DNA of 49,253 nucleotides, taken from Treponema sp. Lineage in GTDB: Bacteria; Spirochaetota; Spirochaetia; Treponematales; Breznakiellaceae. Made by a program: the position numbers and the translations under genes. The notes under the pieces were generated by a model. That model saw nothing but the letters and a program-made list of their open reading frames with translations. It was not told the origin of the DNA and did no database searches. This document shows, in pieces, positions 1 to 49,253 of this stretch (positions are counted from its first letter, which is position 1; each line of letters begins with the position of its first letter). The stretch is from the NCBI GenBank assembly GCA_031282065.1, contig JAITEL010000074.1, positions 1 through 49,253 of the forward strand. Reading direction: 5' to 3'.

Positions 1-117
1 CGTATAAAGGGATACCGCCGGGTTTGTACCCGTTATGACAAACTTGACATCATGTTCACTGCGGTTATTTATGTGGCGCTCACAGTTATCACTTTACGTC
101 GTGTGAACACGCCCTAG
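1..117 (+). CDS. IS5-family-like transposase, C-terminal end (partial)
   Basis: Frame 1 is open from the window edge for 38 codons to a TAG at 115-117. The peptide includes KGYRRVCTRYDKLDIMF followed by a hydrophobic stretch, resembling the C-terminal end of IS5-type DDE transposases, where a K-Y-R-R-V-x-T-R-Y-D-K segment closes the catalytic domain. The stop codon falls inside the first unit of the tandem array that follows. Only the tail is visible, so completeness and activity cannot be judged. Family assignment rests on motif memory. Confidence 0.6.
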   Translation, partial: RIKGYRRVCTRYDKLDIMFTAVIYVALTVITLRRVNTP

Positions 118-331
118 GCTGGATCGATGGGTTCGATCTGGCTAGAGCGATGGGATCGATCTAGGCTGGATCGATGGGTTCGATCTAGCTAGAGTGATGG
201 GATCGATCTAGGCTGGATCGATGGGTTCGATCTGGCTAGAGTGATGGGATCGATCTAGGCTGGATCGATGGGTTCGATCTAGCTAGAGTGATGGGATCGA
301 TCTGGCTAGAGTCATTGAGTCGATCTAGGCT
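114..331. repeat. 47-bp tandem repeat array (four units plus degenerate tail)
   Basis: The string ctaggct or ctaggc recurs at 114, 161, 208 and 255, an exact period of 47 bp. Each unit is made of two related halves: a 24-bp half beginning ctaggctggatcgatgggtt and a 23-bp half beginning ctggctagag or ctagctagag; both end in tcgat. A fifth, degenerate half begins at 302 and a partial one at 325. Every half carries GATCGAT-like bases, so the array is dense in GATC and ATCGAT sites. There are no unique spacers, so it is not a CRISPR. It abuts the transposase stop codon and may be an IS-associated or minisatellite expansion. Confidence 0.93.
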
Positions 332-339
332 AGGAGCCT

Positions 340-758
340 CTTGCGCTTCATAGCAAAACCGGGAAACTTCCGGCCTCTTTCTGATTTTTACGTTTGGGAG
401 ACCGGGTTGTCCTCCATAAATAAGCGGCCCGTTCCATCCGCTTTGCCCCTCGTATCCCTGCGAAAGCCGGTATAAGCGCTTCAGCTTATACCCAAGAGAC
501 CCCGTCTCCCATTTCTGATTTACCTTCTCAAGCCCCCTCAGCAGAAACTGCCGGAACCCGCTGCTCCTGGTTTAGTCTCCCGAATACCGGTTCCACCGTC
601 TCTTTCCGTTTCTTCCCCTCCGTCGTTTTCACCCGCCGCTCCATCGCCTCTTGTACCTTCGCCCCCAATTCAGCAGGCTCCTCATGCTTCTCCAAATCTT
701 CGGCCCTCCGCTGAGGCTGCTGTTTCTCCACCGCCTTCACTGCAATTGTCCGCGCTCA
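340..758 (-). pseudogene. Frameshifted IS1182-like transposase, C-terminal remnant
   Basis: On the minus strand, about 740 to 560 encodes AMERRVKTTEGKKRKETVEPV and then FGRLNQEQ, resembling the C-terminal region of IS1182-type DDE transposases (a basic stretch followed by TVEPVFG). The reading frame is then broken: from about 558 down to 506 the matching continuation GFRQFLLRGLEKVNQKWE lies in another frame, followed by YKLKRLYRL at about 491-465. Further stop codons lie upstream of 740, so no intact gene remains. The sequence between 117 and 969 holds only this remnant, the repeat array and the ffh promoter; nothing else was recognised there. Confidence 0.6.
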
Positions 759-934
759 CCGTCTATGCCTGGTATACATCCCTATCAATACTCTCTTCTA
801 CCGAAGGTGATCTGCACCTGTACCTGCTTTTCCCCTTTCAGCCCGCCATCGCCGCAGCGGAAAGGCCGGCTCCAGAAGCCTTCTGTAGACATCCCGGATG
901 CTGTGGCCGGTTCCGTCTTTTCCGGCCAGCGGGC

Positions 935-969
935 TTGTAGCATAGCCGGGGTACCGGTACAATACAGCT
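935..969 (+). promoter_or_regulatory. Candidate sigma70 promoter of ffh giving a leaderless mRNA
   Basis: TTGTAG at 935-940 and TACAAT at 958-963 are separated by 17 bp. The -10 box matches the consensus at 5 of 6 positions. A start site 6-7 bases downstream would fall on the A of the ffh ATG (970). No purine-rich Shine-Dalgarno precedes the ATG. Confidence 0.5.
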
Positions 970-2316
970 ATGTTAGATAAGCTCACCCAGAAAATATCCG
1001 ATGCGCTCAGGACGATTTCCGGCAAGGGCGCGATTACGGAAAAAAATATCAATGATGCGGTAGAAACCATCAAGATGGCCCTGTTGGAAGCGGATGTAAA
1101 CCTCCGGGTAGTCCGCCGCTTTGTCAATGCCACTATGGAGGAGGCCAAGGGAGAAAAGGTCCTCCGTTCCATCAATCCAGGACAGCAGTTTGTTAAGATA
1201 GTCCATGATAAGCTGGTGTCCTTCTTGGGGGATACCAAACAGGACCTGCACTTGAAGGGGCCGGATACCCTCTCCTGCATCCTCATGCTGGGGCTGCAAG
1301 GCTCAGGAAAGACCACCAGCGCTGCTAAACTGGCCCTGCGCCTCAAAAAGGAAGGGAGGCATCCCTTACTGGTAGCCTGCGACCTGGTGAGGCCCGCTGC
1401 TATAGACCAGCTTGCGATCCTGGGAAAGCAAGTGGAGGTCCCGGTCTATAAAGAAGCAGGTGCCACTGACAGCGTCAAGGTCTATAAAGAAGCGGCGCAG
1501 TGGGCGCGGCGGAACCTGATCGATACCTTGATCATTGATACCACTGGCCGGCTTCAGATAGATGAACCTATGATGGCCGAACTTTCCCGGCTTAAGCAGG
1601 CTGCCGTACCGGATGAACTGCTCCTGGTGGCGGATTCCATGACCGGTCAGTCTGCCGTGGACATAGCCAAGGTCTTTGATGAAAAGATGGGCCTTACCGG
1701 GGTGGTCTTAACCAAATTCGATTCGGACACCCGAGGGGGCGCGGCCCTGTCCCTGAAGACCATCACCGGGAAACCCCTCAAGTTCGTTGGGACCGGAGAA
1801 AGGGTCGAAGACTTGGAACCCTTCCACCCGGATCGTATTGCCGGCAGGATCCTGGGCATGGGGGATGTGGTGAGCCTGGTGGAAAAAGCCCAGGCCGTGA
1901 TCGATCAGAAAGAAGCGGCAGTCCTGCAAAAAAAGATGGAAAAGGAGACCATTACCCTAGAGGACTGGCTTAAGCAGCTGCGGTCCATGAAGAAGATGGG
2001 TTCCCTGCACACTATGCTGGATATGATCCCTGGGATGGCAGGAAAAGTAAGCGAAGAAGATATGAGCAGCGAGAATTTCAAAACCCAGGAGGCCATATTA
2101 AGCTCTATGACCCGGAAAGAACGCTTGAACCATCTCATCATAGGCCCTTCCCGGCGTTCCCGCATAGCCCGTGGATCCGGCACCTCTGTGGCGGAAGTAG
2201 CCCGGCTCCTCAAGCAATTTGAAAAGATACGCAGTATGATGAAAAAGATGACTAAGCTAAACCGAAACTCCGGAGCAGCCCAATCTGCGATGGCCCGGAT
2301 GCCCTGGTTAAAATGA
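970..2316 (+). CDS. ffh: Signal recognition particle protein Ffh (SRP54 GTPase)
   Basis: This is the protein of the bacterial signal recognition particle. It binds signal sequences of nascent membrane and secreted proteins together with 4.5S RNA and docks with FtsY, which is encoded at 25090. The 448 residues show the N-domain, the G1 loop GLQGSGKTT (108-116), the G3 motif DTTGR, the G4 motif TKFD and the GTGE closing motif, then a methionine-rich M-domain with GTSVAEVARLLKQFEKI near the end. Length fits the family (about 440-460). The N-terminus MLDKLTQKISDALRTISGKG aligns with the usual Ffh start, fixing the ATG even though no ribosome-binding site is visible. Its 4.5S RNA gene was not seen in this window. 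Confidence 0.97.
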   Translation: MLDKLTQKISDALRTISGKGAITEKNINDAVETIKMALLEADVNLRVVRRFVNATMEEAKGEKVLRSINPGQQFVKIVHDKLVSFLGDTKQDLHLKGPDTLSCILMLGLQGSGKTTSAAKLALRLKKEGRHPLLVACDLVRPAAIDQLAILGKQVEVPVYKEAGATDSVKVYKEAAQWARRNLIDTLIIDTTGRLQIDEPMMAELSRLKQAAVPDELLLVADSMTGQSAVDIAKVFDEKMGLTGVVLTKFDSDTRGGAALSLKTITGKPLKFVGTGERVEDLEPFHPDRIAGRILGMGDVVSLVEKAQAVIDQKEAAVLQKKMEKETITLEDWLKQLRSMKKMGSLHTMLDMIPGMAGKVSEEDMSSENFKTQEAILSSMTRKERLNHLIIGPSRRSRIARGSGTSVAEVARLLKQFEKIRSMMKKMTKLNRNSGAAQSAMARMPWLK

Positions 2317-2394
2317 ATCCGCTCTGGGGCATCCTTCCAAGGGGAATGGTCGCTAATCCCCCCCTGGTCGGAGCTTCCTGCTTCGGTACAGGAG

Positions 2395-2422
2395 AAGGCC
2401 CGCGGTTTCGTGGGCCTTTCTT
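2395..2422 (+). terminator. Rho-independent terminator after ffh
   Basis: Arms aaggcccgc (2395-2403) and gtgggcctt (2410-2418) pair over nine positions with one G-T wobble around a six-base loop, followed by tttctt. It lies between the convergent ffh and deaD genes and may serve both, though the T-run is better on the plus strand. Confidence 0.8.
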
Positions 2423-2426
2423 ACCC

Positions 2427-4241
2427 TTATCGGGGAGCAGATGCAGGCTTGATGGCGGGATTATCCTGAGCCTTCCGGGAAAACGTACAGGCCCGCAAGG
2501 CCGCCTCTTCCGGGAGCGTGGCAAAGGAACAGTAGTCTTTCATCTCAATGGCATCCACCAAACGTCCGGGGACGCCTGCGGCCTGCATGAGGAGTTTTGC
2601 CACATCCCCGGCAGAAGCGCCGTGGCGGCGTCCTAGTCCCACATAGACCCGGGTAAACCCGCTACCCGGAACAAAGTCCCCTCTGGAAGCTCCGCCTCGT
2701 GCGGTATGGCGATCCTTGCGGTGGTCTACGCGCGGGTCTGTTCCCTCAAAATCCCGGCGTGAGGAAAAGCGCCGCATCCCCAGCCGCCCCCGGCCTTCCT
2801 CCCGGGACGGCGTTTCTTGAAATTCCGTAATAGAGCCGTACCGGGAAGGATCCAGCAGATCCCCAAAGGTACGGGCGATGAGAGCCTGTACTGCCCCCTC
2901 GCTGCCGAGTTTTTCTATGAGTTCCCGGCTTACCTGGGCATACAGGGGCTGAACCGAGGAAAAGACCTCCCCGGCCCCCTCTGGATCCGCCATAAGGGAC
3001 AGCTCTGCTTCCTCACTTCCCGAAAGGGGAGTCCAGTCTGTGGGAAGGGCAGCACTAACCGACAAAAGAATCCGCCGTTTAATGGCCTTCATAACCGATT
3101 TTATCTTGGGTACCTTCATCCATTCGATCTTAGTCCCCAAGGTCCGTTCCATGTTACGGGACAAGTGGCTTATCCGGCCCCGTTCTGCCGGCAGGGCAAA
3201 GCTGATGGCCTTACCCCGCCTCCCGGCCCGTCCGGTCCTGCCGATACGGTGTACATAGGTCTCCCGATCATTGGGGAGATCCCAGTTTATCACATGGGTA
3301 AGCCGTTCAATGTCCAAACCCCGGGCAGCCACATCAGTGGCTACCAAGATGGTGGTGATTCGGGAGCGGAAGCGCCGGAGGGTCCGTTCCCGGGCCTCCT
3401 GGGAGAGATCTCCGTGGATGGCCTCGGCAGCATACGCGCCTTCCACCAGGCGGCGGGCAAGTTCATCGGTTCCCACCTTAGTCGCACAGAAAATGAGGCC
3501 GTAGAAATCATCCGCCCCGTCAATGATCCGGCGCAGCACTTCCAGCCGGTCTTCCTTCTTGACCACCAGGTAATACTGATCCACCGCCGGCTTTTCATCT
3601 TCCGGGGCGCTGTCCTCCAGGATTTCCACCTCTCCAATATAGTCCCGAACTATCCTGAGGATCCCTTCGGGCATGGTAGCGGAAAAAAGAGCCACCCGGC
3701 GCTCGCTTTTAACCGCCTTGAGGATGGTCTCCACATCTTCAAAGAAGCCCATATCCAGCATTTCATCCGCTTCGTCGAGGATGCAAAAATCCACTGCCGT
3801 CAGGTCCAGGACCTTCCGTTCCATGAGGTCCATGATGCGCCCTGGGGTTCCTACCACAATTTCAGTACCCCGCTTGAGATCCAGGATTTGGTTTCTGATA
3901 GAAGAGCCGCCGTAAACCGCGGTGATTCGGGGAAAAGGCCCAGTGGTGAGGGAGGCGATTTCTTTAGCAATTTGGAGGGCCAATTCCCTGGTAGGGGTGA
4001 GTATGAGGGCCCGGGGCGCGTGCCCTCCTTGGGTAAGGCGCTCCACGAGGGGTATTCCAAAGGCAGCGGTCTTACCGGTACCGGTCCGGGCCTTTACAAT
4101 GAGATGCCCCGTATCTGCAAGCAACCGGGGCAGGGCAATCGTTTGAATAGAACTGGGCGCGGTAAAACCTTTTTGGGTTAAGGCATTGAGTATCGCGTCA
4201 GATAAACCAAACGTAGCAAAAGGATGACAGTCTGTGGTCAT
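2427..4241 (-). CDS. deaD: DEAD-box ATP-dependent RNA helicase (DeaD/CsdA-DbpA type)
   Basis: A 604-residue RNA helicase, probably acting in ribosome assembly or mRNA turnover at low temperature. Visible motifs are ARTGTGKT (motif I, 51-58), PTREL (83-87), GTPGR (131-135), DEAD (156-159), SAT (187-189), then ATDVAARGLDIE and HRIGRTGRAG of the second RecA domain. The C-terminal 80 residues (FTRVYVGLGRRHGASAGDVA and onward) look like a DbpA-type RNA-binding domain, preceded by an arginine-rich linker. That layout is typical of DeaD/CsdA; DbpA itself is shorter, so deaD is the better name. It converges on ffh. The start codon follows a -10-like box without a ribosome-binding site. Confidence 0.93.
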   Translation of the reverse strand: MTTDCHPFATFGLSDAILNALTQKGFTAPSSIQTIALPRLLADTGHLIVKARTGTGKTAAFGIPLVERLTQGGHAPRALILTPTRELALQIAKEIASLTTGPFPRITAVYGGSSIRNQILDLKRGTEIVVGTPGRIMDLMERKVLDLTAVDFCILDEADEMLDMGFFEDVETILKAVKSERRVALFSATMPEGILRIVRDYIGEVEILEDSAPEDEKPAVDQYYLVVKKEDRLEVLRRIIDGADDFYGLIFCATKVGTDELARRLVEGAYAAEAIHGDLSQEARERTLRRFRSRITTILVATDVAARGLDIERLTHVINWDLPNDRETYVHRIGRTGRAGRRGKAISFALPAERGRISHLSRNMERTLGTKIEWMKVPKIKSVMKAIKRRILLSVSAALPTDWTPLSGSEEAELSLMADPEGAGEVFSSVQPLYAQVSRELIEKLGSEGAVQALIARTFGDLLDPSRYGSITEFQETPSREEGRGRLGMRRFSSRRDFEGTDPRVDHRKDRHTARGGASRGDFVPGSGFTRVYVGLGRRHGASAGDVAKLLMQAAGVPGRLVDAIEMKDYCSFATLPEEAALRACTFSRKAQDNPAIKPASAPR

Positions 4242-4278
4242 AAGCTAAAGTATAAAGAGGATTACCGGGTCAATACAA
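4242..4278 (-). promoter_or_regulatory. Candidate leaderless promoter of deaD
   Basis: On the minus strand TTGTAT (4278-4273), an 18-bp spacer and TATACT (4254-4249) precede the ATG (4241) by only seven bases. The predicted start site is at or next to the A of the ATG, and there is no Shine-Dalgarno. Confidence 0.45.
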
Positions 4279-4426
4279 GAGAGCCCCTTTTGTAGAGACA
4301 AGATAAACGCATAGAACATCCCCCGGTCCTGGGGAGCAGGAGGGCTTGATTGGCGTGAGCATAGGAGTGCATAGGGTCTCCCGATGCACCGCAAAGCGGC
4401 CAGTTGGAACGCCTGGATCCGGTCTC

Positions 4427-4483
4427 TTGAACGGCTTGTCCTTTATATGGTATATTAAACCCCAATAAACCTGAAAGGGGTTT
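4427..4483 (+). promoter_or_regulatory. Candidate promoter and dyad upstream of secG
   Basis: TTGAAC (4427-4432), an 18-bp spacer and TATATT (4451-4456) form a plausible sigma70 promoter with a start near 4463. A dyad aaacccc (4457-4463) and ggggttt (4477-4483) begins at the -10 edge and could be an operator or a leader hairpin. A second small hairpin, ggttc-ataa-gaacc, lies at 4509-4522. The rest of the 4242-4542 gap between deaD and secG shows nothing recognisable. Confidence 0.45.
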
Positions 4484-4542
4484 ATCACATCTTACATGCT
4501 TGAAGGTAGGTTCATAAGAACCAATCGTATGGAGTTTTATAT

Positions 4543-4974
4543 ATGACAATACTCGGGGTGGTACTACTGGTTTTCTTTGTTATCGTGGCAATCCTCTTGG
4601 TCTTCATTGTCTTGGTACAAAGTGAAGAAGGGGATAGTCTGGGGGGTATTTTTGCCGGAGGAAGCTCCTCGGCATTCGGCTCTCGTTCCGGGAACGTGTT
4701 AACCCGGGCTACGTCGATTCTGGGGGGCCTCTTTTTAGTGTTGAGCTTTAGTCTTGCCCTGATTAACCGGACTCCCAGCGGAGCCGGGGTAGAATCTGCG
4801 GCCCGGCAACTGTCAAACGAGGGAGACAGCACTTGGTGGCAGGACCAGGAGGAGGCCCCTCCTGTCGAGGAAACGCCCGCCGGGGAAGCATCAAGCCTTG
4901 AAAGCCCCGTGGAGGAAGCACCCCTTAGCGAAGCGTCCGGTGAGGTCCTTCCTGATACGGGAATCGCCGAATAG
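4543..4974 (+). CDS. secG: Preprotein translocase subunit SecG
   Basis: SecG is the small accessory subunit of the SecYEG channel. The first helix (about residues 3-25, ILGVVLLVFFVIVAILLVFI) is followed by LVQSEEGDSLGGIFAGGSSS, which matches the conserved SecG cytoplasmic loop, and by a second helix (about 60-80). A GGAG element lies nine bases before the ATG. Unlike short SecGs (about 75-110 residues), this one has a roughly 50-residue C-terminal tail rich in Glu, Pro and Ala. Such tails are of unknown function. It appears to head a plus-strand run that continues into the PTS and ATPase genes. Confidence 0.9.
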   Translation: MTILGVVLLVFFVIVAILLVFIVLVQSEEGDSLGGIFAGGSSSAFGSRSGNVLTRATSILGGLFLVLSFSLALINRTPSGAGVESAARQLSNEGDSTWWQDQEEAPPVEETPAGEASSLESPVEEAPLSEASGEVLPDTGIAE

Positions 4975-4995
4975 CCGTATTAAAGAGAGGGTGCT

Positions 4996-5469
4996 ATGTT
5001 TTTGTATGATGTATTTCCTCCTGAATTAATCAAAGTTGGCCTAGAAGCAGAAGACAAAGATGAGGTCTTCGAGGAACTGGTGGATTATTTCTGCCAAGCC
5101 CAGGGATCCGATGAGCGGGAGGAACTGCTTGCAGCCCTAAAGAATCGGGAATTGAAGATGTCCACCGGGATACGGAAAGGTATTGCAGTTCCCCATGGTC
5201 AGACCAATATGGTAGAGCGTATTTATGGGGTACTGGGTATTTCAAAGCGGGGAATAGACTACGACGCCCTTGACGGAGAACCGGTATATCTGGTATTTAT
5301 GATACTCACCCCACACAAGGATTCGGAACGACATCTGCGGCTTTTGAAACGCTTGACCCAGCTATTGGATAATGAGACGTTTTTTCGGGACCTGGTGGTT
5401 CAGAAGGATGCTCAAGGTGTTTCAGGGCTTATTAAAAAGTATGAGGATATCCTCCTTGCCTTGGACTAA
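4996..5469 (+). CDS. ptsN: PTS EIIA-type phosphocarrier (PtsN/fructose family)
   Basis: A 157-residue EIIA domain of the fructose/mannitol/PtsN family, which accepts phosphate from HPr or NPr on a histidine. The motif KGIAVPHGQT (near residue 68) contains the conserved active-site histidine, and the following PVYLVFMILTPHKDSERHLRLL segment matches the rest of the fold. There is no EIIB or EIIC partner nearby, which favours a regulatory PtsN-like role rather than sugar uptake. A GAGAGGG element precedes the ATG. It begins 21 bases after secG, so the two are probably co-transcribed. What it regulates cannot be told from the sequence. Confidence 0.85.
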   Translation: MFLYDVFPPELIKVGLEAEDKDEVFEELVDYFCQAQGSDEREELLAALKNRELKMSTGIRKGIAVPHGQTNMVERIYGVLGISKRGIDYDALDGEPVYLVFMILTPHKDSERHLRLLKRLTQLLDNETFFRDLVVQKDAQGVSGLIKKYEDILLALD

Positions 5470-5528
5470 AGGCCGGCACCTGCATTGCCGAAAGACCGGA
5501 GAAGCTACTGGAGATAAGGAAGGTTTGT

Positions 5529-5852
5529 ATGAATGAACCGGTATTGTACCACTTATTGCAGGTGGAAAACGAAGCCGCAGCCTTGGTAGAAGATGCTCAG
5601 GCAGAGGCAGACCGGCGTCTTGCAGCAGGAGAACAACAAAACCGTATGGCCTACGATGAGCGGTATAAACGGGAACTTGCAGCCATTGATGAGGAATACA
5701 CCAAAAAACGTGCCGCCTTGGAAACAGCGTATCAGCAGGAACGGGAGGAGTATCAGGAGAGCCTTAACGCATTGCCGGTCTATAGGGAGCGGTTTTTCTC
5801 GCTGGTGGCTGCCTTGCTTTCTTTAGACCCTCCCCAGGGGAAGGAACGGTAG
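5529..5852 (+). CDS. Coiled-coil protein, A/V-ATPase peripheral stalk (subunit G/H-like)
   Basis: A 107-residue, highly charged protein with Ala/Glu/Gln-rich heptads throughout (ENEAAALVEDAQAEADRRLA and on). This is the character of the small stalk subunit (G, or AhaH in archaea) that pairs with subunit E in A/V-type ATPases. Its position as first gene, directly abutting subunit C (its TAG is followed at once by the C-subunit ATG), supports that role. Sequence identity in this family is low, so the assignment rests on composition and location. An AAGGAAGG element lies upstream of the ATG. Confidence 0.65.
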   Translation: MNEPVLYHLLQVENEAAALVEDAQAEADRRLAAGEQQNRMAYDERYKRELAAIDEEYTKKRAALETAYQQEREEYQESLNALPVYRERFFSLVAALLSLDPPQGKER

Positions 5853-6881
5853 ATGCTGAGAGCAGGGGAGCGGGCTTACAGCTATGCCAAGACCTGCGGG
5901 ATCATCGGGAAATCCTTTGTGGGAAAGAGGATTACCCCCCTTAGAGGGATAAGGCGGCTTTCCGACCTGGACCGTTTGCTTTTTCCCGAAACCAAGCAGG
6001 ATCTCCCTGAACAGGAACTCCTCGTTGATCTTGAAGCGCGTATCCTTCAGCGTTCAGTAGGGCAGATCAAGACCATCTTGGGTGCCTTTGTAAAGCCCCC
6101 GAATCTCTTGGTTTGGCTCATTCGCAGTTATGAATATGGGGATATGAAAGGGGTTTTCAATGCCCTGGTTACGGGCGAAGCAAAAAGCCCGGGATTCACC
6201 GATATAGGGCGGTTTCGACGGGTTGCCTTTGAAGCCTATCCTGATGTAGGGGCTATGGTGAAAGGCACGGAATTCGAGGCTTTTTTGAAGGATCTGCATC
6301 TGCTCCCCTTTACCTTAGGGAAGTCCCAGTCCCTGAGCGCCGTGGCCCTGCAAACCAAGATAGATACCCTGTATTACACTGCCCTTTGGAAGGATCTCCG
6401 GGCCCTGCCGAAAGGGGAGCGTCGGGCGAGTGAACATATCCTCAGTGAAGAAATAGCCTTGAAAAACGCTGTGTGGGCCCTGCGCTTGAGAACCTATTAT
6501 GGTATGTCCCCTGAAGAGATCCGGGAAAAACTCATTGCCCCGGAATCCAAAGCATTCCTTGCCCCTGCAGAGGCATTGCTTTCCCTGCCCCTGGATGTCC
6601 GGGCTGACTGGCTGAGTTGGAAATACGCATCCTTGCTTAATCCTGAAAAACCCCATGAGCAGTGGAGAGCCGATCCCCGGTATCTGCAGAATGCCGCATC
6701 AGAATACCTGTACCGCTTAGTCCATTCCTCCTTTCGGCGCCGGCCTTTTTCCCTAGATTCGTTTTTCTGTTTTATCAAGCTGAAGCAGTTTGAAGAGAAC
6801 CTCTTGACCAGTATTGCCGAAGGCCTGGGTATGGGTATGGCAATCCAGGATGTATTTACCCTGCTGGAGATACCATCGTGA
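5853..6881 (+). CDS. atpC: V/A-type ATPase subunit C (AC39 family)
   Basis: A 342-residue helical protein that forms the funnel between the central rotor shaft and the membrane c-ring in A/V-type ATPases. The N-terminal YSYAKTCGIIGKSFVGKR and the internal LLVWLIRSYEYGDMKGVFNALVTGEA segments fit the vATP-synt_AC39 family, and length is typical (330-360). Its ATG directly follows the stop of the stalk gene and its end overlaps the subunit I start by four bases, indicating translational coupling. The gene symbol here is the V-type name, not the F-type epsilon subunit. Confidence 0.85.
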   Translation: MLRAGERAYSYAKTCGIIGKSFVGKRITPLRGIRRLSDLDRLLFPETKQDLPEQELLVDLEARILQRSVGQIKTILGAFVKPPNLLVWLIRSYEYGDMKGVFNALVTGEAKSPGFTDIGRFRRVAFEAYPDVGAMVKGTEFEAFLKDLHLLPFTLGKSQSLSAVALQTKIDTLYYTALWKDLRALPKGERRASEHILSEEIALKNAVWALRLRTYYGMSPEEIREKLIAPESKAFLAPAEALLSLPLDVRADWLSWKYASLLNPEKPHEQWRADPRYLQNAASEYLYRLVHSSFRRRPFSLDSFFCFIKLKQFEENLLTSIAEGLGMGMAIQDVFTLLEIPS

Positions 6882-8932
6882 TACGTCCCCGAAAAATGAA
6901 ACAAATCGAATTGACCGTACTGGAACGGGATGTGAATGCGTTGATTAGCTTTTTGGGGCGAAAGGGGGTGATGCAGTTTTCCTCAAACCATGAGGATGAA
7001 CTTCCCCTGGATGAAGCCCAGGCGAAACAACAGGACGCTGCTCGTGCCCGAGATGAAGCCCTCTATCAGGGTATCCAAGGGCAGCTTGAAAAGCTCCAGA
7101 CTGCTGCAGCGTATCTTGGGATTGAACTGCCCCCAGAACCAGAGGAGACGAGCTGTTTTCCGGGGCCTTGCGAGGACGCCTTGCTTGAAGAGATCCGTAC
7201 TACCTTAACCGCGGTTCGTGGCCAAGAACAAAGGCTGAGCCAGGAACAGGGGCAGATTGAGATCACGCTCAAGGAAGCTCGGACCTTTAGCGATTTTAAT
7301 GCCCCTTTTAGTGCTTTGGATCAGTCTTCTTATCTGACCCTGCGGATTGGACGGCTGGATCCCAAGGAACAGGCCGGGTTACAGGAAAGCCTCGCGAACC
7401 GGGCCGTACTTGTTTCTCTAGGAGAGGATCGGGTAGTAGCAGCAGCTTCCCGGAAGGGTCGTTTCGCCTTGGATTCGGAACTGAAGAAGCATTCCTTTAT
7501 TCCTATCACCCTGCCTGAGGGGTATCACCAGATTCCGCCGGACCTGCTTATCAATCTTGAGAGGCGGTTTGAGGAGGTAGTCCAGGAACGGCAAAACCTA
7601 GAAGCGCGTAAAAGGCGCCTCAGGAATGATTATGGGCCAAAACTCCAAGCCTTAGCCGGCTCCTATGGCTTGGCTGCCATAGCCGCTCAACTCAAGCGTA
7701 AACTGGTAGTTTCCAAGAACGTATACATGTTAACCGGCTGGGTACCGGCAGATACCCTGGGACATCTGGTGGCAGAATTGGAGCAATGCACCGACGGCCG
7801 CGTAGCAGTACGGGCCTTTAACCCGGATGAAATAGCAACGGTTAAGGAAGGAAAGGAAAAGGTACCAGTCTCCCTCAAGCATGGCGCCTTTGTGCAGAGC
7901 TTTGAAGGAGTGGTCTTTTCCTATGGAGCCCCGCTCTACGGAACCATTGATCCGACTCCCTTTGTAGCAGTGTTCTTTACCCTGCTGTTTGGGATCATGT
8001 TCGGGGATGTGGGGCAGGGTTTTGTGCTCTTGCTGCTGGGGATACTCACAGGGAAACGGTGCATCCAAGCCCTGGCTGCTTTCAGGCACTATTCGACGCC
8101 CCTTATCGCGGTGGGTATAGCGTCTATGCTCATGGGGTTCTTGAGCGGCTCCTTCTTTGCCCACGAGGAAGTCCTTGTCGCTCCTACCCAGAAGGTCCTC
8201 GGGTTTTTCATGGGCCTTACCGGGCAAACCGGGGAGCCGCCGGAGCGCATTCTGCACCTGATGCCTGAAGCGGATAATATCGAGAAGCTCTTTTATTTCT
8301 TTGGCTTCACCCTGGCGGTAGGGATCGTCTTCATTTCCATTGGCCTATGGGTCAATATCATCAATCAGATCACCCTCAAAAAATACGAAAAGGCGTTTTT
8401 TTCAAAAACAGGAGTAACGGGAGTGCTGCTCTTTTGGTATGCGCTTTTCATCGCAGTCCGGTGTCTTTTGGGAGGGTATGTTGCATGGTTTGATGTTCTC
8501 GCGCTTATGATACCTGGGTTCTGCATTTTCTTTGGACCGGTGATCTGGCGCCTTATTGCCAAAGAGCGGCCCTTGCTCTCCGAAGGCTTGCTGGTTTTTA
8601 TTATGGAAGGATTTGTGGAAATCCTGGAGACCGTATCCACCTATATTTCTAATACCGTAAGTTTTCTTCGGGTGGGGGCCTTTGCCCTTTCCCACGGGGT
8701 GCTCTCGTTTATTGTCTTTACCCTTTCAGGCATGGTATCCCAGATCGCCGGGGGCTCGCTCTTTGCCTTCATCATTATGCTGGTGGGGAACATGGTGATC
8801 ATACTCCTTGAAGGAATGATCGTGGCCATTCAGGTGGTGCGTCTTCAATATTATGAGTTTTTCAGCAAATTTTTTACCGAAACTGGGGTGGAATTTTCTC
8901 CTTTCCGGTTTCGTAGGGAGGTTAAGTTATGA
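6878..8932 (+). CDS. atpI: V/A-type ATPase subunit I (a subunit)
   Basis: The 684-residue stator membrane subunit that forms the ion half-channels against the K-ring. The N-terminal half is a soluble coiled-coil arm (about 1-350) and the C-terminal half holds seven or eight membrane helices beginning near YGTIDPTPFVAVFFTLLFG. The segment VSTYISNTVSFLRVGAFALSH contains the conserved arginine of the half-channel helix. It overlaps both the preceding C gene and the following K gene by four bases (ATGA type). Confidence 0.93.
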   Translation: MIRPRKMKQIELTVLERDVNALISFLGRKGVMQFSSNHEDELPLDEAQAKQQDAARARDEALYQGIQGQLEKLQTAAAYLGIELPPEPEETSCFPGPCEDALLEEIRTTLTAVRGQEQRLSQEQGQIEITLKEARTFSDFNAPFSALDQSSYLTLRIGRLDPKEQAGLQESLANRAVLVSLGEDRVVAAASRKGRFALDSELKKHSFIPITLPEGYHQIPPDLLINLERRFEEVVQERQNLEARKRRLRNDYGPKLQALAGSYGLAAIAAQLKRKLVVSKNVYMLTGWVPADTLGHLVAELEQCTDGRVAVRAFNPDEIATVKEGKEKVPVSLKHGAFVQSFEGVVFSYGAPLYGTIDPTPFVAVFFTLLFGIMFGDVGQGFVLLLLGILTGKRCIQALAAFRHYSTPLIAVGIASMLMGFLSGSFFAHEEVLVAPTQKVLGFFMGLTGQTGEPPERILHLMPEADNIEKLFYFFGFTLAVGIVFISIGLWVNIINQITLKKYEKAFFSKTGVTGVLLFWYALFIAVRCLLGGYVAWFDVLALMIPGFCIFFGPVIWRLIAKERPLLSEGLLVFIMEGFVEILETVSTYISNTVSFLRVGAFALSHGVLSFIVFTLSGMVSQIAGGSLFAFIIMLVGNMVIILLEGMIVAIQVVRLQYYEFFSKFFTETGVEFSPFRFRREVKL

Positions 8933-9264
8933 AACGGGCTCTGCTCATTCTTGGGCTTGTGCTTTTATCCACTTCACCGGTTCTGGTCTTGGCGCAGGAC
9001 GTACGCGGTGCAGGGACTCCGGTGTCCGTTGAAGCAAGTGCCGATTCCGGGTCGGTGAACTGGAAGTATATTGCCGCGGCTTTGGCAGTGGGTCTCTCCT
9101 GTATTGCCGGGGGCATTGCGGTGGGTCAAATTGGGGCCGCTGCTATGGGGGCTATGAGCGAAAACCCTGAGCTTTCAGGAAAGGCTCTGCCCTATGCGGG
9201 TCTCGCTGAAGGGATATGTCTCTGGGGCTTCCTGGTGGCATTGCTCATTCTTGTTCTTAACTGA
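8929..9264 (+). CDS. atpK: V/A-type ATPase subunit K (c-ring proteolipid)
   Basis: The 111-residue rotor subunit. After an N-terminal signal-like helix (1-22, ending LAQ) and a short polar stretch come two helices: TM1 (about 47-75) with Q67 in AVGQIGAAAMG, and TM2 (about 87-110) with the carboxylate E94 in GLAEGICLWG. It is thus a single-hairpin c subunit, half the size of the duplicated Enterococcus NtpK. The Na+-type motif L-P-E-T-Q is replaced by L-A-E-G-I, lacking the Thr and Gln ligands, which suggests proton coupling or an altered site. The ATG overlaps the end of subunit I. Confidence 0.92.
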   Translation: MKRALLILGLVLLSTSPVLVLAQDVRGAGTPVSVEASADSGSVNWKYIAAALAVGLSCIAGGIAVGQIGAAAMGAMSENPELSGKALPYAGLAEGICLWGFLVALLILVLN

Positions 9265-9266
9265 GG

Positions 9267-9617
9267 GTGGACTTTTTTTTCATCGGTGATCCGGAATTGG
9301 TAACCGCTTTCCGTTTCATCGGTATTCGCGGCAAAGCGGTGGCCAATGCGGATGGGGCGAAAGCTGCGTTTTTGGGTATTATCCACGGAGGGGATGAAAG
9401 CTCCGGCAATATCTTAGCACAAAGGGAAAAAATTGAGCATTGCCATATCCTGATTATCACTGAAGAGGTGGCGGATTGGCTAGGGGATATGCTCATCCAA
9501 TGGCAATTGTCGGATCAGTATCCCTTGGTGGTAGAGGTTCCCGGTATGCTGGGCAAAATTCCTGGCCGTAAGACCCTGGTGGAATCTATCCGGGAGGCTA
9601 TCGGAATCCATGTATAA
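9267..9617 (+). CDS. atpF: V/A-type ATPase subunit F
   Basis: The 116-residue central-shaft subunit F. MDFFFIGDPELVTAFRFIGI matches the family start, where F/IGD...GFRLAGI is typical, and the body includes ILIITEEVADWLGDMLIQ. The start is GTG, two bases after the stop of subunit K, with GAGG overlapping that stop codon serving as ribosome-binding site. It sits between K and E, as expected for an A/V-type operon. Confidence 0.9.
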   Translation: MDFFFIGDPELVTAFRFIGIRGKAVANADGAKAAFLGIIHGGDESSGNILAQREKIEHCHILIITEEVADWLGDMLIQWQLSDQYPLVVEVPGMLGKIPGRKTLVESIREAIGIHV

Positions 9618-9637
9618 CAAAGTAAAGCAGGATGTGT

Positions 9638-10303
9638 ATGGAAGAATTGCAATCCACTGAACGGTTAGACCAGGAAATATTAGAGGATGCTCGGAAAAAG
9701 GCATATCGCATACTCAAGGCGGCAGATGAGGCCGTGAAAGCAGGGGCTGAGGCATGGGAACAAAAAACCAATGCTGCCATCGCCGGGATGAGGCAAAAAT
9801 ATGCCCAGAAATTTGAAAGGATACAGCAGGAGATCCAGGCTCGGCTTGTCTTGGATAAGCGTCGGATCCGGGTGGAGAAAATTGAAGGGCTGCTCACCTC
9901 TGCCCTGGATGCTTACTTCCTCATTCTCCCCAGAGAAAGGCTGCTTTCCTTGTTACAAGGAGTATTGCAAGGGTGTGTAACGGAAGTGCAGCAAAACGGA
10001 GAGCCGGTTTCTGGGTTTATGGTGCAATGTCGCGGTTTAACCGGTACTGAGGGAGAGCAGTTGCTTAAAGCCTGTCTCCCTGGGGGAAGCTGGACACTGA
10101 CCACGACGGATTCCGGGCTTATCCAGGAAACGCCATTCCCAGAGCTAGTAGCGGATGCTCCGGCAGTGCGGATTACCGTTTCCATCAAAGGGCTTGGGAA
10201 AGCCCTCTTGGAAGATAAACGGGCAGAACTGGTGGAGGCCCTTATGGGATCAGTGGGCTTGATGAACGAAGAAATCTCTCGGACCGAAGAGGTATCCCTA
10301 TGA
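9638..10303 (+). CDS. atpE: V/A-type ATPase subunit E (peripheral stalk)
   Basis: A 221-residue stator subunit: an N-terminal helix rich in Ala, Glu, Lys and Gln ([20 protein letters not shown]) followed by a globular C-terminal domain containing [14 protein letters not shown]. This layout matches subunit E, which pairs with the small coiled-coil subunit encoded first in the operon. An in-frame ATG at 9632 exists, but GCAGG directly abuts it, whereas the ATG at 9638 lies six bases from that element and is preferred. The end overlaps subunit A by four bases. Confidence 0.78.
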
Positions 10304-12111
10304 GCGAAGGCCAGGTAAAACGCATTGCCGGTCCCATCATCCGAGTTGCAGGGCTCAATGGAGCCGGACTCTTTGATGTGGTGGAGGTTGGGAAGAAGCA
10401 TATCATCGGGGAAGTGGTCCGCATTGAAGGGAACGAGGCGGTGATCCAGGTCTATGAGGATGATACAGGGCTCCAGATCGGGGCTACCGCATCCTCTACA
10501 GGCAGACCCCTTTCGGTGCGACTTGGGCCAGGACTTATCGGTACCATCTATGATGGGATTCAGCGGCCCTTGGAATTTCTTTTTAAACAGTCTGGGGCTT
10601 TTATGGATCCCGGTGCTTGGGGGGAACCCTTAGACCTTTCCCGTTTATGGACCTTTATCCCGGATCCTGCATTAGCGGAAAAAGTCGCTGCCGGAACGTC
10701 GGTTGTAGTTCAGCCCGGTACAGTGTTGGGAACGGTAAAGGAAACCGAAAGTATCACCTGTAAAATCATGGTTCCTCCCTATTTCCGAGAAGGGAAGCTG
10801 AAGGAACTGGCCCCGCTGGGGGAATATACCTGTGATGCGGTGATAGGACGGACAGACCAAGGAGAGAACTTATCCTTGGCCCATTGGTGGCCGGTACGGA
10901 TTCCCAGGCCCACAGCAGAACGGCTTGCACCAGATCAGCCGCTGGTTACCGGGGAACGGGTGATAGATGTGTTTTTTCCTTTGTCCAAGGGAGGGACTGC
11001 GGCTATCCCAGGGGGCTTTGGTACGGGCAAAACCATGACTCAACATGCTATTGCGAAATGGTGCGATGCGGATGTGATCATCTACATTGGCTGCGGAGAG
11101 CGGGGCAACGAGATGACCGATGTACTCACCGAATTTCCCAATCTTACGGACCCGCGAAGCGGTAGATCCCTTATGGAGCGAACCATTCTCATCGCGAATA
11201 CCTCGAATATGCCTGTGGCAGCCCGGGAAGTCTCGATTTATACAGGAGTTACCTTGGCAGAATTCTACCGAGATATGGGCTACCATGTGGCGATCATGGC
11301 GGATTCTACCAGCCGCTGGGCCGAGGCCCTCAGAGAACTTTCGGGTCGTATGGAGGAAATGCCTGCAGAAGAGGGTTTCCCTGCCTATCTTCCCACAAGG
11401 CTTGCGGAATTCTACGAGCGTTCAGGCCGGGTTCGTACCTTGTCAGGTCCAGAGGGATCGGTTTCCATTATCGGAGCCGTATCTCCTCCGGGAGGGGATT
11501 TTTCCGAGCCTGTAACCCAGCATACCAAACGCTTCATCCGCTGTTTCTGGGCCTTGGACCGGGACTTGGCTAATGCCCGGCATTACCCTGCCATCAGCTG
11601 GATAGACAGTTATTCTGAATATGCCGAAGAGGTGAAGCCCTGGTGGGAACGGGTGAATCCTGCCTGGGCTCTGGTCCGACAGCAGGCCCTGGATCTCCTT
11701 AAAAAAGAGCAGCGTTTGGCAGAAATCGTCCGTCTCATTGGGCCTGATGCCCTACCCGATGATCAGCGGCTCATTCTTCTGACGGCGGATATCATCAAAG
11801 ACGGTTTTTTACAGCAGAATTCCTTTGATCTGGTAGATATGTACTGTGTTCCTACAAAACAGGTTCGCCTTTTGGAGCTTATCATGGAATTTCACCAGCG
11901 CACCCAGGTATGCATCAGGCTGGGGGCTCCCCTGATCAAGATCACGGCACTTAAAGGGAGTGTAGCATCTCTTTCTATTCGGGAACAGCTTTCCCGGCTT
12001 AAGAGCACCATAAAAAACGACGACTCCCTGGGCTTTGGGGAATTTGAAGGGCACATGCGGGGGGCCTTAGAAGAACTGGAGCGGACCTATCGTACGAAGG
12101 AGGTTCTATGA
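10300..12111 (+). CDS. atpA: V/A-type ATPase catalytic subunit A
   Basis: The 603-residue catalytic subunit. The P-loop is GGFGTGKT (about residues 235-242), followed by [11 protein letters not shown] and [22 protein letters not shown], both hallmark regions, and [24 protein letters not shown]. The extra non-homologous region after the N-terminal barrel (about 115-185) and the total length near 600 distinguish an A subunit from F-type alpha or beta chains. It overlaps E and B by four bases each. Confidence 0.97.
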
Positions 12112-13529
12112 GAGGGGTAGCCTACCGAGGGCTGACCAGAATCGAAGGGCCAGTGGTGATCACCGCCCGAAGTAAAAACGTGGGCTTTAACGAAGTGGTG
12201 GCGGTCTACGACCGGGAAGAGGGCCGGCGCTTGGGCCGGGTGGTGGATATGAGTGAAGACTGGACCGCTATCCAGATTTTCGGGAGCAACACCGGCCTTT
12301 CTGCAGATGAAGCCCGGGTGGAATTTCTGGGCCGGCCCATGGAAATCCGGGTAGGAACCGGTCTTTTGGGGCGGGTCTTTAATGGCCTGGGAGAACCCAT
12401 TGATGGGTATGGGGCTATTTTTTCCTCTACCTGTCTTGATGTAAACGGACTTCCTATTAACCCCTATGCCCGGATCTATCCCCGGGACTTTATCCAGACC
12501 GGTATTTCTGCTATAGACGGTATGAATACCCTCATCCGGGGACAGAAACTCCCGATCTTCTCTGGAAATGGCCTCGCCCATAACCGTTTAGCCGCGCAGA
12601 TCGTCCGGCAGGCGAAGATTTTAACCTCGCAGGAGTCCTTTGTGGTGATTTTCTGTGCTATGGGTGTCAAATACGATGTGGCCCACTTCTTCTTGAATGA
12701 CTTTGAGCGTAGCGGGGTCTTGGCTAAGGTGGTGATCTTCTTATCCTTGGCGGATGCGCCCTCCCTGGAACGGCTTGTGGCCCCCCGCTGTGCCCTCACT
12801 GCCGCAGAATACCTGGCATACGAAAAAAACATGCATGTTCTGGTGGTGATGACCGATATGACCAACTACTGTGAGGCCTTGCGGGAAGTATCTTCCATCC
12901 GCGGAGAGGTACCAAGCCGTAAAGGGTATCCAGGCTACTTGTATTCTGAGTTGGCTTCCCTCTACGAGCGGGCAGGGAAGATCAGCGGATCCTCCGGTTC
13001 CATAACCCAGATCCCTATCCTTACCATGCCTAACGACGATATAAGCCATCCTATTCCAGACTTGTCAGGGTATATCACCGAAGGGCAGATCGTGCTTGAC
13101 CGGGAGCTTGCTCAACGAGGGGTCTATCCCCCAGTGGCAGGACTGCCGAGTCTCTCCCGGCTTATGAAAGACGGTATTGGGCCTGGCATGACCAGGGAGG
13201 ATCACAAAGATGTGTCTAGTCAGCTTTTTGCAGCCTATTCTAAGGTAAAGCAGGTGCGGAATTTGGCTTCTATTATTGGGGAAGAAGAGCTTTCCTCCGA
13301 AGATAAACAGTACCTGCGCTTTGGAGAGAAGTTTGAACAGATATTCCTCAGTCAAGGGGAATTTGAAAACCGGGATATAGGCAGAACCCTGGATTTGGGC
13401 TGGACCGTGCTTACCGAGATCCCCCGGGATGAATTATTGCGGATCAAGCAAGAATTGATCGAAAAATATCTGGATCCCATTGTAGCGGCACAACAGGAAC
13501 CCGCACGAGTAAGCCAGGAGGCTTCATAA
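12108..13529 (+). CDS. atpB: V/A-type ATPase regulatory subunit B
   Basis: The 473-residue non-catalytic subunit that alternates with A in the head. It shows [20 protein letters not shown] where a P-loop would be, meaning the canonical GxxxxGKT is absent as expected for B. Conserved regions include [36 protein letters not shown] and [20 protein letters not shown]. It follows A with a four-base overlap and precedes D by three bases. Confidence 0.97.
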
Positions 13530-13532
13530 TCC

Positions 13533-14156
13533 ATGACTCGAGAATCCATTGCCCCTACTAAGAGCAACCTCATCAAGGTTAAGGAGCGTTTGGCTACGGC
13601 CACTGAAGGGTATGAACTGCTGGAACAGAAACGGGAAATCCTCGTGATGGAGCTGATGCAGAAGGTGGAGCAGGTAAAACGCCTGGAACGGGACTTAGAC
13701 GCCCAGGTTGCCTTGGCCTATCCTGCATTAAAACGGATGCTCATCGTGGTAGGCCGGGAACGGGCGGATAGGCTTTCCCGGAACATCCGGTACAGGTTTG
13801 CCCTGCAAGAGAAAAAGGTAAGTATCGCGGGGATGACCCTTCCGGGGCTTGAAATCAACCTTCCCCAGGTAGAACTCAAATATGCTCCGACGAATTCATT
13901 TGCAGAATGTGATGAAACCGTATTAGAATTCTTTAAATTGTTGAGAATTGTGACTGAACTCGCAGCGGTACGCACCATTGCGTGGCGACTTGCCCGGGAA
14001 GTCCGCAAGACCCAGCGACGGGTGAACGCCTTAGAAAAAATGGTGATTCCTGTCGCGCTGGAAACGAAAGGGTATATTGAATCAGCGCTGGAAGAGCGGG
14101 ACAGGGACGCGTTTTTTACCAGTAAGCTGTTAAAAAGGAAGGCCGGCAAGGAATGA
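13533..14156 (+). CDS. atpD: V/A-type ATPase subunit D (central rotor shaft)
   Basis: A 207-residue, largely helical protein. The N-terminal segment IAPTKSNLIKVKERLATATE and the helix EGYELLEQKREILVMELM are characteristic of subunit D, whose antiparallel coiled coil forms the rotating shaft inside the A3B3 head. The C-terminal helix RKTQRRVNALEKMVIPV is also conserved. It is the last ATPase gene; its stop overlaps the start of the universal stress protein gene (ATGA). Confidence 0.95.
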   Translation: MTRESIAPTKSNLIKVKERLATATEGYELLEQKREILVMELMQKVEQVKRLERDLDAQVALAYPALKRMLIVVGRERADRLSRNIRYRFALQEKKVSIAGMTLPGLEINLPQVELKYAPTNSFAECDETVLEFFKLLRIVTELAAVRTIAWRLAREVRKTQRRVNALEKMVIPVALETKGYIESALEERDRDAFFTSKLLKRKAGKE

Positions 14157-14638
14157 TAAAATCTCTTTTTCCCCATATTATGGTCGCGGTTACCGGTTCT
14201 GATGCTTCTATATCAGCGGCCAAGTACGCGATTGTTATGGCCAAGATCTATCGGTGCCGTCTTACCGCGGTCTATGTGGTGGATATTGCGACCATACGCC
14301 AATTAACCTTGAGTAAGCTCTTCATCCAAGAGGAGAGTCAGGAGTATGAAAAAAGTCTTGAGATGAACGGGGAACGGTATCTTTCCTTTGTGGAAGAACT
14401 GGCCCATACGAAGGGAGTTAAAATAGAACGGGAACTCCGCCGAGGCGCGGTGTATACCGAGATTCTTACCGTAGCAGAGGACAAGAAGGCAGATATGATT
14501 ATTTTAGGGGGCTTGGAAAAGAACCGGAATCCCCGGGACATCATTTCTCACGCCCACCGGGAAATTATGCTCAATGCCAAATGTTCGGTATTGTTGGTCA
14601 AGGAGCCTATGATTGACCAGATATTTAAACGTGCCTAG
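14153..14638 (+). CDS. Universal stress protein (UspA family)
   Basis: A 161-residue single-domain USP. IMVAVTGSDASISAAKYAIV is the N-terminal strand-helix pair, ADMIILGGLEKNRN the region equivalent to the ATP-binding loop and CSVLLVKEP the last strand. The canonical G-x2-G-x9-G-(S/T) nucleotide motif is degenerate (GGLEKNRNPRDI), so ATP binding is uncertain. The start overlaps the end of subunit D by four bases, which suggests expression with the ATPase. Its role there is unknown. Confidence 0.85.
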   Translation: MIKSLFPHIMVAVTGSDASISAAKYAIVMAKIYRCRLTAVYVVDIATIRQLTLSKLFIQEESQEYEKSLEMNGERYLSFVEELAHTKGVKIERELRRGAVYTEILTVAEDKKADMIILGGLEKNRNPRDIISHAHREIMLNAKCSVLLVKEPMIDQIFKRA

Positions 14639-14686
14639 GACGCTGCCGAACTATCGAGATAGGTTCATATTATAAGCAAGTAGTAT

Positions 14687-15091
14687 ATGAGAATAGCGGT
14701 AATCAGCGTTTCTGCCCAATCCCCAAAGATTCCTGACTATGTGCATGCCTTGGCAAAGGGTATGGCATCCATGGGGCATCAGGTAGATATCCTGGATGCC
14801 CGGACTGAAGAGGGGTTCCGTCTTCCAGCCTATAACTACATTGTGGTGAGTGCCGAAGCAGTATCCCTTTTTAGCGGTAAGATGCCTGAGGCCCTGTCGA
14901 AGTTTCTGTCCCTGAGTAACATCACCGGCAAGAAAGGTGCTGCTTTTCTCAAAAAAAAAGGCCCCTTTACCACCAAGGCCCTGGTAAACCTCATGCGGGC
15001 CATGGAAAAAGAAGGGATGCTCGTTAATTGGAGTGAGATTATTCTCAATGCCCCTCATGCAGAATCTCTGGGAAAACGAATTGGGGCATAA
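14687..15091 (+). CDS. Small flavodoxin-like-fold protein of unknown function
   Basis: A 134-residue protein. MRIAVISVSAQSPKIPDYVHALAKGMASMGH resembles the first strand-loop-helix of a flavodoxin fold, and YNYIVVSAEAVSLFSGKMPEAL resembles its third strand and phosphate-side loop. The family is not recognised with certainty and FMN binding is not demonstrable. No good ribosome-binding site lies before the ATG; tattat about 14 bases upstream could be a -10 box giving a very short leader. Confidence 0.55.
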   Translation: MRIAVISVSAQSPKIPDYVHALAKGMASMGHQVDILDARTEEGFRLPAYNYIVVSAEAVSLFSGKMPEALSKFLSLSNITGKKGAAFLKKKGPFTTKALVNLMRAMEKEGMLVNWSEIILNAPHAESLGKRIGA

Positions 15092-15107
15092 TAGGGTGTG
15101 AAAAAGT

Positions 15108-15884
15108 GTGGAAAATTACTACAAGCTCCTTGGAATAGATCACAATGCTTCTTTTCAGGATATTAAGCGGGCCTTTCGGGAGCAGGCAAAACGGCTGCAC
15201 CCGGATATTGCAGGGAAATCCGGGGAAGCGCACATGCGAAAGCTCCTGTGCGCGTATGAGGTGCTCTCCGACCGGGAGCGGCGCTATGAATACGATAGGG
15301 CCTACAGCCGTTTTGTAAAGCACCTTGAGTTTGATTATCGGGCTTTCCTGGAATCCCAAGTGGATGATCCTGAAAGTCAGGCTAAGCTGGTTTTTTTTGA
15401 TCTCCTGCACCTGGACGAGGAGCAGGCCCTGTCGGTGTGGAGAACCCAGGGGGGCTTGGGTTTCCCTATGAAGCAATACCTTAACCGGGAAGACTGGATG
15501 GACTGTACCTTTATCCTGGCAGAGGAACTGGAGAAACGGCAGTGCTATTATGAAGCTTTTGTGCTTTTGGTGCATCTGGTCCGGGAAGAACGGCGGCAGC
15601 CCTATTTCCGGCATTTTATGAGCGATATTGAGGGCTTCTTGAAAGAGCTGGTCCGACTCAGGCTTAAGTCCGCAGTGGATGGAGAGACGTATATAGGATG
15701 TATAGAAGACCTCCTGGAATTGGGCTTTTCCTCTCGGGATGAAGCCCGGTGGATGCGTTCTATGGCAGAGACCTTGGTGCAGATGGGGAATCTTGATGCT
15801 GCCCAAGGGGTATTCCGGGAAGCCCTCAAGCGGGACCCGGCCCTTCCCAATGTGGTGCAACTGCGACGGAAACTCAAGGTGTAG
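15108..15884 (+). CDS. J-domain protein (DnaJ-like co-chaperone)
   Basis: A 258-residue protein whose first 65 residues form a J domain: YYKLLGIDHNASFQDIKRAF, the signature HPD in RLHPDIAG, and YEVLSDRERRYEYDRAY. The remainder lacks the Gly/Phe region and zinc fingers of DnaJ. It is helical, with a TPR-like C-terminal end (EALKRDPALPNVVQLRRKLK). It probably recruits a Hsp70 to a specific client rather than acting as the general DnaJ, which is encoded at 28661. The start is GTG. No ribosome-binding site of good quality was seen. Confidence 0.85.
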   Translation: MENYYKLLGIDHNASFQDIKRAFREQAKRLHPDIAGKSGEAHMRKLLCAYEVLSDRERRYEYDRAYSRFVKHLEFDYRAFLESQVDDPESQAKLVFFDLLHLDEEQALSVWRTQGGLGFPMKQYLNREDWMDCTFILAEELEKRQCYYEAFVLLVHLVREERRQPYFRHFMSDIEGFLKELVRLRLKSAVDGETYIGCIEDLLELGFSSRDEARWMRSMAETLVQMGNLDAAQGVFREALKRDPALPNVVQLRRKLKV

Positions 15885-15921
15885 CAGGGCATGATACCAA
15901 AAAAGCAGGAACAGAGAAAAG

Positions 15922-16692
15922 ATGATTCGTTTAAAGAATGAGAAACAGATCGCGGGGATTCGTGCTTCCTGCCGTATGCTTTCTGCCATGTACCGGGAAT
16001 TGGTTCCTTTGGTTATCCCCGGGGTTGAAACCTTGGAACTGGAAACATGGACCCGCCGGTGGATCAAGAAGGCAGGGGGAAAGCCGGCGTTTTTGGGCTA
16101 TGGCCCTAAGCAAAATCCCTTTCCCGCGGCCCTGTGCATTTCCATCAACCACGAGGTCATCCACGGACTTCCTTCGAAACGGAGGATCGCCCAGGGGGAC
16201 CTGGTATCCCTGGACTGCGGCATTGCGTTTGAGGGCTTCATAAGCGATCAGGCGGTTACGGTGGAGGCAGGGCAGGTAAGCGAGGCGGCGCATAAACTCA
16301 ACCGGGTTACCCAGGAATGTCTCTACAAGGGCATTGCCGCGGCCCGGGCAGGAGAGCGGCTTTTGCAGGTCTCCCGTGCCGTGTATGGCCACGCGGTTTC
16401 CCATGGCTATGGGGTGGTCCATCAATACTGTGGTCACGGGGTGGGCTTTGATCTCCATGAAGACCCCCAGGTGTCCAATCATCCTCGGGGGCCTAATCCC
16501 CGCATGATGGAGGGACTGGTAATCGCCATAGAACCGATGATCAACCTGGGTACCGGCGACGTGGATGTACTGGATGACGGCTGGACCGTGGTTACGGCGG
16601 ATCGCCAGCTGTCCGTACACTGGGAACATACCGTGGCGATTTTCAAGGATCATACGGAGCTGTTAACCGAACCGATTGTTTGCTCTCCCTGA
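15922..16692 (+). CDS. map: Methionine aminopeptidase, type I
   Basis: Removes the initiator methionine from new proteins. All five metal ligands of the family are found at standard positions in this 256-residue protein: D98 (SLDCG), D109 (SDQ), H172 (GHGVG), E204 (IEPM) and E235 (WEHT). H80 in NHEVIHGLP matches the substrate-binding histidine. One difference is GVGFDLHEDP, where one extra residue separates the GHGVG and HE motifs. An AGGAACAGAG stretch lies before the ATG. Confidence 0.95.
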   Translation: MIRLKNEKQIAGIRASCRMLSAMYRELVPLVIPGVETLELETWTRRWIKKAGGKPAFLGYGPKQNPFPAALCISINHEVIHGLPSKRRIAQGDLVSLDCGIAFEGFISDQAVTVEAGQVSEAAHKLNRVTQECLYKGIAAARAGERLLQVSRAVYGHAVSHGYGVVHQYCGHGVGFDLHEDPQVSNHPRGPNPRMMEGLVIAIEPMINLGTGDVDVLDDGWTVVTADRQLSVHWEHTVAIFKDHTELLTEPIVCSP

Positions 16693-16739
16693 GCGCTGTT
16701 CAGGTTCAGATGCGCAGCTGCCGGAAGTACCGGCGGGGT

Positions 16740-16760
16740 AGCGGGGAAGGATCTCCCGCT
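16740..16760. terminator. Weak hairpin between convergent map and membrane-protein genes
   Basis: Arms agcggg (16740-16745) and cccgct (16755-16760) enclose a nine-base loop just past the stop of the minus-strand gene. No strong T-run follows on either strand, so the terminator function is tentative. Confidence 0.35.
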
Positions 16761-17611
16761 TAGGCAAAGGGAAAGGGCACCCTAAAAGATGAAGCAATAC
16801 CCATGAATGCCAGGATACCCATGCCTGAAAAGCCGGCTAAGAACAGTACGCCCTGCTTCACATGAAAGCTGAAATCCTGCGGGGAGATGATGGCGTAGTA
16901 GTGCCAATTGATATGCGGTATGGAATCAATACTGCCCATAAAACTAAAAGACAGAACCGCAGCCAATCCCATACACACCAGGGAGGGATTGTCCGGGGTA
17001 TGCCATAGAGGCCTATCCCTTATTACGTCTAAAAGCATTGCCATAAAGAGAAAAACCGCTATGAGCGCCCCGGCAAAGAAATCCGCTGTCCCGTAATCAT
17101 ACACCGTGCTTTTTATCAGGGGAGGTATGGATACCTTCGGGGCCGGAGCGCTGCCTATGCGCGTCTGCATATAGGTATGTTTACGATACATGAGCACAAA
17201 AGAACACCCCCATGAGAAAACCGTACTTACCGGCACATAGATAAGGGCTTCTACCTGTATCACGCCCTTGAGGACAAGGAGGTTGAATAGGAAGAAGGGG
17301 AGCGTATTGCGTATTGCCCTTTTTACAAAAAACAGGGAACGAATGCTTCTCTGCATGAAACGGCTTTTTGCATACCTGATTAACGGCGGCAGGACAGGGT
17401 ACGCTTTCAATGAAACAAGCAATGTCGTAAAGAAAAGAACCGATAGCACGGTCATACATCTTTTCGTATCCAAATAGAGGAGGGCAGGTACCTCGGCGAT
17501 ACCAAAGGTGAGCGTGATGAGGAAGGTTCCCATACTTATGACCGGATACGATGTAAGCACACCGAGTATCCTTTTTATGGCTATGTTCATCCAAAACAAC
17601 CACAAAGACAT
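16760..17611 (-). CDS. Polytopic membrane protein of unknown function
   Basis: A 283-residue hydrophobic protein with about six to seven likely membrane helices, for example near residues 15-45, 50-75, 95-140, 180-205, 215-235 and 255-280. I do not recognise the family. No ATP-binding cassette, channel or transporter signature is visible, and neither neighbour suggests a function. The first ATG has no good ribosome-binding site (AAGGA lies 15 bases away); a second in-frame ATG at residue 8 is an alternative. The upstream region contains a 21-bp repeat array with TTGACC in three of its units. Confidence 0.65.
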   Translation of the reverse strand: MSLWLFWMNIAIKRILGVLTSYPVISMGTFLITLTFGIAEVPALLYLDTKRCMTVLSVLFFTTLLVSLKAYPVLPPLIRYAKSRFMQRSIRSLFFVKRAIRNTLPFFLFNLLVLKGVIQVEALIYVPVSTVFSWGCSFVLMYRKHTYMQTRIGSAPAPKVSIPPLIKSTVYDYGTADFFAGALIAVFLFMAMLLDVIRDRPLWHTPDNPSLVCMGLAAVLSFSFMGSIDSIPHINWHYYAIISPQDFSFHVKQGVLFLAGFSGMGILAFMGIASSFRVPFPFA

Positions 17612-17639
17612 GGGTTTGAGTCTATATCCTTATGGTTAT

Positions 17640-17723
17640 GAGGTAAAGCGTTTTTCTCAGGAGGTCAAGCGTTTTTCCCAGGAGGTCAAGCTTTTTTCTC
17701 AGGAGATCAAGCGTTTTTATTCC
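17640..17723. repeat. 21-bp tandem repeat array (four units)
   Basis: Four consecutive 21-bp units start at 17640, 17661, 17682 and 17703, each beginning gaggt or gagat, then (c/a)aagcgttttt. Read on the plus strand, units carry AGGAGGT-like bases; on the minus strand units two and three carry TTGACC, unit four TTGATC and unit one TTTACC, all resembling -35 boxes. The array lies between the divergent membrane-protein and PHP genes. In one plus frame it would encode the heptapeptide pattern FSQEVKR, but no convincing gene uses it. Confidence 0.93.
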
Positions 17724-17795
17724 GCCCTGGGGAGCAGGTCAAGCCCTTGTCGTATGATTTTCTATACAGTAATGCACTATACTTAACGGTGTACT

Positions 17796-18596
17796 ATGAC
17801 GTATTTATATGAAACCCATCTGCATACCAGCCAGGTAAGCGCCTGCGCCATTTCCCGGGGCCGGGAGTATATCCCCGCGTATAAGGCCCTGGGGTATGCA
17901 GGCATCATCGTAACGGATCACTTTGTTCATGGGAATTCCCGCTTAAGCCGGGGGCTGTCCTGGAAAGAGTGGGTGAACCACTTTTGCCGGGGCTATGAGG
18001 AGGCCCGGGAGGCAGGAAAGCAGCAGGCCCTGGATGTCTTCTTCGGCTGGGAGGAGACCTTTGACGGGGATGATTACCTGGTCTATGGGCTGGATAAAGG
18101 GTGGCTCCTGGAGCACCCCGAAGCTGCCCATTGGAACCGCCGGGAACAATACGAGACCGTGCAGTTTTACGGCGGCTGTGTGGTTCATGCCCATCCGTTC
18201 AGGCAGCATTATTATATCGACACCATTCATTTAGCGCCCCAGTGCGTGGATGCCGTGGAAGCGGCCAACGCGGGTAATGAGGAGGCCTCCTATGACGCCC
18301 TGGCCATGAGCTACGCCCGGGCCCTGGGGCTGCCGGTAACCGCAGGTACGGATATACATTCCGTAAGGCAGCTTCAGGGTCTTGCCTGTCCCTTTGGGGT
18401 GTATCTGGACAGGAAGATGAGCGGTATTGAAGACTATGTGGCGGCTATTAAGGGGAAGACCCTGGGGGGCTTGCAGATGAGTCCGGGCCGCTGCGCCTCT
18501 ACGGGGCATGAGAGGGTGAGCTTGCCGGTGGATATCCGGGATAAGGATGACCGGAGCACCGGGAGAGATCTCCTTGAGCTCTTGGGGAGCGGCTAG
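17796..18596 (+). CDS. PHP-domain metal-dependent phosphoesterase
   Basis: A 266-residue PHP-fold hydrolase. The metal-binding motifs are ETHLHTS (6-12), VTDHF (about 39-43), the acidic GWEET (about 85), HAHPFR (about 131) and GTDIHS (about 183-188), in the order of the PHP family. Related proteins hydrolyse phosphate esters of nucleotides or sugars; the substrate here is unknown. A TATACT box lies 12 bases before the ATG, giving a leader of only a few bases, with no clear ribosome-binding site. It stands alone between a repeat array and the convergent hcp gene. Confidence 0.88.
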   Translation: MTYLYETHLHTSQVSACAISRGREYIPAYKALGYAGIIVTDHFVHGNSRLSRGLSWKEWVNHFCRGYEEAREAGKQQALDVFFGWEETFDGDDYLVYGLDKGWLLEHPEAAHWNRREQYETVQFYGGCVVHAHPFRQHYYIDTIHLAPQCVDAVEAANAGNEEASYDALAMSYARALGLPVTAGTDIHSVRQLQGLACPFGVYLDRKMSGIEDYVAAIKGKTLGGLQMSPGRCASTGHERVSLPVDIRDKDDRSTGRDLLELLGSG

Positions 18597-18614
18597 ACGC
18601 CGCCCCCCGCGCTC

Positions 18615-20204
18615 CTAGGCCTGGGGGCCTGAGGTTTTCAGCAGCTTTGCCAGGTCTGCTGCCGGGCTGCTTATGGGGCTCAGCCCATACTGCTCCACCA
18701 GGTGCGTGAGTATCCGGGGAGAGACAAAGGCCGGGAGGCTGGGCCCCAGAAGGATATTGTGTACCCCTAAGGAAAGCAGGCTCAGGAGTATGCTTACCGC
18801 CTTTTGTTCATACCAGGAGAGAACCAGGGAAAGGGGCAGGGCATTGACCGAACAGCCAAAGGCTTGTGCCAGGGCTAGGCTTATCTCTATGGCTGCATAG
18901 GCGTCATTGCACTGGCCCAGGTCCAGGAGCCGAGGCAGGCCCCCTATCTCCCCCAGGTCCAGGTCGTTAAAACGGTACTTGCCGCAGCCCAGGGTGAGGA
19001 TCAGCGTATCCTTGGGGGTCTGTTTCACGAAGTCCCGGTAGTAGCTGCGGCCCGGCTTTGCCCCGTCGCAGCCGCCCACCAGGAAGAGGTGCCGTATGGT
19101 ACCGGCCTTGATGGCGGCTATGAGCGTGTCCGCAGCAGAAAACAGGGCCTCTCGGGCAAAACCCGTGAGGACCTGCGCGCCGGCGCGCAGGCCGCTGGGG
19201 ACGCGGTCTTCGGTATAGCCTTTGAGTTTCAGTGCCAGGGCTATGAGGGGGGCAAAATCCTTAGGTTCATCAATACGGCGCATCCCCGGATAGGCCACAG
19301 CAGCGGTGGTAAAGACCCTGTCCCGGTAACTGTCCTTCACGGGCATGAGACAATTCGAGGTGAACAGCAGAACTCCGGGGATGCCCTCGAATTCCTGCTG
19401 CTGGTTTTGCCAGGCAGTACCGAAATTACCTTTCAGGTGGGGATACCGGTTCAAGCCGGGGTAGGCGTGAGCCGGAAGCATTTCACCGTGGGTGTAGATA
19501 TGAACCCCCGTGCCCGCGCTCTGTTTCAAGAGGAGGCTCAGGTCCTTAAGGTCATGGCCGCTTATCACGATAAAGGGGCCTTTTTCCACGGTCCGGGACA
19601 CGGAACGCGGCTGGGGGTTTCCAAAGCACTCGGTATTGGCCTTGTCCAAAAGGGCCATAGCCTTGAGATTGATCTCGCCGGTTTCCCGTACCACAGACCA
19701 TAAGGCTTCCATTGGGTAGTCCTCCCTAGCCAGGGCATCCAGGGCCTTGTAGAGGAAGGCACTTATCGCCTCATCCCTATAGCCCAGCACTTGGGCATGG
19801 TAGCTGTAAGCCCCTATGCCCCGGATGCCGAAGAGGATAAGGGATTTAAGGGAGCGTATATCCTCCGGGGCCTGCCATATCCGGGAGAGATCAAAGCCTT
19901 CCTCCTGGGCAGCTTGGGCAAAGCGCCGGCTCCGCTCCTGCCGGATCCGGAGGATGAGCGTTTCTATGAAGGCATCATCAAAGGTAACATTGCTTAAGGT
20001 GCTAAAAAGCCCTTCCATAAGCAAGCGGTCGCTATCCGCGGAAGGGCCCTGCCCCAGGGCGAGCTGCCCCAAGCGAATGAGCTCGCCGGTGAGCCGGTCC
20101 TGTAAGTGGGCAGTCCCTTCCTGCTTCCCGCATACCCCCACGGAACTGACACAGCCCTTTCCGCCGGCGGTCTGTTCGCATTGAAAACAAAACATCTTTC
20201 CCAT
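18615..20204 (-). CDS. hcp: Hydroxylamine reductase (hybrid-cluster protein Hcp)
   Basis: A 529-residue iron-sulfur enzyme that reduces hydroxylamine to ammonia and is linked to NO detoxification in anaerobes. The N-terminal cysteines MFCFQCEQTAGGKGC...GVCGK (C6, C9, C18, C25) ligate the cubane cluster. Ligands expected for the hybrid cluster are visible in SGHDL, THGEMLPAH, TSNCLMP, LGCGKYRF, LGQCND and WYEQKAV. The ATG is preceded by GAGAGGAAAATC, a good ribosome-binding site. It is a single-gene unit with its own upstream region (20205-20339); no clear HcpR or FNR site was seen there. Confidence 0.96.
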   Translation of the reverse strand: MGKMFCFQCEQTAGGKGCVSSVGVCGKQEGTAHLQDRLTGELIRLGQLALGQGPSADSDRLLMEGLFSTLSNVTFDDAFIETLILRIRQERSRRFAQAAQEEGFDLSRIWQAPEDIRSLKSLILFGIRGIGAYSYHAQVLGYRDEAISAFLYKALDALAREDYPMEALWSVVRETGEINLKAMALLDKANTECFGNPQPRSVSRTVEKGPFIVISGHDLKDLSLLLKQSAGTGVHIYTHGEMLPAHAYPGLNRYPHLKGNFGTAWQNQQQEFEGIPGVLLFTSNCLMPVKDSYRDRVFTTAAVAYPGMRRIDEPKDFAPLIALALKLKGYTEDRVPSGLRAGAQVLTGFAREALFSAADTLIAAIKAGTIRHLFLVGGCDGAKPGRSYYRDFVKQTPKDTLILTLGCGKYRFNDLDLGEIGGLPRLLDLGQCNDAYAAIEISLALAQAFGCSVNALPLSLVLSWYEQKAVSILLSLLSLGVHNILLGPSLPAFVSPRILTHLVEQYGLSPISSPAADLAKLLKTSGPQA

Positions 20205-20339
20205 GATTTTCCTCTCTACCTATACACGATGTACCGGGACCCTATGGTTCCGGTTTGGTTCAGCCATTGGCTTGATTCAATAATAGGGTAAGAGGATACG
20301 CCGGTCGGTTGTTTTTATAACAAGGCAGGGAGGATACTG

Positions 20340-21605
20340 CTAATATTTGCGCAGTATCTCCAGGGGCCGTAGCTTCCCGGCCCGGCGTGCAGGAATCCAG
20401 GAAGCGAAGATGGAACTCAAGACCGTAAACACCCCGATAAGGGCCACCGCAGTCCAGTCAATAATGATGGGGATGCTTTCCAGATAGTACCCGGGGTCCA
20501 GGATTTTGACCGGCTCTTTATGGAAGACCTGGGAAAAGACGCTCAAGATCCCTTCCAAGCCATGGATGATACCGTTGATATTGGCCCCCAGGAGCAGCCC
20601 CAGCCCAATGCCTATGCTCCCCCCGGTTAAGCCGGTGAGCAAAGAGCCCCAGAGAAATATCCCGCTGGTGGCGGCAGGACTTGCCCCGGCAGACTTGAGC
20701 ACCGCAATATCCCGCTGCCGTTCAATCACCAGCATGGACGTGGCGGAAGATACGTTCACTGCCGCCACAAGCACAATGAGGGCCATGATAAAGAGCAAGA
20801 GTTGCCGGGTGGATTCGTAGGAACGGTACTGGGCTTGCTGGAGTTCCTTCCAGGTGTACACGCGGTACTCTCTTCCCAAGAGATCGTTCAAAAAGGGGGC
20901 CATAGCATCGGCCTTGCGGTAGGGGTCCTGCACCTTCACCATGAGGTAGGTGGAGGACAGGTCCGGGGAGAGTATGCGTTTGCCTGCTTCGTAGCTGATG
21001 ATACACCAGAGAGCATCCAATTCCCGGTATCCTGAGGATATGATCCCCCGCACCCGAAAGGGGCTCATCCGGGGTATGGTTCTCCCCGCGGCATCCAGCC
21101 GCACGGTCATAAGCCGGACCGTATCCCCAATGTCCGCCTTCAGGGACCGGGCCAAGGCTTCCCCTAAGAGGAGGTCCTCTTCAGAGGCAATCCTTGCCTC
21201 CCCTGCTACGGTAAGGAGGTAGGCCCGGCTTCCCGGATCCTCCCAGAAGGAGGGCTCTAGTGCCCGGATGCTAGCCCCGGTTTTCCCCTGTTTACCCACC
21301 AGCACCCCCAGGCCGTGTTGTTCCGCCCATACCCCCCGAACCCCTTCTATGGCCCCGATAAGGGGGGCGACGGCATCGAGCTTTGAGGTATTCCTAAAAT
21401 TATAGACCTGTATATGGCCGGTTCCCAGTTCTAGGTACCGGTCGGTGATCCCCCAGATCATGCCGTCTGCTACGATGAGGGTAACGATAATGGGAACAAG
21501 GCTTAAGGCTATCCCGGTTGCTGCCCCCCGCAAGTAACGGCCTCCCTCATGGGCTCGGCCCAAAAGGTAGCGCAGGGCAATGAAGAAAGGAGCCATGCTT
21601 CTCAT
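20340..21605 (-). CDS. lolE: Lipoprotein-releasing ABC permease (LolE-like)
   Basis: A 421-residue FtsX/MacB-type permease: one N-terminal helix (about 25-50), a large periplasmic domain (about 55-275), then three C-terminal helices, ending in SWIPARRAGKLRPLEILRKY, typical of the LolC/LolE family. With the ATPase LolD and the paralogue at 22308 it would extract lipoproteins from the inner membrane for delivery outward. It overlaps lolD by four bases and ends the operon. Confidence 0.88.
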   Translation of the reverse strand: MRSMAPFFIALRYLLGRAHEGGRYLRGAATGIALSLVPIIVTLIVADGMIWGITDRYLELGTGHIQVYNFRNTSKLDAVAPLIGAIEGVRGVWAEQHGLGVLVGKQGKTGASIRALEPSFWEDPGSRAYLLTVAGEARIASEEDLLLGEALARSLKADIGDTVRLMTVRLDAAGRTIPRMSPFRVRGIISSGYRELDALWCIISYEAGKRILSPDLSSTYLMVKVQDPYRKADAMAPFLNDLLGREYRVYTWKELQQAQYRSYESTRQLLLFIMALIVLVAAVNVSSATSMLVIERQRDIAVLKSAGASPAATSGIFLWGSLLTGLTGGSIGIGLGLLLGANINGIIHGLEGILSVFSQVFHKEPVKILDPGYYLESIPIIIDWTAVALIGVFTVLSSIFASWIPARRAGKLRPLEILRKY

Positions 21606-22315
21606 GGCTGCCGCTCCGCGTTCGGCTCCGGGGGCTGCGGCCCTATGAGCAGCCCTCCCTCAAGGGTGTACCGGTACAGGGCCCTTTGGGCCACGGTTTC
21701 ATCGTGGGTAACGACGATGAGGGTTTTGCCCCACTTCTCCGCTGCTCCGTAGAGCAGTTGTGCTACTGCGGCGCTGTTGTCCGGGTCCAAATTACCCGTG
21801 GGTTCATCTGCCAAAATCAGATCCGGATCGTTTACCAAGGACCGGGCCACGGCAACCCGCTGCCGCTCCCCTCCGGAAAGGGCTGCCGGGAAATGGTGAA
21901 GCCGGGCATCCAGGTGCACCTCTTCCAGCAGGAGCCGGGCTTTTTCCAGGGCCGCCTTTTTCTGCATCCCCGCCATATATGCCGGGAGCATCACGTTTTC
22001 CAGGGCGGTAAAGTCTTTTAAGAGGTAATGAAACTGGAAGATGAAGCCCACCTGGTCCCGGCGGTACCCCGAAAGACTGTTTTCTGAAAGACCGGTAATG
22101 TCCGTTCCCGCTACCGTGACAGAGCCTGCATCGCAGCGGTCAAGTCCGCCCAGAATATTAAGGAGGGTGCTCTTACCACTGCCGCTCTCGCCGCTCACCG
22201 CCACGGTACTTCCCGGAAGAACCTCAAAACTGATGCCCCGCAGTATATGCAGGGTTTCGGCGCCGGAGATAAAATCTTTTACCAGGTCCTTCACCACTAC
22301 CAAGAACTCACTCAT
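21602..22315 (-). CDS. lolD: Lipoprotein-releasing ABC transporter ATPase LolD
   Basis: A 237-residue ABC ATPase with Walker [10 protein letters not shown] (42-50), signature [15 protein letters not shown], Walker B LILADEP and the switch histidine in VVTHDE. The family-specific pattern [19 protein letters not shown] fits LolD/MacB-type ATPases. The frame is open 67 codons further upstream, but that stretch lies entirely within lolC; starting at the ATG of [13 protein letters not shown] gives the normal length and an eight-base overlap with the lolC stop. Confidence 0.93.
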
Positions 22316-23705
22316 AGCGTAACACCTCCGCGGGCCTTGTGCGGGAAACCTTTCCAGAAGCAAACCAGGCCGCCAACAAAGCAGATAAAAACCCAAACAG
22401 GTATATGAGCAAGACCTCATGGGGGATGATCCGGGAAGGAATCTCTTTAATATAGAAAATCGCCGGTGAAAAGATCGCAAACTCCCCCAGATCCGGGGAA
22501 TATCCCATGAAGACACCCACGAGGGAATTCAAGAGCCGCAGGATTCCATTAACCCCTGCTTCCAAGGCGCTGAAGCACCGGCTTATATACGCAGCAATCA
22601 AGAGCCCCAAGACCATGCCGAGCCCTGCTCCGGTAAAGCCGATGATGAAGCCGTCCCAGACAAATACCAGCCGAACCGCCCGGTCCCCGGCACCCAGGGC
22701 GCGGAACAAGCCTATCTCTTCCCGCCGTTCCAGGACCATCCGGCGCTGGGCCTGGAAGATGTTAAGCCCCACCACGATAAAGATGAGTCCCACCACCACA
22801 AACATGAGGAGTTTTTCCGTACGCAGGGCGCCGAAAAAGGCACGGTTATAGGATCGCCAGGTGCTCACCAGGGGCGCTGCTCCCGGAAGGGAGGCGGCCA
22901 AAACAGGGCGTATGAGTCCCACTGCCCGCGTATCCTGCCAGCGGTTTCTGAGCTTCACCCCTAAGAACAGGGCATCTGCTCCGAGGGCTTGGGCAGTATC
23001 CAGGTTGATAAAGCCCCAGCCCAGATCGTACTCATAGAAACCGGATCGAAAAATACCCCGTACCGTGAAGGAATCTGCCCCAGGAGCAGCTTCCTCAGGA
23101 GCTTCCCCTAAAAGGCCGGCTACGGAAACCACGGTAACATCGTCTCCCAGCTTTACAGAAAGACGGCGGGCTAGTTCTGCCCCCAGAAGTATGGAATCTT
23201 TACGGCTCAAGTCAAAGGAGCCGGCCTCAAACACCAGCTTCTCCGCCATACCCCGGTCCTGTTCCAGCACATCCTGAGGCAAGCCCCGGATAAGGGCCAC
23301 CTGGGGGCCTCCCCGGTTTCCCCGAATAAGCCCGTGAAATTCCCGCAAAGGGGTAACCGCCACTATCCCCGGAAGGCCGCGTATGAGGGGAATGGCCCCC
23401 TGCAAGGACGGAGGGCCCTGGGGTTCCGCTGCTTCACGAGCCGGTTCCTCTACCCTGATATGGTATGAAGCGATTTCCAGTATGCTTTCGATAAAACCCA
23501 GTTGAAACCCGTTCATTACCGCAAGGATTACCGTCAGGGCCAGGACCCCCGTGGCTATCCCTAAGACTGCAAGAACCGCCGATGGAGAATTCCGGCGCTT
23601 CCTGGAGACATACCGGGAGGCCACAAAGCCTATCCATCTTACCTGGGCTGCGGCGCCTCTTCCCTCCAGGCCTTTCTGTACTCGCGCAGTGCGTTTCACC
23701 TTCAT
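22308..23705 (-). CDS. lolC: Lipoprotein-releasing ABC permease (LolC-like)
   Basis: A 465-residue permease with the same topology as its neighbour lolE: one N-terminal helix (about 43-66, AVLAVLGIATGVLALTVILA), a large periplasmic domain and three C-terminal helices, ending [10 protein letters not shown]. The first ATG (23705) directly abuts the AAGGA ribosome-binding site, so the GTG two codons later (23699), six bases from it, may be the true start. The periplasmic domain contains a Pro/Glu-rich insert (PAREAAEPQGPPS). It is first in the lolCDE trio. Confidence 0.88.
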   Translation of the reverse strand: MKVKRTARVQKGLEGRGAAAQVRWIGFVASRYVSRKRRNSPSAVLAVLGIATGVLALTVILAVMNGFQLGFIESILEIASYHIRVEEPAREAAEPQGPPSLQGAIPLIRGLPGIVAVTPLREFHGLIRGNRGGPQVALIRGLPQDVLEQDRGMAEKLVFEAGSFDLSRKDSILLGAELARRLSVKLGDDVTVVSVAGLLGEAPEEAAPGADSFTVRGIFRSGFYEYDLGWGFINLDTAQALGADALFLGVKLRNRWQDTRAVGLIRPVLAASLPGAAPLVSTWRSYNRAFFGALRTEKLLMFVVVGLIFIVVGLNIFQAQRRMVLERREEIGLFRALGAGDRAVRLVFVWDGFIIGFTGAGLGMVLGLLIAAYISRCFSALEAGVNGILRLLNSLVGVFMGYSPDLGEFAIFSPAIFYIKEIPSRIIPHEVLLIYLFGFLSALLAAWFASGKVSRTRPAEVLRYE

Positions 23706-23781
23706 TCCTTGTTACATACCTACTAACGCAAAAACGTCAGTTTAATCACCTTTTCTCCGTTAAACGGCAGAATACCCCGTT

Positions 23782-23907
23782 CTTGCACAAGCACAACCCT
23801 GCCCTGTGCAAGCACAACCCATCCTTGCACAAGCACAACCCTGCCTTGTGCAAGCACAACCCTGCCTTGCGCACGATCAACCCGTTCTTGTGCACGATCA
23901 ACGCAGC
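23782..23907. repeat. 21-bp tandem repeat array (six units)
   Basis: Six contiguous 21-bp units start at 23782, 23803, 23824, 23845, 23866 and 23887. The core is cttgtgcaagcacaaccctg; the last two units diverge to gcacgatcaac. In the best unit TTGTGC and GCACAA form an inverted repeat around a central AA. The array fills most of the gap between the exported-protein gene and lolC. All three minus frames and some plus frames are open across it because 21 is divisible by three, giving apparent heptapeptide ORFs; none has a convincing start. Confidence 0.95.
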
Positions 23908-23912
23908 CTTAC

Positions 23913-25097
23913 TCAAGGACGGACCCGTTCTTCCGCTATTTTGCGGCCATCCTCCCAAAAAGCCCTGAGGATGAGCTTGCCGTTCATATAGAGCTCTTCG
24001 GTTTCCCGGCCCTGGTCCTTACGGACAAGCCGTTCCAAGACCCCGTTGAGGTAATTCCGTTCAAGGATGCGGTCCCCTGCTTCATCGTAGGTGTATTCAA
24101 TACGCCGCTCCTCTTCCCCGGATTTCCAGTCTACCGAGGCCAGGCGGTCCCCCTTCCAGGTATTGTGGATCTCCCTTACGATGGTTCCTGCCGCATCTTC
24201 GGTGATCTCCGTTACTATCCGTCCCCGCTCATCCGTGGTGTATACTACCCGGGTGCCGGCAGCAAGATCCACAGGGGTGCTCTCCATGAATTGCGAACCA
24301 TAGGCTGTACTGGGACTGACAAAGGCCTTTTTTTGTTCCTCTACCGCGGCTTGCAGGCCCAGATGGGGAAACTGCAGCCGGATTAACCCGTTTTCCGCAG
24401 CAAGTTCCTGATGATACACCCGCTCCACGCCTCGTAATGCCTGGGAACGGCTGTACCGGTAATAGTCGCTTAAGACCAGTTCAAGCGTTTCTTCACCCGC
24501 TCCCGATGATTCATCCTCTGATCCCTCAGCTGGGGCAGGGGTCTTGATGCGGGTTTCCGAGCGAATAAGCAGTCTTTGTCTATAGAAGTAAGCGGTGATG
24601 GTTTGTGTACCATCCTCTGCAAAGAGGTGTTCTTCCCTAAGCTGGCTGTTTCCCGTAAGCACCTCATAGATTTCAATAAACCCGGTAAACCGCTGCTGTT
24701 CAGATATGGGTTCCCCAGACTCTGCTTCCGGTACCAGGTCCCCCTCAGCTTCCTCAGCAGGCTCCGGCACCGGGGTACTCACCAGCGAGGAAACCACCAG
24801 CGTCTTCCCCTGCTCGTTTCTGAAGATCCATTGCCGCCGGGATTCCCGGCCGTCTTCATAGAGGGTGTGCAGCTCAATTCGGTATGAGGGCTGGTAATAG
24901 GCTTGTAAGGGTTCAGGAAGCTCCGGGGCAGTCATGAACTCCACGGAAAGGCCGTATTGGTTTCGTAAGGCCGCGCTGCGGGAGGGAATGAACTCTAAGA
25001 GCATTCCCGCAGCATTGGAGCGATACCAATCTGCCGGGGCTGCCTTGCCGGTCCAGATCATAAGGAAGACCAGGGCCAGTCCATACCCCTTAGGCAA
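23913..25097 (-). CDS. Predicted exported protein of unknown function
   Basis: About 394 residues. The proposed TTG start (25097), overlapping the end of ftsY by eight bases, yields [24 protein letters not shown], a good signal peptide with an APA cleavage site. The open frame extends further upstream, but only across ftsY. The middle contains two Glu/Pro-rich low-complexity linkers. The C-terminal 120 residues have repeated patterns such as RRIEYTYDEAGDRILERNYL and RETEELYMNGKLILRAFWED, resembling YD or MORN-like (YwqK-type) repeats. Location before lolCDE hints at an envelope role. Family not recognised. Confidence 0.65.
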   Translation of the reverse strand: MPKGYGLALVFLMIWTGKAAPADWYRSNAAGMLLEFIPSRSAALRNQYGLSVEFMTAPELPEPLQAYYQPSYRIELHTLYEDGRESRRQWIFRNEQGKTLVVSSLVSTPVPEPAEEAEGDLVPEAESGEPISEQQRFTGFIEIYEVLTGNSQLREEHLFAEDGTQTITAYFYRQRLLIRSETRIKTPAPAEGSEDESSGAGEETLELVLSDYYRYSRSQALRGVERVYHQELAAENGLIRLQFPHLGLQAAVEEQKKAFVSPSTAYGSQFMESTPVDLAAGTRVVYTTDERGRIVTEITEDAAGTIVREIHNTWKGDRLASVDWKSGEEERRIEYTYDEAGDRILERNYLNGVLERLVRKDQGRETEELYMNGKLILRAFWEDGRKIAEERVRP

Positions 25098-25968
25098 GAC
25101 CGACAAATTCCAGGGCATAGGTGTGGGGATCAAAGGGGTGTATATCCGGGTATTTTTCCCCGGTACCGATAAAAAGCACCGGAAGTTTGAGGTCCTCTGC
25201 CAAGGAAAAAACCACCCCTCCTTTCGCGCTGGAGTCGTATTTGGTGAGGATAAGCCCATCAAGGGAGACTGCTTGATGAAAAGTCGCAGCCTGAACCAGG
25301 GCATTCCTGCCGGTGGTAGCATCCAGAACCAGCCATTTGCGATACCGGGCCCCTTGAGCCTTGGATTCCACTACCCGATCTATCTTCTTTAATTCCTCCA
25401 CCAGCGCGGATTTGGTATGCATCCGGCCCGCGGTATCCGCAATGATAAGATCCCCTCCTCCTGAACGAGCTGCTTCAATGGCATCATAGATCACCGCGGC
25501 AGGATCGCCGCCATGTTTATGGGCCACGACCCGCACTCCCAGGCGCTCGCCGTGGATTTTAAGCTGGTCAATGGCAGCGGCCCGGAACGTATCTGCTGCC
25601 GCAAGGATCGGTTCTTTATGACAGGAACGATAGTGATCCGCCAATTTAGCTGCGGTAGTGGTTTTTCCCACCCCGTTCACCCCTAATAAGAGGATCACCT
25701 CTAAGGTACCTGCGGGTATATCCCCTGTGCCCCTTTCCGGCTCAAGGAGCAGTTCTTCCAGCAGTTGGGCTAAACTTTTCCGTACCCCTTCGGCGTCGCT
25801 GATCTTTTCTTTTTTACAGAGAGCCCGTAACGTATCTACGGTCTTGTAGGCCCCCGCAGCCCCAAAATCACCTTCTACCAGGAGATCCGTTAATTCTTCA
25901 AACAACGATTCGGAAACGACATGTTGGATACCAAAAAATTTTTTTAAACGCTGGGCAAAAGTCCCCAT
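25090..25968 (-). CDS. ftsY: SRP receptor GTPase FtsY
   Basis: The membrane docking partner of Ffh. Motifs are [15 protein letters not shown] (96-110, G1), [11 protein letters not shown] (G2), DTAGRMHT (G3), [11 protein letters not shown] (G4) and [14 protein letters not shown]. At 292 residues it consists of only the N and G domains; the acidic A domain of E. coli FtsY is absent, as in many bacteria. GGAGGGATC provides a strong ribosome-binding site. It lies in the grpE-lolE run, apart from ffh at 970. Confidence 0.96.
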
Positions 25969-25995
25969 GATCCCTCCCTATCCTTCTTCTTGCTT

Positions 25996-27471
25996 CTACT
26001 GTTTTGCGAGGAAGGCCGCACCTTCACCGCCGGTCCTGATATAACGGAATATACGGTAAAACGTTTCAGCCAAAGCCACCCCAGCGGCGATACTTGTTCC
26101 TATGGAAATATAATACCGGGTAAGAGCCCCATCGTATAAATCAGGATTACCCGTCCTATTGTAGGCGTTTACGTGGGCGGTGGCTATACCGCTTATGACA
26201 AAGGCCACCGGTAAAGCAATCCAGAATCTTCCATAGGCACCATACAGGCGCCTTCGGGATGTTTCTACCCGCTGCTCCTCTGCGCTATGGCTGGGTTTGA
26301 GTTTCAAAGTCAAGGTGTCCCTGCCTGCTTCGGCCTGTTCCCGCCCTTGAATGATCACCGATGCAGCGTTTCCATCGGTGCTTTCAAGCTGGAAATGCTC
26401 CGATGTAGTGAGGGGTATTTCTACGGGTAAGGGGGTTTCTCCCCGATAGAGGGCACCTTGATATACCTTGGCTTTATCGGGAACCGCTAAGGTAAGGGAC
26501 CCCAGGCTCAAAGGCGGTAAATCAATAGACAACTCTGCCTGCTCCCCCTCGATAAGATCCAAGGACATGCTCATGGGCTTATAATTGTCCGCAAAGCTCT
26601 CGATCTGTATTGAACCAGGAGGATATTCCCGGGGACCTACTTCACCTCGGCCTGCAAAGGAACCGTCCACCAAGAGGATGGCCTCTTCTGGCTTAGCGTG
26701 TACCACTAGGGACGCAGGGGGCGCTTCAGAAACCGCGGCTACAAGCCTAGTGGCCAATTCCTCCACAGCCTGGACCGTATCCTCGCTGGAAAAAATACTG
26801 CCGTCCTTATACTGAAAGGAATTGGTATAAAGGGTATAGAGTTTCAGGCTGATATATAAACGACCATGAAATGCGCCGATAGTTCCGGTAAGAAAGGCAT
26901 CGGCCTTTTGGCTCACACAAAACTGGTATTCTCCTCCAGGCTTGGGAGGCGACGGAAAAGTAGCCTTCAGCGTATCATCGGTAAACGTAAAAACCGGGCG
27001 CTCCGCAATAAGCGGCACTTCTGCTTCAGCCTTATCCAAGGCTTCTTCAAGTTCCTGGATCTCCTTCTCAAGGGCTTTGAGGGTCTTTCGATATTTCCAC
27101 GGAGGATCCCCTCCAAAGAGCAGTTCGTCCCGTTGCTCCCGTTTTGCCACCAACGTTTTAGCCGCCGCAGCCTGGGACTTGGACCATGCGTAATGGGTAT
27201 AGTAGAGGTATTCTTCAGAAGGCCGGCTCCGGTGATCCACTTTTTTCAAAGCTTCCACCAGGTTTCGGGTCATAACTTCCCCTAAGAGCTGCTGGGAAGG
27301 AGGAAGAGAAGCAACATCCAAGGCCGTTACGGATAAAATCCATTCCTTGTTTTGGGTTGGAGGAGGCTCTCCGGCATCGGTCTTGCCCAGTCCCTGAACA
27401 TGTCCACCTACAAGCCAGAACCAGGGGATGAACACACAACAGGCCATCCTGAGAGCAGCCCTTTTTCTCAT
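25996..27471 (-). CDS. Predicted exported PEGA-domain-like protein
   Basis: A 491-residue protein with an N-terminal hydrophobic segment (about 6-28, including CCVFIPWFWLVGG), a coiled-coil stretch (about 125-160) and, near residue 265, VHAKPEEAILLVDGSFAGRG followed by YPPGSIQIESFADNYKP, which looks like a PEGA domain. Two membrane helices occur near the C-terminus (about 420-440 and 450-475). PEGA proteins are frequent in spirochaete envelopes but have no assigned enzymatic role. GGAAGGATCC precedes the ATG. It follows prfB by 26 bases. Confidence 0.7.
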   Translation of the reverse strand: MRKRAALRMACCVFIPWFWLVGGHVQGLGKTDAGEPPPTQNKEWILSVTALDVASLPPSQQLLGEVMTRNLVEALKKVDHRSRPSEEYLYYTHYAWSKSQAAAAKTLVAKREQRDELLFGGDPPWKYRKTLKALEKEIQELEEALDKAEAEVPLIAERPVFTFTDDTLKATFPSPPKPGGEYQFCVSQKADAFLTGTIGAFHGRLYISLKLYTLYTNSFQYKDGSIFSSEDTVQAVEELATRLVAAVSEAPPASLVVHAKPEEAILLVDGSFAGRGEVGPREYPPGSIQIESFADNYKPMSMSLDLIEGEQAELSIDLPPLSLGSLTLAVPDKAKVYQGALYRGETPLPVEIPLTTSEHFQLESTDGNAASVIIQGREQAEAGRDTLTLKLKPSHSAEEQRVETSRRRLYGAYGRFWIALPVAFVISGIATAHVNAYNRTGNPDLYDGALTRYYISIGTSIAAGVALAETFYRIFRYIRTGGEGAAFLAKQ

Positions 27472-27497
27472 ACGGATCCTTCCAGCATAAATACACC

Positions 27498-28605
27498 TTA
27501 GACCTGGGAATTCCAGGCAAAACGTAAGTACTCCTCGATAAACTGATCGATGTCCCCATCCATGACCGCTTGTATATTACCGCTCTCTGCCTTGGTCCGG
27601 TAATCCTTCACCAGGGTGTAGGGTTGGAAGACGTAAGAACGGATCTGATTCCCCCAAGAAATATCCTTTTTTTCCTGGGCAAACTTTTCATGTTCCTTTT
27701 CTTTTTCCTGCCGGTAATAGGTATAGAGCCGGGCCTTGAGCATGCTCATGGCAATAGCCCGGTTTTTGATCTGGCTGCGCTCATTTTGGCAGGCCACCAC
27801 GATTCCCGTAGGAAGGTGGGTAAAGCGGACCGCACTGTCGGTCTTGTTGATATGCTGCCCTCCGGCTCCTCCTGAACGGTAGGTATCCACGCGGAGATCT
27901 TCCGGTCTAATGCTTACTTCTATGGAATCATCGATCACCGGGAAAATATAGGCTGAAGCAAAGGAAGTATGTCGCTTCGCATTAGCGTCAAAGGGAGAAA
28001 TCCGAACCAGCCGGTGTACCCCGGATTCGCCTTTCAGGTAGCCGTAGGCATAATCCCCTTCGATCCGGACCGTAGCGGACTTGATGCCCCCTTCGGCTTC
28101 CAGATGATCCACCTCTTCTATGGAAAACCCCTTTCGCTCGGCCCAGCGAAGATACATGCGGTAGAGCATCTGGGACCAGTCGCAGGCTTCAGTACCTCCT
28201 GCACCGGAATGAATCGTAAGGAAGCAGCCGTTTTTATCCACCTCTCCACCCATGAGTTCAAAGATATTCTGCTTTTTGTATCGCTCGCTCAGTCCTATAA
28301 GGGTAGTTTCGATTTCCCCTTCATGCGATTCGTCTTTGGCTTCTGCCGCCAGTTGGAAGAGGACTACCAGATCATCAATCTCTACGCGTAGGCTTTTCCA
28401 AGGTTCATACCGGCCTTTAAGGGTCTTGAGTTCCCCCATGAGTTTTTCCGCCTGCCCCGGTTCTTTCCAAAAGTCAGGATCCCCTGCTTTTGCTTCCAGT
28501 TCCCCTATGCGCTGTGCAAAGGAAGCCTCCTCAAAGACGCCTCCAGGTTTCATAGATTTGAGCCCTCAAGCTTTCAATAGGAGCACCTAATTCAGATAAC
28601 AACAT
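27498..28605 (-). CDS. prfB: Peptide chain release factor 2, with programmed +1 frameshift
   Basis: RF2 terminates translation at UGA and UAA. The main frame (27498-28532) carries SPF in RISPFDA and GGQ in RSGGAGGQHINKTDS. The start is not the ATG at 28553 in that frame: an ATG at 28605, behind AAGGA, opens MLLSELGAPIESLRAQ and runs 24 codons to CTT TGA (28536-28531). TGGAGG lies three bases upstream of CTT, as in the E. coli frameshift site. Slipping past the T at 28533 joins the frames into a 368-residue protein with SPF at 203-205 and GGQ at 248-250, close to E. coli numbering. The CDS is therefore join(27498..28532, 28534..28605). Confidence 0.95.
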
Positions 28606-28660
28606 AACACTTTTCCTTATATTTCCTGCTGCCGCCGGTTTATACGGCAAACCTTCGGAC

Positions 28661-29779
28661 TTACTGCTCTGCTAATTCCGCCAGAGGAATGGGCTTGGGG
28701 GAATCATCTTCACCCTCAACCCGGGCCAGCTCTTCCATGAGTTCCTTGCCCCTCCTTGAGAGTTTAGTAGGGATCTGAATCATGAGCTTAATATAGAGGT
28801 TACCCCGCCTGCCCCCTGAGCCTGCGGGAATCCCTTCATCCCGGATCCTGAGCATTTTACCGTTCTGTATCCCTGGAGGTACTTTGACCTTAATGGTTTT
28901 CCCGTCTAGGGTAATGACGTGAATATCCGCTCCCAGGACGGCTTGGCTTATGGAAATGGGTACCGCACAATACAGGTCCATGTCTTGGCGTTCAAAATAT
29001 TCGTGGGGTTTAACCCGGAAGAACACATAGAGGTCTCCTGGAGGACCACCATTGGGACCGGTATCTCCCTGCCGGGGAATAAGCACCCGTTTGCCGTTTT
29101 CTACCCCCGGCGGGACAGTAACCATGATCTTCTGGCGTTTCTTTTGGGTCCCAGCACCATTACATTCCTTACAGGGATGCTCGATAATATACCCTTCTCC
29201 CCCGCAGTTTGGACAAGTAGAAGCCACCGAAAAAAAGCCCTGACTATGGCGCACCTGCCCGGAACCGCCACAGGTAGAACAGACCTTCTTACCCGTGCCA
29301 CTGGACGCTCCGGTTCCTTTACAGACCGGACACGCCTCGTTACGGGAGTACTGGATCTCCACCTTGGTACCGAAGACCGCATCCTTAAAAGATATGTCCA
29401 CGTCATAACGGAGATTGGCCCCCTGCCGGACACCAGAGCTGCCGGAGGAACGGCGACCATTGCCGCCAAAAAAGGTATCGAAGATACTGGAAAAATCCCC
29501 AAAAATATCCCCAAAGTCGCGGAAAGCCGAAAAATCCTGCGACCCTCCCATGCCCTCAACTCCAGCAAAACCAAACTGATCGTAAGCCGCTTTTTTCTGA
29601 TCATCCGAAAGAATTTCGTATGCCTCGGTGGCTTCCTTAAATTTCTCTTCTGCTTCTTTGTTACCCTGATTCTTATCCGGGTGATATTGAATGGCCAGCT
29701 TCCGGTATGCCTTCTTTATATCGTCTTTGGTAGCGCCCTTCTGTACCCCCAGGACTTCGTAGTAATCACGCTTTGCCAC
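28661..29779 (-). CDS. dnaJ: Chaperone protein DnaJ
   Basis: A full 372-residue DnaJ. It has the J domain with HPD (YHPDKNQG), a Gly/Phe-rich region (about 75-115), four zinc-finger repeats [24 protein letters not shown] and CKECNGAG, and a C-terminal substrate-binding domain. It stimulates DnaK ATPase and delivers unfolded clients. The start is GTG, preceded by AAGGGTG at good spacing. It lies 90 bases after dnaK. Confidence 0.97.
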
Positions 29780-29869
29780 AATAACACCCTTTTCACCTTA
29801 GTAAACTTCATGACAATTCCCTTCATTCCCCGATGATAACAGGCCTAAGAATTGTCCCTGAAGGCCTTG

Positions 29870-31789
29870 CTATTTGTCATCAACCACTTCGTAATCCACA
29901 TCTTCGGCCCGCTTGGTATGGTCAGTGCTCTCCTGAGCAGAAGCGCCTCCTGCCGGGTTAGAACCGGGCTGCTGCCCTGGCTGCGCCCCGGTCTGCTTGT
30001 ATACCTCTTCTGCGATCTTGTAGGATACCTGTTTCAAGGCTTCAGTCTTGTCCCGAATGGCCTGAATATCGGTCCCTTCCAAGGCCCGTTTAAGGTCTGC
30101 CATGGCTTCTTCTGCCTTGGCTTTATCTGCAGGATTGATCTTATCCCCTAGGTCTTTGATGTTCTTCTCGGTACTGTAGATCATGGAGTCTGCTTCGTTT
30201 CGGACTTCCGCTCGTTCCCGTTCCTTCCGGTCCTCTTCCGCGTGGAGTTCCGCTTCCTTAACCATGCGGTCAATGTCAGTATCCGAAAGCCCTGAAGAAC
30301 TTTCGATACGGATCTTCTGTTCCTTACCGGTACCTAAGTCTTTGGCTGAGACATGCACGATACCATTGGCGTCAATATCAAAGGCCACCTCTATTTGGGG
30401 TATACCACGAGGAGCGGGAGGAATGCCTACCAGATCAAAGCGGCCCAGGGTACGGTTCTGATTTGCCATTTCCCGCTCCCCTTGGAGCACTTGGATAGAA
30501 ACCGCGGTCTGGCCGTCAGCAGCAGTGGAGAAGATCTGGCTCTTCCGGGTGGGGATGGTGGTATTTCGAGGAATGAGCTTGGTCATTACCCCACCCAAAG
30601 TTTCAATCCCCAAAGACAGGGGGGTTACATCCAGGAGCAGCACGTCTTTGACGTCTCCTCCCAAGATACCTCCCTGGATTGCCGCACCAATGGCCACGGC
30701 TTCGTCAGGATTGACCCCCTTATTGGGTTCTTTCCTGAAAAGCTCCTTGACGATCTGCTGTACCGCGGGGATCCGGGTCGAACCTCCCACGAGGATGATC
30801 TCATCAATCTGGTCTGCGGTGAGCCCCGCATCAGCGAGGGCCTTTTTGCAGGGCTCTTTGGATCGTTCCAAAAGGTCCGCCACCATCTGTTCAAATTTCG
30901 CCCGGGTAAGGGTTTTCTGCAGGTGCTTAGGCCCTGATTGATCTGCGGTAATAAAGGGAAGGTTCACCTCAGTGGTCTGCATGGCAGAAAGCTCGATCTT
31001 GGCTTTTTCAGCCGCTTCCCTCAGGCGCTGCAAGGCCATACGATCCTGCCCAAGGTCTATAGCGGTATCTTTCTTAAATTCGGCAATCAGCCATTCCATG
31101 ATCCGCCGGTCAAAATCATCTCCTCCCAAGTGGGTATCCCCATTGGTGGACTTCACTTCAAAAACCCCTTCCCCCAGTTCCAGAATGGAAATATCGAAGG
31201 TACCGCCTCCCAGATCGTAGACCGCAATAGTTTTTTCTTTTTTTTGATCCTTGTTAAAGCCGAATGCTAAAGACGCGGCAGTAGGTTCGTTGATGATACG
31301 CTTAACCTCAAGACCTGCTATCTTCCCCGCGTCTTTCGTAGCTTGCCGTTGAGCGTCATTGAAGTAGGCCGGCACCGTGATGACCGCTTCGGTAACCGCT
31401 TCTCCGAGGTAATCTTCTGCGGTTTTTTTCATTTTTTGCAGTACAAACGCGGATATTTCTTGGGGAGAGTACTTTTTCCCGTCAATATCCACCCGTACAT
31501 CATCCCCCTGTTCTACCACTCGATAGGGGACTAATTTCATCTCATTACCCACTTCAGAATACCTTCGTCCCATGAACCGTTTAATAGAATAAATCGTGTT
31601 CTCAGGGTTGGTGATCATCTGGTTTTTTGCCGGTTGACCGATTACCCGTTCACCCTTACTGGTAAAGCCGACAATAGAAGGGGTGGTCCGTCCACCCTCA
31701 GAATTCTGAATAACGATAGGTTCACCGCCCTCAAGCACCGAGACACATGAATTGGTGGTTCCCAGATCGATTCCAATTATTTTACCCAT
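29870..31789 (-). CDS. dnaK: Chaperone protein DnaK (Hsp70)
   Basis: A 639-residue Hsp70: [13 protein letters not shown] phosphate loop 1, [15 protein letters not shown] phosphate loop 2, [16 protein letters not shown], and [17 protein letters not shown] at the interdomain linker, then the substrate-binding domain and lid, ending DYEVVDDK. The ATG has an AAAGGAG ribosome-binding site, and an AU-rich hairpin lies directly before that site. grpE is upstream and dnaJ downstream on the same strand. Confidence 0.98.
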
Positions 31790-31807
31790 ATATACTTAAC
31801 TCCTTTC

Positions 31808-31838
31808 CTATTTTTTCTATAAAAAACAGAAAAAATAG
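31808..31838 (-). promoter_or_regulatory. AU-rich hairpin abutting the dnaK ribosome-binding site
   Basis: ctattttttct (31808-31818) and agaaaaaatag (31828-31838) are perfect complements, giving an 11-bp stem of nearly all A-U pairs with a nine-base loop. On the dnaK mRNA the stem ends two bases before AAAGGAG. It could be a heat-sensitive structure or a processing site; it has no typical terminator features besides the A/T content. Confidence 0.6.
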
Positions 31839-31917
31839 AAACATATACGTAATGCCATTGTAATAAATATACTAAAAAATCACCTGCTTGCGATCATACG
31901 CCTAGTATCCTGTATAA

Positions 31918-32607
31918 TTATGGGGGATTTCCCTTACCGGGGGCCTCTGCTTTGGGGGAGGCATGTTCCGTTTCCTGGTCACTCCCCGGCTGCTCAGGCA
32001 TCAAGACCTTTACCTTGGCGCTCCGTATAACCCGATCCTTTAAGATGTACCCTTTAATAAAATCTTCTTTGACCACAGGCTCGTCTATATCCGATGACTT
32101 TTCCATCATAATAGCCTCATGCCGGTTGGGGTCAAAGGCTTCTCCGGCAGCATCGTAGCGTTTGAGTCCCCACTTGTGCTCAAGCTGGGAAGATAGGCGC
32201 TTTTCTATCATGCTGATCCCTTCATAAAAGACCGCAAAGTCCGCAGCCCCCTTCTGAGAAGCATCCGCGGCTTTGATAGCCCGCTCAAAATCATCAATGA
32301 TAGGGATGAGGTCCAAAAGGAGGCTCTGATTTGCAAAATCAATAGCGTCCTGTTTCTCCCGATTCATACGTTTACGGAAATTTTCAAATTCTGCGGCTTT
32401 ACGCAGGTACTGATCCTTAAGCTCAGCGATCTGCGCCTGGGCCTCTTTGAGGCTTTCCTCGGGTTGGTGGGTTTCCGCTTCTTCCCCTGAGCCCGCTTCA
32501 TCCTGAGCAGGCTCAGGGCCGAGAGGATCGGCGGCTTTGGCGGTTTCCGTAGCCTGCTTTGGCTGCGGATCTTCTTCGTGATACTGAGCGCAATATTCTG
32601 TTGACAT
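31918..32607 (-). CDS. grpE: Nucleotide exchange factor GrpE
   Basis: GrpE releases ADP from DnaK. The 229-residue product has a long acidic N-terminal tail, a coiled coil (ESLKEAQAQIAELKDQYLRK), the family signature KAAEFENFRKRMNREK, and the C-terminal beta domain including DRVIRSAKVKVLMP. The frame opens with a GTG at 32619, but the ATG at 32607 (MSTEYCAQYHEED) is preferred because AAAGG lies 11 bases before it. No CIRCE operator or hrcA gene was found upstream. Confidence 0.95.
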   Translation of the reverse strand: MSTEYCAQYHEEDPQPKQATETAKAADPLGPEPAQDEAGSGEEAETHQPEESLKEAQAQIAELKDQYLRKAAEFENFRKRMNREKQDAIDFANQSLLLDLIPIIDDFERAIKAADASQKGAADFAVFYEGISMIEKRLSSQLEHKWGLKRYDAAGEAFDPNRHEAIMMEKSSDIDEPVVKEDFIKGYILKDRVIRSAKVKVLMPEQPGSDQETEHASPKAEAPGKGNPP

Positions 32608-33052
32608 ACCTATACACACCTTTTTTTATGAATTCTGGATACTTTGTGTAGCCTGATGAAACCTATACACGAAAACGTATTATTCATGGGGGTTAAAGCC
32701 TAGGGCTGGTTCAGGCTCTCAGATTACTTCTCAATAAAAACATACTTAACCGGCACTATAAAGGTCAAGAAAATTGTGTTGCCTTGCCGTATAAACCTCT
32801 CAGAAGGGCAGGCGGCAGGTTCCCTCTGGAGCCTGATCGACCGCTTGTATAAAGGTCCCCAGGAGACTCAGCATGTTCCTTCGTCTTCTGTAAAAGCGCT
32901 CTCGTGAACGAAGCAGGTTCTCGATGCGGCTCAAAAAATTCTATGGGCGGTCAAAAAATACTAACGGTGAATTCTCCCGAACCCTTATGCATCAAGCACG
33001 TATCGGTGTATCGGCCTCCTACCCTAGCCTATCATCTTATAAGGCATATATA
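32608..33052. other. Intergenic region between divergent grpE and HDAC-family genes
   Basis: About 445 bases without a recognisable gene. An open frame from 32924 is continuous with the plus-strand gene but its extra 47 codons have no resemblance to the family start. No CIRCE element (TTAGCACTC with GAGTGCTAA) is present. I see no tRNA, terminator or repeat of note. Confidence 0.5.
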
Positions 33053-33064
33053 TATAATGATCCT
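33053..33064 (+). promoter_or_regulatory. Consensus -10 box placing the start site on the HDAC-family ATG
   Basis: TATAAT, a perfect -10 hexamer, occupies 33053-33058 and is followed by six bases before the ATG at 33065. No good -35 box is seen at 16-18 bp, and no Shine-Dalgarno precedes the ATG. Confidence 0.4.
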
Positions 33065-34168
33065 ATGATTCTCTATGATCCAGACTTGATACAAGCCTAT
33101 ACTGATTACGGTATCATGCTCCCGATTTCCCCTGCCCGGGCACCGCGGATTATTGATTTCCTTGACCACAGCGGCGTCCTTGCTTCCGAGCCGCTTAAGC
33201 CGCTTTTCGATAGCCCCACAGCTCGCCGCTTTCTGGGAGACCCGACGCCCCTACACCGGGAGGATCTGGAACGGGTCCACCAAAAGGAGTTTATCACCAC
33301 CTTGTACCAAGAGGGCCCAGAAGGCAGCCAAGGGCTGCTTAAGGCCCTGCTCAACACTTATGAGCTTATAGACCGCCGAGGACGCCCCCACCGTTATGAG
33401 CCGGATCGGGCGGTGAAGCCCTTGCTTGAGCTGTTTCACCTCACCCTAGCCCAAGTTGAAGGTACCTACCTGGCCTGTCGGCTTGCCCTAGAAAAGGACC
33501 CTAAGCCGGGGTTTTGCTATTATCTGGGAGGAGGTATGCACCATGCTCGCTATGACCAAGGGGCAGGGTTTTGTCTTATCAATGACATCATGATTGCAGC
33601 CCGGAAATTGCAGTACGAAAACCGGGTCCAACGTATCTGGGTTGTAGACCTGGATGCGCATAAAGGCTGCGGTACTGCGGAACTGGTATATTTTTCCCGA
33701 ATCCGCGGGGATCTGGGAGGGAATACGGGCTTGGAGATCGCTAACCTCTCCATACACATGGCCAAAGGCTGGCCATTGGATGGGGAAACCTTGCACGCTG
33801 CGCCCCAGGGACGGGCCCCCTGGATACAAGGAGATGTGGAGATCTGCATTGAAGCAGGAGCAGAGGATACCTATATCTCTGAATTACAGCGAGGTTTAGC
33901 GCTGCTGGAGAAAGGCTCCCAAAACCTGCACCCGGACCTGGTCATTGTGGTTGATGGGTCTGATCCCTATGAACATGACGAGCTCCCTTCCAGCAGTCTC
34001 CTCAAGCTGAGCTTGGATGGCTGTATTGAACGGGACCGGCTCGTTTATCAATACCTGCGGGAACAGGGCATACCCTCCGCCTGGATCATAGCAGGCGGTT
34101 ATGGGGAACGGGCTTGGGAACCGAATGCGTACTTTTTGCGGACTTTACAGGGTGGAGGACAGCGGTAA
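33065..34168 (+). CDS. Histone deacetylase / acetoin-utilisation family hydrolase
   Basis: About 367 residues of the arginase-deacetylase fold. Family motifs are GGGMHHARYDQGAGFCLIND (tandem histidines), VVDLDAHKGCGTAEL (zinc ligands D and H), VVVDGSDPYEHDELPSS (second zinc Asp) and IAGGYGE (active-site Tyr region). Bacterial members deacetylate acetylated lysines, polyamines or small amides; the substrate is unknown. The family typically begins near M-I-x-Y-x-P, so the ATG at 33065 (MILYDPDLIQAYTDYGI) is chosen over 32924. No ribosome-binding site is visible, consistent with a leaderless transcript. Confidence 0.85.
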   Translation: MILYDPDLIQAYTDYGIMLPISPARAPRIIDFLDHSGVLASEPLKPLFDSPTARRFLGDPTPLHREDLERVHQKEFITTLYQEGPEGSQGLLKALLNTYELIDRRGRPHRYEPDRAVKPLLELFHLTLAQVEGTYLACRLALEKDPKPGFCYYLGGGMHHARYDQGAGFCLINDIMIAARKLQYENRVQRIWVVDLDAHKGCGTAELVYFSRIRGDLGGNTGLEIANLSIHMAKGWPLDGETLHAAPQGRAPWIQGDVEICIEAGAEDTYISELQRGLALLEKGSQNLHPDLVIVVDGSDPYEHDELPSSSLLKLSLDGCIERDRLVYQYLREQGIPSAWIIAGGYGERAWEPNAYFLRTLQGGGQR

Positions 34169-34195
34169 GCGCAAGAGCTTTTTTCTTAGAGGGCG

Positions 34196-35473
34196 CTAGC
34201 TGCTGAGCTTATGCAGAAGAAGCTTCTTGAAGCGCCCTATCGGTTCGGAATTCGGTTCCAGGGCTAAGGCTATTTCACAATCCGCAAGAGCCTGGGGAAG
34301 GTCATCCAGGTGATAATACGCCTGGCCTCGACGGTAGTAACAAAATGCCTGGTAGGGGTTTATCTTGAGCGATAGGGTAAAATCCTCAATGGCATCCAGA
34401 TACCGTTGCAAAACCGTTCTGACGATACCCCGAAAATACACGGCTTTATAGGATTTACGGTCCAGTTCTACAGAACGGGTAAAATCCAGGATAGCATCGT
34501 CATATTGGGATTGGGCGAAACTAGCCATGCCCCGGTGTTTGTAAATAAGGGAAGCAATGGCATTTTCAGGTTCCATGTTCAGAATAGCGGTATATAAGGC
34601 AATAGCTTCGGTAAACTGATGCTCATTATGGGCACGTAGGGCGGTAAGCAGAAGCTCATCAATCGAATTACTTTCCAGCAATTCCTGGCAAGCTTTATCC
34701 AAGGGGGATAGGTTGCCGGGGATTTCCTTGTGGCAATCTTGCAGGGACTTATTCGACCCCTCATGGATAAAGAGCGGAGTATCAATGGATGCTTCAATTT
34801 TTTTAAAAAAGGAATCCCGGCGTTTCCCCAACTCTCCATTGAGCCGCCGCTGATAGGTCCTGACTTCCTGAAAAATCGTATCTGCCAAGGAAAGGCTGGC
34901 ATTAAGGGCTGCTAGTTTACGTTTCATGGGTTCATCGAAAGGGGTAAATGCAGCTTTATACACCAGTTCGTGTTCCACTTCAGCCCAAGCATCCTGGAGA
35001 ATAGTACGAATCTGAATCTCCACTACTTCCAATCCGCAATCTTCCCGTTTTTCAAGCAGCGCTTGAGGAATCTTTATTAAGAAGTGAATGGATTCATAGC
35101 CGAATTCTTTAAAAGAATAATTAGACCCTTTTCGTTCCACCTCAATAACCGTAAAGTTCGCTTTTAAACTTTTTTCAACTATGGCAAGATCTTCAAAAAA
35201 AGGGCATACAATCCTGATACCGATTATATCGGTAATACATAAAGATTTGAAACAAGACGGATCTTTTTGAAGGAGGTGGATATATTTCTTATAATAGCTC
35301 TCGAATTCTTTGACCCGACCTTTGACTATAGGCCGGGACGAAAGAAACTTGAGCTGTTCCTCAAGGGTAGTTTCCATATCCCGGGCAATTAACATTCTTA
35401 CCTGGGCATACCCGTCGTAGCTTTTCCTGAGTGTATGCTGATCGGGAATAGTAGAATGATATCTGCAGCCCAA
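34196..35473 (-). CDS. RelA/SpoT-domain alarmone synthetase with C-terminal TPRs
   Basis: A 425-residue protein. The N-terminal part has the RelA/SpoT synthetase motifs: VKGRVKEFESYYKKY (50-64), CITDIIGIRIVCPF with the metal Asp (D82), GYESIHFLI (125-133) and VEIQIRTILQDAWAEVEHEL (151-170). The catalytic Asp and Glu positions look intact, so (p)ppGpp synthesis is plausible. There is no HD hydrolase domain and no TGS or ACT domains. Residues about 265-420 form at least four TPR units (for example YKAVYFRGIVRTVLQRYLDA). The start appears to be TTG behind GGAAGGAAAA. The flaA terminator lies just upstream. Confidence 0.88.
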   Translation of the reverse strand: MGCRYHSTIPDQHTLRKSYDGYAQVRMLIARDMETTLEEQLKFLSSRPIVKGRVKEFESYYKKYIHLLQKDPSCFKSLCITDIIGIRIVCPFFEDLAIVEKSLKANFTVIEVERKGSNYSFKEFGYESIHFLIKIPQALLEKREDCGLEVVEIQIRTILQDAWAEVEHELVYKAAFTPFDEPMKRKLAALNASLSLADTIFQEVRTYQRRLNGELGKRRDSFFKKIEASIDTPLFIHEGSNKSLQDCHKEIPGNLSPLDKACQELLESNSIDELLLTALRAHNEHQFTEAIALYTAILNMEPENAIASLIYKHRGMASFAQSQYDDAILDFTRSVELDRKSYKAVYFRGIVRTVLQRYLDAIEDFTLSLKINPYQAFCYYRRGQAYYHLDDLPQALADCEIALALEPNSEPIGRFKKLLLHKLSS

Positions 35474-35489
35474 TTTTCCTTCCCTAAAT

Positions 35490-35544
35490 AGAAAAAATCA
35501 AAGGGCTACCTAAAAACCCACTCGGAATTTTTCAAGTAGCCCTT
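35490..35544 (-). terminator. Rho-independent terminator after flaA
   Basis: aagggctac (35501-35509) pairs perfectly with gtagccctt (35536-35544); on the minus strand the hairpin is followed by TTTGATTTTTTC. It separates flaA from the alarmone synthetase gene, whose start lies about 17 bases beyond, so read-through could feed that gene. Confidence 0.85.
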
Positions 35545-35579
35545 GATTCATAGCACCTAGATAAACCTACTTACTAACG

Positions 35580-36644
35580 CTATTCTTCAACCTCACTGCT
35601 ACTGCTAGCACCCTCAGTGGGAGTAAAGGTAGTCTGAGGAGCTTGCCGCTGCCTATCCAGATAGCGCTTAATTTCCTGCTGTCCAAGCCGCTGCAATTCT
35701 CCAGTCTTCCGTGCAGTCTCCCTATCCTGGATAATATTCCAGAGTGCTTCATCCTCAATATCCCGTTCAGTATCAAGTACCGCTTGATCGTAGATGATCT
35801 TAACATCTTTGAAATAACCGATAAAATCTCCACCAGGACTGGAGGCATTCCGCTGAATGAGGAATCCACCAAACTTCACAAAAGGCGTTGAATCAGGATA
35901 GATGGGGTATAAACGCAATTCCCGGTTCCGCACATTCTGCACATAGGCAGGATTATCCCACCGCAGTTCTCCCCAGCCTTCAAAGTTAAGATAACCCATA
36001 AAATAGGTTTTCTCATTCCCTTTGTCATCAATAAGGATCACCGAAAGAGCATGGGGGAAATTAAGGCCATAGGCATTTACCGCTATGGACTTAATGGTTC
36101 CTACGTTCTTAATCACCCCTAAACCACCGGTAGGTTTGCCTTCTTCATTAACTTCACCTTCAAAACGACTGGGACCTGTAACGCCTGAAGCATCGCTTGG
36201 CTGGATAGTTCCCTCATCATCGATCTCTGCAGGAGGTTCAAACGCGGGAATATCAAAGGGCGGCTTCACCACAGCCCAAGAATTAAAGGCCTCCACCGGG
36301 AAGTGGATACGAACACCCATCACCTTTTCCCATTCTTTAGAAGGGGCTTCTTTAGTATAGCTGAGATGCTTGGTAGTAATATTCTGCGAAGAAGATGAGA
36401 ATACCACATCCCAATTGGCTATCGCTAAAGAAGATTTCATCTCTGCCCTTTGCCGGGCAGTGAAGTTGCTCGTGGCCTCATTGGTAAAATCCATTAAGGT
36501 CGCACGGTTTTGAGTGGGCTCGTCATTTTGATTGGGGATAATGTCTGCGGTTAATTTTGAGAAGTCGATAAGCACCGACTCTTCAGCAAACACCGATCCC
36601 ATTGCTAACAACGTGACGACGACAAGAATGAAGATACGTTTCAT
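35580..36644 (-). CDS. flaA: Flagellar filament outer layer (sheath) protein FlaA
   Basis: FlaA coats the FlaB core of spirochaete periplasmic flagella. The 354-residue product has a signal peptide MKRIFILVVVTLLAMGSVFA cleaved before EES, then a mature domain with GVRIHFPVEAFNSWAVVKPP and SIAVNAYGLNFPHALSVILI, both characteristic of FlaA family members. The C-terminus is rich in Gln, Arg, Ser and Glu. AAAGGAG precedes the ATG and a strong promoter lies upstream. Spirochaetes often carry several flaA paralogues; which one this is cannot be decided. Confidence 0.92.
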   Translation of the reverse strand: MKRIFILVVVTLLAMGSVFAEESVLIDFSKLTADIIPNQNDEPTQNRATLMDFTNEATSNFTARQRAEMKSSLAIANWDVVFSSSSQNITTKHLSYTKEAPSKEWEKVMGVRIHFPVEAFNSWAVVKPPFDIPAFEPPAEIDDEGTIQPSDASGVTGPSRFEGEVNEEGKPTGGLGVIKNVGTIKSIAVNAYGLNFPHALSVILIDDKGNEKTYFMGYLNFEGWGELRWDNPAYVQNVRNRELRLYPIYPDSTPFVKFGGFLIQRNASSPGGDFIGYFKDVKIIYDQAVLDTERDIEDEALWNIIQDRETARKTGELQRLGQQEIKRYLDRQRQAPQTTFTPTEGASSSSEVEE

Positions 36645-36677
36645 TCACAGCTCCTTTCAATTGTCTGTAATTTTAAC

Positions 36678-36721
36678 ATACTAGTTATTAACTAGTATAC
36701 AAAATATAATTAAATTGTCAA
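36678..36721 (-). promoter_or_regulatory. Strong sigma70 promoter of flaA with a perfect palindrome over the -10 box
   Basis: On the minus strand TTGACA (36721-36716), 16 bp and TATACT (36699-36694) form a near-consensus promoter. A perfect inverted repeat with arms ATACTAGTTA and TAACTAGTAT and one central base spans 36678-36698, covering the -10 box and start site. That position is typical of a repressor operator; as RNA it would form a leader hairpin only in part. Confidence 0.8.
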
Positions 36722-36767
36722 CGGCTTTTTACGCCAATTTCTGCAATATGGATAAAATTCAAAATTA

Positions 36768-37277
36768 TTATCCCCCTACCGCCTCGGTTTGCATGATCCG
36801 TACCTCATGGCCGTAGATAAAAAACTTGACCTCCTGGACCGAAGGAAAATTCCGCCTGATTCCCTGTTGGAGCGTATCCAAGCTTAAAAAGACATCCGGC
36901 TTCGGAGCCTCCAAAAGGGGCAAGGCAGCGCTTTCTGAAAGATCGAGGTATACCACCTGGTCCCGGTATAATAATGAGCGAAGCCGGGTTTCTCTTGGAA
37001 ACAAGGGTAAAGCATCCGGTGCCACTGGTCCAAGGAGGGTCTCTTCCACATAGCGTCTGAGGGCAAGCTCTTCGGTGGGCGCGGGGGAAAGCATACGGTC
37101 TTCTACTAGGGGTTTCCCATCTCTCAAGGTATAAAACATAAAGGTCCGTCTCACCTGGTTTATGTGCCGGAATTGGATGAACGTGAAGAGCCCCAGTAGG
37201 AACAGGTACACCAAACGCCGAACATATGGTTTTACCCTAAACCCGCCCTTTTTTTTACTGTTTCTCGTACCCTTCAT
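36768..37277 (-). CDS. GerMN-domain protein
   Basis: About 169 residues: a basic N-terminus, one membrane helix (LVYLFLLGLFTFIQF) and a GerMN-like domain with LRRYVEETLLGP, LRSLLYRDQVVYLDLSES and IRRNFPSVQEVKFFIYGHEV. GerMN domains occur in envelope and sporulation proteins and often sit near cell-wall amidases; here an amidase gene lies 48 bases upstream. The open frame begins at 37301, but the ATG at 37277 (MKGTRNSKKKGG) has GGTGGG at proper spacing and is preferred. Confidence 0.82.
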   Translation of the reverse strand: MKGTRNSKKKGGFRVKPYVRRLVYLFLLGLFTFIQFRHINQVRRTFMFYTLRDGKPLVEDRMLSPAPTEELALRRYVEETLLGPVAPDALPLFPRETRLRSLLYRDQVVYLDLSESAALPLLEAPKPDVFLSLDTLQQGIRRNFPSVQEVKFFIYGHEVRIMQTEAVGG

Positions 37278-37325
37278 ATAATACCCACCATGTCCGTTCA
37301 TTTTTTATAAGGCAGCCCTTCATCT

Positions 37326-38396
37326 TTACAAGCCTTCAAATTCACTCACAAAATCCATAATACCCTGATATAAGGCTTCTGAAAAGCGCTTCAAGTAGAT
37401 CTCATCGGTCAAAAGCGTCGCATCTATTTCATTACTCAGAAAGCCTAATTCGACCAAAACCGAAGGCATCCGAACATTCCGTACCACAAACCATTCCTCT
37501 GCCTTGATACCGCGGGAAGGAAAAGAACTGCCCAAGGCTTCATCAAAGCGTTTCATAATAGCTTCGGCCATCCTGATGCTTTCAGAGGTGAATTCTTCCT
37601 CAAGCATGGCATTAAGAATGGGAATAACCTCTTGCGTATCCTTGTATTTCGAGTGGTCAATGACGGTCCGTCGGTACTCTGGATTCAGGTACCATACCTC
37701 ATAGCCCCTTACATGTTTATTGAAGGATGCATTGGCATGGATGGAAATGAATACCGTGGCCTCGTTGTCTTGCAATGGAATCCCATTAGCTATAGCTACC
37801 CTATCATCCAGGCTGATAAAGACGTCCTGGTCTCGCGTCAACAAGACCTGTTTATCGGGAAAACCGCGGGAAAGCCGGCTATGAAGGTCCTGGGAAACTT
37901 TGAGGGCAATGTCCTTTTCCTCCACCCGCAAGGGCTTTCCATCAATACGATGATTCCCCACTGCTCCCGTATCTTTACCCCCATGACCAGGATCCACAAT
38001 AATCGCGGCAATACGAAACTGGACCGGCGCTTCCTGAGGCGGAGTATCTTCCAGATCCTTGCTGAGGGCGCTCACAAAGGCTTGGGGAAACTGCAACACC
38101 CCTTGCTCCAGAAAGGGGGACGGCAGGGAGAGTATTTCCTTGCCGTTAAGGAGAACCAGACCGGTTTCACCGGGCATCCCAACCCTGAAGGATAGGTACT
38201 GATCGGCCCGTGAAAAGACCCCGGCCTGAAAAAAGGGATCCCAGCGGAATGCGGCGGCACTTCCCGGTGAACCGAGGACTTCGAGGGTTTCATCCAAGGT
38301 GAGGGCCTTCTCATCCCCAAAACCCACGAGTGGTATGGATATAAAGAGCATACTGGAAAACAAAAGCCCCAGTAAGAAACGCCGGTTATGTATCAA
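37326..38396 (-). CDS. N-acetylmuramoyl-L-alanine amidase (Amidase_3)
   Basis: A 356-residue cell-wall hydrolase that cuts between muramic acid and the peptide stem. A signal peptide (FLLGLLFSSMLFISIPLVGFG) precedes an N-terminal accessory domain (about 30-125) and an Amidase_3 domain with IIVDPGHGGKDTGAVG (zinc His), VLLTRDQDVFISLDDRV, VFISIHANAS (zinc His) and VLVELGFLSNEID (catalytic Glu). The start is TTG; an internal ATG would remove the basic n-region. The 38397-38563 gap upstream shows nothing clear. Confidence 0.93.
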   Translation of the reverse strand: MIHNRRFLLGLLFSSMLFISIPLVGFGDEKALTLDETLEVLGSPGSAAAFRWDPFFQAGVFSRADQYLSFRVGMPGETGLVLLNGKEILSLPSPFLEQGVLQFPQAFVSALSKDLEDTPPQEAPVQFRIAAIIVDPGHGGKDTGAVGNHRIDGKPLRVEEKDIALKVSQDLHSRLSRGFPDKQVLLTRDQDVFISLDDRVAIANGIPLQDNEATVFISIHANASFNKHVRGYEVWYLNPEYRRTVIDHSKYKDTQEVIPILNAMLEEEFTSESIRMAEAIMKRFDEALGSSFPSRGIKAEEWFVVRNVRMPSVLVELGFLSNEIDATLLTDEIYLKRFSEALYQGIMDFVSEFEGL

Positions 38397-38563
38397 TTCT
38401 ATTACCCACAGAAAGTCTTCTTATGATGCTTGAAGAAGCACAGAGCTAACAGGGTCTCGGTATCATTGACACTATCGAAACTAACCAGGTTTCAGAAAAC
38501 CCTGCCCCTTATATCCTCGCCATTAATCACGATCCGTCTAGAGACGTACCGGCCCTCGTTGCA

Positions 38564-40168
38564 TCAGGAATGGAAGGGTACCAGAGTATCTACCAGGTAT
38601 ACCGCGCCCTGGTAGCCTCCCCGGATCAAAGCGGTCCAGAAACCGCGACCGAGAACCAGCGTTCCTGGTTCCCTCAGGGTATCCTCGGCATAGGCACCCA
38701 CTTCCCGCAAGGGAAGGGGAAGCCCGGTGAGGGACCGGACCGCTTCAAGACTTTCCGGTACGGTCCTCCCGGTATAATCCTGGAGGTCTGATTCGATCAA
38801 GGGCTGAAAGCACAGGAGGACCACCTGGGAAGCCCTCATAGCGGTCTGCGCATAGGCTGGTTCCGGGAAAGATGCAAGAAGGGACCTCATGGCTGCTGGA
38901 ATGATAAAGGCCGCAGGGGGAAAGAGGGTATCCTCTCTCCCAGAAGCGAGAAATTGTTCGGTTTCCGTATCCGGTGACTCAAGACGGATCAGGATCAACC
39001 GGGCGGCCTGTTCTGCGGCGTGTACGGCTTCTTCCCGTGTAGGAGCCGCGCTGATGCTATTCCCGCACTTGCTTACGTTGTTTTCAGGAAACCGGACCCG
39101 GCTTCCTGGGGCAATCCGCAGGAACAGGTCTTTCACATAGGTAAGGGAGGCAGCCGCTTCCCTGCCTTGTATGGCCCGGACCTTTCCCGGTATGGAGATG
39201 AAGGCCCGTTCCGCACTGGTCCACTGCCGGACCGGGCTAAGCCCTTGAGGGGGACGCCCCAAGGCGATAAGGATGGCTCCCCGGGTAAGCTCCACCCCTG
39301 AGGAGTAGGGGTAGGTCCAGCCCGACATATAGCCCCCGGAAAGCCGGGCCGCAATTTCCCCTATCATAGGCCCCTGGGGGGTGAGTTTTATATCTCCTTT
39401 GGCAGCGCCCTGGGTGATACCCAAGGCCTTAATCCCTGCTTTAAAGACCGCAAGCAGGGGTTCAACTGCGGCAGGGTTCAGCGCGGTGGGCATGGTATGG
39501 CCCATTTCAATGAAATACGGGGGGAAGCAGATGTGCCGGTCCGCTAAACCGCAGATGGTGATCTCCCCTTGGTATACCAAAGCGTCTACTGAAAATTCCG
39601 GCCCTTCCATGTATGCTTCCAGGATAACCCGGCTCGTTCGGGAGAATCTCAGGGCATCGGCCACTGCGGAACCGAGCAGTTCGGGGCGGTCAACCCTGCG
39701 GCAGCCTCGAGCGCCCATATTGTCTACCGGCTTGACCACCAGGGGGTAGCCAAAGGGAGGGGAAAACCCGGAATCAGGGACCGCTTCCACCACCGTATAT
39801 GCAGGAGAAGGCAGGCCTGCCGTTTGAAAGCACCCTCGCATCCGTTCCTTGTCCGAGGCATTGAGGGCAGCCTCATAGGGAATCCCCGGAAGCCCTAATT
39901 GGGCCGCAACCCAGGCAACCGTGGCGGAAAAATCCGTTCCCGCGGTCATGATCCCGGCCAATCCTCCCCGGGCTTTAATCGCCGCTCCCAAGGCGGCAAT
40001 GGCCTCCTTGTCTTTTAAATCGATCCGTTCAAAGCGATCCGCTAAGGAGACGCAGGGAGCCTTTGCATCCGCATCCACCACCACGGTTTCGAGGCCCAAG
40101 GCCTTGGCAATGCGGATGGCAGGCCCCTGCATCACCCCTGCCCCCAGGATCATCAATCGTTCTTGCAT
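38564..40168 (-). CDS. ATP-grasp ligase in a glycan-synthesis cluster
   Basis: A 534-residue ATP-grasp protein. The N-terminal MILGAGVMQGPAIRIAKALG is a nucleotide-like pre-ATP-grasp fold; the core shows PLVVKPVDNMGARGCRRV (lysine-containing ATP loop), ILEAYMEGPEFSVDALVYQG and MIGEIAARLSGGYMSG (metal ligands). Such enzymes join a carboxylate to an amine or thiol. A C-terminal region of about 130 residues is not recognised. It overlaps the preceding fusion gene by 16 bases, with AGGTGG before the ATG, so it likely adds an acyl or amino-acid group in the same pathway. Confidence 0.8.
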   Translation of the reverse strand: MQERLMILGAGVMQGPAIRIAKALGLETVVVDADAKAPCVSLADRFERIDLKDKEAIAALGAAIKARGGLAGIMTAGTDFSATVAWVAAQLGLPGIPYEAALNASDKERMRGCFQTAGLPSPAYTVVEAVPDSGFSPPFGYPLVVKPVDNMGARGCRRVDRPELLGSAVADALRFSRTSRVILEAYMEGPEFSVDALVYQGEITICGLADRHICFPPYFIEMGHTMPTALNPAAVEPLLAVFKAGIKALGITQGAAKGDIKLTPQGPMIGEIAARLSGGYMSGWTYPYSSGVELTRGAILIALGRPPQGLSPVRQWTSAERAFISIPGKVRAIQGREAAASLTYVKDLFLRIAPGSRVRFPENNVSKCGNSISAAPTREEAVHAAEQAARLILIRLESPDTETEQFLASGREDTLFPPAAFIIPAAMRSLLASFPEPAYAQTAMRASQVVLLCFQPLIESDLQDYTGRTVPESLEAVRSLTGLPLPLREVGAYAEDTLREPGTLVLGRGFWTALIRGGYQGAVYLVDTLVPFHS

Positions 40169-42342
40169 ATCCCACCTGCTGATTTCCTAACCGCCGGTTC
40201 CCTGCCCGCGGGTTCTTTGACTGCATACACCTCAAAGGTGTCTCCCAGATGAAATATACGGCTTATCCACAGGACTAAGCCGTATGCCAGGCCGCTTTTT
40301 CTCCCTGCTCCTGTCCCTAAAAACCGTCCCACCCCGGGAAAACGCTCAGGATGATGCCCGGAAATGACGAGTGTTTTGAGCCTAAACCCAAAGCTGCGCA
40401 GGATCCTGCCGGTTCGACCAGGGCTCCACACCGTCCAATGATCCGGCGGGCTTCGTTCCAGGAAGCCTGAGAAGGACCTGCGGCCTGATATACCGGAACC
40501 AGAAGGGCTTGAAAAGGCCAAGACCCCGCCGGGTTTGAGGAGCCGGTACAGTTCCGCGAGCACCGCCGCGGGCTGTTCAAAATGTTCCACCACATACCAC
40601 AGGGAAATGAGATCAAACCCTTCAGAACCGAACCCTTCAGGCACAGGGGTTTCCGGGAAAAACCCCCGGCATGCAGGGATATGCAGTTCCTCCTGCACAT
40701 ACCGCACCGCATCTTCTGCCGGGTCCATGCCGAAAGGCAGAAACCCCTCTTCCCGGGCGGCAAGCAAGAAGGGCCCATAGGCACAGCCTATATCCAGGAG
40801 CCGTGCCGGGCTTTGGGAAGGATCTTCCCCCCGGGCTCTTCTGGCGCTCCAGACCAGGGGTTTAGCATAGCGAAGGCGTTTTTTCCCGTACTGTACCAGA
40901 TGGGGAAGATCTTCCAGGTAGGTTTTTCCATATTGCTGCTTGTAAAAGGAAAAAAAATACTCCTTTTCATATTCGATAGGCGGTAAGGAGGTACGCAGGA
41001 GGTACACCATACCGCAACGCCGGCAGCGCCGGTAGGTCCTGTCCGGGAACCGGCCACAGACCGGATCCTCCGCAGGGCCTGTCCCTCCGCAGACCGGACA
41101 GGATCGGGGGACCCGAAGGGTGTAGCTCGCCAACAGCGCCGACAGCCCGTGAACGGGCGAGCTAAGCCCTTTACCGGAAAGAGCCTGTGCTCCATTCGGG
41201 GGCCCGTTTCCTTCATTTGGGTACCCGGATACTCCATTCGGGTACCCGGATGTTGTATTTTGGTACCCGGATACTCTATTCGGAAGCCCGGATGCTCCAT
41301 TTGGGTACCCGGATACTCTATTCGGAAGCCCGAATACCGCATTCGCAGGCCCGGATGCTCTATTTGGGTACCCGGATGTCTGTTCCGGTTTCAGTCCATA
41401 CCGCTCCCGGATCTCCTCGCACCGATCCCCCAAGGCTCTCAGGGCTTTCTCATTGAGGAGCAGGGAGGTCCGGTTTTGCGGATCCGGGGTAAAGAGGAGG
41501 CTGCGTAAACGCCGCGCTCCCTTTTCCCCTATGCCCCCGGAAATGAACCCTGCCTGGACCGCGAGTTTTTCGTGGTACGCGCCGGGGGATAGGAGCAGCA
41601 CCGGTACCCGGGCCGCAAGACTTTCAAAGGCGGTGAGGCCAAAATGGGTAAGCACCAGATCATACGAGGCCAGATGCTCCCGCAGTTCCGCCATGCCCTC
41701 CCGCACCCGGATCCCTGCGGCCTCAAGGCTTGCCCGGCGGGCTTCCTTAGCGTCAGTCTGGTTGAGCCTGCCGAACAGCGCGGTAAGCGCTGTTTGTCCG
41801 GGTACCTGCAGGGCAAGGCAGACCGGAAGGGTAAGGTCTCCCGGATCTTCCGCGCCGAAACTCACCAGAACCTTCAGGGCCTGCTTTCGCGGCAGTACAA
41901 AGGAGGGCCGCCGGTGCTCCGGCAGCGGAAGGAGGCTTGGGGAAAGGATATTAGGAGGCAGACGGCCCGCAGGACCGGGAAGCAGATCAATGAGAAAATC
42001 AAAGCGCTTCCGCCTGGGTCCTCCCTCATCAATACCGATAAGGGGAGCTAAGGCCGTGTATTGGGCGAATATTTCAGGATCCGTGCTGAAGCGATCCAGG
42101 ATAATGCAGGCCCAGGTCCGCATGAGTTCCCGCTCCTCTATGAGCCAGGAGCCTTCAAGCCTTTCTTCCTGGGCCATACGCAGCAAACGAGGGACATCCT
42201 GGGATGCCAGAGCGGGAATATGGAGATAGGCTTCCTGCTTGAGGGAACGAAGAGAGCGAATCAGCACGAGGGAACGGACTAAGTGCCCTCCCCCGCGGCC
42301 TTTTTCAAAGGTGGAAACCACCAGGAGGGGGCCATGCATCAT
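40153..42342 (-). CDS. PseG-like glycosyl hydrolase fused to a SAM methyltransferase
   Basis: A 729-residue two-module protein. Residues 1-320 resemble PseG/GT-B proteins: STFEKGRGGGHLVRSLVLIR (glycine-rich loop with His20), GIDEGGPRRKRFDFLIDLLP, LKVLVSFGAEDPGDLT and DLVLTHFGLTAFESLA. Residues about 322-385 are heptapeptide repeats. Residues 415-443 form a zinc ribbon (CPVCGG ... CRRCGM), and the C-terminal part is a class I methyltransferase with LLDIGCAYG (515-523) and VVEHFEQPAAVLAELYRLL. PseG releases UDP in pseudaminic acid synthesis, so a nonulosonate-type sugar is suggested. Neither activity is proven. It overlaps both neighbours. Confidence 0.75.
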   Translation of the reverse strand: MMHGPLLVVSTFEKGRGGGHLVRSLVLIRSLRSLKQEAYLHIPALASQDVPRLLRMAQEERLEGSWLIEERELMRTWACIILDRFSTDPEIFAQYTALAPLIGIDEGGPRRKRFDFLIDLLPGPAGRLPPNILSPSLLPLPEHRRPSFVLPRKQALKVLVSFGAEDPGDLTLPVCLALQVPGQTALTALFGRLNQTDAKEARRASLEAAGIRVREGMAELREHLASYDLVLTHFGLTAFESLAARVPVLLLSPGAYHEKLAVQAGFISGGIGEKGARRLRSLLFTPDPQNRTSLLLNEKALRALGDRCEEIRERYGLKPEQTSGYPNRASGPANAVFGLPNRVSGYPNGASGLPNRVSGYQNTTSGYPNGVSGYPNEGNGPPNGAQALSGKGLSSPVHGLSALLASYTLRVPRSCPVCGGTGPAEDPVCGRFPDRTYRRCRRCGMVYLLRTSLPPIEYEKEYFFSFYKQQYGKTYLEDLPHLVQYGKKRLRYAKPLVWSARRARGEDPSQSPARLLDIGCAYGPFLLAAREEGFLPFGMDPAEDAVRYVQEELHIPACRGFFPETPVPEGFGSEGFDLISLWYVVEHFEQPAAVLAELYRLLKPGGVLAFSSPSGSGISGRRSFSGFLERSPPDHWTVWSPGRTGRILRSFGFRLKTLVISGHHPERFPGVGRFLGTGAGRKSGLAYGLVLWISRIFHLGDTFEVYAVKEPAGREPAVRKSAGGICKND
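41188..41379 (-). repeat. In-frame 21-bp repeats encoding a heptapeptide linker (about nine units)
   Basis: Nine successive 21-bp units encode variants of SGYPNGA, such as GYPNRAS, GLPNRVS, GYPNGAS and GYQNTTS, between the PseG-like and methyltransferase modules. Plus-strand units read roughly gggtacccggatactctatt. Units differ by several bases, so the array is not a fresh duplication. The Gly/Pro/Asn-rich sequence predicts a flexible, exposed linker. Confidence 0.93.
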
Positions 42343-43040
42343 GGCAGTTCACCTGTTAAGGGCTTGAAGAGCCTGCGGTAGGCGGCGATGATAGGCTCTC
42401 CCTGGGACACAGGCCCTCCCGTATCGGCGAGCGCCTGGAACAAGGCCGCTGCTCGCCGGTAATCTGCGGGGCTGTCTATGCTTATCCGCACCGCGGGATC
42501 CTGCCAGACCAAGGGGGCCAAGGGCCGGTGGAGCAGGAACAACTCAGGATGGGTATACAAATAGGGACATACGTGTTCCCGTTCAGCCGGGAGGGAAGCC
42601 TCCGCTTCGGCGCGAAGCAGGGCTTGTGCAGCCACCGATTCCACCCCTGCGCCATAGGGCAGACCGCTATAACCGGCATAATCAGCCTTACGAGCAAGGG
42701 CCTCTTGGTTGATGGTATTCGCAGCATCTACAAACACAAAGGGATTGTCCCCGGTGGCTCGGATAAGGCGGTCTATGCCGAAACCGCGCACTGCAAGGCT
42801 ATACCGGCTTAACACATCTTCCTTTGATCCTGCCAGCAGGTCAAAGCCGGCCTGTGCTGCTAAGGGGCCAAAGGCTCCCGCACAGTCATGGGGGCAGGCA
42901 AGCACATACCTATCCGCCCATATCCCCTTGAGGGCCTCCATGACCCGCAGGATCAGGGGCTTTCCTCCCAGAGGCAGGAGGGATTTTCCCGGAAGGCGGG
43001 TCGAATCAAGCCGCGCCTGTACTACCACTGCGGTGGTCAT
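42339..43040 (-). CDS. spsF: SpsF/NeuA-type cytidylyltransferase
   Basis: A 233-residue nucleotidyltransferase. AVVVQARLDSTRLPGKSLLPLGGKP (4-28, beginning with the strand and the R-x3-R-x-P-x-K nucleotide loop) and IRATGDNPFVFVD (about 90-102, the metal-binding Asp) match the SpsF/CMP-sugar synthetase family, which activates acidic sugars with CTP. It lacks any fused domain. Four-base overlaps with genes on both sides indicate translational coupling in the glycan cluster. Confidence 0.88.
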   Translation of the reverse strand: MTTAVVVQARLDSTRLPGKSLLPLGGKPLILRVMEALKGIWADRYVLACPHDCAGAFGPLAAQAGFDLLAGSKEDVLSRYSLAVRGFGIDRLIRATGDNPFVFVDAANTINQEALARKADYAGYSGLPYGAGVESVAAQALLRAEAEASLPAEREHVCPYLYTHPELFLLHRPLAPLVWQDPAVRISIDSPADYRRAAALFQALADTGGPVSQGEPIIAAYRRLFKPLTGELP

Positions 43041-44161
43041 TTCAAGGACCCTGACCCTTCAATGCGTTCCGGTTCACCTTTTGGCGCTTCAAACCTGAGC
43101 GCTTCCATTCCCGGACCTTCTGGTTTTCCTTCTTCGAGCCGGGGATGATCCTCTGCTAAGAGCTCACCCATATCTTCCCACAGCTCGGTGATGGCCCGAG
43201 CATCGCTACGGAACCGGTAACGGTTGGTCTTTACCCATTGGCGGCCCTGGGAAAAATCATCCCATGCGGCGAAGAGGGTCTTGCCGCTACGCCAGAAATA
43301 CCGGGGAAAACACCGGAGCGGAATCAAGGCAGAATCCCCTCGGAAAACCGGCGCCAGATTCTTGAGATAAAAACGCCGGTAGCTTTCATCCGCCGTACTA
43401 TCCTCAGGCGGGGTTTCTCCATCATAGGAAAGGCGGATCATCTGGGTGGCGCCTATCTGCTCTCCCCACAGATACGATCGGAAGCCGAAATCCATCAGTT
43501 GCCAATGGCTACTTTTTAAGGTACTGTCAAAGCCCCCCATCCGGATAAACCGGATCCGGTCATAGATACCCACTCCATCAAAGGGGTACAGGGAGAGCTG
43601 CCCTTCTTTCGCAGGGGCAAAGAAGAGGGGTTTGACCGTGGCACGAAACACCGCCGGTGCAATGAGGGTGGGCAGGGTTTCAAAATGGGAATTCTGAATC
43701 AAGGGAACCGTACAAAGCCGTTTATACAGGCTTTTTTGCCCCTCTCCCTTGTACCGTTCTTCCTTGCCCAGCCGAAGCCGCTCCTCCATCCGGGAAGCCC
43801 CGCCGCTATGGAGGATCCTCAGATCATTGCGCAACACAAAAAAGAGGGGGCTGGAGAGTTCCGATGCCGCGAGGTTTATCTGTTCGCCCAGGCTTACCGC
43901 TTCCTTCAAGAGAATAAAACGAACCTGGGGGAAAAGCCCTGAGAGTTCTTCCACATCGTACCGTTCCTGGGGGCCTTCCATGGAGAGGATATAATCAAAG
44001 CCAATCTTTTCCAGTTCATGAAAACGGATACGCCGGGGATAGCGGCCTCCGCCTCTGCCCAGAAGGACTGCGGAAAGCCCGGTAGAAGCTCCCCGTTCAG
44101 TACCTCCTACGGCAGTATAGGAAGGCAGGGTATCGTTAAAAGTTGTAGGTATAGTATTCAT
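43037..44161 (-). CDS. Glycosyltransferase-like protein (GT-A type, tentative)
   Basis: A 374-residue protein. The part FFVLRNDLRILHSGGA and DGVGIYDRIRFIRMGGFDSTLKSSHWQLMDFGFRSYLWG resemble the acceptor side of GT2-like transferases (the pattern G-G-F-D ... D-F-G-x-R). The nucleotide-binding DxD is not clear, so the assignment is tentative. The open frame extends to 44260 but overlaps the preceding gene; the ATG at 44161, overlapping the spiro-SPASM stop by 26 bases, gives the sensible start MNTIPTTFNDTLPSYT. Probably acts on the sugar made by its neighbours. Confidence 0.55.
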   Translation of the reverse strand: MNTIPTTFNDTLPSYTAVGGTERGASTGLSAVLLGRGGGRYPRRIRFHELEKIGFDYILSMEGPQERYDVEELSGLFPQVRFILLKEAVSLGEQINLAASELSSPLFFVLRNDLRILHSGGASRMEERLRLGKEERYKGEGQKSLYKRLCTVPLIQNSHFETLPTLIAPAVFRATVKPLFFAPAKEGQLSLYPFDGVGIYDRIRFIRMGGFDSTLKSSHWQLMDFGFRSYLWGEQIGATQMIRLSYDGETPPEDSTADESYRRFYLKNLAPVFRGDSALIPLRCFPRYFWRSGKTLFAAWDDFSQGRQWVKTNRYRFRSDARAITELWEDMGELLAEDHPRLEEGKPEGPGMEALRFEAPKGEPERIEGSGSLK

Positions 44162-45689
44162 CACACCCCGCGCATATTCCCGTATAAGCCGCTCTACACT
44201 GTTCGCTGTAAAGCGCCCCAGACCGGGACCAGATGGTTTCCAGGGAATCAGAAAAAACATTGCCCCCTATCCCTTTTTCCGCTTCCCCAGTCAAAGCCCC
44301 GAGATCTTCCCGACAGCAGGGAACGGTTCCATCACGCAGGATCACCATATCCCGCATGAGGTGCCAACAGGGCTGACGTTTTACCGGCGAGAGATCCGAT
44401 GCCCCCAATGCAGGGAGCACCCCGCAAAAATGATCGTATTTCTGGATAATGATACGGGCCCCCGCTTCTTTCCAGTACCGATAAAAGTGTTCAATATCAT
44501 CTTCACAGCCTTTGACCCTGACTGCTTGCACATAGGCGTCCTGGGGAAACAAGCGGCTTACGGCTTTGGCAGTTGCCTGGGCTTCGGCATAGCCTGGGCC
44601 CCGAATTTCCCGGTACCGTGCCGGATTCTGGGTATCCAGTGCAAGTATCCAGGAGAGAGGCGCCATACCATTACACCGGGGCGGGGCGTTCTGGGCTTCG
44701 GTTGCCGCCTGTTCCAGTTCATCCGGTTTCCAGCCAAGGCCGGAACTTTCGATGATAAGAGAGAGCTCAGGATGGGAGAGGACATGGCGAAGGATCTCCA
44801 TCTTTTCAGGGTGGAGGCTGAGTTCCCCCCAAAGGGAAAGATCGATCACCCCGTCCCCGGCAAAGGCGATGATGCGCGTTACCAGCTCCTCAAACCGATC
44901 TCCCCCTAGGAAGTCGCTTCTTTGGGTCAGATCTCCTGAACCATGGAATCGAGAATATGGGCAGAGGGTACAGGACTGAGGACAGGGGCCTGCTACCTGA
45001 ATACTAAAGAAATGAGGAAGGGTTCGCAGGAGTTCAGGTTTTTCAGCAATGAGGGTTTGTACATCCTGGGCCCGGGAAAAACCTGCTTGCGCAAACCGGG
45101 TCAAGAGCATGAGGTTTCGCTTGGAATTTGCGCTCAAGCTCAGGCGGTGGCAGCGGAGATCCACCGGGGAAAGGATCGTTTCAATATCAAAGGCATTGAT
45201 ATCTTTTTGGATAACCGAAAACAGAATATCCCGTTCCACCGGGCCATCAGCATCGCCGAGTATTTTTGAGAGCAGCCCTCCCATACCTGGCCCCAGAATT
45301 TCCGGGGAAAGGCCGTAGGGCCAGCCATCGGCATAGGAATATTCCGCGGCATACTGAAGATGCCGTTCAGCAATAGCCTTGGCAAGCTCTGGATCCAAGA
45401 AAGGGCAATCAGCCCAGGCAAAATAGGTGAGATCAAACCCTGCGGATTCCTTGGCCAGGGTATCAAGGACGTGTTTTTTGGTCCATTCCGCAGCCTGAAT
45501 CAGCTCAACTGCCTGAATACCCTCAACATGCCGGATCGGCCTTGTTTGGGTCAATAAAAGAATCTTACGGGTACCGGGAAATGCAGCCGCCCGTTCCACT
45601 GCCAGGGCAAGGGCACTTTTTCCTGAAAAGACCTGCTCATACGCCGCTTCGGTAAGGCTGCCCCCATATAATACTGCCAGGGCATTCAT
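44136..45689 (-). CDS. Spiro-SPASM-type radical SAM protein with N-terminal nucleotidyltransferase-like domain
   Basis: A 517-residue protein. Residues 1-220 resemble SpsF/CMP-sugar nucleotidyltransferase folds (MNALAVLYGG start, FAWADCPFLDPELA in the metal-binding region). Residues about 225-400 hold a radical SAM core with the full CX3CX2C motif (C236, C240, C243 in CPQSCTLC). The C-terminal end is a SPASM domain with PCWHL, VILRDGTVPCCRED, GNVF and CRAAYTGICAGC. Proteins of this architecture are known from spirochaetes as spiro-SPASM, of unknown reaction. It heads the five-gene overlapping cluster, so a peptide or sugar modification tied to glycan synthesis is inferred. Confidence 0.85.
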   Translation of the reverse strand: MNALAVLYGGSLTEAAYEQVFSGKSALALAVERAAAFPGTRKILLLTQTRPIRHVEGIQAVELIQAAEWTKKHVLDTLAKESAGFDLTYFAWADCPFLDPELAKAIAERHLQYAAEYSYADGWPYGLSPEILGPGMGGLLSKILGDADGPVERDILFSVIQKDINAFDIETILSPVDLRCHRLSLSANSKRNLMLLTRFAQAGFSRAQDVQTLIAEKPELLRTLPHFFSIQVAGPCPQSCTLCPYSRFHGSGDLTQRSDFLGGDRFEELVTRIIAFAGDGVIDLSLWGELSLHPEKMEILRHVLSHPELSLIIESSGLGWKPDELEQAATEAQNAPPRCNGMAPLSWILALDTQNPARYREIRGPGYAEAQATAKAVSRLFPQDAYVQAVRVKGCEDDIEHFYRYWKEAGARIIIQKYDHFCGVLPALGASDLSPVKRQPCWHLMRDMVILRDGTVPCCREDLGALTGEAEKGIGGNVFSDSLETIWSRSGALYSEQCRAAYTGICAGCDEYYTYNF

Positions 45690-45777
45690 ACATTACCACT
45701 ATCGGCATTCTTGGTACCTGCCAATAGAGGCTCATTACTCAACAAAAGGGCAAATCAGCACATAGTTTGATGCGCTC

Positions 45778-45839
45778 CGTATAAAGTAAGGGTGAAGCTG
45801 AAGGGGCTTCCTCCTTCAGCTTCACCCTTACTTTATGCG
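45778..45839. terminator. Very long perfect hairpin after the CBM9-like gene
   Basis: Bases 45781-45804 and 45813-45836 are perfect complements over 24 bp around an eight-base loop, extended by three more pairs (one wobble) to 45778-45839. It begins about 11 bases past the stop of the minus-strand gene at 45850. There is no real T-run, so it may be a terminator, an RNase III site or a small inverted-repeat element. Confidence 0.6.
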
Positions 45840-45849
45840 TAGGCTTTAC

Positions 45850-46572
45850 TCAGGGAGCCAGTCTAAACCGGCCAAAGGATGCGGCAAGATGTACATCGGG
45901 TGTTTCGCTTACGGAAGCTAGGTTATCAATCCATGATATCCACCGAGGCTCTTCTCCATCGGTGCTCCAATCGGTACGAAAAACCCCTACCAGAAGCAGG
46001 GTCTCGTTGTCCTCACTGAGCAGGCCCGCTTCCCGGAAGGATTCTAAGGGGATTGCTCCCTCTACTGAATAGCGGCCGTCAAAAATTCTCCCCGCTACTT
46101 GTTGGTCGGTGAATGTCCAGTCATTATTCTGATCCCGTAGGTAATAGGCCAGCGAATAATCATGAACATGCCCCAAAGCATCCACAGAGACCACATAATA
46201 AGGAGGAAGTGCACCCTCGACCGGCCGGTCTATCTGATGGGAAGCAAAGAACAGATGCACCGCATCTAAACGATCAACGCCTTCTTCATCGTCCACTGCT
46301 TCTGCAGACACAATATCCTCATCTTCAAGGACAAAGGAGAAGTAAAAGGTATCTGCATCGTGATAAGCCTTAAATACGGTGGAAGGAGCCACATCTTCTT
46401 CCCAAGGGAGAACAAAACTACCGATAGCCGGCACTCGATCCCACACCCGTTCATCCGCAACACCGTCAAGTATGAACACCGCTTCATCACGATTAACCAC
46501 ATCATAGGTTCCCGCAAAAAGCGTTCCGACCGCACCGATTAGCACCATAGCTAATACCCATTTTTTGCACAT
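45850..46572 (-). CDS. Exported carbohydrate-binding-like protein (CBM9 family)
   Basis: About 240 residues: signal peptide MCKKWVLAMVLIGAVGTLFAG, then a CBM9-like beta-sandwich with FILDGVADERVWDRVPAIGSF, FKAYHDADTFYFSFVLEDED and GRYSVEGAIPLESF. This fold binds sugars in xylanases and also occurs alone in envelope proteins. The open frame reaches 46593, but the ATG at 46572 has GGAGG nine bases upstream and starts at the signal peptide. Asp/Glu-rich loops might bind calcium. Ligand unknown. Confidence 0.8.
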   Translation of the reverse strand: MCKKWVLAMVLIGAVGTLFAGTYDVVNRDEAVFILDGVADERVWDRVPAIGSFVLPWEEDVAPSTVFKAYHDADTFYFSFVLEDEDIVSAEAVDDEEGVDRLDAVHLFFASHQIDRPVEGALPPYYVVSVDALGHVHDYSLAYYLRDQNNDWTFTDQQVAGRIFDGRYSVEGAIPLESFREAGLLSEDNETLLLVGVFRTDWSTDGEEPRWISWIDNLASVSETPDVHLAASFGRFRLAP

Positions 46573-46608
46573 GTAATCGATCCTCCGATACATAAAGATA
46601 CTGGCAGT

Positions 46609-46635
46609 TTTTTCAAGATATGCTATCTTGAAAAA
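46609..46635. promoter_or_regulatory. Palindrome upstream of the CBM9-like gene
   Basis: TTTTTCAAGATA and TATCTTGAAAAA form a perfect 12-bp inverted repeat around TGC. It lies 37 bases upstream of the CBM9-like start codon and beyond the flaB terminator. It includes TTGAAA on the minus strand, which could be a -35 box, so an operator is plausible. A bidirectional terminator is the alternative. Confidence 0.6.
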
Positions 46636-46714
46636 CCCCTATGAACAATAGCATATATTTTTATGGGTGACAATAGGCTTTAACGAATACATCAAGCATC
46701 ATTGAAAGAGTACA

Positions 46715-46749
46715 TAAAAAAGAAACCGTCCCCTTTATACCGGGAACGG
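46715..46749 (-). terminator. Rho-independent terminator after flaB
   Basis: On the minus strand CCGTTCCC (46749-46742) pairs with GGGGACGG (46733-46726) with one wobble, followed by TTTCTTTTTT. It lies 45 bases after the flaB stop. Confidence 0.85.
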
Positions 46750-46794
46750 CATCTTGCTGAGGGCTCCTACGGGATATGTCTCGATAAACCGAAG

Positions 46795-47658
46795 TTACTG
46801 CTGCAACAACTGGAGAACACCCTGGCTTCGCTGATTAGCCTGAGCCAACATAGCCGTACCAGCCTGGCTAATAATCTGATTCTTGGTAAAGGAAACCATT
46901 TCGGTTGCCATATTGGCATCCCGGATACGGGATTCAGAAGCTTGCAGGTTTTCCGCTCCTATATCAATGCCGCGGATTGCCTGTTCTAAGCGGTTCTGGT
47001 AGGCTCCCAGATCTGCCCGCTGTTTACTGACCCTCTTGAGGGCTTCATCAAGCGTCCCCAAAGCCCGATTGGAACTATCCGGATCGGCAAGGGTAAGCAA
47101 GCTATCGTCTCCCACATTCCGAATCCCCAAGGACTTGGCGGTCATGGTATTGATAAACACCTGTTCCCGCTGATCCATGTTCGCCCCGATATGAAGCCAC
47201 AGCGAAGCGGTAACCACATTTTCGCCCCCTTGCCGGGCAAAACGACCGGTGAGCAGGTTCATCCCATTGAATTGGGCATGGGAAGCAACTCGATCCAATT
47301 CATCAATAAGAGCTGATACTTCGATCTGAATATACGTCCTATCTTCTTCCGTATAAATCCCGTTGGAAGACTGTACTGCCAATTCACGGATCCGCTGTAA
47401 AATATCCTGCGTTTCCTGGAGGTAACCCTCGGTGGTCTGAATAAACGAAATCCCGTTCTGCGCATTGGCAGATGCCATACTCAGGCCTCGAATTTGACTC
47501 CGCAGCTTTTCAGATACTGCAAGGCCCGAAGGATCATCCCCCGATCGGTTAATCCGCAAACCGCTGGACAATTTCTCAATGTTCTTTTCAAGAGTCGTCT
47601 GGGTGGATTTAAGGGACCTATCAGCAAACATAGCACTTATGTTGTGATTAATGATCAT
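46795..47658 (-). CDS. flaB: Flagellin FlaB (core of the periplasmic flagellum)
   Basis: A 287-residue flagellin, the usual length of spirochaete FlaB. The N-terminal [17 protein letters not shown] and [24 protein letters not shown] form the D0/D1 coiled coil; [20 protein letters not shown] and the C-terminus [13 protein letters not shown] complete it. There is only a short D2-like centre. The frame is open 15 codons further, but AAAGGAG seven bases before the ATG at 47658 fixes the start. Related spirochaete FlaBs are O-glycosylated, and the Ser/Thr-containing centre could carry such a modification. Confidence 0.95.
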
Positions 47659-47741
47659 ACTGTCACTCCTTTGGCTTTTTCGGCGCAGCGTAAGCTCATA
47701 CACCTTTCAACGCCGCGGCATCCATGCCGTCTGTATTATGG
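47659..47741 (-). promoter_or_regulatory. flaB leader with candidate CsrA sites
   Basis: CATAAT (47741-47736) is a possible -10 box. The predicted leader begins with a perfect hairpin, CGGCAT and ATGCCG around GG (47716-47729), which shows AUGGAUG, a close match to the CsrA core A(N)GGAUG, at its tip. The ribosome-binding site AAAGGAG (47672-47666) also contains GGA. A loop site plus a Shine-Dalgarno site is the layout known from CsrA control of Bacillus hag. No sigma28 box was found. Confidence 0.5.
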
Positions 47742-47975
47742 TTTGTAACAAAAAAGCATATTTTTGAAATCCTCAAGCTATTTTAGAAGAATGAAGATAC
47801 CCCCAATCTGCTAAACCATGAAAAGGCCCAATACCCTCATGGTTCTCGTTTGATTTTTATTAATATCGGATATTGCCCAAAAAGCTTTAGAGGGAATTTA
47901 CAGCAACCCAGAGCTCTGACCGGTTAAAAAGACCCAAAATACTCCCACACGGCAACGTAAGGGATGAGAGCAATA
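47742..47975. other. Intergenic region between divergent flaB and glucosaminidase genes
   Basis: No gene was found. A hairpin with arms aaccatga and tcatggtt around a 15-base loop lies near 47814-47854 and is followed on the plus strand by a T-rich stretch (cgtttgattttt), so it could end a small RNA, but no promoter for one was identified. Confidence 0.4.
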
Positions 47976-48008
47976 CAAAACGCAAGCATGTACGCCGATA
48001 TATAAACT
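47976..48008 (+). promoter_or_regulatory. Candidate sigma28 (FliA) promoter of the glucosaminidase gene
   Basis: GCCGATAT (47994-48001) matches the sigma28 -10 consensus GCCGATAA at seven of eight positions. CAAA (47976-47979) lies 14 bases upstream where TAAA at 15 is usual. The ATG at 48009 follows the -10 element by seven bases without a Shine-Dalgarno, so the mRNA would be leaderless. Confidence 0.45.
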
Positions 48009-48674
48009 ATGCAACATAGTATTTGGTTTTTATGTATCTTCCTCGCGGGGATACTCGTTTCCTGCGCTACCAGTCCTGAGCGGGAGACACCCGCTCACCC
48101 TGTTCCCGCATCCCTGGTTTCAGAAATCCCTCAAGAGAAGGGTCCAGAACGTCCCTCTATACCTGCGGTTCCCGAATATATTATGGGACAGGGCCGTACC
48201 GCCCCGGAAACGTTGACATTGTTCTTACTTGCGGTTAACCCCGATGCGGATGAGCCCTTTGTAAAGAACTTAGCGGCGATCTATGTGGAAGAAGCGGGAA
48301 TTGAAGGGGTAAATCATGATGTGGCCTTTGCCCAGATGTGCCTGGAAACCGGCTTCCTCCGGTACGGAAACTTGGTAACTCCTGATATGAACAACTTCTG
48401 CGGTCTGGGCTCAGTGGGTCCTGGACAGCCGGGTGAGCGGTTCCCGGATCCCCAAACCGGTGTCCGGGCTCAAATCCAGCATCTCAAGGGCTACGCCACC
48501 CAGGCCCCGCTCAAACAGGAATTGGTAGATCCCCGGTACCGCTGGGTCCGGTATGGTTCAGCGCCGGAAATTAAAGGACTTGCAGGAACCTGGTCGGCAG
48601 ATCCCTCCTATGCGGACAAGATCAAAAATATCTTGGAACGGCTCTATCACTTTTCATTTGGAGAAACGCCCTAA
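48009..48674 (+). CDS. Glucosaminidase-family lipoprotein
   Basis: A 221-residue protein with a lipoprotein signal (MQHSIWFLCIFLAGILVSC, lipobox LVSC), a Pro-rich linker, and a domain containing VAFAQMCLETGFLRYG with the Glu expected of GH73-type N-acetylglucosaminidases, then MNNFCGLGSVG and GVRAQIQHLKGYA. Such enzymes cleave peptidoglycan, for example for flagellar assembly or cell division. A sigma28-like promoter and the divergent flaB gene point to a flagellar link. No ribosome-binding site precedes the ATG. Confidence 0.85.
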   Translation: MQHSIWFLCIFLAGILVSCATSPERETPAHPVPASLVSEIPQEKGPERPSIPAVPEYIMGQGRTAPETLTLFLLAVNPDADEPFVKNLAAIYVEEAGIEGVNHDVAFAQMCLETGFLRYGNLVTPDMNNFCGLGSVGPGQPGERFPDPQTGVRAQIQHLKGYATQAPLKQELVDPRYRWVRYGSAPEIKGLAGTWSADPSYADKIKNILERLYHFSFGETP

Positions 48675-48752
48675 AGGAAAGGTCGTGCCGGACATTGAAT
48701 GTGAACCGGGAATGGGCCGTTGCCTGAGAACTAAGGGATCCCCAGCCGATAC

Positions 48753-48977
48753 CTATCGTTCCCGGTAAATAATACGACCCCGGTTTAAATCATAGGGGGA
48801 AAGGGCAATCCGTACCCGGTCACCGGGTACGATACGGATATAATGTTTACGCATCTTACCGGAAAGATGGGCAAGTATAAGGTGTCCATTTTGATTGTCA
48901 AGCTCGACCCTAAACATGGTATTCGGGAGGGCATCCCGGACTATCCCCTCTACTTCTATCGCTTCTTCTTTAGCCAC
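48753..48977 (-). CDS. infA: Translation initiation factor IF-1
   Basis: A 74-residue S1-fold protein. [40 protein letters not shown] and [23 protein letters not shown] match IF-1 throughout; length is normal (about 72). The start is GTG with AAGGAG seven bases upstream. It is alone, convergent with the glucosaminidase gene, and has its own promoter. Confidence 0.97.
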
Positions 48978-48991
48978 AATAACTCCTTGGC

Positions 48992-49020
48992 ATAGTAAAA
49001 GAATATTAGGACTTTGTCGT
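48992..49020 (-). promoter_or_regulatory. Candidate infA promoter
   Basis: On the minus strand ACGACA (49020-49015) and TACTAT (48997-48992) are 17 bp apart, matching consensus at four and five of six positions. The start site near 48985 leaves room for the AAGGAG ribosome-binding site. Confidence 0.45.
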
Positions 49021-49151
49021 TTTTAACCACGATCCGCATGGTTTTCCTAAAACGCAAGTTCTTAAAACTTCAGTCTTTAGTTTGTTCCTTATGCTATCGC
49101 AGAAGCGTAAAAAATGCAAGCTATGGCACCTGCGACCCAGCAATTCCAAAT

Positions 49152-49253
49152 TCAAGAATCATCGGGGGCCTCGCCAGCAATGGCGAGTAAAAAGTCAGTC
49201 CAATCTTTGTGCAAATACCGGCTCATTTCATACCGGAGCGCCCAGAAAAACGC
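49152..49253 (-). CDS. C-terminal end of an unidentified gene (partial)
   Basis: The minus strand is open from the window edge to a TGA at 49152-49154, encoding 33 residues that begin AFFWALRYEMSRYLHKDW and end in AIAGEAPDDS. Composition looks like a real protein C-terminus, but the family is not recognised. A hairpin (ctcgcca-gcaa-tggcgag, 49170-49187) lies inside this stretch. Confidence 0.45.
   Translation of the reverse strand, partial: AFFWALRYEMSRYLHKDWTDFLLAIAGEAPDDS

What the first reader, a model, noticed from the sequence alone, without database searches (positions are those of the whole stretch)
38564..45689. Five overlapping glycan-activation genes lie between flaA and flaB: candidate flagellin-modification system
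Sequence shows spiro-SPASM, a glycosyltransferase-like gene, an SpsF-type cytidylyltransferase, a PseG-like/methyltransferase fusion and an ATP-grasp ligase, all on the minus strand and overlapping by 4-26 bases, with flaA on one side and flaB on the other. Family knowledge: PseG and SpsF/NeuA belong to nonulosonic-acid or related acidic sugar pathways; T. denticola FlaB is reported to carry an unusual O-glycan. Inference: the cluster makes and activates an unusual methylated or amidated sugar for FlaB or another surface target. The radical SAM member and the fusion are not part of the standard pseudaminate pathway, whose early genes (PseB, C, H, I) are absent here.
Basis: partly seen in the sequence, partly recalled or inferred. 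Interest (0 to 1): 0.8.

Follow-up and report, generated by a model that had tools for sequence, protein, structure and literature searches.

The report
Spirochaete flagellin sugar-coating operon
A block of overlapping genes beside a flagellar sheath gene, kept in the same order across many spirochaete families, most likely builds an unusual acidic sugar that spirochaetes need on their flagellar filaments, and it supplies candidate enzymes for that sugar's odd parts.

Summary
In detail: five minus-strand genes at 38564-45689 overlap by 26, 4, 4 and 16 nt: spiro-SPASM (radical SAM), a GT-A-fold glycosyltransferase, a cytidylyltransferase, a PseG-like/methyltransferase fusion and an ATP-grasp ligase. 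They continue into amiC-gerM-flaA. Gene order is the same in 80/80 related loci, and the nine-gene block recurs in eight families of the class. The flaB side is linked only in 10 close relatives.

In 197 spirochaete genomes, spiro-SPASM and Maf (known flagellin glycosyltransferases) occur strongly in the same 166; the ATP-grasp is in 163 of those. All three are missing from nine genomes without flagellin and from 22 flagellated genomes of one family, probably Borreliaceae. The 'missing' synthase (NeuB/PseI type) lies beside fliS elsewhere in the genome; its Treponema denticola counterpart is reported essential for flagella.

The published 450.2 Da T. denticola FlaB glycan fits a pseudaminate carrying an O-methylated hydroxy-acid amide, which would need a UDP-sugar hydrolase, an acid-amine ligase, a methyltransferase and CMP activation: four of the five genes. 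So this is very probably the spirochaete flagellin nonulosonic-acid pathway. Individual reactions, above all that of spiro-SPASM, are inferred, not shown.

The parts
44136..45689 (-). spiro-SPASM protein (517 aa): N-terminal cytidylyltransferase-like fold plus radical SAM (C236-x3-C240-x2-C243) plus SPASM
   Evidence: TIGR04321 560 bits; cysteines invariant in 41 relatives; AlphaFold2 pLDDT 86.9; Foldseek: SuiB, BtrN, DesII and Leptospira cytidylyltransferase 6oew TMt 0.73
43037..44161 (-). GT-A-fold glycosyltransferase-like protein (374 aa from MNTIP; ORF open to 44260)
   Evidence: 26-nt overlap with spiro-SPASM in 52/52 loci; no Pfam in 38 members; pTM 0.69, Foldseek best hits polypeptide GalNAc-transferases 1.9e-9
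42339..43040 (-). SpsF-type cytidylyltransferase (233 aa), candidate CMP-nonulosonate synthetase
   Evidence: CTP_transf_3 3.6e-22; closest solved chain 6oew, 8e-16
40153..42342 (-). PseG/SpsG-like domain (41397-42342) fused through a repeat linker to a SAM methyltransferase domain (40153-41142)
   Evidence: fused in 62/62 loci; CT-PseG-MT triple fusion in family f2
41190..41378 (-). 21-nt tandem repeats (9 copies) coding the interdomain linker
   Evidence: Tandem Repeats Finder
38564..40168 (-). ATP-grasp ligase with LAL_C2 domain (534 aa), candidate acid-amine ligase
   Evidence: LAL_C2 2.3e-17, ATP-grasp_4 8.6e-13; closest solved chain L-amino acid ligase 3vot, 5.6e-22; 163/197 genomes
37326..38396 (-). 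N-acetylmuramoyl-L-alanine amidase (AmiC-like), conserved neighbour
   Evidence: Amidase_3 8.9e-46
36768..37301 (-). GerM-like (Germane domain) protein, conserved neighbour
   Evidence: PF10646 1.2e-6
35580..36644 (-). FlaA, periplasmic flagellar sheath protein; sigma-70-like promoter match at 36721-36694
   Evidence: PF04620 3.9e-70; promoter scan
46795..47658 (-). FlaB core flagellin, probable acceptor; the two Ser motifs [14 protein letters not shown] correspond to glycosylated T. denticola motifs VEVSQL / DRIAS; terminator-like site 46750-46725
   Evidence: motifs from PMC7431986

Best explanation
The block is the downstream half of the spirochaete-type nonulosonic-acid (NulO) pathway that O-glycosylates the core flagellin FlaB in the cytoplasm before export. 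Proposed route (inferred): a dehydratase/aminotransferase pair elsewhere makes a UDP-4-amino sugar. The ATP-grasp ligase, in place of the acetyltransferase PseH, joins a hydroxy-acid to its amine as an amide. The methyltransferase O-methylates that side chain. The PseG-like domain removes UDP. The NeuB/PseI-type synthase coded beside fliS condenses the hexose with PEP. The SpsF-type cytidylyltransferase makes the CMP-NulO. Maf glycosyltransferases coded elsewhere put it on conserved Ser/Thr of FlaB D1. Spiro-SPASM, whose N-terminal domain has a cytidylyltransferase fold without the usual RxxSxRLPxK signature, may bind the nucleotide-activated sugar and modify it by radical chemistry together with its translationally coupled GT-A partner. 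Shown here: gene content, order, co-occurrence, predicted folds, fusions. Inferred: substrates, order of steps, FlaB as acceptor in this organism.
For: Phyletic profile in the same 197 genomes: spiro-SPASM strong in 166 and Maf (PF01973) strong in the same 166; ATP-grasp in 163 of them and 0 of the other 31; NeuB strong in 164. All 166 have flagellin; the other 31 are 9 flagellin-negative genomes plus 22 flagellated genomes of one family (0.9-1.8 Mb). In the two Borrelia-like flagellins read, the two modified Ser positions are E and D; all 17 other flagellins read keep the first Ser and 16 the second (motifs PMC7431986). Own genome: NeuB+SAF protein divergent from FliS, with a second flaB on the same contig, and four Maf genes. 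Its 48% identical orthologue in the 2,843,201-bp genome G139 lies at 982.5 kb; T. denticola PseI (TDE0960) is reported critical for FlaA/FlaB and filaments (PMC9862357). Nine-gene block in eight families; linkage to amiC-gerM-flaA reaches family f17 of the phylum. In G150 NeuB closes the same locus behind flaA-cheAWXY. CT-PseG-MT are one protein in family f2. T. denticola FlaB carries a 450.2 Da glycan essential for assembly (PMC9481697); pseudaminate with N7 2-methoxy-4,5,6-trihydroxyhexanoyl computes to 450.185. The ATP-grasp is fused to an FMN hydroxy-acid dehydrogenase in two genomes outside the class. Leptospira FlaB1 shows glycan densities at the sheath contact (PMC13144727).
Against: No enzyme here has been assayed; PseG, PseI, PseC and PseB matches are all below their equivalog cut-offs. 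The side-chain structure is my recollection of Kurniyati 2017, which could not be read; only the mass was checked. In T. denticola- and T. pallidum-size genomes the ATP-grasp is not next to the core genes. Five loci (L029-L031, L040, L075) have CT followed directly by amiC, without PseG-MT and ATP-grasp, so the full set is not universal at this spot. Losses behind the profile are few (about three lineages), so genome counts overstate independence.
Confidence: 0.78

Rival explanations
1. The cluster makes an envelope glycan (lipopolysaccharide, lipooligosaccharide or capsule) and sits by flaA only by chance.
For: SpsF/PseG/NeuB families also serve O-antigen and spore-coat NulO pathways; Leptospira is reported to make NulOs (PMC3438082).
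Against: No polymerase, flippase or O-antigen ligase in the conserved block; neighbours are amiC-gerM-flaA across eight families; the 1.14-Mb T. pallidum-size genome keeps the core, NeuB, ATP-grasp and four Maf matches, and T. pallidum lacks LPS (knowledge); the system is absent where flagellin is absent.
Confidence: 0.08
2. The target is a different flagellar part: the sheath protein FlaA, or peptidoglycan where the motor is anchored (the amiC/gerM neighbours).
For: Old linkage is to amiC, gerM and flaA, not to flaB.
Against: The title of Wyss 1998, read in a reference list, states that flagellins but not sheath proteins are glycosylated in T. pallidum and oral spirochaetes; Maf enzymes act on flagellin (PMC11339370 and PMC13317340); glycan sites are mapped on FlaB (PMC7431986, PMC13144727). 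A review (PMC9862357) does call FlaA glycosylated.
Confidence: 0.08
3. Spiro-SPASM is a peptide-modifying radical SAM enzyme (RiPP or protein maturation) and the cluster modifies the flagellin backbone as well as, or instead of, adding a sugar.
For: Best Foldseek hits of the C-terminal part are SuiB, anSME, SkfB and EpeE, which act on peptides.
Against: The N-terminal part has a sugar-nucleotidyltransferase fold (6oew, IspD, TarI) and sugar-acting BtrN and DesII are also among the hits; the rest of the cluster is sugar chemistry.
Confidence: 0.15

Closest known systems
Pseudaminic-acid flagellin glycosylation (PseB-C-H-G-I-F plus Maf) of Campylobacter, Helicobacter, Aeromonas, Clostridium
   Same: PseG-like hydrolase, NeuB/PseI-type synthase, cytidylyltransferase, Maf transferases, flagellin as target; methyltransferases also occur in some (PMC13317340)
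   Different: Adds an ATP-grasp ligase, a radical SAM/SPASM protein and a GT-A protein; no PseH identified here; genes split over several loci; linked to amiC-gerM-flaA; PseG fused to a methyltransferase; equivalog cut-offs not reached
T. denticola FlaB 450.2 Da glycan and PseI (TDE0960), Kurniyati 2017
   Same: Same order; orthologous synthase and the same core block in the genome of matching size; enzyme set fits the glycan
   Different: In T. denticola-size G139 the CT, PseG and MT are one protein and the ATP-grasp is elsewhere; the glycan of the window's organism is unknown
Bacillus subtilis SpsE/SpsF/SpsG (spore-coat legionaminate genes)
   Same: NeuB here is closest by sequence to SpsE (1vli, 2.5e-43, full length); CT and PseG-like domain are SpsF- and SpsG-type, adjacent in the same order (order in sps from memory)
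   Different: Spore coat, not flagellin; no radical SAM or ATP-grasp partner known to me
TIGR04321 spiro-SPASM family
   Same: Full-length member, 560 bits
   Different: The model's name states no function; here the family is tied to flagellin NulO genes

Membership tests
TIGR04321 spiro-SPASM | Score over the curated cut-off (250 bits) | tested here: met
   560 bits
TIGR04321 spiro-SPASM | Radical SAM CxxxCxxC and SPASM cysteines | tested here: met
   C236, C240, C243, C441, C459, C506, C509 invariant in 41 sequences
CMP-pseudaminate flagellin pathway | PseG UDP-sugar hydrolase (TIGR03590) | tested here: inconclusive
   27-31 bits against a cut-off of 153.55; 27/32 relatives match; G-x-G-H20 and TH-x-G...E240 invariant
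CMP-pseudaminate flagellin pathway | NeuB-superfamily synthase (PseI) | tested here: inconclusive
   PF03102 216 bits, met at superfamily level, beside fliS; PseI equivalog 205 bits, below 340
CMP-pseudaminate flagellin pathway | CMP-NulO synthetase (PseF) | tested here: inconclusive
   CTP_transf_3 79.7 bits, over cut-off; substrate not determined
CMP-pseudaminate flagellin pathway | PseB and PseC | tested here: inconclusive
   Adjacent candidates on contig C176, 157 and 314 bits, below cut-offs; CapD/FlaA1-type dehydratase
CMP-pseudaminate flagellin pathway | PseH acetyltransferase | not tested
CMP-pseudaminate flagellin pathway | Maf flagellin glycosyltransferase | tested here: met
   Four PF01973 proteins over cut-off in the same genome
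CMP-pseudaminate flagellin pathway | NulO present on flagellin | not testable with these tools
   Needs mass spectrometry
LPS/capsule NulO cluster | Linked flippase, polymerase or ligase genes | tested here: not met
   Conserved neighbours are amiC-gerM-flaA

The most novel reading that the evidence does not exclude
Spiro-SPASM is a new kind of radical SAM enzyme that uses a repurposed cytidylyltransferase domain to hold a CMP- or UDP-bound nonulosonate (or its precursor) and edits it by radical chemistry. With an ATP-grasp ligase in place of PseH, it defines a separate, phylum-wide branch of bacterial nonulosonate biosynthesis dedicated to the periplasmic flagellum, in which the glycan glues the sheath to the core.
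Probability: 0.35. Interest if true: 0.87.

Novelty: new variant of a known kind. Interest (0 to 1): 0.7.

Why it matters
The T. denticola flagellin glycan is reported essential for filament assembly, and glycans on Leptospira FlaB1 appear to hold the sheath to the core. In the papers I could search, no gene set was given for the unusual part of that glycan. Each step can be tested in culturable non-pathogens.

Tried and rejected
Rfam and tRNA scans of the window gave nothing. FlaB adjacency as main evidence was dropped: only 10 of 80 loci have it. Reading the two contig-C176 genes as true PseB/PseC was not accepted: below cut-offs, dehydratase of CapD type, NusG-like (LoaP-like) neighbour. 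The CT-PseG fusion first suspected in Breznakiella was not confirmed by stop-to-stop ORF tracing. PDB sequence searches for the PseG-like domain and the GT gave no useful relative. Kurniyati 2017 is not held and its side-chain wording was not found elsewhere. GT as the flagellin transferase itself was considered (polypeptide GalNAc-transferase fold hits), but Maf is the better candidate, since the GT was not found beside spiro-SPASM in the six loci read outside the class whereas Maf is in all 166 genomes.
Full report
WHAT IS THERE. The five reported genes exist as described, on the minus strand, overlapping by 26, 4, 4 and 16 nt. From upstream to downstream: spiro-SPASM (TIGR04321, 560 bits, cut-off 250), a protein without any family match, an SpsF-type cytidylyltransferase, a PseG-like domain fused to a zinc-ribbon SAM methyltransferase, and an ATP-grasp ligase with an L-amino-acid-ligase C-terminal domain. 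The block runs on into amiC, gerM and flaA. On the other side a CBM9-like gene and flaB follow. The FlaB start is the ATG at 47658, which has a ribosome-binding site, not the GTG at 47703. The window lies in a 2.65-Mb, 179-contig genome; its closest relatives are mostly Treponema-labelled metagenome assemblies.

CONSERVATION. Among 80 related loci the order spSPASM < GT < CT < PseG < MT < ATPg < AmiC < GerM < FlaA is never broken. Of 49 loci with the full 10 kb downstream, 43 reach AmiC and FlaA and 40 contain the ATP-grasp. The spSPASM/GT overlap is exactly 26 nt in 52 of 52 loci. With profile searches in more distant genomes, the full nine-gene block is seen in families f1, f2, f3, f5, f8, f10, f11 and f14 of the class. 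In f17 of the same phylum the order spSPASM-CT-PseG/MT-AmiC-GerM-FlaA remains, without GT and ATP-grasp at that spot. FlaB with the CBM9 gene is next door only in 10 close relatives. So the link to the sheath gene flaA is old and the link to flaB is local.

FUSIONS. PseG and MT are one protein in 62 of 62 loci. In three family-f2 genomes, including those of T. denticola and T. pallidum size, CT, PseG and MT are one protein of 844-881 aa. In two genomes outside the class, the ATP-grasp orthologue is fused to an FMN-dependent 2-hydroxyacid dehydrogenase. The Borreliaceae, Leptospira and Brachyspira labels likewise rest on genome size and general knowledge.

PHYLETIC PROFILE. The same 197 genomes were searched five times. 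Spiro-SPASM is strong in 166; Maf (PF01973) is strong in the same 166, apart from one marginal hit on each side (G178, G188); the ATP-grasp is present in 163 of the 166 and in none of the other 31; NeuB is strong in 164 of the 166. Flagellin is present in 188: all 166 plus 22 genomes of one family. The 9 flagellin-negative genomes lack spiro-SPASM over the cut-off. Counting families, spiro-SPASM and Maf agree in 42 with and 3 without (Fisher 7e-5), though losses are few and clustered. Genome reduction alone does not explain the loss in the 22, because the 1.14-Mb genome G041 keeps everything.

THE REST OF THE PATHWAY IN THIS GENOME. One NeuB protein with a SAF domain lies divergent to fliS, and a second flaB is on the same contig. 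Its best PDB match is B. subtilis SpsE, then a pseudaminic acid synthase. Orthologues occur in 13 of 13 genomes probed; in G150 NeuB lies directly behind flaA-cheA-cheW-cheX-cheY of the same block (the che names are my reading of the sequences). A review states that PseI (TDE0960) of T. denticola is critical for flagellin and filaments (PMC9862357); the orthologue in G139 lies at 982.5 kb. Four Maf proteins are present. A PseC-like and a PseB-like gene sit together on contig C176, but both score below cut-off and the pair may serve another glycan. PseH was not searched.

CHEMISTRY. T. denticola FlaB carries a novel 450.2 Da glycan essential for filament assembly (PMC9481697), at VEVSQL and DRIAS motifs (PMC7431986). 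As I remember the original paper (not held), it is a pseudaminate-type NulO whose N7 carries 2-methoxy-4,5,6-trihydroxyhexanoyl; that structure computes to 450.185. Such a side chain needs amide formation with a hydroxy-acid (ATP-grasp), O-methylation (MT), UDP removal (PseG) and CMP activation (CT). That is four of the five genes, and it would explain an ATP-grasp taking the place of the PseH acetyltransferase. The FMN-dehydrogenase fusion also fits a 2-hydroxy acid. This assignment is inference. FlaB in the window has [14 protein letters not shown] at the corresponding place. Among 19 flagellins read, all 17 that are not Borrelia-like have the first Ser and 16 the second; the two Borrelia-like ones have E and D. 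Conserved Ser near DR(I/V) is, to my knowledge, common in flagellins generally, so this is only supporting evidence.

SPIRO-SPASM AND GT. The AlphaFold2 model of spiro-SPASM is good (pLDDT 86.9). Its N-terminal part matches a Leptospira cytidylyltransferase (6oew, TMt 0.73) and IspD/TarI; the rest matches SuiB, BtrN, anSME and DesII. The N-terminus lacks the RxxSxRLPxK loop seen in the neighbouring CT, while D94-x-P96 is invariant, so I suggest a sugar-nucleotide-binding role. The GT model is moderate (pLDDT 66, pTM 0.69); its fold is GT-A with polypeptide GalNAc-transferases as best matches. Neither reaction is known.

CAVEATS. No functional assay exists here. Below-cut-off equivalogs mean membership in the Pse pathway proper is not established; the claim is that it works like that pathway. 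Five loci lack PseG-MT and ATP-grasp between CT and amiC. Whether the genes have already been assigned in papers outside the open library is unknown.

Noticed in passing
window 41190-41378: A 21-nt tandem repeat (9 copies) codes a GYPN-type linker between the PseG and MT domains; one other place in the genome matches it at 35% (L003), and contigs C44 and C45 carry other repeat-coded stretches.
   Followed up: partly
window 46795-47703: The flagellin ORF is over-called at a GTG; the ATG at 47658 has a clear ribosome-binding site.
   Followed up: yes
window 45850-46593: A secreted CBM9-like protein between flaB and the cluster is found only in the 10 closest relatives.
   Followed up: partly
L178 6413-8659, L179 6170-8341: The ATP-grasp ligase is fused to an FMN-dependent 2-hydroxyacid dehydrogenase in two genomes outside the class; long ORFs suggest the same in many others.
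   Followed up: partly
L157 194-3492: NusG-like (LoaP-like) protein followed by a CapD/PseB-like dehydratase and a PseC-like aminotransferase on contig C176; possible source of the amino sugar or an unrelated glycan operon.
   Followed up: partly
family f22 genomes: Several genomes of 2-3.4 Mb in family f22 have 4-7 matches to the spiro-SPASM model; possible paralogues or other SPASM proteins.
   Followed up: no
L121 4018-5766: NeuB-type NulO synthase gene divergent from fliS and a flgN-size gene, a direct link between NulO synthesis and flagellin export.
   Followed up: yes
L029, L030, L031, L040, L075: In these loci the cytidylyltransferase is followed directly by amiC, with PseG-MT and ATP-grasp gone from this position; they may carry a simpler glycan.
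   Followed up: no
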